A stretch of 64,000 nt of DNA from Owenia fusiformis. Lineage: Eukaryota > Annelida > Polychaeta > Sabellida > Oweniidae. Below the pieces are notes generated by a model, which worked only from the letters and a program-made list of their open reading frames with translations, did not search any database and was not told the DNA's origin. This document shows, piece after piece, positions 1 to 64,000 of this stretch. The stretch spans positions 23,482,822 to 23,546,821 of the forward strand of contig CAIIXF020000008.1 of NCBI GenBank assembly GCA_903813345.2, given 5' to 3'. The position numbers and the translations under genes are program-made. How positions within the stretch are numbered: position 1 is the stretch's first letter; the number at the start of each line of letters is the position of its first letter.

Positions 1-430
1 GATAAGTGTAAAAGTTGTTTTTGGAGCATTTTTCTATAGCCATTTTGTAGGGAAAAAAATGATGAAAAAATGTACAATCTTTTAATTTTAAGTATGACCT
101 GAATCGATTGCAAACTTCATATTTGCACATTTGATGAGATAAACCATTTGTGTAGTATTGTGAAATTATTAAGTTTGCAATCGATTCAGGTCATAGTGTA
201 TTTTTGGTATTTCTGTGATAATCAATGGAAACCAATGGCCTCTATTGGGATCTGCTGATATCCTCATGTTAAGTCAATGGTGCACAGCCCAATGTAAGTC
301 AATACAACCTTACTGAACGAAATGATCCCTATCTCAGCTTATGTGTGTCTGAGCACTTTAATATTTTCCAAAGTATTATATGACATTTTATTCTTCATGT
401 TACACCTACGAATGATTCATTTTGACCATA
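1..430. other. No gene seen; contains a short perfect inverted repeat
   Basis: AT-rich sequence with no convincing ORF or splice-bounded exon. Apart from the hairpin at 93-195, I see nothing I can name. The tandem array starts just downstream. Confidence 0.5.
93..195. repeat. Perfect 25-bp inverted repeat, 53-nt loop
   Basis: The left arm (93-117, beginning TATGACCTGAATCGATTGC) is matched base for base by its reverse complement at 171-195. The loop is AT-rich. It could be a tiny palindromic MITE (TA at each edge) or, less likely, a hairpin RNA precursor. The perfect pairing argues for recent origin or conservation. Confidence 0.75.
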
Positions 431-439
431 GGGATATTT

Positions 440-3240
440 GCCAATAATTGCACCTTGTCCTTTATCCAGAAAGCCAAAAATTTAGTCAATTCTAGATTTT
501 CATACTAAGAACCACCCCAGAAAATTTGAAATTGATCCGTCACACAGTTAACCAGAAAACATGTAAACAAGACTTTACAGACAAGATTTCAGGATGGAAA
601 ATACAAAATGGCTGCCTTGACATTTACCCAGAATGTCAAAAAACTAATCTGTTTGTAGATTTTCATACTAAGAATCATCCCTGAAAATATGAAAATGATC
701 TACCAAACGGTTCACCTGAAAACGGTAAGACAAGATTTTAGGACAGAAAATCCAAAATGGCTGCCTTAACATTTACGCAGAATGCAAAAAAACTAATCAA
801 ATGTAGATTTTCATACTAAGAATCGTCCCTGAAAATTTGAAATTGATCTACCAAACATTTCACCTAAAAACGCGTAGATAAGACTTTATTACAGGCAAGA
901 TTTTAAGACGGAAAATCCAAAATGGCTGCCTCGACATTTATCCAGAATGCCAAAAAACTAATCAGATCTAGATTTTCATTCTAAGAATCATCCCTGAAAA
1001 TTTGAAATTGATCTACAGAACGGTTCACCTGGAAATGTGTAGACAAGACAAGATTTTAGGACGGAAAATCCAAAATGGCTGCCTTGACATTTACCCAGAA
1101 TGCTAAAAAACTAATCAGTTCTAGATTTTCATACTAAGAACCATCCTGAAAATTTGAAATTGATCTACCAAACAGTTCACCTGAAAATGCGTAGACAAGA
1201 CTTTACAGAAAAGATTTTAGGACGGAAAATCCAAAATGGCTGCCTTGACCTTTATCCAGAATGCTAAAAAACTAATCAGTTCTAGATTTTCATACTAAGA
1301 ATCATCCCTGAAAATTTGAAATTGATCTACCAAACAGTTCACCTGAAAACGCGTAGACAAGACCTTACAGACAAGATTTAAGGACGGAAAATTCAAAATG
1401 GCTGTCTTGACATTTCCCCAGAATGCCAAAAAACTAATCAGATCTAGATTGTCATACTAAGAATCATCCCTGAAAATTTGAAAGTGATCCACCGAACGGT
1501 TCACCTGAAAACGCACAGATAAGACTTCACAGAAGATTTTAGGACCAAAACATCCAAAATGGCCGACAATAAAAAAGTCCTTATGAGTTTTTGCTGATTT
1601 CTTTTTACAAAATTATCACAGTGTTAACAATAACATAGGCTTTTACAACAAAGTACATCTGAAATTATTTAAAAAGCTACTAAATAGTTAAAGTATGAAA
1701 ACTCAAAAACACCATTCAATATGATACAAAGTATTATCGCGCTCTACTTTTCTTAAGACATTCAAAATGGTTGACATGACTGAGCTTACAGGTCCAAAAC
1801 CTAATCAGATCTAGAATGAAGTGAGCTGAACAAGATGTTAACGTTTTACAAGAACACAAATGTGTACAAAATGTCCCCACCTATGGGTGATCCCGTCAAA
1901 TGGTTATCCTAAAAATGAGTAGACAAGACTTTACCGACACAATTTGAGGACGGAAAATCAAAAATGGCCACCTTAAAATTTACCCAGAATGCCAAAAAAT
2001 AGTCAGTTCTAGATTTTCATACTAAGAAACATTCATACTGAAAATTTGAAATTGATCTACCAAACGGTTCACCTGGAAAATACGTAGACAAGACTTTACA
2101 AACAAGATTTTAGGACAGAAAATCCAAAATGGCTGCCCTGACATTTACCCAGAATGCCCAAAAACTAATCAGATCTAGATTTTCATACTAAAAATCATCC
2201 CTGAAAATTTGAAATTGATCTACCAAACGGTTCAGCTAAAAACGCGTAGACAAGACTTTAAGACGGAAAGATTTTAAGACGGAAAATCCAAAATGGCTGC
2301 CTTGACATTTATCCAGAATGCATAAAAACTAATCAGATCTAGATTTTCATACTAAGAATCATCCCTGAAAATTTGAAATTGATCTACGGAACAGTTCACT
2401 TGGAAATGCGTAGACAAGACTTTACAGACGAGATTTTAGGATAGAAAATCCAAAATGGCTGCCTTGACATTTACCCAGAATGCCCAAAAACTAATCAGAT
2501 CTAGATTTTCATACTCAGAATCATCCCTGAAAATTTGAAATTGATCTACCAAATGGTTCACCTAAAAACGCGTAGACAAGACTTAACGGGCAAGATTTTA
2601 AGACAGAAAATCCAAAATGGCTGCCTTGACATTTATCCAGAAAGCCAAAAAACTAATCAGATCTAGATTTTCATACTGAGAATCATCCCTGAAAATTTCA
2701 AATTGATCTACCAAACGGTTCACCTAAAAATGCGTAGACAAGACTTTAAGGGGAAGATTTTAAGACGGAAAATCAAAAATGGCTGCCTTGACATTTACCC
2801 AGAATGCCCAAAAACTAATCAGATCTAAATTTTCATACTAAGAATCATCCCTGAAAATTTGAAATTGATCTACCAAACGGTTCACCTGTAAACGCATAGA
2901 CAAGACTTTACAGACACGCTTTTAGGACGGAAAATCCAAAATGGCCGACAATAAAAAAGTGATTATGAATTTTTGCTGATTTCTTTTTACAAAATTATCA
3001 CATATAACTACTGTTAACAATAACATAGGCTTTTACAACAAAGTTCACCTGAAATTATTTATAAAGCTACTAAATAGTTAAAGTATGAAAACTGAAAAAC
3101 ACCATTCAATATGATACAAAGTATTATCGTGCGCTAACTTTTCTTAAAACATTCAAAATGGCTGACATGACTGAGCTAACAGGTCCAAAACCTAATCAGA
3201 TCTAGAATGAAGTGAGCTGAACAAGATGTTAAAGTTTTAA
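440..3240 (+). repeat. Tandem array of ~162-bp core units (pearl/HINE-like), in two blocks
   Basis: The motif AAAATGG(C)TGCC recurs at about 605, 754, 919, 1072, 1233, 1395 and 1556, then 1961, 2126, 2290, 2452, 2614, 2776 and 2938. The period is therefore about 150-165 bp, settling at 162 bp in the second block. Each unit carries 'cagaatgcc', 'aaactaatcag', 'ttttcatactaagaatcatcc', 'gaaatttgaaattgatc' and 'gtagacaagactttacag'. Both blocks end in the same ~290-bp tail (1556-1850 and 2938-3235), so there is a higher-order duplication of about 1.38 kb. Pearl elements of bivalves have tandem cores of about 160 bp next to ACGG-type microsatellites; the resemblance is structural and no database match was possible. 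Confidence 0.8.
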
Positions 3241-3525
3241 AAGCAACTGTGAAGCTGTTTTTCTTAAAGCTTGCAGACAAGGATTTTAGCATATGACTTC
3301 AAAATGGCCGACAGGAAGTAGGTATCGAGATAATTTTTTTTCATCCACATCTGTATGCACTCATAAGTTCTCCCTGAAAATTTGAAGGTGATATCTGTAG
3401 CGGTTTTGGAGAAAACTGCCGGACGTACGGACGGACAGACAGGCAGACAGACAGACAGACATACGGACAGACAGACGGACGCGCCTAGGCTGACAATATG
3501 GCCCCACACTATGTGGTGGGGACAT
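1871..3525 (+). mobile_element. Pearl/HINE-like non-autonomous element with short inverted termini
   Basis: The 5' end carries ATGTCCCCACC (1871-1881) and the 3' end carries its exact complement GGTGGGGACAT (3515-3525). Between them are seven ~162-bp core units, a single-copy tail, then an ACGG/ACAG microsatellite (about 3418-3480) and a terminal hairpin (CCCCAC...GTGGGG, about 3502-3522). Order core-microsatellite-hairpin is that of pearl/DINE-1/HINE elements, which are non-autonomous relatives of Helentrons. A second 3' end of the same type follows at once (to 3794). Class assignment is inference from layout. Confidence 0.6.
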
Positions 3526-3528
3526 AAA

Positions 3529-3797
3529 AAGCAACTGTGAAGCCGTTTTTCTTAAAGTTTGCAGATAAGGATTTTAGCATTTGAGTTCAAAATGGGCGAC
3601 AGGAAGTAGGTTTCGAGTTAAATTTTTTTCATCCACATCTATAGGCACTCATAAGTCTCTGAAAATTTGAAGGTGATATCTGTAGCGGTTTTGGAGAAAA
3701 CTCCCGGACGTACGGACGGACAGACGGATGGACAGACAGACAGTCGGACGGGCCTAGGCCGACAATATGGCCCCACACTATGTGGTGGGGACATAAA
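3529..3797 (+). mobile_element. Second, solo 3' end of the pearl-like element
   Basis: This repeats 3241-3528 at high identity: 'aagcaactgtgaagc', an 'aaaatgggcgacaggaagtagg' segment, (ACGG/ACAG)n at about 3708-3755, and the end GGTGGGGACAT at 3784-3794. It looks like a tandem duplication of the 3' end, as seen when this class of element inserts next to itself. Confidence 0.7.
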
Positions 3798-4020
3798 AAC
3801 TAGACAATATTTTCTAGCTTTGTGCCAAATTATAATCTGCAACTTATAAGTAGGTTTAAATCGAGAAAACAAAAAAACTCGTAACCAGGTAGTTCATCCA
3901 TTTTGTTACATTGACGTTCCATCAAAGTAACTAGTTTTGGAACAGTGGCAAGAGGAAGTGCCACACCAACTTTTGTCAAATAACGACATGTTAAGAGCTC
4001 TTGCTTAGAAATTTAATTTT
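3798..4020. other. Unassigned spacer
   Basis: No ORF, repeat or RNA feature recognised. It separates two oppositely oriented pearl-like 3' ends. Confidence 0.4.
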
Positions 4021-4021
4021 T

Positions 4022-4060
4022 TTATGTCCCCACCATAGTGTGGGGCCATATTGTCAGCCT
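4022..4060 (-). mobile_element. Pearl-like 3' end, minus orientation (fragment)
   Basis: Reads ATGTCCCCACCATAGTGTGG and on into 'ggccatattgtcagcctagg', the reverse complement of the terminal hairpin of the element at 1871-3525. No core or microsatellite is attached; only the tip is present. Confidence 0.6.
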
Positions 4061-4064
4061 AGGC

Positions 4065-5209
4065 GTGTTGTTTTCCATCCGGGCATTGTAAGACGATTTG
4101 AAAAACATGACAAATCAATCTTACTCTATTTCCAAAAGTTTGTATGTTGGTACGTGAATTGTTTTGATTATGATTTAAATCTGTAAATAGCTATCGTTAC
4201 TTTAGCAGAGAGGTTACATGTGTTAATTTACATGATGCAACGTGTAAGATTTTGATTATTAATCATAATTTAAAGTTATCCCAATTTTCGAAGAAAAGTC
4301 CAGTGAAGTGTAAATTGGTACGTCTTACCATGATGATAGAGGAAGAAAAGAGCCTAAAAATGCTTTTTATTTGAAGCTTCTAGCTCAATTTTGAAGGAAG
4401 TTACAAACATTTTTGTAAATTCAAAACAAATCTTACACGTTTTCTAATGATCTAATTATGTTATATATTCATATTTTTATCACCCCATCGGTGGGATATA
4501 GTCGTCATACTGGTCGTGGTCGTGGTCGTGATCGTGATTGTGGTCGTGATCATGATCGTCCCGCTTTTTGTCATCGCCGTTTAAGGAAAACTGCTCATCA
4601 GATCTTCTCCAAATTCGCAGAGATGATAGAGCATATGAAGTACTAGAGCTGATTTACTTTTGGGTGGCCATCTTGTTTTCTGGTGGCCATTTTGAAGGTT
4701 TTTCGAAAAATCTTGTCATCGCCATTTCAGGAAACTGCTCATTGGATTTCCTTCAAATTTACACAAATGATAGAGGATATCAAGTACTAGAGCTGATTAA
4801 CTTTTGGGCGGCCATCTTGTTTTCTGGCAGCCATTTTGAAGATTTTTCGAAAAATCTTGTCATCGCCATTTCAGAAAATCCGCTCATCGGATTTCCTTCA
4901 AATTTACACACATGATAGAGGATATCAAGTACTAGAGCTGATTAACTTTTCGGCAGCCATCTTGTTTTCTGGTGGCCATTTTGAAGGTTTTTTGAAAAAT
5001 CTTGTTTCTTGTTCTTGAAATTTGTAAACATAATAGGAGAACAGTTATTCTGGTTCATAGTGTCTGCCTACTTGATGGTGTGATCTCATTCACGTCCTGT
5101 GCCTTGTTCATTTTTTTGGGTACCCGGTTTTTTCGACCGGGTACCGGGCACCAAGTTTGAACCCAGCATGGAGGATACTGGTACCCGTTTTTTTTACAAA
5201 CCCTGCCTG
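4065..5209. mobile_element. E2-type element, truncated on the left and interrupted by a pearl-like element
   Basis: Segments 4075-4470 and 5105-5209 match E2 (defined at 49305-50075): 'cattgtaagacgatttg', 'gcaacgtgtaagattttgatt', 'gaggaagaaaagagcc', 'aaatcttacacgttttct', then 'gggtacccggttttttcgac' and the end 'acaaaccct' at about 5209. The two parts are split by 4475-5105, a pearl-like element. The E2 left end is lost. Confidence 0.6.
4475..5105 (-). mobile_element. Pearl-like element with (TCGTGG)n and ~128-bp core, nested in E2
   Basis: On the plus strand it starts with the terminal hairpin CCCCATCGGTGGG (about 4482), then a GGTCGT/GATCGT hexamer microsatellite (about 4508-4560), then about three ~128-bp core units ('gatagaggatatcaagtac', 'gagctgattaacttttgggc', 'ggccatcttgttttctgg', 'ttcgaaaaatcttgtcatcgcc'). 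Read on the minus strand, the order core-microsatellite-hairpin is the same as in the other pearl-like copies, with different sequences in each part. Confidence 0.6.
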
Positions 5210-5610
5210 TGGAAGCACCATAAAAGTGAAGTTGAACAAAAGATACAGCACACCTGATTAGGGCAGCCATTTTGGATGTTAACTACTTGCGTTGCAAATG
5301 TACAAAGTGGATTAAGGTGCCACGATACTTAACAGGAAATGACGAAACAGGAAGTGGCAAAAAATTCTGCATTTTTAGACATTTTTTGAACAAAGATAAC
5401 AGAGTTCTGTTTTGACCTCCAGTCAATTTAACTATTTCCACATATCATTTACATGACCAGGATCACAATGTGCATGGTCAGAATGACCCAAAACATGATG
5501 AAATAACCTTTTCAGCCCTTTGAAAATGTGACTGAAAAATAGCTAAAAGTAAGAGCTAGGGAAGGTCACTGAACAGAATCTTTTTAATTTTTCAGAAAAT
5601 GTGCCCAATA
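5210..5610. other. No gene seen
   Basis: AT-rich sequence with no convincing ORF, repeat or RNA structure. Confidence 0.4.
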
Positions 5611-6385
5611 TAATGCTCTAACTATTACTTTTACATTTGCGATTGTTATTTTACATTTTTTAATATAACTCAAAAAGTAGTAGAGCGATTTTGTTCATAC
5701 TTTATATGTGAATACTGAAGCATGGAACACTGTCTTAGACACTTTGGGTAGAAGGCGGCCATTTTAAAAAATGGCCACCATTTTTACGTTTTTTTACTAT
5801 AACTTGAAAAGTAGTGGAGCGATTTTGTTCATATTTGATATGTGAATACTTATGAGCCTTGCACATTGTCTCATGACACTTCGCATAGTAGGCGGCCATT
5901 TTAAAAAATGGCTGTCATTTTCATTATAACTATAACTCGAAAAGTATTGGAGCAATTTTGTTCATATTTGATATGTGAATATTTTAAGCATGGCACATTG
6001 TCTAATAAAACTTTGGGGAGTAGTCGGCCATTTTGAAAAATGGCCACCATTTTTATACGTGATATTTTACATTTTTTATTATAATTCAAAAAATTATAGA
6101 GCGATTTTGTTCATATTTGATATGTGAATACTCTTAAGGATTGCATACTGTCTTATGACATTATTGGTAGTAGGCGGCCATTTTAGAAAAATTTATATGT
6201 GGCTACCTAAAAGCATATTACTTCTTCTGATGACAACTTGGCTAGTGCGCAACCATTTTGATAATGGTGGCCTTTGTTATGGGTGTTATTTTATGATATT
6301 TGCCATATATTTTGTTTGTAAAAATGCCAGCCATTTCTGTTCGATGGGATTCGCTACGCTTTGGCGTTGCCGTTGTTCTGGTTTA
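5610..6385 (-). mobile_element. Pearl-like element with ~127-bp core repeats, minus strand
   Basis: About five units of a ~127-bp repeat ('gagcgattttgttcatatttgatatgtgaatac', 'gtagtcggccattttgaaaaatggccacc' type segments) run from 5650 to 6190. The outer end (about 6330-6385) reads 'tgttcgatgggattcgc' then 'ggcgttgccgttgttctgg', the reverse complement of the left end of the element at 20311. The repeats match those at 20440-20880 in opposite orientation. Confidence 0.65.
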
Positions 6386-6880
6386 TATTTTGAAAAATAT
6401 AATAATTTTAGTAAAAATAACTCTTATATTTTGGCAAAAACTTTGTAATACACTGTAAAAGTAGATGATAGTCTCGTAAGAAATCTTATGCTTATCAAAT
6501 GGCTTATCCCATATTATAGTTGTATAGCACTGCTTTACTTTTGCTTGAAAAAGTCCTTCATTGTTGTTTGTTTCTTGGCACTTTTAGCATTAGCAATATT
6601 TGAGTAGATATCCTCTTCAAGTAGAAAGAATTTTTCATGAGTGTTAATTCGAGATGATGTATAATCATTCAAAATATCAAGGGCATTCAGGATGTCAGAT
6701 ATATGCCTTTTTTGGAGACATTTTAGTGATAGGATATTACGAAGTTGAATTTTTTCTCTTTCTCAAGATACAGTCTTGTCTGCAAATATCGTCTGTGTTG
6801 TCTTTGTGATTATAAAACACTGAATGAATCTTAGCTATCATAACAGACACATGGGATATACAACAGTTCAGACCTGTTCA
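6386..6880. other. No gene seen
   Basis: AT-rich, no supported exon or repeat. Confidence 0.4.
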
Positions 6881-7125
6881 TAATCCAAATAAAAAAAAAA
6901 CATCCAGTTAATTTACAAGGATAAACCAATTACCTCCCAGATTCTTACCTTTCTCTTAATCCAAATCAAAAACATCCAGGTAATTTCCAATAATGATAAA
7001 TCAGTTATCTTCTTGATTCACACCTTTCTCTTAATCCAAACATAAAACATTCAGTTCTTTTCTAATAGGATAAACCAATTAACTCCTGTATTCACACCTT
7101 TCCAAAACATCCTGTTGTTTTCCAC
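6880..7125. repeat. Tandem repeat, ~75-bp unit, about three copies
   Basis: Units share 'aatccaaa', 'aaaacatccagttaattt', 'ggataaaccaattacc' and 'attcacacctttctc'. Copies begin near 6883, 6958 and 7030; the last is shortened. No coding capacity. Confidence 0.7.
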
Positions 7126-7234
7126 AATTAGGGATGTCACTGAGACTTAAATAAGTTTGTTAGGACACTATTTGTTCTTTAATTACATTGAAGATGTAAA
7201 GATAAATAACAACTATAACATTGACTCAATATGG

Positions 7235-7460
7235 CTTAAATTGAAATGTCCAGACATTTGATTTCTGATAAAAATGTTCAGATTAGACAAATCACCGTTT
7301 GAAATCTGGTTGTTTACTGTTCAAATTAGGAGGTGTTCAGATTTCAAGTTTTTTTAACATGGGAGTCAATGGGGGGAAAAAATGGGACTGAAAAAAAGTG
7401 TTCAAATTGGAATGTGATCGGTTTAGCCAGGTGTTCAGATATACAGGTTCTACTATTTAT
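7235..7460. mobile_element. Pogo-type MITE fragment (right end)
   Basis: Shares 'gttcagattagacaaa', 'gggagtcaatgggggg' and the end 'ccaggtgttcagatatacag' + 'gttctacta' with the complete MITE at 36386-36898. The left end is missing or diverged. Confidence 0.65.
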
Positions 7461-7764
7461 CCTTTGTTGCCCGTAAGAATCCCAGAAAACTATATTTGAG
7501 AAAAGTTAAATGCTATTTAAAAGAGTGTTTAAACCTCCAGGGAACATCCTTAACAATCTCAACACAAGTAAGATTATTTGAATTTTATATTTCTAACAAA
7601 CAACAGGCAAAAGGCAGAATGGTGATAGTCATCACATGACCTTCATTTATATAAGGGAGCACATCAAAAGTTCAATGTAGGATTATTAACTGTATTTGCA
7701 GTTAATCTATGACCCCCTCCCCCCTCATAACTGAGTTTGAGAAATGTTGATATGCGTTTTTTTG
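7460..7764. other. No gene seen
   Basis: Nothing recognised; a short C-rich run lies at about 7710. Confidence 0.4.
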
Positions 7765-9335
7765 AAAGGAGTGGTATCGATATGGAGAACTTTTTGAACA
7801 CACGTTTCTCTTAAACCAGTCATACAAAAAAATTAAAAAATTTAACACATCACCAATTTAATGGTCATCTTTTGAATGGTAACAATATAATTTGAAAATA
7901 TATATACTTTCATCTATATTGTTTTAGAAAACACATCAAACACTTGTTTTTTTCTTGGTATCATGTTTCCAGAGTGAAATGAAACATCTTTCCGAACCTC
8001 ATTGGAACAAAACGACTTAAAAACAACAGGTATAGGTCTCTCAATATTGTAATTGTACAAAGGAGATTTTGGTTGATTTTAAAAAAGTATCTTGTTAACA
8101 CAGGCTGGTATCGAAAGATTTGTCCGCTGTGACGGAGCATGCTATTTTTCATAAAAACACTGAGAATGCTTCACGATTTATTTTTTAACTCATATGTTTC
8201 GTTATATCAAATAAAATTACTTACTCCATGCAATGGATATATCATTTGCGGGTAACCGTCACTTCTGTTTGAAGTCCAATAACGCTAGGAGTAAAAGCTA
8301 TTGAAAACGGCGCCAGAGTATCAGACTCTAAATTGTACCATTTCTTTTTTAACTTTTTAATGGCATGATATTGTGACACGATAATATTAACATATGTTTT
8401 CAGCATAACTCTGAATGTATTAATGAGATATTAATGCATTGGGTCTTTTTAATTTTTTTTATAAAAAATAATGTCAATATTCTTTGTCCGCTGTGACGGA
8501 GCATTTTCACAGTTCACATTTGCAACTGCTCCGTCACAGCGGACAGAAAAATTAAAAATGATTTTTTATAAAATAATTAAAAAGACCAAATACATCAACA
8601 TCTCATCTATACCTTCTTAGTTATGCTAAAACCATGTGTAAATATTATTGTGTCACTATATCGTGCCAATAGAAAGTTAAACAAGAAATGGTACATTTTG
8701 AAGTATGATACTCCGGCGCCATTTTCAATAGCTTTTCTTCCCAGCGTAATTGAACTTCAAACAGAAGTGAAAGTTACCCGCAAATGATATATCCATTGCA
8801 TGGAGTAAGTAATTTTCTATGGTATAACGAAACATATGAGTTAAAAAATAAATCGTGGAGTATTCTTAGTGTTCTTATGAAAAATAGCATGCTCCGTCAC
8901 AGCGGACAAATATTTCGATACCAGCCCGTGGTTAATGAAATAAACGTTTTTTCTTGATTTTTATCTATTTTGGGGAGATTTTGTTTTAATTTTTTGAATA
9001 CTTTTTTAAAATCAACCAAAAATTCCTTTGTATAACTAATATTGGGAGGTCTAAAAACATGTTGTTTATGCTATTTTGTTCCAACAAGGTTCGGAAAGAC
9101 ATTTTATTTCATTCTCAAGAACTGGTAGAAAGAAGCAAAAACAATTGCACTAAAAAAACAATAAATGTTAACAAAAACAGTTATATAAAATATTTCTAAA
9201 TAATTTTCGCATTAAATTGTTGTCAATCAGTCAACATTACATAAAATACCGTGTTTTTTATCAGAATGTTTTAAATGATTGGTTTAAGAGAAAAACATTG
9301 TTGAATTCAGTTCTCCATATCGATACCACTCCTTT
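7765..9335. mobile_element. Large foldback element, ~770-bp arms
   Basis: The ends are inverted copies: AAAGGAGTGGTATCGATATGG (7765 on) and its complement ending at 9335. The arms match through to a centre near 8515. The motif GTCCGCTGTGACGGAGCA lies at about 8117 and 8487 and, inverted, at about 8529 and 8890, i.e. in mid-arm and flanking the centre. No transposase ORF is present. I could not find a clear TSD. Arms are diverged by indels and substitutions, so the insertion is not very recent. Confidence 0.8.
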
Positions 9336-10037
9336 ACACTATATCTAACATAATATGTAATACAGTCATTTTGCATAATTTCAAATCTGTATTTTTGAAC
9401 AGTTAAAATACAGAGACTGTCTTGGAAGAAGGTTACAGTAGCCATAGAGGTAATATGCACTGGTCAGCAGTAGTATTACAGAACTACGAGTCATTTGAAT
9501 GAAAAAATTAATATGAAAGGCATTTGGATACATGCCTTGAAAAAATCAGTAATCTGATGATCTGATCGTCTAACAGTCCCACTTTCTTGATTCAGTAATA
9601 AATCCAATTTTGTATCATCATTTTTGTAGTCGGACCACATTTTAGCTTTTGTTAATGATCTTGTGGCTTGGTTCGGAGTTTTTTGATTTTAACCACAACC
9701 CATTTACAAACTTCTCGCATTTATTACTGAGTTAAGATTTAAATCGTTTTGATTTCAAGTTTTCTTAAATTTTTCATACCAGAAGTGTACTGGATGAAAA
9801 CTGTAATGACTGAGGTGTTCATCTATCTGTCTTCCTGTTAGCTATATTGGCACATATTTTTGTGTGTCAATCTTGTTAACATTTCCATCTTGTAGATAAA
9901 CAGCATAAATTGATGATTGAATGACATTTTATTTATTTATGAATAAATATAAAATGAAGTACACATTCAGAATTACTTAAGCATTTACTGTTAAATGTGG
10001 TAGATGATTTAACTCGTAGGATGGAAAGTGTATATTT
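9336..10037. other. No gene seen
   Basis: AT-rich intergenic DNA downstream of BCS1L. No exon-like ORF or repeat family recognised. Confidence 0.4.
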
Positions 10038-10449
10038 CACGCGGTCCTAACTTCGACCGTTAATTTGAATTTTTGACCTACCAGATGCTTGAAAATTAAG
10101 GATTGCGAGTAAGTCTCATACTGCACCATTTTTCTTCAAACCTATACCATTAAAAGCAAAACAAAATTGTCTTTCTGTCTGTGCATTGCTTTATTGTAAA
10201 GAGTCCCTCGTTCTAGCAGCGTTTTGGTCCCCAGCTGTTAGAAGGCCTTCTTACAGCTGGGGACCAAAATGCCGCTGGAAGTAGGGACTCTGCTTAAGAG
10301 AATAATGTACCATCAGAAAGGGATTTTTGTTATGCTTTGAATGGAACAAGTTTGAAGAAAAATGGTGCAGTATGAAACTTGTAATCCTTGATTTTCAAAC
10401 ATCCGGTAGGTCAAAAATTCAAATTAACTGTCGAAGTTAAGACCGCGTG
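10038..10449. mobile_element. 412-bp palindromic MITE with 6-bp TSD
   Basis: Inverted ends CACGCGGTCCTAACTTCGAC (10038 on) and GTCGAAGTTAAGACCGCGTG (ending 10449) are flanked by a perfect duplication ATATTT (10032-10037 and 10450-10455). The whole element is a near-palindrome. Its centre (about 10200-10290) is a long hairpin built around 'ggtccccagctgttagaagg'. Related pieces lie at 21850-22117 and 42346-42535. It ends only 45 nt from the BCS1L stop codon and carries an AATAAA on the minus strand (10190-10195), so it may supply the poly(A) signal of that gene. Confidence 0.9.
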
Positions 10450-10494
10450 ATATTTGATCCCTTATATAATTTGAAAATCCTAATTGAAGTGGTG

Positions 10495-10750
10495 TTACAC
10501 TTCATGGACCAAATGTGCTGTTTCTATAGCTTTCTCTGCATTGTCTTTATAGAACATAAAATATCCTTGCACTTGCGCCGCACTAACATCTTCATTCTGA
10601 GATTGTACTTTTTGGGCAAATATCCTAGCCTTCTGCAGAGTCTGGTGAGGGTAAAATCTAAGGAACATCTGTTCTAGTTGGTATTCTGTACAGTGGCCTA
10701 TACACACCTTCATATCAACTCTACCTGGCCTTATGAGTGCTGCATCTAGC
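10495..10750 (-). CDS. BCS1L: BCS1L terminal coding exon
   Basis: 256 nt including the stop at 10495-10497. Encodes [14 protein letters not shown], then the C-terminal helical region with '[17 protein letters not shown]'. Acceptor tatttcag|GCTAG. Closely matches the end of BCS1 proteins; only the last few residues differ. Confidence 0.95.
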
Positions 10751-13700
10751 CTGAAATATGAATACAGGTGTATATGAATCAACCAAAAAACAAATCTCAA
10801 ACCTAAAGTCAGATTTGATTTTCTGGGAACTTGAAGATGATGTTGAAAAAGATTTGGTCAAATTGAAGCAAGTTAAAAAAATACTTTTTGTTCTTTTTTT
10901 ACCTTCAAAGAAGGTCAAGGTCAAATCTTAAATATAAAGCCAGATTTGAACTTCTGAAAACTTTGGTCTTTTTTACTTTTTTGACCTTGAGAAGATTGTT
11001 GAAGGTCAAAGCTCATATCTAATGTCTGATTTGAACTTCCGAGATCATGTAAACGATTTTGAAAATATTTGGGCAATTTGAAGCAAGTTCAATAATACTT
11101 TTTGACCTTTTTAATCTTCAAAGAAGGTCGTTGAAGGTCAAATCTTAAATATAAAGCCAGATTTGAACTTCTGAAAACTTGTACATGAATCTGAAACAAA
11201 CAGTTTGGTCTTTTTTACTTTTTTGACCTTGACAAGGTTGTTGAAGGTCAAATCTCGAATCTAAAGTCAGATTTAAACTTCTGAGAACTTGAAGATAATT
11301 TTGAAAAAATTGTCATTTTGAAGCAAGTTGAAACAAGGACACACAAGTGTACAACATGTCCCCACCAATGGGAAATACTATAATATATAAATATTTCAAC
11401 CTGAATGCCTCACACTAATCAGTTGAAGAGAAAACATAGTTCCTCTGGAAACGCATAGAGAAGACTTTACAGACAAGATTTTAGGACAGAAAATGCAAAA
11501 CAGCTGCCTTAACGAGGCATATAGCCTTTTTATTTTTTCGTGAAGCCACTCAGTAAAATTACGATTTCTCTGCAACTTGATGTCCAATCAACATTATTCA
11601 AGTATCTATATGTTCCTGACACGTTTGGGCGTCCGGGAATAACAACGTCTACCCAAAGTTTGTACGGGAAATTAATGTAATTCATGACTGAAATCGGGAA
11701 GACAAAATTTGAGATTCACAAACAAACATTGAGTAGAAGTTGTCATTACCGGATGGCAAACGTGTCAGGAACACATACATTTGTAGATACTCGAATGATG
11801 TTGATTGGACATCAGGTTGCAGAGAAATCATAATTTTACTCAGTGGCTTCACAAAAATTAAGCAGCATTTTAGGCCACCTTAACATTTACTCATATTGCC
11901 CAAAAACTAATCAGATCCAGAATCTCACACTAAGAATCATACCTGAAAATTTGAAATTGATCCGTGAAACAATTTGATTTGACATTGGCAAGACTTTATA
12001 AACAAGATTTTAGGATGGAAAATCCAAAATGGCCACCTTAAAATTGACCCAAAATGCAAAAATCTAATCAGTTCAAGGTTCAGGAAAAACCAAAATGGCC
12101 ATTTACATTTACCCAGAATGCCCAAAACTAATCAGTTCTTGAATTCCATACAAAGAATCATCCCTGAATATACTGTCAAACGGTTTGCCTGGAAATGTAT
12201 AGATAAGACTTCACTGTAAAGATTTAGAACTGAAAATCCAAAATGGCCACCTTAACATTTACCCACAATGCCCAAAACTTTACAAGTTCCAGATTCTTAT
12301 GTTAAGAATTTCTTTGTTTAAAATTTGAAATTGATCAATAAAACGATTTGCCTGAAAACACAGAGACAAGGCTTTATAGATTTAGGATGGAAAATCCAAA
12401 ATGGCCACCTTATTATTTACCCAGAATGCCAAAAAACTAATCAGTTTGAGATTTTTATACTAAGAATCATCCCTGAAATTTGAAATTAATCTATCAAATG
12501 GTTCGACTGGAAACATGTAGACAAGACTTTACAGACAAGATTCTAGAACGGAAAATTCAAAATGGCCACCTTAACATTCTCCTAGAATGCCCAAATACTG
12601 ACAAGTTCTGGATTACAATACAAATAATCATCCCTGAAAGTTTGGAGTGGATCTGTCAATCGCTTCGCCTAAAAATACATAGACTAGACTTTACAGACAA
12701 GATTTAAGACAGAAAATACAAAAATGGCCGACCATAAAAAAGCAAAAATAATTTTTTGCTGTTTTTGTAAGAAAATTATTGCATGCAACTATTGTTAACA
12801 GTGAGATGGGCTTTTACAGGACACCCGAAACTATTTGTGAAGCTACAAAATAGTTGAATTATGAAACTCAAAAACAGCTTGTAATAATAACTAGAAAAAC
12901 AGCAACTACACGGAGTAGCAAATCCCACCGAACAAAACATATTTTGCATATTAATGGCCATTTTGAAAATCTCTTCTTCAGGGTAACTTCTTTGTCCCTA
13001 AGCATCAGCATATAAAATTTAAACCAAATCCTTTAACTAGTATTTGAGTTATCAAAGATTATGTTTTTTTACGAAAAATGGCCACCATTTTGGTATTAAG
13101 CAGCCATTCTAAAAATTTCTTTTTCAGCGAACCAAATCTTTCAACTAGTATTTGAGTTATCAAAGATTACAGTGACCATTTTGAAATTCAGCCGCCATCT
13201 TGAAAATTCTTTCATGAACAAACCTACTTTACCCTAGGCATCATCATATAAAATTTAAACCAAAACCGTTCACTGGTATTTGAGTTATCAAAGATTACAT
13301 TTTTTACCAAAAATGACCGCCATTTTGATATTTAGCAGCCATCTTGAAAAATTCTTCAGCATAGCTCCTTTGTCCCTAGGCATCAGCATATAAAATTTGA
13401 ACCAAATCAATTCACTATATTATATTTGAGTATAAAAGATTATGTTTTTTACGAAAAACAGCCGTCATTTTGATATTTAGCAGCCATTTTGAAAATCTCT
13501 TCTTCAGGGTAGTTCCTTTGTCTCTAGACATCAGCATATAAAATTTGAACCAAATCCGTCAACCAATATTTGAATTATCAAAGATTACGTTTTTTTATGA
13601 AAAATAGCACCATTTTGAAATTCAGCCGCCATCTTGAAAATTCTTTCTTGAACAAATCTACTTTGTTCCTAGGCATCATCATATTAAATTTGAATCAAAT

Positions 13701-16700
13701 CCATTCACTGGTATTTGAGTTATCAAAGATTACGTTTTTTTACCAAAAATGGCCGCCATTTTGAAATTCAGCCGCCATCTTGAAAATTTCTTCAGCATAG
13801 CTCCTTTGTCCCTAGGCATCAGAGTCAAAATTTGAACCGAATACGTCGACTTATATGTGAGTAATCAAAGATTCCAAAGAATTAAGCGGCCATATTGAAA
13901 ATTCTTTCTGGAGCAGAGGTTCTATCACCATAAGCCTATAAAATCTGAATCGAATCCGTAAACCGGTATTTGAGTTATTGCCCGGACAAACGGACGGACG
14001 GATGGCTCTCCTATATCCCCCTCGAACTTTGTGTGGTGGGATAATGATACAGAGAATTATCACTTGCTGACATTTCTTAAGATATTCAAAATGGCTGCCA
14101 TGACTGAGCCAACATGTCCAATACCTAATCAGATGTAGAATTAAGTGAGTTAAAGATGATGTATAGGTATCGAGTTGAAATTTTCTATACCACATCTGTA
14201 TCTAAGTTATTCCTCAAAATTTGAAGATGATATCTGTCGTGGTTTTGGAGAAATAGACCAGTCAAACTAATGAAAAAATAAGCTTAACCCAAAACAAATT
14301 GCAATAGATTTCAGATTAGGTTAATTGTTTACATATCCATCTATTACAGCTATTAACCTTGAAACACATACTAAAAGTCTACCAAAATCGAAGTAGTGGA
14401 ACAATGTTAAAAATTGAATCAAACCCCCTACCCCACCCCGTTTTTACCTTGATGAGGTCAACGAATGTCTCAAATCTAAAATCAGATTTGAACTTCTGTT
14501 AACTTGTAGATGATTTTGAAAAAAATTGGTCAAGTTGAAGCAAGTTGAAAAAAGAAATTTTTGACCTTTTTAAATTAGCTCACATGGTGAGGCATTTCTT
14601 CCACAAAGTCCACTCTAAATGTTTTTTGCATTTGGAAGTACATACAGGTATATGGAACTTAATTCAAAGAATAAACTACTTTTGTCACTGTACATGGGAT
14701 GCTTACCTATCTAAATAGTTTGTAGTCATAAATACTATTCTGGCTTCACTGGATGCTACCCCATCAAGAGCATTCAACAAACCACTAAAAGTGAGTGGCC
14801 TCATACCTTGGTAGGCTGTGGGATCTGGAACATTCAACAAAGAGTTTATACAGGTTTTCATGTAAAACATAATTGTATCGTAGTTGTCTGCATAACATTT
14901 TTAAAACACTAATATGGAGTTATATGGGATGATTTAATCTTGACTGATGTTTTTAAGAAAAAGGAAGGTGCTTTGCAAATTGGTTCAGAGTGCTGACTAC
15001 TGTAGATACATGTACAGTACACTTATTTTGACGCTTCCTAATCAACTCATACCCAAGACAACTCGTACCCAAGACAACTTGTACCCAAGACAACTCGTAC
15101 CTAAGACAACTCACACCCAAGTCTATTTTCAGTATTATGGGTGCATATAAGGAAAACAAATTGAGTCTGCATAATAATGTTTTATTGTTATTATGTGAAG
15201 CAAATAAGCCTCAATATTTTTTCTGAATTTAGAAGACATTTTTTCTCAATGGATTAAGCAAAGCATTTTGTTTTAACTTGGATCACCTTTTTTAAATAAA
15301 AGAAGTGCTTTGAAAGGCTTGTTCTCAACTTTTTTTGTCATACATATATATAAATAAATATAATTATAACAGTAACTTTTCTACAAATGAATCAAACAAT
15401 TAATTTAGCTAAGTGCATTTAGATAAAGTTAATAAGGGAAGTTTAATCTGTTAATTTCTTTTCCATTTTGAACTTAATTGGATTATATTTGAGCACATGC
15501 ATACTGTACAAAGTGTATTATATCATGTATGAATAATATAATATTATTTAGAATATTTTATTGATAAATTTTATGAATGTGGCTTCTTAAGAATTAACAT
15601 TCTTTAATCTGATAATATGAAATCCTAAATAGATCATCTGTTAAATAAGAAATTAAGCCCAAGTTTTGATAAATCTTTATATTTTTAATAATACCATCTT
15701 GAAGATCTGACACTTGTTCCAAACACTCATAAACATACAAAAATACCTCTAATATTTTGAACAATGAAAGGCCCGTAGCCAAGGGGGGCCAAATTTTTTT
15801 TCAAAATCATGCAGTTTTTCGAGTTGTCTTGAGTACGACTTGACTTGGGTACAAGTTGTCTTTGGTACGACTTGACCAGTTACCATTTTGACGCTACTTA
15901 ATTTGACGGATTTGATCAATTTCAAATATTGGCTCTGATGCTCTATTCTCAGTTTACGTTTAACCAAAATATACCACAATATCTCTTTCAAAGTACAATT
16001 TAAACTTCCAACTGGAATTTCTCCAATTTCATTTTGAAAGCACATTGGAATCAAAGGCCAATATAGGCAGTTTTTTGACTGAATTTGGATATTTCATATT
16101 TTTGAATATGAATCATAATTGGTCATCTTATGCACTTGAAGCAAAATAATAAAATAATTAAAACAAGAATAGGTCCAGATACATGGGAAGATTTCTCATA
16201 TTTGGAAGAATAACATCATGTATATAAGACAACTAATTCAATTCCATAAGACAAGTAACATTCAGTAACATTTTATCAACTTACTTTCTTTTGTCCAGTC
16301 CCTGTTATTAAAAGCAGCATCGATGTCTTCAAGAAGTATGATGCTTTGCTGAGGGGCAACACTTAGTAGATGATTCAGTCTGTCATCACTCAGTCCTCTT
16401 TCACTTAGGTTCAGAACACATATACTGTAGTCAAGTTCACCTAGGTGAATATAAATATAAAGCATTATTCCATGATGGTGAAATTCCCTGCAATCTGATT
16501 TGTGACTTTTAAATATATCTTGTATTTACACACACTTTCCACTATAGTGTTAGATACAGAGTGAAAATGACGTCAGTGTTGGGATACGGTCCAGTATCCC
16601 AACGCCCCAGATTTCCATCCAGGATATGACTATTACTGCAAAAATCAATGGCGATTAGTTTACAACAATGTGTTCTAATCTTTGCTTTATGGTAGATATA

Positions 16701-19343
16701 TCTGATTTAAATATCAGGAAATGATACTGTGATCATCACAATTCATAATTTTAGGATAAAAAACATGCATCTGTAAAACACAGGCATCTTCAAATCAATT
16801 TGAAGCATGCACATTGTTTTCATGAACTAGTAAAAATCCAATATGGGAGCCAACAGTCGAAAAAAGTGTTTCGCTACACTGCACTTCTAGTTGATGAAAT
16901 TGAAGAGAAAAGAGAAAAAATCAAACATACCGTATAAAACGATAAAAGCATACAACAAGGTCAAAAAGATTTTGAAGGAATATCTTCTATTTTCTGTATT
17001 GCACTTGAATCATTGAATAGAACCCCGGACAGGTTGAATGATGCAGTCATGTTTTTATTACTCTATATTTCCAATAGAACAACCATTTTCCAACCAATTT
17101 TCGTATTTGATTCCGGAAACAATTTCCAACATGGAAAAAAATATTTTAACAAAATTCCTAATTTTATGATTTTCATCGGCTTTTTTCAAAAAGATGCCAC
17201 TACGGTCAATAAAATACAGGTTTTTGCTTGAACGGTAGATTTTGAAAAAGTTCAGTATGTTTTGCGGTAGATTATTGAAAAAATGGTACGTTTTTGGAGG
17301 TTTTTGAAAAATGTGGTCGTTTTACAGTAAATTTTGAAAAATGCGGTAGTTTTCCAGTAGATTTTTGAAAAAATGTGGTAGTTTTGTGGTAGATTTTTGA
17401 AAAACTAGATTTTGTAAAATGCGGTAGTTTTCCAGTAGATTTTGAAAAAATGTGGTAGATTTTTGAAAAAAGGGTAGTTTTGCGGGAGATTTTGAAAAAT
17501 ACCACATTTTGAAAAAATCTACTGCAAAAATACCCCAATTCAAAAAAACTACGGCAAATTTTTGGTCTTAGGTTGGCAGGTATGGTACTGTAGATGAAGA
17601 TTTAAAATAATTTTTGATGAGGAAAAATAAAAATCAGCTTTACATTCGATTAAAGTTTTTGTTGATTGGATGGAGGAAACTACGCAGGGCTCTCACCAGG
17701 AAATATTTAGGGTGTGGTGCAAACATCTTCAGCATTACTGTTCAATCGTGATAAATCATATTTATGTTATACTGTATCCTTTTTAAATGCTATTATTGTA
17801 TATTCAGTCAAGTTTAGACTGTGGAAACAATCATGATTTGCCAGTAGGGTGTGGTGGGAGCTAAATAGAGTGTGGTGCTGCGCCACAGTCTAAAAGCCTG
17901 GCGAGAGCCCTGCTACAAACGATATAGACTTGCAAAATGTGCAAAAAAGTGAAACGAATACAAAGTTATAACACTTTTTGTGAAGTGAGAAATCAAGACA
18001 AGAAAGGGATCATTGGAGAGCCATCCACAATGTCGAATGCCATGCAATCAACCACCAATGACAGACAGTAATATAATAAAACAAATATTTTACTCTACTT
18101 TCGGTTTTTCTAATTTTGTTTTAATATATTATTTGTACTTGTAATAATTATGGAACACATGTATGTCAGGATGTCAATGTCTTCCATAATATCCCTTATA
18201 TACAAATGTATGACCCTTAAAATGAAACATGGTACTGCATTGTTCAAGTTCATGATAATCTTTGTTGATTGTTGCCTGGGATATACCTCCACTGAAAGTA
18301 TATATACATTGTATACTCCAAATGCAACTTGTGAAGACAGGGGAAAGCAAGCTCAAGAGTTTGATACAAGACTGTACTGTTATTTACCTGTTAAAGCTTT
18401 ATAGAGCAACTCAAAAGCTTGATGTGACCTCAAAAACCATAAAACATAAAACTATATCCCATATTATATAAAATAAGACTTTTTTTTGCATTTTACTTAA
18501 ATAACTTATAGATAACTTACCTGCTAAAGCTGTAATAAAGCTGCTTTTTCCACAACCCGGAGGACCATGTAATAGATAGCCTCGTCTGTATGGTATCCCT
18601 CTATCCATATACCATGACTGATTGCCAGTAAATTCTTGCACATCCTTCAAAATAGCCTCCCCAATGCCAAGATCTAGCACTACAGAATCAATAGGTCTCT
18701 TCTGGCGAGGGTACCCAAACTGCCTCCACTCAGCACCCATAGCTGTATACATTAAAGTTTTACCTTCTTGGTTTATCAATGCAAGTTTCCTAGATTGTTC
18801 CAGAATATCGTAATACACCTGTCGCCTGCGTCCTATAGATGTCAATGTTACAGTCTCGAATGGAAGTCCAACTTGCATGTTAACCATTTGCTTCTCACGA
18901 TTGCGCTCAACTCTGATGTAATGATTATTGTACCAGAAAAAATGAACTCCTGGACTCGGCACAAAATCAAACTTAGTAAGAATCTTGCCTGTTTCTTCTT
19001 GAGAAAATGTTGTTTCAACACTGATATGTTGTGTCCTCATTCCCTTTGTTTGTAACCACTGGAGCAACCAATTGTAACTTTTATCTTTACTTTGTACCTC
19101 TAGTGTTATCATACAGTGACGTCTAAACATCACCATTCCATATTGGCTTCCCTTACGTAAGAAAGCAAGGGCAGTTCCCACTCCGACAAGTCCAAACCCT
19201 GCACCAAAATATGGGTTATTTTGTAAAGATCCTATTAAGTCTGACATTCCCATTTTTGTGTTTAAATCAATTGTTCATCAAATGAATCGTTCATCACTTT
19301 GTTCTATCCTGAGTTCTCTAGAGATGACCTACAGTTCCCATAC
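10495..19343 (-). CDS. BCS1L: Mitochondrial chaperone BCS1 (complete, 5 coding exons)
   Basis: AAA ATPase of the mitochondrial inner membrane that moves the folded Rieske iron-sulfur protein (UQCRFS1) into complex III. Coding exons on the minus strand: 19253-18521, 16440-16285, 14824-14707 and 10750-10495 joined through consensus GT/AG sites in compatible phases (1, 1, 2). Together they give 420 codons, against 419 aa in human. The first coding exon also holds 90 nt of 5' UTR after an acceptor (ttttgcag) at 19344, so there is an upstream non-coding exon I could not place. N-terminal part: '[19 protein letters not shown]' transmembrane/targeting segment and BCS1-specific domain. AAA motifs: Walker A GPPGCGKS (230-237), Walker B IILLEDID (278-285), sensor N332, and RPGR at 343-346. 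The start ATG (19253) has a good context (aaaaATGG). All key residues are intact, so it should be functional. Introns are crowded with repeats, especially intron 4. Confidence 0.97.
10800..11345. repeat. Tandem array with ~150-160-bp unit in BCS1L intron
   Basis: Units carry 'aaggttgttgaaggtcaaa', 'cagatttgaacttctga', 'gaacttgaagatgattttg' and 'gaagcaagttgaa'. At least three copies, with a further degenerate copy at 14450-14580. No coding potential. Confidence 0.65.
11345..12765 (+). repeat. Pearl-like ~160-bp core array in BCS1L intron 4
   Basis: Begins at about 11343 with 'acacaagtgtacaacatg' and TCCCCACC, the same 5' end as the element at 1871. It continues as diverged core units ('aaaatggccaccttaac', 'cagaatgcccaaaactaatc', 'aagaatcatccctgaa') to 'aaaatggccgaccataaaaaagc' near 12725. 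The palindromic pair at about 11525-11620 and 11740-11850, sharing 'cactcagtaaaattac', marks a foldback insertion inside the first unit. Confidence 0.65.
12888..14045 (+). mobile_element. Pearl-like element with ~125-130-bp core
   Basis: The left end reads 'ctagaaaaacagcaactac' then 'gtagcaaatcccaccgaac'. About six core units follow ('tttgtccctaggcatcagc', 'ataaaatttgaaccaaatc', 'gtatttgagttatcaaag', 'tggccgccattttgaaattc'). It closes with ACGG repeats (about 13982-14005) and the end 'cgaactttgtgtggtgggat'. Same plan as 20311-21201. Lies in BCS1L intron 4. Confidence 0.7.
14707..14824 (-). CDS. BCS1L: BCS1L coding exon 3 (sensor 1)
   Basis: 118 nt, phase 1 to 2. Encodes the segment with [15 protein letters not shown] and [12 protein letters not shown]. 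Acceptor ttccag|ATCCC, donor GATAG|GTAAGC. Too short to be found by a simple ORF search. Confidence 0.94.
15040..15890. repeat. 16-bp minisatellite pair in inverted orientation
   Basis: About five copies of an 'ACTCGTACCCAAGACA' unit lie at 15045-15120. Inverted copies ('gagttgtcttgagtacga') lie at 15815-15880. A direct 'ttttgacgct' motif occurs next to each block (about 15027 and 15885). The layout suggests one palindromic element about 0.85 kb long inside BCS1L intron 3. Confidence 0.55.
16285..16440 (-). CDS. BCS1L: BCS1L coding exon 2 (Walker B)
   Basis: 156 nt, phase 1 to 1. Encodes [19 protein letters not shown] and, further on, LLEDIDAAF, the Walker B. Acceptor cacctag|GTGAAC, donor GAAA|GTAAGT. 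Confidence 0.95.
16578..16603. other. 10-bp perfect hairpin beside a CRE-like site
   Basis: GTTGGGATAC and its exact complement flank the 6-nt loop GGTCCA. A consensus CRE palindrome TGACGTCA sits at 16568-16575. Both are in BCS1L intron 2. A regulatory role is speculative. Confidence 0.4.
17255..17560. repeat. Degenerate tandem repeat, 'gtagttttgcggtagatttt' type
   Basis: Irregular 30-40-bp units built of 'gatttttgaaaaaatg' and 'cggtagttttccagtag' fill this stretch of BCS1L intron 2. The open minus-strand frames here come from the repetition and are not genes. Confidence 0.65.
17685..17912. mobile_element. Short hAT-like MITE
   Basis: Inverted ends CAGGGCTCTCACCAGG (17685 on) and CCTGGCGAGAGCCCTG (ending 17912). 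Ends starting CAGGG are typical of hAT elements. No clean 8-bp TSD is visible. 228 bp, in BCS1L intron 2. Confidence 0.6.
18521..19253 (-). CDS. BCS1L: BCS1L coding exon 1 (start to Walker A)
   Basis: 733 nt, encoding residues 1-244 and the first base of codon 245. It contains the N-terminal membrane segment, the BCS1-specific region and the P-loop. The donor is CAG|GTAAGT at 18521/18520. The exon is preceded by UTR to an acceptor at 19343. Confidence 0.95.
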
Positions 19344-19344
19344 C

Positions 19345-20160
19345 TGCAAAATAATTGAATTAAGTACATTTCACAACCCATTGTACTGAAAAGCATTATA
19401 CCAGTGCGTATTGTACCGAGAGGCATACAGAATGCCATAATACCGAAGCACATCATCTTGATTCACAAGGTTTCAGTTGTTCCTATGTGACTTGTAACAT
19501 ATATTTCTGCTTGAACATTTAGAAACATTACAAGCACAAAGTAATTGATAGACAAATCAGCAAACACATATATATTTAGAGTTTCCTTGGAGTAATTAAT
19601 ATGAATAGTTAGTGATACATGGTATTCATTAATTACAATTGACAAGCAACTCATAAAAGCACCACATAAGTTTTAAAATCACTTCAGGTCTCTTCGTATA
19701 TACTATATGTTTGAAATAGGCTAGTATAGTTGTGAAATTAGTTATATTCACATGTGATGACAAAGTCAATCATGCTTCTACATGAAAGTCGAAACCCTGT
19801 TATAATCGTAATTCAACTAGCCCTTTGGGCTTTGTGGAATATGACTTATGAAAGATGCACAGGAGCTCATCGCTTTAATGATTTTTTAATGCACTCGTGA
19901 CAAACATGTATGTCTTACAGATCTAACATTTGTTTAGTCATTAAATAAGCCCAGAATTGCAAAATTGTTTATCTTTGCTTTTTTATCCTTCATCATTCTA
20001 CACTCAAATCATTTTTATTTGCTGGGGAATTCCAATGAGTCGTCTAAAGGGTGTCGCTATATTGCCATACTTAGATTGCATTACAACCTTGTCTTTATGG
20101 GTGTACTACTTTCCTCATTATCCACTTAGGAACCAGATAGTGTATCATCATCCACAAAAT
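19345..20160. promoter_or_regulatory. BCS1L upstream region; no further gene seen
   Basis: Lies 5' of the first recognised BCS1L exon. It should hold the non-coding first exon and promoter, but I could not identify a start site, CpG-rich stretch or core element. A small hairpin 'agccctttgggct' is at about 19818. Confidence 0.3.
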
Positions 20161-21255
20161 CGACCATGATGATAGAGGAAGAAAAGAGCCTTAAAATGCT
20201 TTTTATTTGAAACAAATCTTACAAATTTTCTAATGATCTAATTATGTTGTATATTCGTATTTTTCGTTTTTGTGGGTATCCGTTTTTTTCGACAGGGTAC
20301 CAAGTTTGAACCAGAACAACGGCAACGCCAAAGCGTAGCGAATCCCATCGAACAGAAATGGCTGGCATTTTTACAAACGAATAGCAAATATCGTAAAACA
20401 ACACACCAGAAAGGCCACCATTTTCAAAATGGTGGCCATTTTTCAAAATGGCCGACTACTCCCCAAAGTTTTATTAGACAATGTGCCATACTGTATTCAC
20501 ATATCAAATATGAACAAAATTGCTCTACTACTTTTCGAGTTATAGTAAAATACGTTAAAATGGCGGCCATTTTTCAAAATGACCGCCTTCTACCAAAAGT
20601 GTCATAGGACAGTGTGCCATGCTTATAGTATTCACATACCAAATATGAACAAAATCGCTCCACTACTTTTCGAGTTATAGTAAAATACGTTAAAATGGCG
20701 GCCATTTTTCAATTTTTTTCAAAATGGCCACCTTCTACCAAAAGTGTCTTTAGACAGTGTACAATGCTTATAGTATTCACATACCAAATATGAACAAAAT
20801 CGCTCCACTATTTTTTGAGTTATAGCAAAAATCATAAAATGACGAGTAAAGGCCGCCATTTTTCAAGATGGCTGCCATGTGCTTCTTTAATATCTACATT
20901 TGTAGCATTATTAATGTCCTTTATAATTTTTTTACATTTAAAATATATTGATATAACAGTTTTACATATTGCACCTAAATTACTGTAAAATCGGCACTAA
21001 AATGGCCGCCATTTTGAAATGAGCGGCCATTTTGAAAATCGGCTTTCGAGCAGAACTTCTACCCCCATAAGGTATATGTGTACAAAATATGAACAAAATC
21101 GGGCCAACGGTATTTGAGTTATTGCCCGGACGGACGGACGGACGGACGGACGGACGGAGGCGTTCCCTATATCCCTCCGAACTTCGTTCGATGGGATAAC
21201 AAGCATGGAGGATTTACTACCCAGTACCCAGTACCCATTTTTTTCTACAAACCCA
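20160..21255. mobile_element. E2-type element split by a pearl-like element
   Basis: E2 segments 'gatgatagaggaagaaaag' to 'taccaagtttgaacc' (20165-20310) and 'aagcatggaggatttac' to 'ttctacaaaccca' (21202-21255) are contiguous in intact E2 copies. They are separated here by 20311-21201. Confidence 0.7.
20311..21201 (+). mobile_element. Pearl-like element, ends defined by the split E2
   Basis: The interrupted host repeat gives precise edges. Left: AGAACAACGGCAACGCC. Right: CGTTCGATGGGATAAC. Inside are about four ~127-bp core units ('caaatatgaacaaaatcgct', 'actacttttcgagttatag', 'ggcggccatttttcaaaatg'), then a CGGA/GGAC microsatellite (21126-21165) and the tail 'ccctccgaacttcgttcgat'. No obvious TSD, as expected for Helitron-type insertion. 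Confidence 0.75.
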
Positions 21256-21338
21256 ATAAGCCCAATACCTTGGTGGATTATATGCTCACATGGTGAGCTA
21301 TTGCAATCACTCACTTGTCCATCTGTCAGTCAACAATA

Positions 21339-21560
21339 CAGGGTGTTCCAAAAGTAACAGGACTGGTGCTGGCATTTTGTTAAATATGCACCAATCGTAT
21401 TCAAAATTTTACATAATGTACTTTCATGTATTGTCACTAAAATTGCAAAGTATCAACAAAATATAAGATACTCGGGTAGAGTTATGGTTGCTATAGTAAC
21501 ATGACATCACAATACTCGGGGCAACATTCCACACAGAAAGTTACAAGGACATGTAAGGCA
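21339..21560. mobile_element. Mariner-like element end (fragment)
   Basis: Starts after TA with CAGGGTGTTCCAAAAGTAAC and matches the left arm of the element at 34737 for about 220 bp. The other end is not found. Confidence 0.6.
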
Positions 21561-21849
21561 CTGAACGATACCATATACTTGTTTGTTTTGTTGTTGGTTA
21601 GGTAGCACGCCTGTGACGTCACAAACGATTGACAAGAATTTAAACCCTGCTTCAGTAAACTTGATTTCTTATTTTCAAGGACAATTTGGATACTTTTAAT
21701 TCGGGTAGGCCTAAGGCCCAAGTATGTTAGCTTTTTTCGTTACGACAACATAATCTCAAAGATAGTCCATAAATTAATTTTTGAATGTGTTTTTGATCCT
21801 ACCGGCGCCCGCCTGGGTCGCCTGCCCGCCTGTAAAATACAGGTAACCT

Positions 21850-22117
21850 TACTTTATTGTAGAGTCCCTCATTCTAGCAGAATTTTGGTCCCCAGCTGTT
21901 AGAAGGCCTTCTTACAGCTGGGGACCAAAATGCCACTGGAAGTAGGGACTCTGTTTAAGAAAATAATGTACCATCCTGCCATCAGAAAGGGATTTTTGTT
22001 ATGCTTTGAATGGAACAAGTTTGAAGAAAAACGGTGCAGTATGAAACTCGTAAATCTTGATGTTCAAACATCCGGTAGGTCAAAATTCAAACTAACGGTC
22101 GAAGTTAGGACCGCGTG
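21850..22117. mobile_element. Half copy of the 412-bp CACGCGG MITE
   Basis: Central hairpin and right arm of the element at 10038-10449, ending in 'gttaggaccgcgtg' at 22117. The left arm is missing, so it is a truncated copy. Confidence 0.8.
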
Positions 22118-22124
22118 TTGCTCT

Positions 22125-22850
22125 AAATGATACAATTGTTTTTAAAAATTTGATAATGCAGACTGGTATGACTCATTTCTCAAAATCTCGAATGTTCAAA
22201 GAAAATCTGAATTTATTAATGCAATCGATGATAAAAAGTCTTTGAACCTCTATAAAAAGTTGAAATTTAATACAAATAAAGAGAAGTACCTCATGAACCA
22301 TACAGACTTTTACACCTCGCGACTTAAGTTTCTGGCCAGAACAGGCTGCTTTAACCTTGAGGAAGATAGAAAAAGATGGAAAATAAGTAACGGTATTTGT
22401 AAATTATGTAACTTAAATGTTATAGATGATCCCACCCATCATTTCCTCCTCTGGCTCATTTCCAGAAACAAAGAACTGAATTTATAAATGATTTGAGTAA
22501 TAAATGTGATGCTCCCGTTGTGTCTCAGTACCTAAATTTCCCCCCACAAATGAAATTAAAGTGGATTCTTGGGGATGATGTGTTTAGCATTTGGGGGCAC
22601 GACAATGGCTGGAATTTTGATGTTTGTACAAAAAGATTTCTGAAAAACGTGTATGTGAAACATAACACAGCGTGATTTTAACCTATTTTAACGATTTTAC
22701 TCAAAGCTTATGTCTCATATTCTTTTACGGATTTTAGTAAATGATGTATGGTTTGCATACTACTTGTATGTAATATTGACGCACCTCTGAGTGCCACTGT
22801 TATAAAAGTGATTGTCAAATAAATAACAAATAAATAAATATCTTTCTTAC
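22125..22850 (+). pseudogene. Non-LTR retrotransposon 3' fragment (C-terminal ORF2)
   Basis: The frame from about 22206 encodes 'TSRLKFLARTGCFNLEEDR' followed by CKLCN...DDPTHHFLLWL, the cysteine/histidine motif found after the reverse transcriptase domain in CR1/L2/RTE-like LINEs. It stops at 22485, and the homologous tail continues in another frame from 22493 to 22675, so it is frameshifted. The 3' end is an 'aaataaataac' type repeat (about 22820-22845), typical of LINE tails. 5' truncated. Confidence 0.65.
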
Positions 22851-23912
22851 AAAAAGAAAAAATTGAAAAAACTGAATTGAAAATCGATCTATTTTCCTTT
22901 TTACTACAGCTTTTATTGTTTCAGACAATTTTTGTTAAATTTCAAAGATTGAAGAGAAGGGAAAGCCCCAGAGTTTTAAGATGACAGACATAATTCTCCA
23001 TTTCGCGGTTCGCTGTTTGAATCAGAACGTTCGCAAATATATTCTGAAAAAGCACTCAAAAAGGACAAAATTTGATTGGTCAATATTTTCCCACTATGCA
23101 TTTCGCGTAGCTATTTGCGTGACCCGAAAGTTCTAAATCAAACTAATTACGCAATTTTGTTTTTACACCCGCACGCTAAATAAAACAATGACACCATCTG
23201 AAGTATTCTTCTTTGTCATTGCTTTAATAGTCAGTATACCGAGTTTAATCAATAAAAGATAAATAGCTGTTATATTAAGATTAATAAGAGATCAATCGTT
23301 TCTAATAATTTTTTCTGTACTCTCGTACGGGAATATGAACGAATATATCGTTTGAAAAGTTGGTGTGAAAATCCCCATGTTAAACCTATGAGGGAAAACA
23401 AGGAAGTATAAATTTGTTCCTCCGCGAACTGCATCATGGGAAATATTTTGACCTTATAAGGAAAGATTTTCGCGTCTCCTCTTTTGAAGAGGGAACAACG
23501 ATTTCGACAATTACCTCTCTTGCTTACCACCTTCGTTCGTTCGAATTTTCATCGGCTAGTTATCAAATATTACACTTCAATGGGATGTTTTAATTGACAA
23601 AGGCATATTCCGTACACCTTTCCTTATCTTGATGTGAAATGAGAAGCTATGATATTGGTTAACACGCCAGAAATGAACATAATATTATTCGAAGCATATT
23701 TCGAAAATTTTGAAACCGCCTATCGATCACGTCATTTGTTTGTCGACTTTTGACCAATCAGCGACGATGTCATCTCAATTCAGATTTACATTATAAGCGT
23801 ATGTCATCTTTGAACCCTGGTGTTTCTCCCCCTCTGAAAGATTGTATAATTTAGAGCAATATATTGGACACATTTTCTGAAAAAATCAAAAGAATTGGCT
23901 AGAGGCTCGAGT
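22850..23912. other. No gene recognised
   Basis: More GC-balanced than its surroundings and without obvious repeats. A minus-strand open frame of 86 codons at 23270-23530 is not recognisable. It could contain promoter or UTR sequence of an unseen gene. Confidence 0.35.
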
Positions 23913-23913
23913 A

Positions 23914-26755
23914 TAGTCAAAACAGTTATGTTTGTGACAACTCTGAATTTAAAAAATATGCAATCAAATGACCATATTGAATCAGTTTATGAATAGAAAC
24001 ATTTATATTTATCCTAACTTTTGTATATTTCAGATAGTAATGTATAATGTGCAGCAAAGCTGTGGCCTTTTGTAATTTAGGGAGTTTCAGCCATGTTAAT
24101 TTTTCCAAAAATAACATGGCAGAGAAGTATCAATATATTAGAGGACACAGATATGATAGCTACTACTTTTTGCAAGGCCTGACTTCGTCGCTAACATGCT
24201 AAATATAAGAGTTAGCTGACGTTTGGGAGTCTGACTTACCTTCTAAAGGTTAGAACCCGAATCTTAATGAAACCATATCACCTTTGTTGCGTCGATGATG
24301 ATGCATAAACATAGCATTTGATAGAAATTAGTATAAATGCTTTTCCGACTTTTTCATTTTTCATCAATGTTGACTTTCGGGAAGGCGTTGTAGTTATCAC
24401 GAAATAACGCATTGACCCTTGAACTTTACTTTGTTGACGTGTCAACCAAGCATGTCTGGTGTGAAAATTAAAAGAATATTAAGCAATGTTCTACATCCGC
24501 CAAGCTAAGTGAAGTAGCCAATATAAAATTACCAATTTCGAGTGAAGTACGCAACGAACGAAACTGCGTGATCTACAGTCCCACTATTTGTCTGAACGAA
24601 ATGCTACGTAGAAATATGAGCCGTCTGCTGTATTAGTCAATTAATAGAGTAAGACCTGTTGGTGATGCTTTATAATTTAGACCAAAACATTGAAGAACGT
24701 ACGAACCTGTAAATCGTGAAAACAACGAACAAATATTCGGTTTTCATATATGTTCGGTAATTTTTCGTATTGAAACTTCCGGAACTTACAAGGAAATCAT
24801 TCATTTTCTCGGTCCATGATTTACCTCTTGGATGTTGTGGCAAATGCTCCATGGTTGACGGAACAAAGGTGATATGGTTTCATTAAGATTCGGGTTCTAA
24901 CCTTTAGAAGGTAAGTCAGACTCCCAAACGTCAGCTAACTCTTATATTTAGCATGTTAGCGACGAAGTCAGGCCTTGCAAAAAGTAGTAAACTAGAAAAC
25001 AAACTAAAATATACAAAAGTTAGGATAAATATAAATGTTTCTGTTTTTACATAAACTGTTTCAATATGGTCATTTGATTGCTTATTTTTTTAATTCAAAG
25101 TAGTCACAAACCATAGGAGACAGGTTACCTGAAAAGGAAGATAGATATCATTATCTCTTATCTAAACAAGGACTGAAACTGAGGCAAGTCTACCCTGGCT
25201 GAAATCAGCTCTGAAATAACAATTACTGCATGTCAAGCCGTCATTCAATGCTGATTTTGTAGAAAACAGATCTGTCCATCCTTCTACATGTGAGTTTTTC
25301 CCATAAAGATGCTTGATTAAGTAGAAATTCATCAAATTATACCCCTAGAATATCAAAGTTCAACTGTACATCAATCGCGTGAGGAAAAAAAACAAATCCA
25401 TTTTTCACCTTCTGTTCACAAACCCTTCTTCTTCTTCTTGGAAAAGTTGTCCCTCATTTGACTAACAGCAAATGTGTATGTTTATGCAGCAATATATGTT
25501 AGTTTAGAAAATGATTAATTACAATCTTACCTGTACTTCACAGAAACATCCTAAGTATGAAAATATTTCACTAAAAATACATGCTTCCATTTTGTCACAT
25601 GTTCATAATAATTTACATATTGACCATGTGATGTTGACAGGGAGTGTAAACGCACCTAGCGTACAGGAAATATGTTATGATATTTATTAAGAAATTAGGT
25701 ATGGTAATCATTATTAATTAAGCATTAAGTATTAAGCCCCCAACCCACTTCTCAAAGTTCATGAAGTACCAAGGAAAGACCAAATATTAAATAAATTAGA
25801 AAAATTTGAATTTCCAAAAAAATCAAGTGGGCGATAATAGAGCCTCTGAAACATGGCAAAAGTGACATATTTTGTAATTTTCAATGCATACTCCCGATAA
25901 TTATCTATCATTGTGTGCTTTCCACACCATATCAAACTAATATTATCTAAAAATAATGTATGTAATAAGTTAATGAAGGAAAAATTTAATGTTTCAGAGA
26001 CTCTATTATCGCCCACTTGATTTTTTGGGAAATTCAAATTTTTCTAATTTATTTAATATTTGGTCTTTCCTTGGTACTTCATGAACTTTGTGAAGTGGGT
26101 TGGGGGCTTAATACTTAATGCTTAATTAATAATGATTACCATACCTAATTTCTTAATAAATATCATAACATATTTCCTGTACGCTAGGTGCGTTTACACT
26201 CCCTGTCAACATCACATGATCAATATTTAAATTATTATGAACATGTGACAAAATGGAAGCATGTATTTTTAGTGAAATATTTTCATACTTAGGATGTTTC
26301 TGTGAAGTACAGGTAAGATTGTAATTAATCATTTTCTAAACTAACATATATTGCTGCATAAACATACACATTTGCTGTTAGTCAAATGAGGGACAACTTT
26401 TCCAAGAAGAAGAAGAAGGGTTTGTGAACAGAAGGTGAAAAATGGATTTGTTTTTTTTCCTCACGCGATTGATGTACAGTTGAACTTCGATATTCTAGGG
26501 GTATAATTTGATGAATTTCTACTTAATCAAGCATCTTTATGGGAAAAACTCACATGTAGAAGGATGGACAGATCTGTTTTCTACAAAATCAGCATTGAAT
26601 GACGGCTTGACATGCAGTAATTGTTATTTCAGAGCTGATTTCAGCCAGGGTAGACTTGCCTCAGTTTCAGTCCTTGTTTAGATAAGAGATAATGATATCT
26701 ATCTTCCTTTTCAGGTAACCTGTCTCCTATGTCACAAACATTACTGTTTTGACTT
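23914..26755. mobile_element. Foldback element P, interrupted by element Q
   Basis: The ends are inverted: AGTCAAAACAGTTATGTTTG (23915) and CAAACATTACTGTTTTGACT (ending 26754), possibly flanked by TA. Subterminal arms pair 23930-24290 with 24860-25103, with a ~550-bp loop. Removing Q and one TSD copy restores the right end and leaves about 1.2 kb. The left arm has a ~130-bp insertion (about 24035-24170) absent from the right arm. Confidence 0.75.
25112..26731. mobile_element. Foldback element Q (1620 bp) with 8-bp TSD, nested in P
   Basis: Ends CATAGGAGACAGGTTACC and its complement are flanked by the perfect duplication TCACAAAC (25104-25111 and 26732-26739). Arms of about 740 bp (25112-25852 and 25992-26731) are nearly identical and enclose a 139-bp loop. 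No transposase. The high arm identity implies a recent origin or repair by gene conversion. Confidence 0.9.
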
Positions 26756-27008
26756 TAGTCACTGTGATCTCATATCAAAGTGCTACAAGTTCCTGTGGAG
26801 GAGAGATGGTGCTGACTGTGGATATATACAGCAAGAACGAGATTGATACTTACCAAACGTAATCTATTTTATAATTTACAGTCTGTAACCATTGGTCAAT
26901 TACCGACAGAAAACGTTTTTGAGAGGTGGTAAAATGCATACAAGGAGGCTGACATCTTGAATCTATCTAAATATAAAACTTTTAGAAATATTGAAACGAA
27001 ATTAATAA

Positions 27009-28348
27009 CGGAGTGGCTCCAGGACCGACAATTGTCGGTACTGGAGACTGTCCAGGGGTATTTGCTGGGGTACCGACAATTGTCGGCACTCTATCGTCAA
27101 CTAGTAGTGCCAGATAGAGAACCGACAATTGTCGGTACGCAAGTGGCTGCTACGTGTTTTTGCTAGAGAGCCGACAATTTCATAAATAAATCCACTACTT
27201 TTACTTTCTGAAATAACCTCATCACTGATACCATAGTGGTTAGCGAGAAGGACTCGAACACACTCGGTCCCGAGTTCGAATCCCGGCAAGACCTATTTTT
27301 TTTCTTTGGGGGGGGGGGGGCATAGTGCTTCTTTTGCAGTATGGAATCGTACAGGCATTAACTTGTAGTGAGCCATAATTTATTTCGACAAAAATTGATT
27401 CAACTTCCATCAAAATTGTCCTACAAGCTTCAATTAAAAAACATTTTAAAGCTCTTTTCTTGTTCTATCTAATGGGTCGATATATACAGTTAGAGGAGGG
27501 GATGCTTTCGACCCCGTCGCTCTCTACCCTTACTACGCCATGGCACAGGAGAAATATCTCATTTGGAATATATCACTGTTTACTTTGCGTTTGATAGCTC
27601 TCTCATGCGAGATGGAATAGTGGCCATTAACTAAGGGAGCCAAATGCAACTTCCATCAAAAATTGTGCTATTGTCAAAATTGTGGTATGAGTACCGTAAT
27701 CCAACACCAAATTCGAAAATTCATAACAATACTTTGCACATATGGCGTTCGTGACCAACTATGAAACACTTATCCCCCATAGTGTTATATATCAAAATGC
27801 ACCTGTCCATATAGGGGTTCGATTGACCTACATCAAATTATTTGGAGTCAGGTTACTTTTTGTGATATCAGCGTCCGTTTATTGTAACTCGCGTTTGCTA
27901 CCACTTCCTCAATTCTGATATGACGGGCAAACGCGTAGTAAACATGCTCACGTTCGGAACTATTTTGACCTACATCGCTATTTTCGTAATTCAAATGAAA
28001 GTTGAACTCCTCTTTATTTTGATACCAAATAGTGGCATACTAGGTACCCTAGAAGCCAACTATGGGTTATTTAGAACGATACCACGGGTTTTTAAATGGA
28101 CTATATAGGCGGATGGATATGGAACCTCTCCCCGGGTTTTGCACTTGTTCCCGAAATATCCGTATGATATCTGAAATATCCCCCCGCGCATTGCGCATGC
28201 GCCAGAAAATTCGAAATCAATATTTGTCGGTCCTCTAGCGTGTAAACACAGCATATCTCCCGTACCGACAATTTATTTGTCGGTCCTCTAGCGTGCCACC
28301 ACATCAGAGTCTAGAGTACCGACAATTGTCGGTACTCTAGCCTTTACG
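27009..28348. mobile_element. E1b: element with palindromic subterminal repeats, 9-bp TSD
   Basis: Flanked by AATTAATAA (27000-27008 and 28349-28357). The imperfect inverted ends are CGGAGTGGCTCCAGGACCGA and its partner ending CCTTTACG. Copies of the 16-bp palindrome ACCGACAATTGTCGGT lie at 27024, 27072 (one mismatch), 27121 and 28318, with decayed copies near 27170, 28223 and 28264. The interior 27690-28090 is homologous to the E1 interior (45415-45800). A 9-bp TSD points to the Mutator/MULE group. Confidence 0.75.
27222..27293 (+). other. tRNA-like sequence (not a functional tRNA)
   Basis: An A-box-like 'taccatagtgg', a B box 'gagttcgaatccc' and a downstream T run ('tattttttttc') are all present. 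The 7-bp acceptor stem cannot form and the D stem is poor, so I read it as a tRNA-derived relic or SINE head rather than a tRNA gene. Confidence 0.45.
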
Positions 28349-28407
28349 AATTAATAAATCTCAATATTATTATCATATCCTCCCAAAGTCAGCACCATCT
28401 ATCTAAT

Positions 28408-28949
28408 TTATCGCATCCTACGACCCCTTTAGATTGTGGTCGTAGGCCCGATTCATTAGTATGTGTTTCTACAATGTAGGAGAATGAACTATGCATTGCA
28501 CACATAAATGACCTATTCGATACATTCCTGAGTATTTTAGAATTCTTTTCATATAGTTGAATCGCAAATTGTATGGGTTTATCGGCAGAACGAAGATATT
28601 TTCGTTTTTGATTGCAATATTTGCGTGTAGGTTCAACCGTCAAATTCCTCCATTCAGTTCCCGGCATGCACCAGTCATAAGGGAAATCCCTGGGGAATTC
28701 CCCTTCCGACATTTTGAAAATTGCTGAGATATTTCCGATGTAAAAACTAAAATCTCTTCGTTCTGACGATAAACCCATACAATTGGCGATCTAACAACAT
28801 TAAAAGAATTTTAAAATACTCTGGAATGTATCGAGGTAGGTCATTTAATAGCGCAATGCGTAGTTCATTCTCCGACATTGTAGAAAGACAGGCTTTACGA
28901 ATGAAACGGGCCTACGACCACAATCTAAAGGGGTCGTAGGATGCGATAA
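28408..28949. mobile_element. 542-bp MULE-like MITE with 9-bp TSD
   Basis: Inverted ends TTATCGCATCCTACGACCCC and complement, with ~200-bp arms (28408-28610 and 28745-28949). Perfect duplication CTATCTAAT at 28399-28407 and 28950-28958. A 129-codon minus-strand frame inside it is a by-product of the palindrome. Confidence 0.9.
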
Positions 28950-28959
28950 CTATCTAATA

Positions 28960-30185
28960 TCTAATATGATAGAATGAAGTCCGGTGACTTAGAAAAAAAG
29001 AAAATTCTAAATTATTTTTTTCTCATAATAGGGGCTTTGCTCAGTGATATTTCATGTTTATTCAGCTTTCATATTTTTGTAGGCAATCGTCAGAAGTTTT
29101 TTTGAACGATTTCTTGACGGTCTAAGCTACATTTTGACACTAAACTCAATAGGGGCTAAACATCTACTTTTTGAAATAATTGGTAACACTAATAATAATT
29201 TGTGACACTACCCCCTCTCTCAGTGCCGACAGAAATTAAAATTAACAAAACTGAAGGCAAAATAATACGCCACTTGACTCGAAATTTTCCTTCAGATAAC
29301 CCAAATAAACGCATTTTCAGAAGAAATGGCATGTTGTCATTGCAAAAAGATGACAACTGTGCCTACATACTAGCTTACTGACTCGTCATGATCACAGTTG
29401 TGTTGGGACTACATACATTTTTGAAAACTACTTTTTTCTACTTTTTTTCTTAGCTTTAATTCCACTTGACAATATGCTGTGTTACTTTTTATTGCATTTA
29501 ATTGTACGTTACTATTTAATTGAAATTTTGTAATGTTTATTTCATTGAAGAAATGGTTACCCTAATTGATAATTTTGTGCAAAAAAATTCACTAAATTTT
29601 CACAGGAAAGTAGTACATCATAACAGACTGACTTCTAGTCAGCCTGTTGGATACATCCATAAGCAGGGTTTTGGCCCGAAAAAGTAAGAAATTTGTGATT
29701 CAAGCTCAATATCTGCGATTTGCAAGCGATGCTGACCATGTTTTAACTTTTTAAGTATCAAAATAATGCTCAGAGTATTGAGACTCAACTGAAGTTAAAA
29801 AAAATAAGGTATAATATAGCCTACACCAACTTAATGATTATGACCTAACAAAAACGGGAGTCCAAACCGGAAATCAAAGAGTAACCGCACTTTCAGTCTA
29901 ATATCTGAATATCTGAAGATTGATAATGCGTCACTGCGTATCCTCCGTAGGGTAATTTAAGCATGGATTGTTTTTCACATGACATATATAAAAATATATA
30001 TTAACTGTATTTAAGATAAGTTCAGATATAATATTGGATTAATCATGTCAATATTTTACACTAGACGAAATGGCAGGCTGTTGACTGATATACATGTTTG
30101 CAAGATCACTTCATCTTGCTTCATCAAGCTTCGGACCTATCCTCAACGTAGTACATGCACTACTATGCGATCAAATTGGGTCGTG
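28960..30185. other. No gene seen
   Basis: AT-rich sequence with no supported exon, repeat or RNA. Confidence 0.4.
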
Positions 30186-30199
30186 AATCACCACGGGGT

Positions 30200-30285
30200 C
30201 AACCCAGTTGTCTGAAACCCAGTTGTCCATAAACCAATTCCCCGAAACCCAGTTGTCCGAAACCCAGTTCTCCGAAAATTACAGC
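30200..30285. repeat. Minisatellite, ~17-bp 'aacccagttgtccga' unit
   Basis: Five degenerate copies of AACCCAGTTGTCCGAA in tandem. No flanking element identified. Confidence 0.75.
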
Positions 30286-30884
30286 TTACAGCTGTATGAA
30301 GGAGCACTCTTTCATTGGCAAAGGGTGTATTTGAAAGTAAATTTCATCAAATGAACGATTCCTTTATGGCCTGGTATTTAATAAAACTGTCAAAAGATGA
30401 AAGTACAAGGGCATATACAGGTGATATAGATGTTCAGACAAAGTTAAATTATGTTATTCTCATTGCAAAGTGGCGTTTTTACACATAGGGGTGTACAATT
30501 TTTAAACCAATTTTCTTTATGGCCCATGGGCCTTTTTGAGAGGGAACAACATTTTTCCAATGTGTGATGGGCGTTTATAAAAGGGAAAATAGCTTTCCCA
30601 AGCCAGTGGGCATTTATTTAGTAAAGTTGACGTGTACATCTTTTGAAACCAAAACTTATTCTTTACTTACGTACTCTGTTCGAGAAATAAAGATTAAACT
30701 CAAAAGGATGAAGTGAGTACATGGCGAAAATGAAACTTCTTGCGAATGGGAGAAGATCGATTTTGATACGAGAACAGCCTGTCTTCGTTTCCAGTTGATC
30801 CCAAGTGATTAAGTTTAGAATGTTTTGTTATTATACGATTTGATAAGAGACACACGCGTGAGACAGAGACTAAGTATGGTTGGC

Positions 30885-31205
30885 TTACCCGCCCAAAGAA
30901 TGCACGTGTAGTTAACGGGTGTGTAGGCGTTAATTACGCTCGTGCAGATGTAAAAGTACGCCCGTGCAGACGAAAAATTACGCCTGCGTAGGCGTAAATT
31001 GCGCCCGTGAAGAAGTAAATTCTACGGGCGTTCAGATAACATTTACAGGCGTGAGCTTACGGCGTTAAATATGGTAAGCCAACCTAACCAAAGTATCCAC
31101 GTGTAGTTTACAGGTGTGTAGGCGTTAATTACGTCCGTGTAGACGTGAAATTACGCCCGTGACGTAATTTACGCCCGTGTAGGCGTTAATTACGCCTGTG
31201 TAGGA
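30885..31205. repeat. Minisatellite of ~20-bp 'ttacgcccgtgtaggcg' unit
   Basis: Two blocks (about 30895-31050 and 31095-31205) of TTACGCCCGTGTAGGCGTAA-type units, unusually GC-rich for this window. Each block starts with 'acgtgtagtt', and the blocks are joined by 'gttggcttacc' and its inverse 'ggtaagccaac'. The unit itself is partly self-complementary. Confidence 0.75.
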
Positions 31206-31975
31206 ATGACAACTTTGACATGTTTTTAGATAAATGAGGACCTGCCTTATAAATATTGAGCTCCGATTCATTTACCAAACGCCAGATGGCGCTCTGATGG
31301 GGTAGGGAAGGAGAAAAATGACTTTTTATACATTAAACCAAATCACTAACGGTAACCGCTAGTTTCCTTACTCAGGACTATATTCTAATAGTACAACCAT
31401 TTTGTTTGTTTTTCTTCAAAATGGTGCTATTTTTATTCTTGGCATTTTTCTGAACACAATGATATATGACAATGCTATATTGAAGCCAATACAAGGGGGA
31501 AATCAATATTTAAAGGCACAGGTCCTTTAAGCTAAATTCATATATTTTTGGTAACGAAATATCTTGTATTTTCTTTGGGGTAGGGGTGCACCATGTAAAT
31601 TGGGGAGATGTTTCCTTACACTTAATCAAGTTGAATATAGTCATATAGGGTATCAATGGAAAGGTCCTTTACTCACCTTTATAATAATGCCCATTTTTGG
31701 GCATTTGCTAATATATTATGACGTCACAATTGCCCTTACAAAAAAGTTACACTCAAAACTGCCCTTGAAAACTGAATTTCACAGGAGACGGAATGGAGGG
31801 ATATTATGCAAGGTTGACACACACCAAAAAAGCCTAATTAGGTAAAACAATATTATATGTTGTCATATGTGGTCCTATTGCTCCATAATTAAGCCTACCT
31901 TTACATTCTGCAGCATCAATGATTTCAGAAGCAGGTGACATCTATAATGCAGAAAATGAAGAAATTCTCAAACCT
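31205..31975. other. No gene recognised
   Basis: Contains an open plus-strand frame of 93 codons (31564-31845) with no recognisable features. Confidence 0.35.
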
Positions 31976-31977
31976 AC

Positions 31978-32099
31978 CTGTTGTATAAAAAGGTACTACT
32001 GCCAATGGCCTCTCTAACTGCAAGGCTCTGGATGTACACTCTGGCAAAACAGACTCTGGCAACAGGTTCTGGCTTCAGGGTCTGTCTAGATGCAGGAAT
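31978..32099 (-). CDS. Orphan internal exon of an unidentified gene
   Basis: 122 nt between a good acceptor (tccctag|ATTCCTGC) and a strong donor (AACAG|GTAGGT). The single open frame encodes 40 residues ending 'AVREAIGSSTFLYNR', with no low-complexity character. I do not recognise the family. It lies on the opposite strand to the kinase gene, between BCS1L and that gene. Partner exons were not found, so it may belong to a gene with very long introns, or be a pseudo-exon. Confidence 0.4.
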
Positions 32100-32391
32100 C
32101 TAGGGAGGTAACATAGAGATAATATTATAAATATCTACCAATGCATGCCAATGAGCTTAAGATTAAAAAAAATGAGATAAAAGCTCTTCATAGCATGCAT
32201 ACATAGACCAGATTAATAACTAGCAATGCTTTCCATTTCTTGTAACTATTGTATTAGTCTGGTAACTATTGTATAAGTTTTTTCAATTTCTCAATTTCAA
32301 CTTTCAACTATGATGTCATAATGATCAATACAAATTGAATCAGTTTGTCCCGAGTGGATTTGAAATAAAGTGATTTCTAGCAAATAAATCT

Positions 32392-34104
32392 GTGTGTTAT
32401 TTCAATTTGGATATACTACATATTACACAATGTCAAGAGAGTACACATAAAGGATTGGCTTACAAGAAAAGGCAGAGTCCTGCTGGTAAGAAGTCAAGAT
32501 TTACAAAAGGACATGCACACATCAAACCATTTACCAAATCTAAACCTTTTTCAGGGGATCATTCCCATTCCATACCGGACACAATAGAGAGATTTGATGA
32601 AGATACATTCCGGAATGTCGCTACAACCAGCCGTGATAATCAACGCTATGAGAATCTCGATGTGAATATGAACTTTGGAAATGCCCGCCTGCTAAGACCG
32701 TGCTGGAAAGCAGATCTCACTAACACCATGGCCGAAGCACCTCCTGGTGCGACACCGAATGACTGTATTATCGTGAGTACGGCGCAAACACTTATCATGA
32801 TAAACGATTTAAACAATGAACACAGAAAACATAGTATCGCGTGTGAAGGGAACTATAATATATCGCGAATCGCTTCATTTGGTTTGGGCACAAAATTAAA
32901 GTTTGCTTGTTCATCCTGCCATTTTCAATCAAAGTTGTACAAAACATATGATGAAGTAGACAATAGCTATTACAAAGGTAACATCAAGGGCCCTAGACCA
33001 GCAAAGACAAATGTTGCATTACAGGTAGCACTTAAGCAATCTTCCATTGATTCCAAGCAAGTTAGAAGAATTTTTGCTGCCCTAAATATCAAACCCCCAA
33101 GTAAAACTCATATGTTTCAAACAAGCAAAAAGGTAGATGAAAGAATAACAGAACTCTGTCAACAAGATATGAGCAAGCTAAGACAAAATCTCAAGGAAAT
33201 AAATAAAATGAGAGGTGTAGCTGAACAAGATCAAAATAAAATAGCCGCTGCATTTGATGCTCAATATGGTTCCGTAAAATTTGGCTCTAGAAACAAACTT
33301 GGTCCAGATGCCAACAGGGCTATAGGGTTAACTGTTGAAACCATGACAGAAAATCTTGTAATCATTGATGCCGTTCTTCAAAATAAACTTTGTTGGAGGG
33401 GTTCGTATATGCGTGCAAGGGGATTCGATGTTAAGTGCCCAGGGGGGCATGAGGGCTGCACAGCAACCATCGAGAAAGCAGCGTCATTCAAAGAACGTCA
33501 AATGGGTCGATCTACAGCAAAGACATGCCAGGAAGACGGGATTGTTATTCAGTACCTCACAACAGATGGAGATGGGAAGGGAATCATGGGAGTCAATGAT
33601 CACTATGCAGAGACAGGAATGGAACACAGAGCAGAGCGCCTCAGCGACCGCATTCACTTGAGTAATCTCCAATTCAAGCATTCCCTAAAGACCTCATTTT
33701 CAAGTCAGATGTTTCCGGGAAAAAACAAGTCAACTAAAGAACACTATCAGCGCCTATTTTGTATTGACCTAACCCAAAGATGCACCGCTATCCTTCGCAA
33801 ACTTTCCCTCACTGATAGGGACCTCTCTAAAGTCTCCACTTTCAAAATCATCAAAATCACTGATTCTCTGATACAATGTTACCAAGGAAACCATACACTC
33901 TGTAAGCAAGACCTCAATGAATGTAAGGGGAGGAGGAGCAACAATAATTCTGCCTTGCAATTTGTATATGCATTTTTTTACCTTAAAAGCCGATCACTGA
34001 TGTTTTGTTCCTTTTGTGATTACAGGTTGTTCCCCCTATTCGAACACAGCACTGGCAGACCTTTACACTGTACTCTCACAGGGCTACAGAATGCAACACC
34101 CTAG
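32392..34104 (+). CDS. Mutator-like transposase-type protein, 5' incomplete
   Basis: Uninterrupted frame of 570 codons (open from 32374). The first in-frame ATG is only at codon 93 (32668), so a spliced upstream start is likely; an acceptor-like ttctag ends at 32380. The N terminus is basic ('KKRQSPAGKKSRFTKGHAH'). A CxxC-type pair (ACSSCHF) is near residue 175, CPGGHEGC at 349-356, DGD at 392-394 (a probable catalytic acid) and 'CYQGNHTLC' near 500. This order resembles the metazoan Mutator-like transposase domain family (from memory; not searched). The last ~60 residues look like read-through of an intron or foreign sequence. I found no matching terminal repeats. It could be an active element gene, a recent relic or a domesticated gene. 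Confidence 0.55.
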   Translation: MCYFNLDILHITQCQESTHKGLAYKKRQSPAGKKSRFTKGHAHIKPFTKSKPFSGDHSHSIPDTIERFDEDTFRNVATTSRDNQRYENLDVNMNFGNARLLRPCWKADLTNTMAEAPPGATPNDCIIVSTAQTLIMINDLNNEHRKHSIACEGNYNISRIASFGLGTKLKFACSSCHFQSKLYKTYDEVDNSYYKGNIKGPRPAKTNVALQVALKQSSIDSKQVRRIFAALNIKPPSKTHMFQTSKKVDERITELCQQDMSKLRQNLKEINKMRGVAEQDQNKIAAAFDAQYGSVKFGSRNKLGPDANRAIGLTVETMTENLVIIDAVLQNKLCWRGSYMRARGFDVKCPGGHEGCTATIEKAASFKERQMGRSTAKTCQEDGIVIQYLTTDGDGKGIMGVNDHYAETGMEHRAERLSDRIHLSNLQFKHSLKTSFSSQMFPGKNKSTKEHYQRLFCIDLTQRCTAILRKLSLTDRDLSKVSTFKIIKITDSLIQCYQGNHTLCKQDLNECKGRRSNNNSALQFVYAFFYLKSRSLMFCSFCDYRLFPLFEHSTGRPLHCTLTGLQNATP

Positions 34105-34414
34105 TAACTGCTCCACTGAACTGTAAGTGCAAACATTCAGAGATATTTATTATGTGGAATTGAGGAAGCATAAATGCCAACATTTGAAAGACGCAAAGTT
34201 GCAAACCACTATAAATGCTTTCAACAATATCAAATCAATATAAAAATGGAATTATGAGACAAAACACTTCGATCTCAAGTATTATATGTTCTTTCTTAAA
34301 CTACCTATTATCTCTTTAGTTATTCATACTACTTCAGTTTGTCTTTAAACATAAAATCAATCTATACAATATTGACAAAATTATTTATGGCTTTCTTTTT
34401 GTATTTATTTACAG

Positions 34415-34703
34415 TTATGAGATGATGGTGCGTTGCTGGGACAATCGTCCAATGAACAGACCAACATTTCAACAGATACTTATTGAGCTTGAAATCATGC
34501 TGACCAAGGATAGAGATTATTTAGAGTTGGATAACATTGATATCCCCCTTGCTCAGAGCACCAGTAGCAGTCTTAATGACCTTGAGGAAACATTAAGTGA
34601 CCTTGAAAATGACAATGTGCCTGGGTTGCCCCCGAAAAAGCAGTTGTTAAAACAGAAAACATCATCAGTTGGATCACATCATTCTGTCTCAACAGATCAG
34701 TAA
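34415..34703 (+). CDS. Receptor tyrosine kinase, terminal exon (FGFR/RET-like)
   Basis: 289 nt after an acceptor (tatttacag|TTATGAG), entered with one base left of a split codon, to TAA at 34701-34703. Encodes 95 residues: YEMMVRCWDNRPMNRPTF, the conserved end of the tyrosine kinase lobe (CW...RPTF), then the last helix 'QQILIELEIMLTKDRDYLEL' and a serine-rich cytoplasmic tail. The DYLEL pattern right after the kinase resembles FGFR and RET receptors and offers a candidate phosphotyrosine. Upstream exons must lie left of 34415 but none was recognised; the neighbouring transposase ORF lies in that intron or just before it. Confidence 0.8.
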
Positions 34704-34736
34704 TTGAATAGCAGCAGTGAGATAGAGACATCTATA

Positions 34737-35776
34737 CAGGGTGTTCCAAAAGTAATAGCACTGGTCTGGTACTGGTATTTTGTTAAATATGCACCAATCG
34801 TCTTCAAAATATTACATAATAATATACATTCATGTAGTGTAACTAAAACTGCAAAGTTTCGACAAACATGTTGAAACTTGGGCAGAGTTATAGTTGCTAT
34901 GGTGACATGACATGACACTACCCGGGGCAAAATTCCATGCAGAAAGTTACAGAGACTCTTAAAGTTTTGTACATCCCATGCAACAACTGGTGGGAATTAC
35001 ATTTGCTTTACAACATTTTGCATTCCTATGAATCATCTACTTTGAAAAGTGGGCTCCTCTTTGGTCAGAACAAGAGAGGCACTCTGTATCTATTACTCAA
35101 ACACATGAGTGAACCCATTTGAGGACATGTTACGCAGGGTTGATTGGACAATTTGGAGAAGGTCATTCTTATCTTTTAAGGTCTTATCACATTGATTAGC
35201 ATTTCATTCTCCATATAAGTAAAACATAGATATTGCATGATCAGAAGAGTATGGTGCATGGTCTTAGACCTCAAGATCTAGCTCTTCTATAGCTGCAGTG
35301 GTCTTAAATGCTGACTTGCGGGTAGGTGCCTTATCAAGGTGGATGACTGGCTTCAAATTGGGTCTTCAAAAACTCAACCGTGAGTTGTGAAGACTGTTAT
35401 ACATAGTGATATTCCAGGATATTGAATAAATATTATTATTATGAGATCATACTCGAATCTGAGTTGTAAAGCATCATCAGTACAACAAACCAACTAATAA
35501 AACAAACAAGAAATGTTGTATTGTAAAAGGTGAATTAGATACTTTCTTCAATAATACAAAAATGTTAGATATCACATTTTCATGAAAAAGTTGCCCAGGG
35601 TATTGTGATGTCATGTTACTATAGTAACCATAACTCTACCCACAATTTATCATTTTTTCTGAAACTTTAAAATTTCTGTTGCAATACTTCAAAGTACGAT
35701 TTGTGAAAATTTGAAACCACTCGATACAGAATTGACAAAATGCCAACACCAGTCCTGTTACTTTTGGAGCACCCTG
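34737..35776. mobile_element. Mariner-like MITE in the kinase 3' UTR
   Basis: TA-flanked (34735-36, 35777-78) with inverted ends CAGGGTGTTCCAAAAGTAAT and complement ending GGAGCACCCTG. Subterminal arms of about 190 bp share 'gggcagagttatagttgcta'. It starts 33 nt after the kinase stop codon and carries AATAAA near 35423. Confidence 0.85.
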
Positions 35777-35778
35777 TA

Positions 35779-36385
35779 GATATGGAAATTGACTATGCAA
35801 CAATGAAAGAAAAACTACACCAAAATGAGCTCAACACAGATTTGATTGAGCATTCAAGGAATACCATTTGATATAAACATTTATTTATATAATTTATGAC
35901 ATTCAAGAAATTGCAACTAGGCCTACTGTAACATAACTTCTTGTTTGGAGAAGTCATGGAATCTAGATGTTTACTTTAATATAGATAGCATGACTCTAGT
36001 TTACTGAGAATTTATAAAAAGCATATACATCAAAAATATGTAAAAAGGCTGTAAATATTATATAATGAGATAATTATTTATATACATATTGTTGTTAGAG
36101 ATAATATATATTGATTTTATCATATTGTGTTTATATGATCTCATCAACCAAAAGGTCAGCAATACTGATTTTTATGTGCAATCTATCTATTGTCAAAAAC
36201 TGTTGTAAAACATTGACACTTGTACAGAGATTTTATTTTGTAATTCAACTGTGAGCAATAATTGTATTTAACTACTGCATGAACTGTACTATAACATGCA
36301 TATTTTTATTCATACCATTGAGAGCAAAACTTTTATTGCAGAAAGATTAATTTGAAAATTAGTTGATGTAAATTATTTTTCAATA
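35779..36385. other. No gene seen; possible kinase 3' UTR
   Basis: AT-rich; would be distal 3' UTR or downstream flank of the kinase gene. Confidence 0.35.
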
Positions 36386-36898
36386 CAGTAAAACCTGTCT
36401 AATCCGAACGCCATTGGGACAGGATAAAAGCATTCGGATTAGGAGGTGTTCACATTTCAAGGTTTCAAGGCATTCGCAATATTCTGGATTCTGAAGAAAT
36501 GTGAACACATTCTCGGTAAATATTTATAGTTCGTTCGACCACATAGCTTTATGGCATTCCAGAAATTTGAAAATTTGATTCAAATGAATCTAGTCATGCT
36601 GGAAAGCCCCATTACCTGCATTATGAATGAGACCATTCAAGATTATTTCCCAAAGTTTTGATATCATGACAAAATTTGAACAATTTTGTATGAAACATCA
36701 GAAACTTTATGAAAAGTGTTCAGATTAGACAGGTGAATTTTTCAAATATGTCTGTTCACTGTTCAAATTGGGAGGTGTTCACATTTCAAGGTTTTTTTAA
36801 CATGTGAGTCAATGGGAGGAATAAATGGGACCGAAAAAAAGTGTTAAGATTAGGAGGTGTTCGGATTAGCCAGGTGTTCAGATATACAGGTTCTACTG
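36386..36898. mobile_element. Pogo/Tigger-like MITE, TA target
   Basis: Inverted ends CAGTAAAACCTGTCTAATCC and complement ending 'caggttctactg', flanked by TA. Internally it has repeated 'attaggaggtgttc' modules and 'gtgagtcaatggga'. The CAGTAxAACCTG end with TA target fits the pogo group. 513 bp. Confidence 0.85.
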
Positions 36899-37007
36899 TA
36901 CTAAAACCAAAGTTATACATGTACAGTCAAAGAATTTTAATTCACAAAGTGCAACTTGGAAAAATAAATTGTTATACAAATATGCCAATCACACTTTAAT
37001 TAAGAAA

Positions 37008-37342
37008 TATAGACCAAAGAGCAGGGCTACTAGTTTCGAATACACCCCGCAGGTCTAGGCACAAACATTTTCTGTACCCCGAATGACCGAAGGGAGTGAG
37101 GGGTTCGAAAGCTTTTGTGCATAGACCTAAGGCACCAGCGGATCTAGACAGGTGCGTGGGGGGTGCACGCCCCCCTAAAAAAACGGAAAATTCGTGTTTT
37201 GCCTCATCGCTTTTTACAAAATTTGACTCTTCACTCACAGTTATTATCACACACCCCCCCCCCCCCTAGCAAAAAATCCTGAATCTGCCAGTGTAAGGGG
37301 TGTATTCAAAACTAGTAGCCCTGCTCTGAGGTCTAATATTAC
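37008..37342. mobile_element. Palindromic element with a second CAG-ended element inside
   Basis: Outer inverted repeat AGAGCAGGGCTACTAGTTT / AAACTAGTAGCCCTGCTCT. Inside, 'caccagcggatctagac' (37131 on) and 'ctgaatctgccagtg' form another pair flanked by TAAGG, probably a hAT-like MITE with a C-rich loop. Confidence 0.6.
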
Positions 37343-37344
37343 GA

Positions 37345-37860
37345 TTCGAACATGAAAACTCACCAGAATATTGCAAAATCGTCAATTTTGATGTTGATTT
37401 CCACTTTTTCATTTCTACTTCTGGTTGAGCGTTAGGCTATTCCAATTTGTTTACTTACCTCCTGACCCCGCTTTTTTATTTACATTTCGGCCTTTTTTAT
37501 TGGTTTCATGCATATCTACTACATTGATAATTATTGAAATTAATTCTATATTGCCCAGAAACAAAAAAATCACAGCGGATATCCATATAAAAATTAAATT
37601 TTGCGAAAAGAATGGAACAGCCTGAACTGACCATTGAGCACTGAACGAAACACTAGTACAGAGCTGGGGCATTGATCTCGAATATAACCCAGCTGAAGCA
37701 TTGACTTTGTTCACAGTTTATAGAAGGCGTGAATACAGTCATGTTCGAATGTCAAATAAATGTACTTATATTGTAGATAATATGTATTAATACTTTGGTA
37801 TATTCAATAAATTATTTACCTGTTATAAAATGACAATTACTTCTCATTTAAAGAGTTGGC
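37345..37860. other. No gene seen
   Basis: Nothing recognised. Confidence 0.4.
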
Positions 37861-37924
37861 CAAAAACTTGACCACACTAGAACAAGACACAGGGTGAACA
37901 GTATCGCACCCTTGAATAGACAGT

Positions 37925-38580
37925 TTTTGGGACAGAAAGTTTGCCTTAGACTTACAGACAAGATGTCATGACAAAAATCCAAAATATACACAGAATGCTC
38001 AAAAGCTAACTAGACTTTCATACCAAGAAAGATCCCTGAAAATTTGAAATCGTCAAATGGTTAGCCTGGAAATGTGTAGACAAGAGTTTACAGACAAGGT
38101 TAATTGAAGATTTATCCAGAATGCCCTAAAACCTATCAGTTCAGGATTTTTATACAAAGAATCATCCCTGAAAATTTGAAATCAATCTGTCAAACGATTC
38201 GTTTTGGAACGCATAGACAAATAAGTGGGACGCTTAACCACCCATCCATTCAGCAAACTGAATAAACAGAAAAATCTTGAATAAATGACTGGAAATCTCT
38301 TCTATGGCTGTCATCAACTAGAAAAAAACAGCAACTCCCAAAATTAGCAAATCCCATCGAACAAAACATATTTTATCAAATTCCTCATCATTTTGAACAT
38401 AGCATGCTAAAATAACTTATGAAGAATTTTTTCCTTTAGGCAAAATCTACTCATGATGTAGGAATCAAATCCATCAATCGGTATTTTGGGGAGTTATTGC
38501 CTGGACAGATCGACCAACAAACGGATGGACGGCTTTCTGTTATCTTTCTCGAACTTTGTTCAGCGGGACAATTACCAAGG
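37925..38580 (+). mobile_element. Degenerate pearl-like core and 3' end
   Basis: Two or three decayed ~160-bp units (37950-38230: 'aagaatcatccctgaaaatt', 'gtagacaagagtttacag'). Then a second, short element: left end 'acagcaactcccaaaattag' and 'caaatcccatcgaac', right end 'cggatggacgg' and 'tcgaactttgttcagcggga'. Confidence 0.55.
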
Positions 38581-39117
38581 TAAGGCTGACTATTACTTTC
38601 CGGATGAATATAGTACAATTTTTGAATATTTCAAATAATCCTCAATTTAATTTCATAAAGATGTCACTAGCATATACCAGTACAAAAAGGGGAATTCCCT
38701 TAAATGGATTCCATGATGGGAATCCATATTCCTTTCCTTAATTGTCTCTTGTTTCATATTTTTGGTCTAATTACCTTAGTTAAGACTAACCCTGTAACCA
38801 TACTTTCAAATGAAATGTGGTGAATTTGTCTATCAACCAATTTCCCATGACTTTCAATGAACTAAACTTTCTTTTCTGATCTCTTTTCTCCAATAGACCT
38901 TAGAATTCACAAAGAGAAACAGTTTTCATAAACAGGTGAGTTATTTTGTTATTTTACTGTTATATATAAGCATTATATGGACAGGATTTGTATGTGTGGT
39001 CTGTGAACTCCCAGTGAGTCTGTGTAACTGAAAATCTTGGCAGGTGTTTATATAATAAACCTAAAAAGGCAAGATTTCATTGACTCACATAAAATAATGT
39101 AAATTTTGAGAACACTT
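38581..39117. other. No gene seen
   Basis: No supported exon; one acceptor/donor-like pair near 38895-38935 ('ccaatag|ACC', 'ACAG|gtgagt') bounds a short stretch with no clear coding signal. Confidence 0.3.
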
Positions 39118-40660
39118 AGGTTCAGCTGGAAAGTAACATTTTGGTAAAAAATTGCTATACCTGCACATGTTATTTTCTGGTACAAAATTAAGTATGAAGG
39201 CATGTACAGGGTGTCCAATAAATAAGGTGAAAGATAATGTAACTTTTTTAATATTGCACCAATCCTGATGAAATTTTAAGAGTTTGTAGATCAAACCTTT
39301 TTATCTTTATTCTGTTAATTTAAAGCGACTTCTATTTGATTGGCCAGAGTTGTGGTTGCTATAGCAACCGAAACAACAAAAAGGTGGGGCAAGTTTGTTT
39401 ACGTCACAACTTTCCAAAACATATTTATTATATCTGATAGCTTTATTCATACTCCCAGGTCTATTACTACCACAAATACATTATAGAAACAGTCCTAAAG
39501 TCCCATTGTTATGAAAATAAGCTATTCAACATAATGTCTACCCTAGCTATACACTTCTTATGCCTATTCACCCACTCTCTAAACACACTTTCAAACCCAT
39601 TCCGTTAAAAAACGTCCAGGAGAAAAGTTTCTGCTGCACTGTGACAATACCCCCTCACACACAGCTATGCTCACTAGTGAATCTATTAGGGCACTGGGAT
39701 ACCCCTTCTTGCACACCCTCCATATTCCCCAGACTTTGCACCCGATGACTTTTACTTATATGCAGAACTCAAGCGTGACTTGAGAGGAAATAAATTTGGA
39801 AGCACTGATGAACTCACATCACATGTCTTAGCAAGACTTCAGGAAATGGGCAAGAATGGGTTTGAAAGTGTGTTTAGAAAATGGGTGAATATGCATAAGA
39901 CGTGTATAGCTAGAGATGGACATTATGTTGAATAGCTTATTTTCATAACAATGGGACTTAAGGACTGTTTTTATAATGTATTTGTGGTAGTAATAGACCT
40001 GGGAGTATAAATAAAGCTATCAGAAAGAATAAATATATTTTGGAAAGTTGTGACGTAAACTAACTTGCCCTGCCTTTTTGTTGTTTCGGTTGCTATAGCA
40101 ACCACAACTCTAGCCAATCAAATAGAAGATGCTTTAAATTCACAGAATAAAGGTAAAAAAGTTTGGGCTACAAACTCTGGAAATTTCATTAAGATTGGTG
40201 CAATATTAAGAAAGTTATAATATCTTTCACCTTATTTATTGGACACCCTGTATGTATTTCCTTGCTTTTTTCAGGAAAGTATCATTACACTGTCTACTTT
40301 TAGTAAACCTGGAAACAGGTCAATGGTAGCTCCTGTGTTGTCTGGACACTTTGACAGAAAATTTGGAGAAATAGAAAGTGTGAAATATCAGAATTTCCTG
40401 GAGTTCCCATTGAACGCCTACCAGATATTCTGATATTTCACACTTTCTATTTTTCCAAATTTTCTTTCAAAGTTTCCAGACAACACAGGAGCTACCATTG
40501 TCCTGTTTCCAGGTTTACTAAAAGTAGACAATGTAATGATACTTTCTTGAAAAAAGCAAGGAAATACACACATGCCTTCATACTTAATTTTGTACCAGAA
40601 AATAACATGTGCAGGTATAGCAATTTTTTGCCAAAATGTTACTTTCCAGCTGAACCATCA
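39118..40660. mobile_element. Palindromic MITE split by a mariner foldback
   Basis: 'ggttcagctggaaagtaac' to 'agtatgaaggcatg' (39118-39204) plus 40251-40418 form the left arm. The right arm is 40430-40660 in reverse. The centre is near 40425. The arms become contiguous only if 39207-40250 is removed, so that element is younger. Confidence 0.85.
39207..40250 (+). mobile_element. Mariner (DD34D) foldback derivative
   Basis: Ends CAGGGTGTCCAATAAATAAG and complement, flanked by TA (39205-06, 40251-52). The loop and right arm keep the end of a mariner transposase on the plus strand (about 39600-39935): a DNTPSH motif, then 'SPDFAPDDFYLYAELKRDL' in a shifted frame, and 'EMGKNGFESVFRKWVNM'. The spacing fits the DD34D signature. 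The left arm (39207-39600) is an inverted copy of the right arm including transposase-coding sequence, so the 5' half was replaced by a mirror of the 3' half. Not functional. Confidence 0.85.
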
Positions 40661-40664
40661 GGGA

Positions 40665-41605
40665 GAATGGGTACTGAGCCATAACCAAAGGCTATTCACC
40701 ATGATACAGAAGAAGGTCTTTTTGGGTGTAATAGATTTTTTCCTCAAACAATCACTCCTTCATAACTTCATATAATATTTTTTCCCATCACTGCAGACCC
40801 TATTTTATATATTCAAGAAGATAATGACTTATACATGAAAATTGTTTGTTCTGTTTGGATTGAAAACAGATGACAAGGATTTTCAAAGTAACCTGTGCCT
40901 TATGACTTATGAATTGTCTAAAATTACCCAATAAATGAATAAGATTGTGTACCAGAACGCTGGTACCAGGTCACCCAACTAGACCAGCCCATCTAGTGTA
41001 GCATAATGTTACATCTATCATTACTTTACACTGTTAATGTGAGGACAGCACTATTTTGAAAAAAGTTTCACATATCACATTCTGATTACATTGTAGGCTA
41101 TTGGGTAAGACTACAATATAAGCCAAAGTCGTTTAAACTTCATATGGGGCCTTTAAAATCTTCTCTCTTTCAGAGAATGACACCGAAAATACAAGATTTA
41201 CAAGTTTTACAAGATTTACAGTCTCCTGCTCTGAATAGAATACCTGAAACTGAAACTGAAACCGAAACCAAAACCACTGAAACTGAAACCACTTCTTTTG
41301 TTTAGTACAGGTCACATCTCTTGCATGTATTTTCAGCAGGCCTTTATATTTACTAAATAAATTCAAATGTTAAAACAAATGGTGAATGAAAGAGTATTTT
41401 TAGGTTTCCACAGGAGTTAGGAATATATTTTCTATTTCAAGTGTATTTACATAACAATGTAATATAACACATCCTATAATGTAGTACAATTTATAAACAG
41501 GAAACCGTGTAAGGGAATCAAACAGTATTTATACAGTACTTAACATGCTTATTGACTCACAGAGTACCAACTACAGTACAACAGTTAATTTGAATTTTAG
41601 ACATA
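40665..41605. other. No gene seen; short GAAACT repeat
   Basis: A hexamer-like run of 'gaaactgaaaccgaaacc' lies at about 41245-41290. No other feature recognised. Confidence 0.4.
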
Positions 41606-42343
41606 CAGTAAAACCTGCATATAGTGAACAATTTTTCGCCAAGAAAAAATGTTCACTGTTGGTAGTTGTTCACTACAGCAATGATTTGATTTCGCGGCAT
41701 TTTGCCATATTATATAAAGAGACCAGCTATTAAAAGAGAAGAGATTAATTTGTATTTTCTGACACTCTCGCCTTAAGTATTTGATTTGTTGTAATGTAAT
41801 ATACAAATGGACTTGACATTTGAGTCAGTTAAAGGACTTAATTAAATTAGTTAAAAGACATGATAGATGCAGTTAATAGTGAAATGATCATGAATTATAA
41901 TTTGAATCCAATCTTTTTTTTAAATTGATGGGATGAGAAAAAGATTAAGTTGGTAATATAAGGTAATATCAAGGTAATATTAGTTTACCAGATTATCTCC
42001 AAGCAATCAATCCCAGAGGCGTATCCTGTGTTACAAAAACAAAGCTTATTAAGAATTATAATAAGTCACACCTGGTTCAATAAAAGAAATCCAGATCTCA
42101 AAATGACCTTTTAATTATTTTTGGCAGGTAATAGAAACATAAACTGCTTAACTCGGATAAGGCAGCTGCAGAGAAAATTTACGAGATTTAGTGTTCACTA
42201 TTCATACAGTTGGTAGGTGTTCACTTTAGGATTGTACTTTAACATGGGAGTCAATGGGGGAAAAGGGTTTTGCAGAATAAAAAAACGTTTACTGTTGATA
42301 GATGTTAACTAGAGAGATGTGTTCACTAATTCAGGTTTTACTG
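41606..42343. mobile_element. Pogo-like MITE, second family
   Basis: Inverted ends CAGTAAAACCTGCATATAG and complement ending 'caggttttactg', flanked by TA (41604-05, 42344-45). Shares the 'aacatgggagtcaatggggg' module with the MITE at 36386. 738 bp. Confidence 0.85.
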
Positions 42344-42345
42344 TA

Positions 42346-42535
42346 CCAGGTGTGTGAAAATCAAGGATTGTGAGTCTCATATACTGCATTGTCTGAATGT
42401 TTTCTTCAAACTTGTTCCATTCAAAGCAAAACAAAAATTCCTTTCTGTCGGTGCATTGCTTTATTGTACAGAGTCCCTCGTTTTAGTGGCGTTTGGGTCC
42501 CCAGCTATAAGAAGCGCTTCTCACAGCTGGGATGG
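42346..42535. mobile_element. Fragment of the CACGCGG MITE family
   Basis: 'gaaaatcaaggattgtgag' to 'ggtccccagctataagaag' matches the left half of 10038-10449 up to its central hairpin. It abuts the preceding MITE and ends at the hairpin. Confidence 0.7.
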
Positions 42536-42659
42536 ATGGGTCGTGCGTGACGCAGCGCTTCGCAGATGGGGGAGCATTCCCCCAGAAAATTTTCAAAAGA
42601 CCCTCTCTGGTGCATTCTGAGCATATCTCAGCACTATGTTCCCAATAATTAAAAAAATA

Positions 42660-43900
42660 GTACCGTGGGTACTGGGCTCACATGGTGTTGCTCAAAAGTG
42701 AAAGATGGCTAAAATGACAGAAAATATAAAAAAACGATATAATTTTTTGCTGATTTTTTTTAACAAAATAATTATTTCAAGCCGCTTGCCACTATTTGGA
42801 CAGACTAAGAGACAGATAAATAAATCAATGTTAACTAAAATGGCTGAAAATAAAAAAATGGATATAACTTTTCGTTGATTTTTTTGTAACAAAATTATTT
42901 CATATATCTACTGTTTACAGTGACATGGCCTTTTGCAATGCAGGACACCTGAAATTATTTGTAAAGCCAGGAAGTGGGCCAAAATTGAATTTCGTGACAC
43001 AAAAATGGCAACCATTTTGGAAATAGGCAAGCTTTTGAACCAAGAGTCATAGGAGAGTTTTTTGTACTGATGTTGAACAAAATTAACTTAGTACGGGAAT
43101 CCTATCGACAGAGGGTTTAAGGCAAATGGTCCAAAAGTGGATTTTGCGAGACAGATGGGCAAATCAATGTTAACTAAAATGGCTGAAAATAAAAAAAAAG
43201 ATATAATTTTTTGCCGATTTTTTCGTAACAAAATTATTTCATACATCTACCCTTTACATTGACATGGATTTTTACAATGTAGGACACTTGAAATTATTTG
43301 TAAAGCTAGGAAATAGGTCAAAAGTGAATTTCGCTAGACAAAAATGGCGGCCATTTTGAAAATAGGCGAGCTTTTGAACCAGGAGTCATAGAGAAGTTTT
43401 CTGTATTGATGTTGAACAGAAATAACTTAAAACAGGAATCCTATCGACAGAGGTTTTAAAACGTGCCACTGTTGTTGACGGGAAAGTGGATTTCGCGAGT
43501 CAGATGGACAAATCAATGTTAACTAAAATGGCTGAAAATAAAAAAATGGATATAATTTTTCGCTGATTTTTTTGTAACAAAATTATTTCATATATCTACT
43601 GTTTACATTGACATGGATTTTTAAAATGTAGGACACCTGAAATTATTTGTAAAGCTAGGAAATGGGTAAAAATTTCGCGAGACAAAATTGAAAATAGGCG
43701 AGCTTTTGAACCAGGAGTCATAGGGGAGTTTTCTGTATTGATGTTGAACAAAAATAACTAAAACGGGTCCTATTGACAGAGATTTTAAAATGGGCCAATT
43801 GTTGACAGACAGACTGACAGACAGACAGACAGATGGACGGAGGAACAGACGACAGACGGACAAGTGAGTGATTGCAATAGCTCACCCTTTGAGCTAAAAA
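42660..43900 (+). mobile_element. Pearl-like element with ~345-bp core units
   Basis: 'ctaaaatggctgaaaataaa' recurs at about 42834, 43173 and 43520, with a partial first unit at 42700. Unit landmarks: 'aattatttcatatatctac', 'aaattatttgtaaagctagg', 'gcgagcttttgaaccagg'. Then (CAGA)n (43805-43860) and the end 'gtgagtgattgcaatagctc'. The same 3' tip occurs inverted near 21285. Confidence 0.7.
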
Positions 43901-44130
43901 CGGCCACCATTTTTAAACGAGAGGCCATTTTAAAAATCGGGTTTCGGGCAGGACTTTTTCTCCCATAGGGTATATGTGTACAAAATATAACAAAATCGGG
44001 CTAACATTATTTGAGTTATTGCTCAGACGGATAGATGGACGGACGTGCATACGGACGGGTAGATAGATGGAGGCATTCCCTGTACCCCTCCAAACTTCGT
44101 TTGCAAACTTCGTTTGTTGGGACAACAATT
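43893..44130 (+). mobile_element. Short pearl-like element (single core, ACGG/GATA repeat)
   Basis: Core 'gaggccattttaaaaatcgg', 'catagggtatatgtgtac', 'atttgagttattgctc', then GGAC/GATA repeats (44030-44070) and the end 'cctccaaacttcgtttgttg'. Closely related to 20990-21200. Confidence 0.65.
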
Positions 44131-44929
44131 GTCCCACATATAAAACTGCATCCCCTTAAAAAAAGTAATAGTGTGATTCCCATTTTCTGTATTTTCCCTC
44201 AAATAGTCATTATAATAGGTTTCATATAACTCTTCAAACTTGAGGCAGTTCACAAGTCACCATATAGATTGATTAGTTTGAAAATTGACAAAGTGCTTGT
44301 GGAATTCAGATCTTGAATTTGACATTGTTTGCTCACTTTTTGCTTCAGTAGTAGAAGTAACGCGAGTAAGTTTAGTTATTATTCAATATTAAGAAGTTAA
44401 AGCAATATGCCAACATTATATTATTTTTAAAAGCCTTGGACGTACTAAATATTGCCAAGTGTCATAAGTGTCATAATGTGGATATTAAGAAAATCTTTTG
44501 TGGTTCGAAAATGATCAGAACAAAAACAAAAAGACACTTTTGGTTTTTGAACCCATTCTCCCAGGGTTAAAGTGTGCGCCCGACCTGGCTACGTATATAA
44601 CAGAGTTTATACTGGCGGATAAGACTAGTTCATATTTTATATGTGTGTGAAAGCTTTCTCTTATTTGCGTTTTTTCGTTTAGTACGGTTTTGTTATAATT
44701 GCCGAGGTCATATAACCGGGATAAAACAATGATTATCGTTGACTGCACACACACAAAACATTTACGTCGAGTGAACAGTGTTATTAAAAACAACAAGCTT
44801 TAGAATACAAAGCCCAGTAGTGTGATAATAAGCTGTACACTACCACTGCTGCATGTACATATTAGGGCTCATAAAGAGTGGATAGGGAGGTTGTGTTTGT
44901 CACTTTTAAATTTTACATTTCAAAATTGC
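44131..44929. other. No gene seen
   Basis: Nothing recognised besides open frames of no character. Confidence 0.4.
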
Positions 44930-44935
44930 CATTTT

Positions 44936-46112
44936 CAGTACTGTCAACCCCCAAAGATTTTCTCGCGGGACAGATTTTTTAGACCCAGTTCCAAAAATTC
45001 GCGGGATTTTGCGGGACATCCACCTAAATTCGCGGGATTTCGCGGGACATTTAAGGGATTTGCGTGATTACGCTAAAAGGTCAAATTTTGATCAAATTCG
45101 CGGGATTTCGCGGGACCATTCGAGGGACAAACACGCTACTTGCGGGACAATTAACAGGGTAACCACCAAAGACTTCAGAGAGGGATAATTTTTCTAGACA
45201 AAGTGCCCTAAATTCGCGGGATTTTGCGGGACATCCACCTTTTGCGGGATGTCGCAGGACATTCAAGGGATTTTTAATGTAAAAGTACTCTTGAATCAAA
45301 CTTTCAGATACTGATTTATCAAATATAATGCACTTAACTTAAGTAAACGTCAACACAATTCCACACAATACGCATAGAACTATTATTAAACTATCAAAAA
45401 CCACGCTTTAGGTGTGAGTACCGTAATCCGACACGAAATTCAAAAATTCTTGTGAATACTTTGCACTTATGGCGTTCGTGACCAACTATGAAACATTTAC
45501 CCCCATAGTGTTATATATCAAAATGTACCTATTCGTATAAGGGTTCGATTATTCTACATCAAATTATGGGGAGTCAGGTTTCTTTTCGAGATATCAGTGT
45601 CCATTTATTGGAACTCGCGTTTGCTAACATTTGTTTAGTTCTGAGATGAAGGCCGTGACACGCGTAGTAAAAAGGCCAACGTTGGAACTAATCGTGACAT
45701 ACATCCCTATTTCCGTAATTAAAATGAAATTTGCACTCTTCCTCTTTATTTTGATACCAAACGGCATGCTAGAAGCCAACTATGGTGTTATTTGGATCAA
45801 AATCATAGTTTTATAAGTGTACTATATGCTCCTTCCAAAAGCAGTCTTTGATGATCTGATGCACTGGGAGTTCAGCAGCAGTTTTCAAATTAGGTAAACT
45901 TGACTCCTCAAAAGTGCAAAAAGCTTAGCTTCTTATATCACAATATAATCACAATTATTTAGCCTCGGGGATTATTACAATTTTGAAAATTCGCGGAGGT
46001 CAAAGCCGTCATTTGCGGGAATTTGCGAGACATTGCGGGACACGCGAATAAGCCAAATTTTGGTCAAATTCGCGGGATAATCCCGCCATTCGCGGGACAC
46101 TTGACAGCTCTG
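44936..46112 (+). mobile_element. E1 copy 1 (1177 bp, 6-bp TSD, no E2 inside)
   Basis: Ends CAGTACTGTCAAC (left) and CTTGACAGCTCTG (right), flanked by CATTTT (44930-44935, 46113-46118). Subterminal 'cgcgggatttcgcgggac' repeats cluster at both ends (44960-45250 and 45990-46100). The interior 45415-45800 has 'gagtaccgtaatccgac' and 'actcgcgtttgctaac'. The E2 site is empty here (TTCGAGAT, 45595-45602). No transposase. Confidence 0.92.
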
Positions 46113-46613
46113 CATTTTACATGTCATAATTTCTTGGTTTCATTCGTTTAGCCGATCAAAACATTGTAAAACAATAAATCGTCTGTTACGTATACAGAGC
46201 TGTCAAGTGTCCCGCGAATGGCGGGATTATCCCGCGAATTCGATCAAAATTAGGCTAATTCGCGTGTCCCGCAATGTCCCGCGAAGTCCCGCAAATGTGG
46301 CTTTCGACCTCCGCGAATTTCCAAAATTGTTGCAATCCCCTAGCCTATATGGTGATTATCTTATCTTATATAAGAAGCTAAGTTTTTGCACTTTTGAGGA
46401 GTAAAGTTTACCTAATTTAAAGTACCTAGCATGCTGTTGTTTGGTATCAAAATAAAGAGGAAGGGTTCAACTTTCATTTTAATTACGACAATAGGGATGT
46501 AGGTCACAAATAGTTCCAACGTTGGCCTTTTTACTATCCGTGTGGCCTTCATCTCAGAACTGAGCAAATGTTAGCAAACGCGAGTTACAATAAATGGACG
46601 CTGATATCTAGAA

Positions 46614-47548
46614 AGGGTTTGTAGAAAAAACCGGGTACCGGGTAGTAAATCCTCCATGCTGGGTTCAAACTTGGTATCCGGTCAAAAAATGGGTACCCAA
46701 AAAACGAAAAATACGAATATACGAGTGTAACATAATTAGATTATCAGAAAACGTGTAAGATTTGTTTTGAATTTAAAAAAATGTATGTAACATCCTTCAA
46801 AATTGAGCTAGAAGCTTCAAATAAAAATCATATTTTAAGGCTCTTTTCTTCCTCTATCATCATGACCATATTTTCGTTGGTTAGGGGGGGGGGGTGCGAT
46901 CGCACCCTCTCCTGGCTACGCCTATGACATTGCAAGACATAACAATTTAGTGGACAATTCAGTGGACATTTTGTCGACAATTGGGATAACTTAAATTATG
47001 ATTAATAATCAAAATCCTACACGTTGCATCATGTAAATTAACACACGTCACCTTTTTGAAGGAAGTTACATACATTTTTGTAAATTCAAAACAAATCTTA
47101 CACGTTTTCTTATCATCTAAATATGTTGTTATTATTATTATTATTATATCTTGGTTACCGCCATATTTGGCGAGCAATACCTCATTGGTATATTCCGTAT
47201 TTTACACTCGAAGATAGAGCCAGAAACCTCTCCTTGGAGGAGCCCTGTTTTCTTTTATGTGCACAGGTACACAGACATACAGGTACACACCACAGCCTTT
47301 TATACGAGTCGTGAACCACTCAGTCAAACACCCAGAATTACATAACGCACAAACAAACTTGTCTGAACCGGGAATCGAACCCGGGGCCAAGCGATATTGG
47401 TAACCTTGACTCTCTCTGCCACTGAGCCATAGCGGGTGTATATTCATATATTTCGTTTTTTGGGTACCCGGTTTTTTCGACTGGGTACCAAGTTTGAACC
47501 CAGCATGGAGGATTTACTACCCGGTACCCGTTTTTTTCTACAAACCCT
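46614..47548. mobile_element. E2 in E1 copy 2 (8-bp TSD)
   Basis: Ends AGGGTTTGTAGAAAAA and complement, flanked by ATCTAGAA (46606-46613, 47549-47556). Contains the SINE at 47122-47440. Confidence 0.9.
47122..47440 (-). mobile_element. tRNA-derived SINE
   Basis: On the minus strand it begins with a tRNA-like head: a perfect A box TGGCTCAGTGG (about 47425) and a T arm CCGGGTTCGATTCCCGG with intact B box (about 47365-47383). The anticodon arm is abnormal, so it is not a working tRNA. A ~200-bp body follows with 'aaacagggctcctccaagg', then an (ATA)n tail (47122-47146 on plus as 'ttattattatt'). Intact polymerase III promoter boxes suggest it could be transcribed. Confidence 0.8.
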
Positions 47549-48339
47549 ATCTAGAAAAGTAACCTCATTCCCTATAATTTGATGTAGATTCTATATCATG
47601 GGCTTTCAATTGAAAGCCCATGCCTACTGTATATGAATAGGTACATTTTGATATATAACATTATGGCCTTTCAATTGAAAGTCCATGCCTACAGTATATG
47701 AAAAGGTACATTTTGATATATAACATTATGGGGGTAAACGTTTCCTATATAGTTGGTCACGACGCCAGAAGTGCAAACTGGTATTGTTCCAAATTTTTGA
47801 ATTTCGTGTTAGATTACGATACTCACACCTGAAGCATGGTTTTTGTTTTTGATAAATTACAATAAAGTTTAATAATATTTCTATGCGTATTTTGTGAAAT
47901 TATGTTGACGTTTATTTAAGTTACAATGTAACGGTGCATTATATTTGATTAATCAGTTTCTGAAAGTTTGATTTAAGTACTTTTACACGCTTTTACATTA
48001 GTCCCAATCACGCAAATCCCTTGAATGTCCCGGGACATCCTGCAAATTTAGGTGGATGTCCCGCGGAATCCCGCAAATTTAGGGCACTTTTTCTAGAAAA
48101 TCTGTCCCTCTATGAAGTTTTTGCTGGTAAACATGTTAACTGTCCCGCAATTAGGGTGTTTGTCCCTCGAATGGTCACGCGAAATCCCGCGAATTTGATA
48201 AAAAAATGGCCTATAAGCGCAATCACGCAAATCCTGTGAATTTAGTAGATGTCCCGCAAAATCCCGCGAATTTTGGGCACTGGGTCTAAAAAATCTGTCC
48301 CGCGAGAAAATCTTTGGGGGTTGACAGTACTGCGTATAA

Positions 48340-48552
48340 TCAATTTTGTTCAGTTTTGATTTGAAGTTGCGTTCATCTGAATCCATGTTTCAAAACAAAA
48401 ATCATATTTTCTTCACTTCAAAATACTTCAGTGAGATGAATGCTCGGAATTGTCGTTTGCAATAACTTATTGTCGTATTCGTTCTTTTATCTACTTGATA
48501 GAAGCATTGAGTCGTACATTTGATGCCAGGTCACCTTCTCGCGTACCTCTTG
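48340..48552. other. Short unique spacer between E1 copies
   Basis: No feature recognised. Confidence 0.4.
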
Positions 48553-48559
48553 GGGAGCC

Positions 48560-50488
48560 CAGTACTGTCAACCCCTAAAGATTTTCTCGCGGGACAGATT
48601 TTTTAGACCAAGTGCCCAAAATTTGCGGGATTTTGCGGGACATCTACTAAATTCGCGTGATTTCGCGGGACATTTAAGGGATTTGCGTGATTGTGCTAAT
48701 AGGCCAATTTTTTTTATCAAATTCGCGGGATTTCGCGGGACCATTCGAGGGACAAACACCCTAATTGCGGGATAGTTAACAGGGGTACCACCAAAAACTT
48801 CATAGAGGGACAGATTTTTTAGACAAAGTGCCCTAAATTTGCGGGATTTCGCGGGACATCCACCTAAATTTGCAGGATGTCCCGGGACATTCAAGGGATT
48901 TGCGTGATTGGGACTAATGTTAAAGCGTGTAAAAGTACTTAAATCAAACTTTCAGAAACTGATTAATCAAATATAATGCACCGTTACATTGTAACTTAAA
49001 TAAACGTCAACACAATTTCACAAAATACGCATAGGAATATTATTATACTTCATTGTAATTTATCAAAAACAAAAACCATGCTTCAGGTGTGAGTACCGTA
49101 ATCTAACACGAAATTCAAAAATTCGGAACAATACTTTGCACTTCTGGCGTCGTGACCAACTATGAAACGCTTACCCCCATAATGTTATATATTAAAATGT
49201 ACCTATTCATATACTGTAGGCATGGGCTTTCAATTGAAAGCCCATGATATAGGGGTTCGATTAATCTACATCAAATTATAGGAAATGAGGTTACTTTTCT
49301 AGATAGGGTTTGTAGAAAAAACCGGGTACTGGGTAGTAAATCCTCCATGCTGGGTTCAAACTTGGTACCCGGTCGAAAAAAACGGGTACCCAAAAAACGA
49401 AATATCCGAATATACAACATAATTAGATCATTAGAAAACGTGTAAGATTTGTTTTGAATTATAAAAATGTATGTTACTTCCTTCAAAATTGAGCTAGAAG
49501 TTTCAAATAAAAATTATTTTAAGGCTCTTTTCTCCCTCTATCATCATGGTCATATTTCCATTGGTAATGAAGGGGGGTGGGTGCGATCGCACCCACTCCT
49601 GGCTACGCCAATGACATTGTAAGACGATTTGAATAACAAGACAAATCAATCTTACTCTATTTTCCATACTTCGTATGTTGGTACATGAATTGTTTTGATT
49701 ATGATTTAAACCTGTAAAAAGCTATCGTTGCTTTAGCAGAGAGGTGACGTGTGTTAATTTAAATGATGCAACGTGTAAGATTTTGATTATTAATCATAAT
49801 TTAAGTTATCCCAATTTTCGACAAAATGTCGATAGAGGAAGAAAAGAGCCTTAAAATATGCTTTTTATTTGAAGCTTTTAGCTCAATTTTGAAGGATGTT
49901 ACATACATTTTTGTAAATTCAAAACAAATCTTACACGTTTTCTCATAATCTATTATGATATATATTCGTATTTTTCGTTTTTTGGGTTCCCGTTTTTTGA
50001 CCGGGTACCGGGTACCAAGTTTGAACCCAGCATGGAGGATTTACTACCCGGTACCCGTGTTTTTCTACAAACCCTTTCTAGATATCAGCGTCCATTTATT
50101 GTAACTCGCGTTTGCTAATATTTGCTCAGTTCTGAGATGAAGGCCACACGGGTAGTAAAAAGGCCAACGTTGGAACTATTTGTGACCTACATCCCTATTG
50201 TCGAAATTAAAATGAAAGTTGAACCTTTCCCCTTTATTTTGATACCAAACAACAGCATGCTAGGTACTTAAAATTAGGTAAACTTTACTCCTCAAAAGTG
50301 CAAAAACTTAGCTTCTTATAAAAGATAAGATAATCACAATATAGGGGATTGCAACAATTTCGGAAATTCGCGGAGGTCAAAGCCACATTTGCGGGACTTC
50401 GCGGGACATTGCGGGACACGCGAATTAGCCTAATTTTGATCAAATTCGCGGGATAATCCCGCCATTCGCGGGACACTTGACAGCTCTG
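48560..50488 (+). mobile_element. E1 copy 3 (1929 bp, 6-bp TSD, carries E2)
   Basis: Ends CAGTACTGTCAAC and CTTGACAGCTCTG, flanked by GGAGCC (48554-48559, 50489-50494). Same subterminal repeats and interior as copy 1, with E2 at 49305-50075. Confidence 0.92.
49305..50075. mobile_element. E2 in E1 copy 3 (771 bp, 8-bp TSD)
   Basis: Ends AGGGTTTGTAGAAAAA and complement, flanked by TTCTAGAT (49297-49304, 50076-50083), the reverse complement of the TSD in copy 2. Arms of about 250 bp ('cctccatgctgggttcaaac', 'cttacacgttttct') enclose a loop. 8-bp TSDs fit hAT or Merlin-like elements; superfamily not settled. Confidence 0.92.
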
Positions 50489-50494
50489 GGAGCC

Positions 50495-52244
50495 CCACAT
50501 TTGTGTCTGTACTCATGGAAGTAAATTCCCCGGTGTAGCCGAGAGCCACAAACTTTCAACAGGTTCGAAATGGCCAATTTCTCTCATATATACTCATATT
50601 TTATTAATTATCACCTTCAAAGTATTGCTAATAACTATATGTAATTTCAATAAGGAAACTTATCTGGCTACATGTAAATTCAATATCAACACTAAATGTT
50701 CGCTCAACACGTCCTGGCTTACCTTGTGATGACAAACCCTGGGTTTTCGCTATTTATAGTTTATCAACACCTGGACGCATGCGCATTTTATAGTTTATCA
50801 GGCACTTTAAGGACAAAATACAATCCAGCACCTATAGGATTAGTCAAGTCCACTAGAACGGTTATAATTCAGTCGAAGTTTTTCAAATGTATAAATAATA
50901 TTTGTTAAAAGGGAAATCTGTTAACGCTGTTAGGAATGTTACCCATCTATTTGTTTTCCGGATTTTCACACCCAACCCCTCCTCAAAAATGTGATGGGAA
51001 AAGTTCAAATATGTGAATGAACTCAGCTAAATCGTGAGCACGTTAGAACCTCTGACAATATAAGTATGATGATATGAATATTCATGAATTAGAAAGACTT
51101 CATACATGTCAAAACATTGTCACTTCAAAGAATTATAGCCAACTGCTAGCCTGTCAACTAACATGCTGACTATAGCACAGTTCCGTAAGAAATATAAAAA
51201 CTCTAAAAACCAACACTTTTCGAATTACGATGTCTCTAAAAATATAAGACCAATAGACTAGATGTGAGTAGAAATAATCTTGATTTACGTCACTAAATAT
51301 TCAAAATTCAGTCAATAAGTGATGTCATATTTGAAATCTACATGTAAAAGTACATCTAGAAATATGGTTTCGAAAATTGTTTATCAACTTTGAAAATGTG
51401 ATTTCTAGTTCGGGTTGAATCCCCATAGACCCCATGTTACAAAGTCACAAAAAGTGAAATATCTTTTCTTGTAATCGACAAATAACATTTTCCTTTACTG
51501 GACATTTTTTAATTTGCATAACTATTAGATCCATAAAGGTCATATAAAAATTGAACATCTAAAACAGATGTAATTTAGTTAAAGGGAACTTTCTACTATA
51601 CCCGCCATGCTATCTGACCCAAACGAGCCACCTGGTGGTGAAATTGGTAATAACCTACTCGCATCTGCGGTATTACAATGTTTTATACACCATTAAAAAG
51701 CTCAATTCACTGAAAATTGTCATATTGACCTACATGTTCTTTCAAGTCAAAATGAACTTCCAAGTGCTTTAATTTTAGTACAACAGGTAAGAGAAAGTGC
51801 TCCACATCATATGGATGTAAACAGAGCTTAATTACGGTATGTGTTATAGTTTTCAAGAGGTGCACGGATTGAATCAATTAATATAGAAAATATAGTATTA
51901 TAATTCTTTTCTCATTAGTGTTCATTAATACTGGCAATGTAACAGGGCTGTTTCCATAGCTATAATTTTGAAATCTTAAAATGGCAGCCTTTTCAGTTGT
52001 TTTCTTTTAACTATTTCAAAACCCCCAAAACTTGTAGGACAATATAGGAAATCAGAAGTCCATTCAGGCTGTTTCAGCAATACTTGCCTTTAAATTGCAA
52101 TGTTAAGTTCTGTTTTCTCTTTTCTCAAAGTTATACGATGGACTTTTAAAATTCTTTGTTTCCCATCAGGTCAAAAATGAAGATCGTCTTGCAAGCAAGG
52201 TAAAAAAACAAGCAGGGAAAATAAACACAGAATATTTACGTATT
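50495..52244. other. No gene seen
   Basis: About 1.75 kb without supported exons, tandem repeats or terminal repeats. Confidence 0.4.
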
Positions 52245-52519
52245 TTTGCAACTGGCTTTGTATAAAAAACCTCCTACCTCATACCCACCTACCTGGGACA
52301 TGATACAGTCATTGAAGGGTTCAATTTTAAAGATTTTTAAATCTCAAAATAGCTCAAATTATTAACATTTCTACATTTCCGGCTTTATTTTATGACTAGA
52401 TGGATGACAGATCCATAAATAAAGGCATATGGGTGTATTGTAATGTGTAATGACCCGAGGGCGCCCCAGGGGAATAACTAACTAACTAACGACCGCGAGC
52501 ATAGGTCCAACAAGTCAGA

Positions 52520-53500
52520 GGCCTTGTTAAAAAAACCTCCTACCCACGTACCCTAGTACCCACGTACGTGGGTCCTGACCCAGTCTTTAAAGAGTTAAAT
52601 TTTTAAATGTTTAAAACATTATTCAATCTCAGTTTATCCTGAATTATAGATGAATTTATGCATCCATATGCCTTTATTTATAGGTCTGACATCTCTCTAG
52701 TAAAATAAAATAAAGCCGGAATTGCATAAATGTTCATTATTTTTGAGCTATTTGATTTATGTTTTTGATATGTCGAAATGTTTTTTGTTGATCGGGACTT
52801 GAGCCTAGATTATTGGCCTTTTACATCTACTGCAGACCTAAGTCAAATTACATCTAAATTACATATGGACTTACCTTAGGCATGGACCTATATCCTGTTC
52901 AATATAACGTATATAAAGGCAATCTAGGAGTATAACATATTTCCAATGTGAATATTCAGACTTCTTCCGGGAAGTTTAGGCGGCTAATAACTACACGTGC
53001 ATGACGCGTGAGATTCAAACTCAATAAAACGTGGATCTGCGCATCGATCTTTGTAATGTTATTTAGATTGTCATAGATATAATTACACTTCATTTATACA
53101 AAATTCTATATACATTATGGTAAATTAAAAGGTATAGGACTACTAAAAGTATGACTGACAAAAATACTAAATATATGCGCTTGGTCGAATTTGCGCCAAG
53201 CAATAGATTGGTTGTACACTGTAAGACTGCCCGATCAACAAAAAATCGCTTCGATATATCAAAAACAACACTCAAATAGCTCAAATGAACATTATGCAAT
53301 GCCGGCTTTATTTTATGACGAAACAGATGTCCGATCTAGAAATAAAGGCATATGGGTACATAAATTCATCCATAATTAAGCATACATTGAGATAGAATAA
53401 TGTTTAAAAAATGTTAAAGATTTAACTCTTTAAAGACTGGGTCAGGACCCACGTACGTGGGTACGAGGGTACGTGGGTAGGAGGTTTTTTATACAAAGTC
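52520..53500. mobile_element. Inner MULE-like foldback with 9-bp TSD
   Basis: Ends GGCCTTGTTAAAAAAACC and GGTTTTTTATACAAAGTC, flanked by CAAGTCAGA (52511-52519, 53501-53509). Same family as the outer element ('cctcctaccca', 'acccacgtacgtgggt'). Arms of about 280 bp. Confidence 0.92.
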
Positions 53501-53544
53501 CAAGTCAGATAAAGAAATTGAAAGAAAGTGTGCTAAATTTGATG

Positions 53545-53600
53545 CAACGAGTGGGAATCGAACCCAGCTGGGCTGTAGTAGCAACTTGCTATCAAGGGTC
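53545..53600 (-). other. tRNA-like fragment with B box
   Basis: Minus strand reads GCTGGGTTCGATTCCCACTC, a B-box T-arm, with a 13-nt upstream 'ttgctactacagc' but no A box or acceptor stem. A relic inside the outer MULE-like element. Confidence 0.4.
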
Positions 53601-53748
53601 GTTATAAATGCATCTATAATTCATCATAAACTAAGATTTAATAAACTAAGATCTTTAAAATTGAACCCTTCAAAGACTGTATCATGTCCAACGTACATGG
53701 GTAGGTGGGTATGAGGTAGGAGGTTTTTTATACAAAGCCTTTGCAACT

Positions 53749-54658
53749 TGCTATAGATGCTACAATGCTATAGGGAGACATGAAGGATTATAAGTGAACA
53801 TTTTACCATGACTACACTCCGACTTTAAACTCTATCTTAACATTCTATCCATCCAACTGTATAAATATAAATACAAAATAGAATTGGGAATAATCTCCAA
53901 ATCTAGATCTCTAATAAATTTGAACACAATCTCCTCAATTATGAATGTAAGAGTTCTCATGTATAGAATCATCATATGATTCTGAGCATTATGTACCTCA
54001 TATTGAAATATGTTACCACAGTGATTATTGGGAGCACACATTTCCATGTGGACACATCCACAAAGATCTGAAGATAGACATCATCAACTTGATGTCCAAC
54101 ACCACATTTACTTAAAATCAGATACTTATAGACTGATATCACATGCCGCCATTATTGTGAGTTTCTCCAATCATCTGATTACCAAGGGATGATGCTTGAT
54201 AAAACTCCTGACATTTGTACTCTTTACTGCTGAATCAAGATTTCATTCTCACTAAGGAATATTTTCGACTTTCTATTGCACATTCAGATGGGTTCTATGA
54301 ATCTTGCATTTGCAGAAAGATACAATTATTAGATAACTCTTATTCAAAGGATCATCAAACTCCCATGCAGTGTCTCAGAATAGATGTTGAAGACTAGCAC
54401 TGCCACTGAGTTCGAGGTTTCATTTGTCCTATTTCCCACTTTTTTTAGGAAAAAATCTTGTGTTTGTTTTCTGGAAAAAGCGGGAAATCATGCACGCACG
54501 CTGACGGGAAACAAGAATTTAAGTCCATTTGCCTCATTTTCAATCATGGTTTTTCTGCTTTGTAAGTACCAGAATTGCATATAAGCTAGAATAAGATATT
54601 AGCAGTTCTATGTTTCTAATACTGGATAAGGTTTCTAAATGCTTTTTCTATTCTGCAG
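53749..54658. other. No exon firmly identified upstream of the TIR gene
   Basis: A stretch at 54451-54560 lies between an acceptor-like tttttag and a donor CTTT|GTAAGT, but its phase does not fit the next exon. Upstream exons of the TIR gene are expected here or further left. Confidence 0.3.
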
Positions 54659-54700
54659 GTAGCCGTATCAAGTACATGTAGTTCGGAAGAAAGATATATG
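54659..54700 (+). CDS. Probable 42-nt exon of the TIR-domain gene
   Basis: Bounded by a strong acceptor (ttctattctgcag) and donor (ATATATG|gtaaga), 14 codons (VAVSSTCSSEERYM), phase 0 at both ends, matching the phase of the next exon at 55868. A decayed relative occurs at about 58409 ahead of the second TIR copy, which supports it as a real exon. Confidence 0.5.
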
Positions 54701-54782
54701 GTAAGAGTTACAGCTGAAATACAGCCAATAAGCCTTAATTATACCCAATCTTTTTAATGGAAATAGTTACTTTATCCAGATC

Positions 54783-55458
54783 TCCGTGGGAAATAGATTT
54801 TAGACAGTCATATGTTGGATTGTGGCTATTGTCTTAAGATTTAAAAAAGGTGCATATGTTAGGCCAACGCATTATTTAAAAGAAAAGTTAAAGTACTCAT
54901 AGAGATGATCAAATAATTTGGACTTGGAGACAGGGAAGGTGCAAACACCCAACCAATTTTTTCAAAAATGTTTTCCTGATTTTCATCCCCTTCCATTTGT
55001 GTTTTTTCAATGTTTTATGCATTAATATGTTGCATTTGTAGATACAGTTAATCTTTTAAAAGGGATAAAGTAAAAATATTTCCCATGTTATTTTCGCATA
55101 GGGAAAACTCAGGCGATCCATTGTTTTCAGCTTAATTTTGGTCACCCAGGATTGAAATCTCTGTTTGAATCCTACTTTCCTTCTAAGAGGTTAACTGTGT
55201 CTCCAAATGCAAATACACTGAACATTGAAAAAACACGAGTGGAAGGGGACGAAAATCAGAAAAACATTTTTGAAAAAGAAATGTTGGTAGGGTGTTTGCA
55301 CCTTCCCAGTCTCGAAGTCCAAATTATTTCATCATCTCTTAAGTGCTTGTCCTGAAGTTAATGATTGGCCTATAACATAAGCACCTGTTCAAATCCTAAG
55401 AAAATAGCCAAAATCTAACAAGTGACTGTATGAAATCTGTTGCGATACCTTCCACGGT
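54783..55458. repeat. Foldback repeat in the TIR gene intron
   Basis: Arms 54783-55060 and 55165-55458 are inverted copies ('cagtcatatgttggattgtg', 'ggtgcaaacacccaacc', 'ttttcctgattttcatcccc'). A third, direct copy of one arm lies at 58105-58400. Confidence 0.75.
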
Positions 55459-55867
55459 TCTTTATTTATTTACACTTATTATTCACTTCGATTTTATATC
55501 AATATCAGCAATAAAACAACCAATCAAATAGATATATCTAACAGAACTTTTCCTTAATGGATCACTTAAAAGTCTTCATTCAAGTTTATTAACAAAGTTT
55601 TTGAAGGAAACCCCCACTTCGAATACTATACTACATGTACTAGTATACAGTGTACAGAATCTTTAAAGGTGCAGTACATGTACAATTACATTAAGTTACA
55701 TTCACTTTTTATTCTCATACCAAGTGCAATAGGTAAAATTTGAGAACAAATATAAAAATATTATTAAAAAACAAATATCCTAATAAAATACATCATGTAA
55801 ATAAAAGATCCCAAAGAAAAGAAAAGTTAACATTATTTATAATAAAAGCATCAAACTTCATTTTTAG

Positions 55868-56371
55868 GCACACGTGGTGAAAGAGGAATCAGTAACTGGG
55901 CCTGGGTCTCCAGGGCCCGGACCACCTATCTATGACTTCTGGGTTATATGTAATGAGAAATCGGAAAATTCAATTAAGAATGCAACATTCATCGTAAAAC
56001 GACTAGAGGAAAATGGGCTCTGTGGATATTTCTCAAAGAGGGATTCAACAACAAAAGAACCTTCTTTGAATGAAATTCCAGATTCCATTAAGAAATGCAA
56101 ATACTACATCGTGCTCTTTGATGAAGATTTCAATGATGACAACTACAACGTATTCGCATCCGAAACAATTTTCCGACTTCTTGTTAATACCGGAGAGCTA
56201 CCAAGATTCATCCCCCTGGTGATTGGTGTTGAAAGGCAACAGGTAGTGCCAAATTACATCCCGAATTTCTGCCTTGAGTTTGAAAAAGATCTGCCAAATA
56301 ACACCAAGCAGTTCATGAGATTGGAGAATACACTGAAAGCGCCAGTCCCACAAACAACATGGGGTTTTTAA
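55868..56371 (+). CDS. TIR-domain protein, terminal exon
   Basis: 504 nt after an acceptor (tttttag|GCACAC), encoding 167 residues to TAA. A Toll/IL-1 receptor homology domain fills the exon: box 1 YDFWVICNEK, the helix 'FIVKRLEENGLCGYFSKRD' (box 2 region with RD), 'IPDSIKKCKYYIVLFDEDF', and 'RFIPLVIGVE'. TIR domains mediate homotypic signalling in Toll/MyD88-type immunity. The weak box 2 and the IPLVIGVE strand recall TICAM-type adaptors more than Toll receptors (inference). The BB-loop proline of Toll receptors is absent. There is no transmembrane segment in this exon. The N-terminal part of the protein is unknown. Confidence 0.8.
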   Translation, partial: AHVVKEESVTGPGSPGPGPPIYDFWVICNEKSENSIKNATFIVKRLEENGLCGYFSKRDSTTKEPSLNEIPDSIKKCKYYIVLFDEDFNDDNYNVFASETIFRLLVNTGELPRFIPLVIGVERQQVVPNYIPNFCLEFEKDLPNNTKQFMRLENTLKAPVPQTTWGF

Positions 56372-58100
56372 TTTTGTTAGCCACCAAAAGGCATAACTGA
56401 ACTGGACACGACAAAAAAAATTGCTTTGTTATACTACTATAGTATATTATACTGATTTTGCTTAATCTCCTCCAATGTCAAATTAAGAACAAAATAATAA
56501 GAAATGACCAACTGCTTCAACATCAACAAATAAAGTTCTAAACTTGGAACTGCATTAGAAACCAATCTTTCTGTTCATAAAACCAAAAACTCTGGATTTA
56601 ATAAATATTAATCACTGTCGTATAAATAATTTGGAATATGCTCTATCTATAATTCTGCAATCAATTAATCAAGATGGATTACTTCTCATAGACTTACTAC
56701 TTGAAAAGTTAATTAACTCACCACATGTATTGCTTAAATTCTACATAAGAGTTGGGTAATCACTGGAGCTGAAAATAATGGACAGAGTACCAAATGCATA
56801 TGAGGACAAAGGCGCACCAATCCAGCAATAGTTATCAATGGATACACAATGACTACAGACAGTTTTAAAAGCTATTTTGGAAAGCTCACAGATTGAATAC
56901 CTACCATTACATCAAAACATTGTCATAGTTGTTGAATCAGTCAACATAAGGCTGGACTTAATGGTGTTCCCTCTGGCTGGGTGTTTTCGAAATAAGTTCG
57001 ATCCTTGCAATTTAAAATTTCGACAATGGCATTTTTTTCCCCTGATTTTACTACATACCCTGGCTCAGACAGCTCTGTATGGTTGAGATATCAGGTGAAT
57101 GACATCATGCCACTAAACCTTCTTTTATTGTTTTTTAACTGGAATCTTATTTTTGCTCAAATCTAATTTGGATGGATTTTTGACCTGTCATGGAATTCTG
57201 TAGTTGTTGGGGTGATATAGAAAAGTTGATTCAAATATGCAATCAGTCTGTTCAAAATGTAATAGGGGTACATCTAGGAATCCTTAGGGGAGGGGGTTCA
57301 AATTGACAAATATAATTAAACCCCTTTTATGGGACATTTTCAACATTTTCAAGTTACACTTTTGATAAAATTTTGGCCTTTTTTGTCTAAAAAAATTAAA
57401 TTTTTAAAGAAATTCAGGTCATACAGTTCTTAAAAAATTCCCATTCTGGCCTATTTTGTAAAAGTTCTGAAGGCCCAAACTTTTTGGGCCTACCTCAAGA
57501 TCCCTCCCCTGGTGTTTCATGTATGTTCACCATCAGATAGAAGTTAGATGCCCAACACTTTATGTCTTGATTTTGCACCTAATAAAATTCTTTATAGCAC
57601 AATATACTTTTCCTGTGTTTTACAAAATATATAATCCTGAGGAACATTTTTGGGACGATTTAGTCTTGCATCAAGACCCTTTTTTATTATAAAGAAAAGG
57701 AGAGGTCATAATGCAAGACCATCAAGCTATTTAGATTTTTTGGATTGATACTTGAAACTGTATATTATTTGTTATTTGGAATGTTAAAACAATATTTATA
57801 TTATTTATTATTTCACACTCCCTTGCTCTATGGAATATTTAGCATATATGAGATAACATATATCAGATAACAAAATGGAAAATACCAGGAAAACAAAGAA
57901 AAAAAGAACACCTTAAGACCATATCAACCCCCTCCTTTATTAATTGCTGATAATTAAAATTGATGAATTTGATAACTATCAAAACTATTGCTTTTATCGC
58001 TAAAAACATTTTGGGTGTGGAGTCGATGTTCAGAGAAAAAGGCACAGATGAAATTAGTCTATTGAAACCCCATGTATCAGCTAAAATTGATAAAGAAGGA
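56372..58100. other. Spacer between TIR copies; no gene seen
   Basis: AT-rich; contains the 3' UTR of the first TIR copy. Plus-strand frames at 56877 and 57960 show no recognisable features. Confidence 0.4.
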
Positions 58101-59003
58101 GGGAAAGTATTGCAACAGATTTCGGACAGTCATATGTTGGATTTTGGCCATTTTCCGAGAATTTAAACAGGTGCATATGCTAGACCAATGCATTACCTCC
58201 AGGAAAAGCACTCATAGAGATGATAAAATAATTTCGACTTCGAGACAGGCAAGATGCAAACAACCCACCCACATATTTTTTCTGAAATGTTTTCCTGATT
58301 TTCAACCCCTTCCATCCCTGCTTTTTTAATTTTTGTTGCATCAATATGTTGTGTTTTGACACACAGTTAACCTCTTTAAAGGAATAAGTTTTTAACTTCC
58401 CATCTTCTAAGATAGCTGTTTCAAGACACACTGACATCTGAAAATAGGACCAAAATAGGTGCTCGCAGAATAATCAGCAATTAAATGGTAAGTTAAATTC
58501 AATGCATGTAAAACTGGCCTCCGAATCAATGAATATAAGAGATAAGGCTGTAGGGGCTTTTAAAGATCTTATTATACACATTTTAGAAAGTCAAAAACTA
58601 AACATATATCTGTCATTTAAAATATCTAAATGCATGAAACTTCATTCAAGTTTAACATCAGATGGATGGCTGAGTGGTTTCTCTATAATCTCATATCTTG
58701 TTTGGTAGGATAATTATCCCTGAAAGGTTCATGGAAGATTGAGCAACAGATTTTTGAAATCTGATAATTTTTTGCGAGTAGTTTCTGACTGTACAAAATA
58801 ATCCATATGAAAGGCCTATCTTCCGTGATCCTTTATGCTTTATATGATCATATACTTATTAGATACTAACCTTGACACTTTAATACAGTCATGCAGTAAT
58901 GAGTAAGAAATGGAGGGGAAACCTTGCAGGTTATTATCTCTTGATGAATCAGAAAAGGAATTTAAGTTATTATTATGCAATTTGTCTCATTATCTCTTTT
59001 CAG

Positions 59004-59478
59004 GAACTGGTTACTGGGAATGAGGGAGAGATATCATGTCACCCTGATTATGACTTTTGGATGTTATATAACAAGAAATCTGAGGGATCTGCTGATAAAG
59101 CTTTATCAATCACTTCCAGATTAGAAAGCCAGGGACTTAGAGGGTATCTATCTGGGAGGGACTCCCCTGGCAAAGCACCACTCCATCAAATAAAATTGGA
59201 TGATGTGCTTAAACCTCTCACAAAGTGCAAATATGTACATCACTGTTTTGTTTGACGAGGATTTCAAAAAGGATAATAATTTCCATGAATATAAAATGGA
59301 GTCTGTTTAGAATCTGATTTATACAGAAGAGCTGCCATAATTCATTCCTTTGGTGATTGGTGTTGAAAAACAAAAGGCAGTGCCAAAATATATCCCAAAT
59401 TTCTGCCTTGTATTTGAAAAAGATTGGAAAACTGATGAGAAACAATTTCAAAGACCAGAGTTAAACTGGGGACTTTAA
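59004..59478 (+). pseudogene. Decayed tandem copy of the TIR-domain exon
   Basis: Starts after the acceptor ctcttttcag and keeps PDYDFWMLYNKKSEGS and RLESQGLRGYLSGRDSPG. It is then broken by a +1 frameshift at about 59232-59236 (KCKY, after which FDEDF is in another frame), a TAG at about 59308 and a TAA at about 59337. The homology continues (IPLVIGVEKQ, IPNFCLVFEKD) to a shared end at 59478. Clearly a paralogue of 55868-56371 that no longer codes for a full domain. Box 2 here keeps RDSPGKAP, closer to a normal TIR than in the intact copy. Confidence 0.85.
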
Positions 59479-59677
59479 CCTTTAATTTCATATAAAAATG
59501 GCCTCCATTTTTTCAGAATTGTCAACAAATTGAGCAAATTGAGATAATGCCTCATGCTTCCAAGTACTTAGATATAATCCTACTTCTGTATCATAATATT
59601 AATATGTAATACTGTTTTTTTACTAAATTAGAATTGTGCCAAAGATGTTCATCAGTTTAAGTTCAAAACAATATTAA

Positions 59678-60021
59678 CTGAGGATTCCTCTTTACTAACC
59701 TTAAATAGCAAGATTGTCAGAGCTTTCAAATGCAACTGCACCTTTCTTCAGTAACATTCTATCGTTTGATCTCCCGCCAACCCCGCTGTCCTTGACCTTG
59801 ACCTTAACCTCAGCCTCATTGTAAGAATGATTTGTCTATGAGATAACCTGACACTCTATTCAGCTGAACATTCGTATGTCATGGGTCATAGAATCAATTT
59901 TAACAATTATAGCATTATTGATAGTGATCAAACAATAGAATGTTACTGAAGACAGGTGCAGTTGCATTCAAAAGCTCTGATAATCTTGCTATTTAAGGTT
60001 AGTTAAAAGAGGAATCCTCAG
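59678..60021. mobile_element. TTAA-flanked MITE (piggyBac- or Kolobok-like)
   Basis: Inverted ends CTGAGGATTCCTCTTTACTA and complement ending GGAATCCTCAG, flanked by TTAA (59674-59677, 60022-60025). Arms ~105 bp with a loop holding 'ccttgaccttgacc'. 344 bp. Confidence 0.85.
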
Positions 60022-60025
60022 TTAA

Positions 60026-61030
60026 TAAATTAGGATTACTGAAATAAGTTGCGTTGTTTAAAGGGTTCCGATTAGCATCCCGTATAAAAACAATATGGCG
60101 GCTCCAGGCGAATCAACTGGATCAGTCCATTTTTAAGAAATAAGGGGAGTTCTGTAAAATCCAGTTTATTGAAATTGTCTTTGGGATAAAGTAATCCGTT
60201 TATAACGATTTTGAAAACGTTATCCAAAGAGTGATTGCGTTCAAAGAATACATGTACAACAGCCAATATGAAGCCTTGTATTAGAAACCGGTTTGTCTTG
60301 CTTTGTTTCATTTGTAGGATATTTCATATGCCAAGCTGTGTGCTATTACGTTATGGGGAAATTTAGATGCCAATTTTTCCTTATTATACACAAATAGAAG
60401 ATCCTGAAACTTCACCCATAAATGTGGAATTGATTTGTCAAAATAAAAATCACCCTTTTATAAATGTGTGACGATCTATAATATACTTATGCTATATAAC
60501 AGTTAGAGGTGTTGACACAACGAGCTCGAACCTGTGAACCCTTGAGTATTATTCCGGGATCGGGCCTTTTATACTAAACGGTGAGCAACACCAGAAACGA
60601 GCGTTCGATTTGCTAAACGATATGCGTCACCCTTTAACATATATATTGAATAGGACACTGGCAATCTAGGGGTATTATCCTCACCTAGGATGGAATCTAT
60701 TTTAGTGAGAAAAAAACAAATGGAAATTACCAATCTGGCACTTTAAAAATAACTTAAAGCATTGGTTTTATAAAATAATTTTTAAAAAATTTGTCAAATT
60801 TATATTTGCTTTTTATTGTCGGCCATTTTACCTATCACTCATTTGGACCACAATAACATGTGAGCCCAGTACCCATGGTACTATTTATTTATGTTTTTTT
60901 GCTATAACTGGAAAAGTAGTTGAGTGATTTTGTTTATCTAAGAATTCTAAGAAAATACTAACAGTAACTGTCAAACATTGCACTGAACTGAAAGATAAAT
61001 ACACAATACAATACACTGGGCGAAGTGACC
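60026..61030. other. No gene recognised
   Basis: A 79-codon minus-strand frame (60072-60311) is not recognisable. At 60830-60900 lies 'gtgagcccagtacccatgg', an inverted piece of the left end of the pearl-like element at 42660. Confidence 0.35.
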
Positions 61031-61039
61031 AAATATAAA

Positions 61040-61270
61040 CAATTTTAATCACAAATAATCAGTGAATAAATGATTATTATCTGGTTAAAACCTATTATCG
61101 AGACTATTATTGCTGGTTATCGCTGATTATCGAGACTTATTAATCAAAAATAAGCAGTGTTTTCACTGGTTATTAGGATAATCAATTCTTATTAATGTGT
61201 AGCCAATGGCAAAAATTCCAACTGATTATTATGTCAAGTGATTATTCCCCCAACTGATTATCGCTTTGTT
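61040..61270. repeat. Degenerate 'ctgattatc' repeats
   Basis: Irregularly repeated CTGATTATYG / GATAATCA motifs over about 230 bp, very AT-rich. No period or ends defined. Confidence 0.45.
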
Positions 61271-62090
61271 TTCATTAGCAATTAAGAACCGTCTGCTATT
61301 TATGCGTCTAGTGCTTCCAATTATTATCCGTTAAATAAACAAACTATAGCTTTTGTCCAGCTAAAGAATATGAGTTTTTGCAAAATTGAATTTTTCATTC
61401 AAATATCTTTTTCAATTCATTATCAACCAAACAAAAAATAAAAGAAACACATTTTTAGAATTTCATTTAATGTTAGATTTTATTTAGCTGTCCAACTTCA
61501 ATTACCGGGATTCGAGATTTTTCATTAGCAATTATAATGCAGCAGATTTCTGCAATTCAATCAATAGTTTATACTAATTAGTAGTAATTAAAGAATATCA
61601 CCAAGAAAATATTTTATCATCGTGTAGAAAGTCCAATCCAAAATCTGGTAAATGTGTTGCATTTATAGAAGCAATAACGTTGTGATACCACTGTAAAACT
61701 ATAATTAAAATGTTTGATATGAAATTCGATTGTCGGGAATAAGAAATACACGTCAATACTTTTACATAATATCCAGTGTATTGAAATAAGATGTTATAAC
61801 AAAGGCAATTGAAAAACTTCAATCTCAGTGAAACTAGTAGTGAAACTCCCTAAATCTGTTAAAGGGAAGCCTTCATTCAAGCACTGAAAATTAAGTTTAA
61901 GAGGAGGAATTCAGTATCCCGTGTGTTTACTACCCCCTCCCGTCCTCAATCATTTAGCTACATGTATGCTCCAATGTGTTTCATTTCTGTGTTTTAATAA
62001 ATGCAATCAATATGATAGTTCTATATTACTCATTATTACTGTAGAGCAAATGTGCGCAAGGTTAAATTTTAATCTTATTGAATTGTGTTA
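61270..62090. other. No gene seen
   Basis: AT-rich; nothing recognised. Confidence 0.4.
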
Positions 62091-62094
62091 ATTA

Positions 62095-62375
62095 GTTGCT
62101 TGGATGGTAGATTGTTTGTTTGCTTGTTTATTAGCACGATTGATTGCTTGATTGGCCGTTTACTTGCTAACATTCTTTCTTTGTTGCCTTGCTGCTTCCT
62201 TGGTTTCTTGCATTAGAGTTTTATTAGCTACTTGCTTGGTTGGTTTGTCGGTTGTTTGCTTGCTTTATTTGTAAGTTGTAAGTTGCATGGTTTGCTTTTT
62301 ACTTGCTTAGTTTCCTGCTTGCTTAGATGGTCGTTTGCTTGGTTGCTTTGTTGGTTACTTGCGTGGTTGGTTGCC
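62095..62375. repeat. Low-complexity (TTGCTTGG)n-like stretch
   Basis: Degenerate tetramer/octamer of GCTT, GTTT and GGTT. No coding sense. Confidence 0.8.
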
Positions 62376-62405
62376 GAGTTATTGATTTGAAACTTTCTAA
62401 ATATC

Positions 62406-62704
62406 CATAGGCGTAGCCAAGGAGGAGGGGGGGGGGGGTTGCGAAAACCAATAAAGATTAAAAACCCTGAGAAAGAGGACTCAAAGAGTTTTAAATGCTT
62501 TTTATTTGAAGCTTCTAGCTCACTTTGGGAACTTGCATCCAGTTTTTGTAAAATTCAATATAAAAATCATTTTTGGCTTGTTTATGTCATAATCGCACTC
62601 CCTTGTTTATGTCACAATCACACCCCCCCCCCCCCCCCCGACTGAAAACCGAAATATTTTTGGCAATCACACTCCCCCCTGACTGAAAGTAGGCTACGCC
62701 CCTG
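62406..62704. mobile_element. Short MITE with GGCGTAGCC ends
   Basis: Ends CATAGGCGTAGCC and GGCTACGCCCCTG, flanked by ATATC (62401-62405, 62705-62709). Internally related to E2 ('atgctttttatttgaagc'). G/C homopolymers at 62427 and 62625. 299 bp. Confidence 0.6.
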
Positions 62705-62709
62705 ATATC

Positions 62710-63059
62710 TGTTATTGTGTTATAACAATAAACTATATTTATATTGTGAGTATTTATGGGTTTTAATAACACTAGGCTTTATACGTGTATAATTAATCAA
62801 ATTTAATATTTATCATGTTGGCTAAATCGTTTCAAGTGAAGAATTAAGAACTGTAATGGGGGTTTGCTTAGTTTGAGCCAGGGAACAAAATGCAATCAGA
62901 CGGACGGATTAATTAATATTTGTTTTGATAAATAAGTATTATAGCTTATAGGCAGTATCATGGGAACCAAGTAATCATGTATAGGATTATTTTTTGTTTA
63001 CTTCAGAATTAAGTGAACCATCTGTAGTTTTAAAAACAAGGATCAATAAATACATCTGA
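62710..63059. other. No gene seen
   Basis: AT-rich flank of the LINE fragment. Confidence 0.4.
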
Positions 63060-63860
63060 TCAAGATCACCTCGTTTACACCAGTACTGCATCCATGACCA
63101 ACCGTTATGTGCAGTGGACACTGCTAAGTACTTAGGTGTAAACATCAGTAACACCTTATCTTGGAATCCTCACGTGTCTGCTATCACCAAGAAAGCCAAC
63201 TCCACCCTGGGCTTCCTCCGTCGTAACATCAGCTCCTGCCCCAGCAATGTGAGGAAACAAGCATACACCACCTTTGTTAGACCACAGCTGGAATATGCCT
63301 CTTCCGTATGGTCCCCTTACACGAAGAAGGCAATCGGGCAGGTGGAGGGAGTACAGCGACGAGCAGCCAGATTTATAACACAAGATTACAGACAAACCAG
63401 CAGCCCTACCACCATGCTGAGGAATCTGCAGCTGCCACCACTACAAGACAGACGTAATTTGACAAGAGTAGTCATGCTTTACAAGATAGTCCACCATAAG
63501 GTAGCCATTCCACCAGCGGCATACCTCGAGCCAGTAGGATCTGTGACCAGGGGTCACAACCTACGCTACCTTGTCCCATCCTCAAGAGTAGATTTACATC
63601 TTTACTCATTTTTCCCTGCAACCATACGACTATGGAACCTTCTTCCAGCAAATGTAGCCATGATCGATTCCCTGGACATTTTTAAGAAGGAGGCAGGGAG
63701 TGTGATGCTTTCGTACTAAGTGATGACGATTTTAAAACGATTTTAGACATTTTAATGCACACTCACACTACAATTGTATATACACCGCACGCAAGCACAC
63801 ATAGTACGAAATATCCTAAAGAGGAGTCTGTACTGTAATAGAAGAAGAAGAAGAAGAAAT
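63060..63860 (+). pseudogene. LINE 3' end with reverse transcriptase C-terminal region
   Basis: Open from 63060 to TAA at 63717. Encodes the conserved end of a Jockey/CR1/L2-type reverse transcriptase: AKYLGVNISNTLSW, 'ANSTLGFLRRNISSCP', 'RPQLEYASSVWSPYTKK', 'QRRAARFITQDYRQTSS' and a C-terminal 'LWNLLPANV'. No start codon of its own; a stop lies just upstream (63057), so it is 5' truncated. A (GAA)n tail at 63840-63858 marks the 3' end. The frame is intact, so the insertion is fairly young. Confidence 0.85.
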
Positions 63861-64000
63861 ATTAGAAATCTATTTTTGACTGGATAAATTCTTGTTCTCG
63901 AATGTCAAACAGAACCTTCATTATCTTTATTCATTTGGAACTTTGAATTATTTCAATCAAACGTGTGTGTTGATGCGCCGAGCTAATACTATTAATTGAA

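Follow-up and report, generated by a model that had tools for sequence, protein, structure and literature searches.

In the window, i.e. the whole stretch of 64,000 nucleotides of Owenia fusiformis DNA analysed here, three copies were verified of an element, E1, that is a family of several hundred copies in this genome and that is probably a non-autonomous, cut-and-paste family of hAT type, with target-site duplications (TSDs) mainly of 6 bp, corresponding to the published group hAT6. Membership of hAT6 is an assignment by inference, because the autonomous partner was not found. The ends, the copy number and the TSD tally support the proposal of an earlier note that these copies form a non-autonomous family of DNA transposons, with TSDs predominantly of 6 bp, and E1, set beside hAT6, IS3EU and Dada by their published descriptions, is most likely a new family of a known transposon group.

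All three copies proposed from the window sequence have the ends and the 6-bp TSDs (CATTTT, CGTATA and GGAGCC) first given for them (Table 1). The ends had been described as 13 bp long; the terminal inverted repeat (TIR) is in fact 12 bp (CAGTACTGTCAA / CAGAGCTGTCAA), is identical at 10 of 12 positions and lies flush with the TSDs. Paired-arm comparison within the window places the start and stop of homology among the copies exactly at these ends. The subterminal repeats are indeed dense, CGCGGGA occurring 24 times inside the three copies and not once in the remaining window, and the GCGGGA arrays of E1 are almost wholly unidirectional.

Table 1. E1 copies, their TSDs and internal features, in positions of the window.
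Feature	Position	Strand	Description
E1 copy 1	44936-46112	+	1177 bp, core subfamily; 3.2% from consensus of 24 short copies
TSD CATTTT, copy 1	left 44930-44935, right 46113-46118		
Left subterminal array, copy 1	44936-45273	+	11 GCGGGA motifs, single orientation
Right subterminal array, copy 1	46010-46112	+	4 GCGGGA in same orientation, 1 inverted (TCCCGC at 46081)
E1 copy 2	46195-48332	-	2138 bp, inverted; contains nested N1 and SINE-like insert
TSD CGTATA, copy 2	low side 46189-46194, high side 48333-48338		
N1 in copy 2	46614-47548	-	Homologous position, 8-bp TSD identical to that in copy 3
SINE-like insert in N1 of copy 2	47134-47436	-	Stretch without match in E1
E1 copy 3	48560-50488	+	1929 bp; contains nested N1
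TSD GGAGCC, copy 3	left 48554-48559, right 50489-50494		
N1 in copy 3	49305-50075	+	TIR AGGGTTTGTAG..., 8-bp TSD TTCTAGAT at 49297-49304 / 50076-50083

The boundaries of N1 were set by eye on the sequence together with the paired arms. Within the SINE-like insert lies what we take to be a tRNA B-box-like stretch (complement at about 47370-47384); ARAGORN called no tRNA genes in the window. Copies 2 and 3 would represent a subfamily into which the unrelated N1 inserted before amplification, the composite then moving as one unit. Subfamily E1B provides a further case of differing interiors: its representative L048 matches the core consensus over 469 left bases at 96.0% and 179 right bases at 98.9%, and the interiors between these conserved ends are different. 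Conserved ends around differing interiors are the usual form of transposase-dependent elements. It is extremely improbable that the three copies go back to a single insertion followed by local (segmental) duplication, as their position within 5.6 kb of one another and the 96-98% identity of copies 2 and 3 at their ends might suggest; against this, the TSD and the flanks differ from copy to copy, one copy is inverted, copy 1 is without N1 and diverges at its left end by about 11-12% from copies 2 and 3, and homology between the copies was not seen past the TSDs.

Exact occurrences of the left E1 16-mer and of the right 19-mer each number 446 in the genome assembly, against 1 and 0, respectively, for the reversed controls. 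The copies examined come from about one fifth of the genome (C1 to early C3) and from the window, and were mostly picked by exact ends, a selection under which old copies are under-represented. Among 50 junction pairs (with L064, one of three tandem duplicates, entered once) the flush TSD was 6 bp in 38, 5 bp in three, 7 bp in three and absent in six. A match of 5-7 bp between a copy's own flanks was thus present in 44 of 50 pairings, whereas in 2256 non-self pairings among 48 copies the left flank of one and the right flank of another shared 5 or 6 bp four times; the 38 six-bp TSDs comprise 37 different sequences. Of the 44 flush TSDs, then, a strong majority of 38 bears out the claimed 6 bp, but the other six measure 5 or 7 bp, so that to call the length fixed is too strong. 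Eleven of 24 short copies differ by 2.5-3.9% from a consensus into which some members of other subfamilies entered (these being up to 25% apart and probably misaligned inside), and by this distance part of the E1 family is fairly young.

A second family, E2, has 1183 exact left ends in the assembly. Its TSDs are 6 bp in seven of eight copies and 7 bp in one, and its ends agree with those of E1 at 10-11 of 12 positions; judged by these similar ends and TSDs, E2 is a sister family of E1.

A longer copy encoding a transposase between the same ends was sought in about one fifth of the genome and in the window, and was not found. No transposase was recognised in the E1 copies examined, either among ORFs inspected by eye or among 10 peptides compared with Pfam, which gave one C2H2 zinc finger and otherwise nothing above cut-off. 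The three longest listed left/right pairs (8.9, 10.9 and 11.0 kb) turned out to be either a chimaera or E1 interrupted by inserts, among them a LINE identified by eye from reverse-transcriptase motifs, and their longest ORF, the LINE aside, is of 170 aa. Ten pairs of 3.1-3.8 kb and eight of 2.4-2.9 kb contain inserts or alternative interiors in which no transposase was recognised, and none was recognised among ORFs viewed by eye in the 1.3 kb inward of 20 unpaired ends. CAGTACTGTCAA followed by a base other than C occurs 56 times, and the reversed control 97 times. Of the 56, at least three are variants of E1, being paired with one of its right ends, and the rest look like chance. The long E2 pairs yielded a LINE-like insert and other repeats, and no hAT element.

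The hAT dimerisation domain (PF05699) has at least 138 matches in the genome (150 of 183 candidates scored), and sources of hAT transposase therefore exist there. In the 3' flanks of 40 of these matches no exact CAGnnCTGTCAA was present; with one or two mismatches there were 17, spread over 16 of the 40 loci and attributed to chance in the absence of a control. E1 homology at the first 20 loci was confined to pieces of N1, in L036. Two further matches were examined and set aside, one (C1:33560478) lying outside a complete E1 copy (L018) and the other (C1:29008249) about 40 bp from a complete 255-bp E2 copy (L092) that has its own TSD and was taken as a separate insertion; inspection by eye of the part of C1-C3 spanned by the end lists gave no other match less than 5 kb from an E1 end. 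Profile searches of the genome gave 30 matches for zf-BED and four for DUF4371, of which one, lying 4.4-4.8 kb away from an E2 end, was examined in sequence together with a second match, its position being put down to chance; PF04937 and PF14372 had no genome matches, and their controls gave none either. Element F of the window (27009-28348), considered as a bridge from the E1 interior to a hAT gene, was withdrawn: it has a 9-bp TSD, has only a 411-bp inner module in common with E1, and two different hAT genes probably lie near it by chance. Extra bases of palindrome-like form next to the TSDs of L021 and L027 were likewise rejected as hairpin footprints, two cases being easily due to chance.

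Two coding hAT families were delimited in the same genome through comparison of near-identical copies and through their symmetrical TIRs. Both make 8-bp TSDs, each read in two copies: GTACAAGC and CCTTTCAC for hAT-B (C5/C9; end TAGAGCTCTGAT), and ATTACTTT and GTTATAAT for hAT-D (C4/C12/C3; end TAGGGC(C/T)GTGCC). In both coding capacity and TSD length they differ from E1. At 8 of 12 positions the E1 right end matches TAGAGCTCTGAT of hAT-B, and the E2 right end the hAT-D right end TAGGGCTGTGCC; this likeness is a short one and was picked, without a control, as the best of 16 pairings. At the left ends of E1 and E2, agreement with hAT is lower, 5-7 of 12 positions. G at position 5 is usual in hAT ends, and the CAGTA and CAGGC ends are without it. 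Nothing in stretches L031 and L033 matched the E1 copies of the window.

These comparisons bear on whether a non-hAT transposase, from an as yet undescribed group with CAGnnCTGTCAA ends and 6-bp TSDs, moves E1 and E2. Such a mover is favoured by the failure to link any hAT transposase gene to the E1 or E2 ends, by the 8-bp TSDs of the hAT elements delimited alongside them, and by the end type and 6-bp TSD that the two families have in common; nevertheless we regard it as unlikely, since hAT6, as described in the relevant passages of PMC12730594, already accounts for hAT elements with 6-bp TSDs, the right ends of both families show similarity to ends of hAT elements from this genome, and the long copies were checked in only about one fifth of it. 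It is also rather improbable that E1 and E2 form an undescribed group, with CAGnnCTGTCAA ends, a mainly 6-bp TSD and, in E1, the nearly unidirectional GCGGGA subterminal arrays, whose mover would be either a very divergent hAT or a non-hAT transposase. Under the preferred assignment to hAT6, a hAT transposase encoded elsewhere in the genome would bind the subterminal motifs of E1, pair its ends, cut at CAG/CTG and join the cut ends to the target across a stagger of 6 bp, at times of 5 or 7.

The E1 insertions form a large, clean-ended collection, some of them fairly young, in which partly hAT-like ends accompany mainly 6-bp and sometimes 5- or 7-bp TSDs, a stagger that contrasts with the 8 bp of both hAT families delimited in the same genome. 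Should an autonomous partner be found, it and E1 together would make it possible to test directly how stagger length is determined in hAT transposases. For annotation, TSD length alone is insufficient for assigning elements with 6-bp TSDs to IS3EU or Dada. The rule of Repbase itself, according to PMC4455052, places elements in one superfamily when their TSDs are equally long and their first 11 bp align with no more than one mismatch.

Polinton/Maverick elements have long TIRs and are large and coding; E1 has a 12-bp TIR, 47 of the 50 copies examined measure 0.8-3.8 kb, and no coding copy was recognised among them. Polintons also make 6-bp TSDs, according to the portion of PMC10045372 that deals with them, and the earlier note's remark that few superfamilies do so (IS3EU, some Dada) omitted both Polinton and hAT6. 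That E1 might be a non-autonomous IS3EU or Dada element is very unlikely. IS3EU (GingerRoot) shares the 6-bp TSD, but the fungal families characterised in the corresponding section of PMC12730594 end in TAYGG..CCRTA with TIRs of more than 30 bp, against the 12-bp CAGTACTGTCAA/CAGAGCTGTCAA of E1. Dada, whose TSDs of 6-7 bp are similar, is without TIRs and inserts into snRNA or tRNA genes in the account that PMC3706591 gives of it, whereas E1 has TIRs and targets as varied as its TSD sequences; no Rfam match reached the gathering score in the window. Both candidates thus fit poorly in ends, TIRs or targets. hAT6 is closer: as far as the pertinent text of PMC12730594 goes, it is the hAT group defined by 6-bp TSDs (its ref. 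32, Kapitonov and Jurka 2007, Repbase Reports 7:1192-1204), beside hAT5 with 5-bp TSDs, and is placed in one lineage with Blackjack and other animal hATs, the host of E1 likewise being an animal. Set beside this published description, E1 has in common with hAT6 the 6-bp TSD and short TIRs, its ends being partly hAT-like (CAG...CTG) and its 12-bp TIR falling within the span of 10-25 bp stated for hAT elements in the passage concerned of PMC3942097.

The three E1 copies clustered in the window (G000:C8:23482822-23546821, in a host assembly, G000, of 498 Mb and 525 contigs) are each flanked by a perfect 6-bp target-site duplication (TSD; see table), an observation that the earlier note had read correctly from the sequence. 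They begin with CAGTACTGTCAACCCC... and end with ...GGGACACTTGACAGCTCTG, giving a terminal inverted repeat (TIR) of 12 bp that is identical at 10 positions. Identity between the ends of copies 2 and 3 is 96-98%, and copies 1 and 3 diverge by approximately 11%.

Coordinates of E1 copies and other repeats, within the window unless a contig is named
Feature	Position	Strand	TSD
E1 copy 1	44936-46112	+	CATTTT (perfect, 6 bp)
E1 copy 2	46195-48332	-	CGTATA (perfect, 6 bp)
E1 copy 3	48560-50488	+	GGAGCC (perfect, 6 bp)
N1 piece outside E1	4084-4478		
N1 piece outside E1	5112-5204		
N1 piece outside E1	20156-20312		
Element F	27009-28348		AATTAATAA (9 bp, read by eye)
Long palindrome	25112-26731		
Palindrome, left arm	25112-25854		
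Palindrome, right arm	25989-26731		
Tandem-repeat array	441-3247		
Stretch related to array	11878-12876		
Head-to-tail E1 copies (L050)	G000:C1:33067398-33071886		none
Nested E1 pair (L056 21-2657)	G000:C1:33541490-33544126		TGCTCA (later insertion); TTTGCT (outer, flanking pair)
Pile-up of E1 and E2 ends	G000:C1 ~33.0-33.8 Mb		

Genome-wide, the left 16-mer and the right 19-mer of E1 each have 446 exact matches, against 1 and 0, respectively, for the controls. Fifty junction pairs, drawn from the window and the initial portions of contigs C1-C3, were read; two of these pairs were each assembled from two separate stretches. A flush 6-bp TSD is present in 38, a 5-bp one in three (L009, L014, L017) and a 7-bp one in three (L010, L023, L005/6), with none in the remaining six; among the 48 one-piece copies, 2256 non-self pairings of flanks gave four matches of 5 or 6 bp. 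The earlier proposal that the TSD is fixed at 6 bp therefore stands as a strong majority, but not as an absolute. Summed over both strands, the 38 six-bp TSDs never have C at position 2 or G at position 5, and the target preference is weakly palindromic, a pattern that a pair of transposase subunits acting symmetrically would be predicted to leave.

Copies lacking a flush TSD take several forms. Those in L021 and L027 have a 7-nt direct repeat 5 and 4 nt, respectively, off the left end, whilst the L003/4 junction pair is probably a chimaera. L050 holds two copies head to tail, 1 bp apart, and in L056 a younger E1 precisely interrupts the left junction of an older copy, generating a tandem pair; we attribute the missing flush TSD of the second copy to this nesting. 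The L056 pair itself seems to lie within an element of the sister family E2. E1 and E2 ends are densely piled up in one region of C1 that is perhaps repeat-rich or centromere-near.

Core E1 copies are approximately 1.18 kb long. Eleven of 24 short copies lie 2.5-3.9% from their consensus, indicating that some E1 copies are fairly young; the other 13 lie at 4.5-25.3%, where the largest distances belong to members of other subfamilies with poorly aligning interiors. The consensus carries 11 GCGGGA motifs in its first 317 bp and five in its last 100 bp, all sharing one direction, plus a single inverted motif close to the right end; GCGGGA and CGCGGGA occur 44 and 24 times in the three window copies, compared with 5 and 0 times in the remaining window. 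The interior of subfamily E1B (L048, L055, L063 and the right part of L004) is unrelated to core E1. The match between L048 and the core consensus is confined to 469 bp at the left end (96.0%) and 179 bp at the right end (98.9%), which indicates that transposition conserves the element termini. Copies 2 and 3 belong to a subfamily with an element, N1, nested at the identical place in both. In copy 3 N1 is 771 bp long, with TIR AGGGTTTGTAG and 8-bp TSD TTCTAGAT; copy 2 additionally has a SINE-like insert inside N1 and a 65-bp tandem duplication. The N1 pieces outside E1 identify it as an independent repeat family.

A 411-bp inner module, 84% alike, is common to the E1 interior and element F, and so occurs in two unrelated elements. 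F, itself a transposon, has ends CGGAGTGG...CCTTTACG and contains four CCGACAATTGTCGG palindromes with at most one mismatch. The window also holds an inverted repeat, its 743-nt arms 99.2% alike around a 134-base gap, which forms a near-perfect, probably recent, long palindrome. Numerous self-matches that overlap one another mark a tandem-repeat array, to which a stretch 9 kb away is related.

E2, with ends CAGGCCTGTCAACTGTC... and ...AGTTGACAGCCCTG, is nested in two E1 copies (L010, L056), and has 1183 exact left ends in the genome; seven of eight copies read have a 6-bp TSD and one a 7-bp TSD. E1 within E1 and E2 within E1 each retain their own TSD. Since the ends of the two families agree at 10-11 of 12 positions, a single transposase type probably serves both.

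In the parts of the literature drawn on here, 6-bp TSDs are described for IS3EU, Dada (6-7 bp), Polinton and the hAT group hAT6 (PMC12730594, PMC10045372, PMC3706591). The earlier note favoured IS3EU or Dada. However, the IS3EU families described there have ends TAYGG..CCRTA and TIRs >30 bp (PMC12730594), unlike E1 in both respects, and Dada is described as lacking TIRs and targeting small-RNA genes (PMC3706591), which E1 fits no better; a hAT6-type assignment is to be preferred. This reading draws on the TSD length that defines hAT6 and prevails in E1, on the abundance of exons for the hAT dimerisation domain PF05699 (at least 138 matches, among those listed), and on the likeness of the E1 and E2 right ends to those of two hAT families delimited from near-identical copies in this genome, hAT-B (TAGAGCTCTGAT) and hAT-D (TAGGGC(C/T)GTGCC), at 8 of 12 positions as the best of 16 pairings, taken without a control. 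In contrast, the left ends fit more poorly (5-7 of 12), hAT-B and hAT-D have 8-bp TSDs, and no transposase gene joined to E1 or E2 ends was found in the 3' flanks of 40 among the 138 listed PF05699 matches or in several other searches; membership in hAT6 is accordingly the best explanation of the sequence evidence rather than a demonstrated fact. Near-identical copies with 8-bp TSDs and long open frames make recent activity of these two hAT families (L031/L095, L096 and L033, L097-L100) probable.

Under a hAT6-type mechanism, a hAT-type transposase supplied in trans would recognise the TIR and GCGGGA array, excise the element and insert it with a target stagger usually of 6, and rarely of 5 or 7, bases. 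Compared with the published groups by description rather than by sequence, E1 is probably a new family of an already known kind of transposon.
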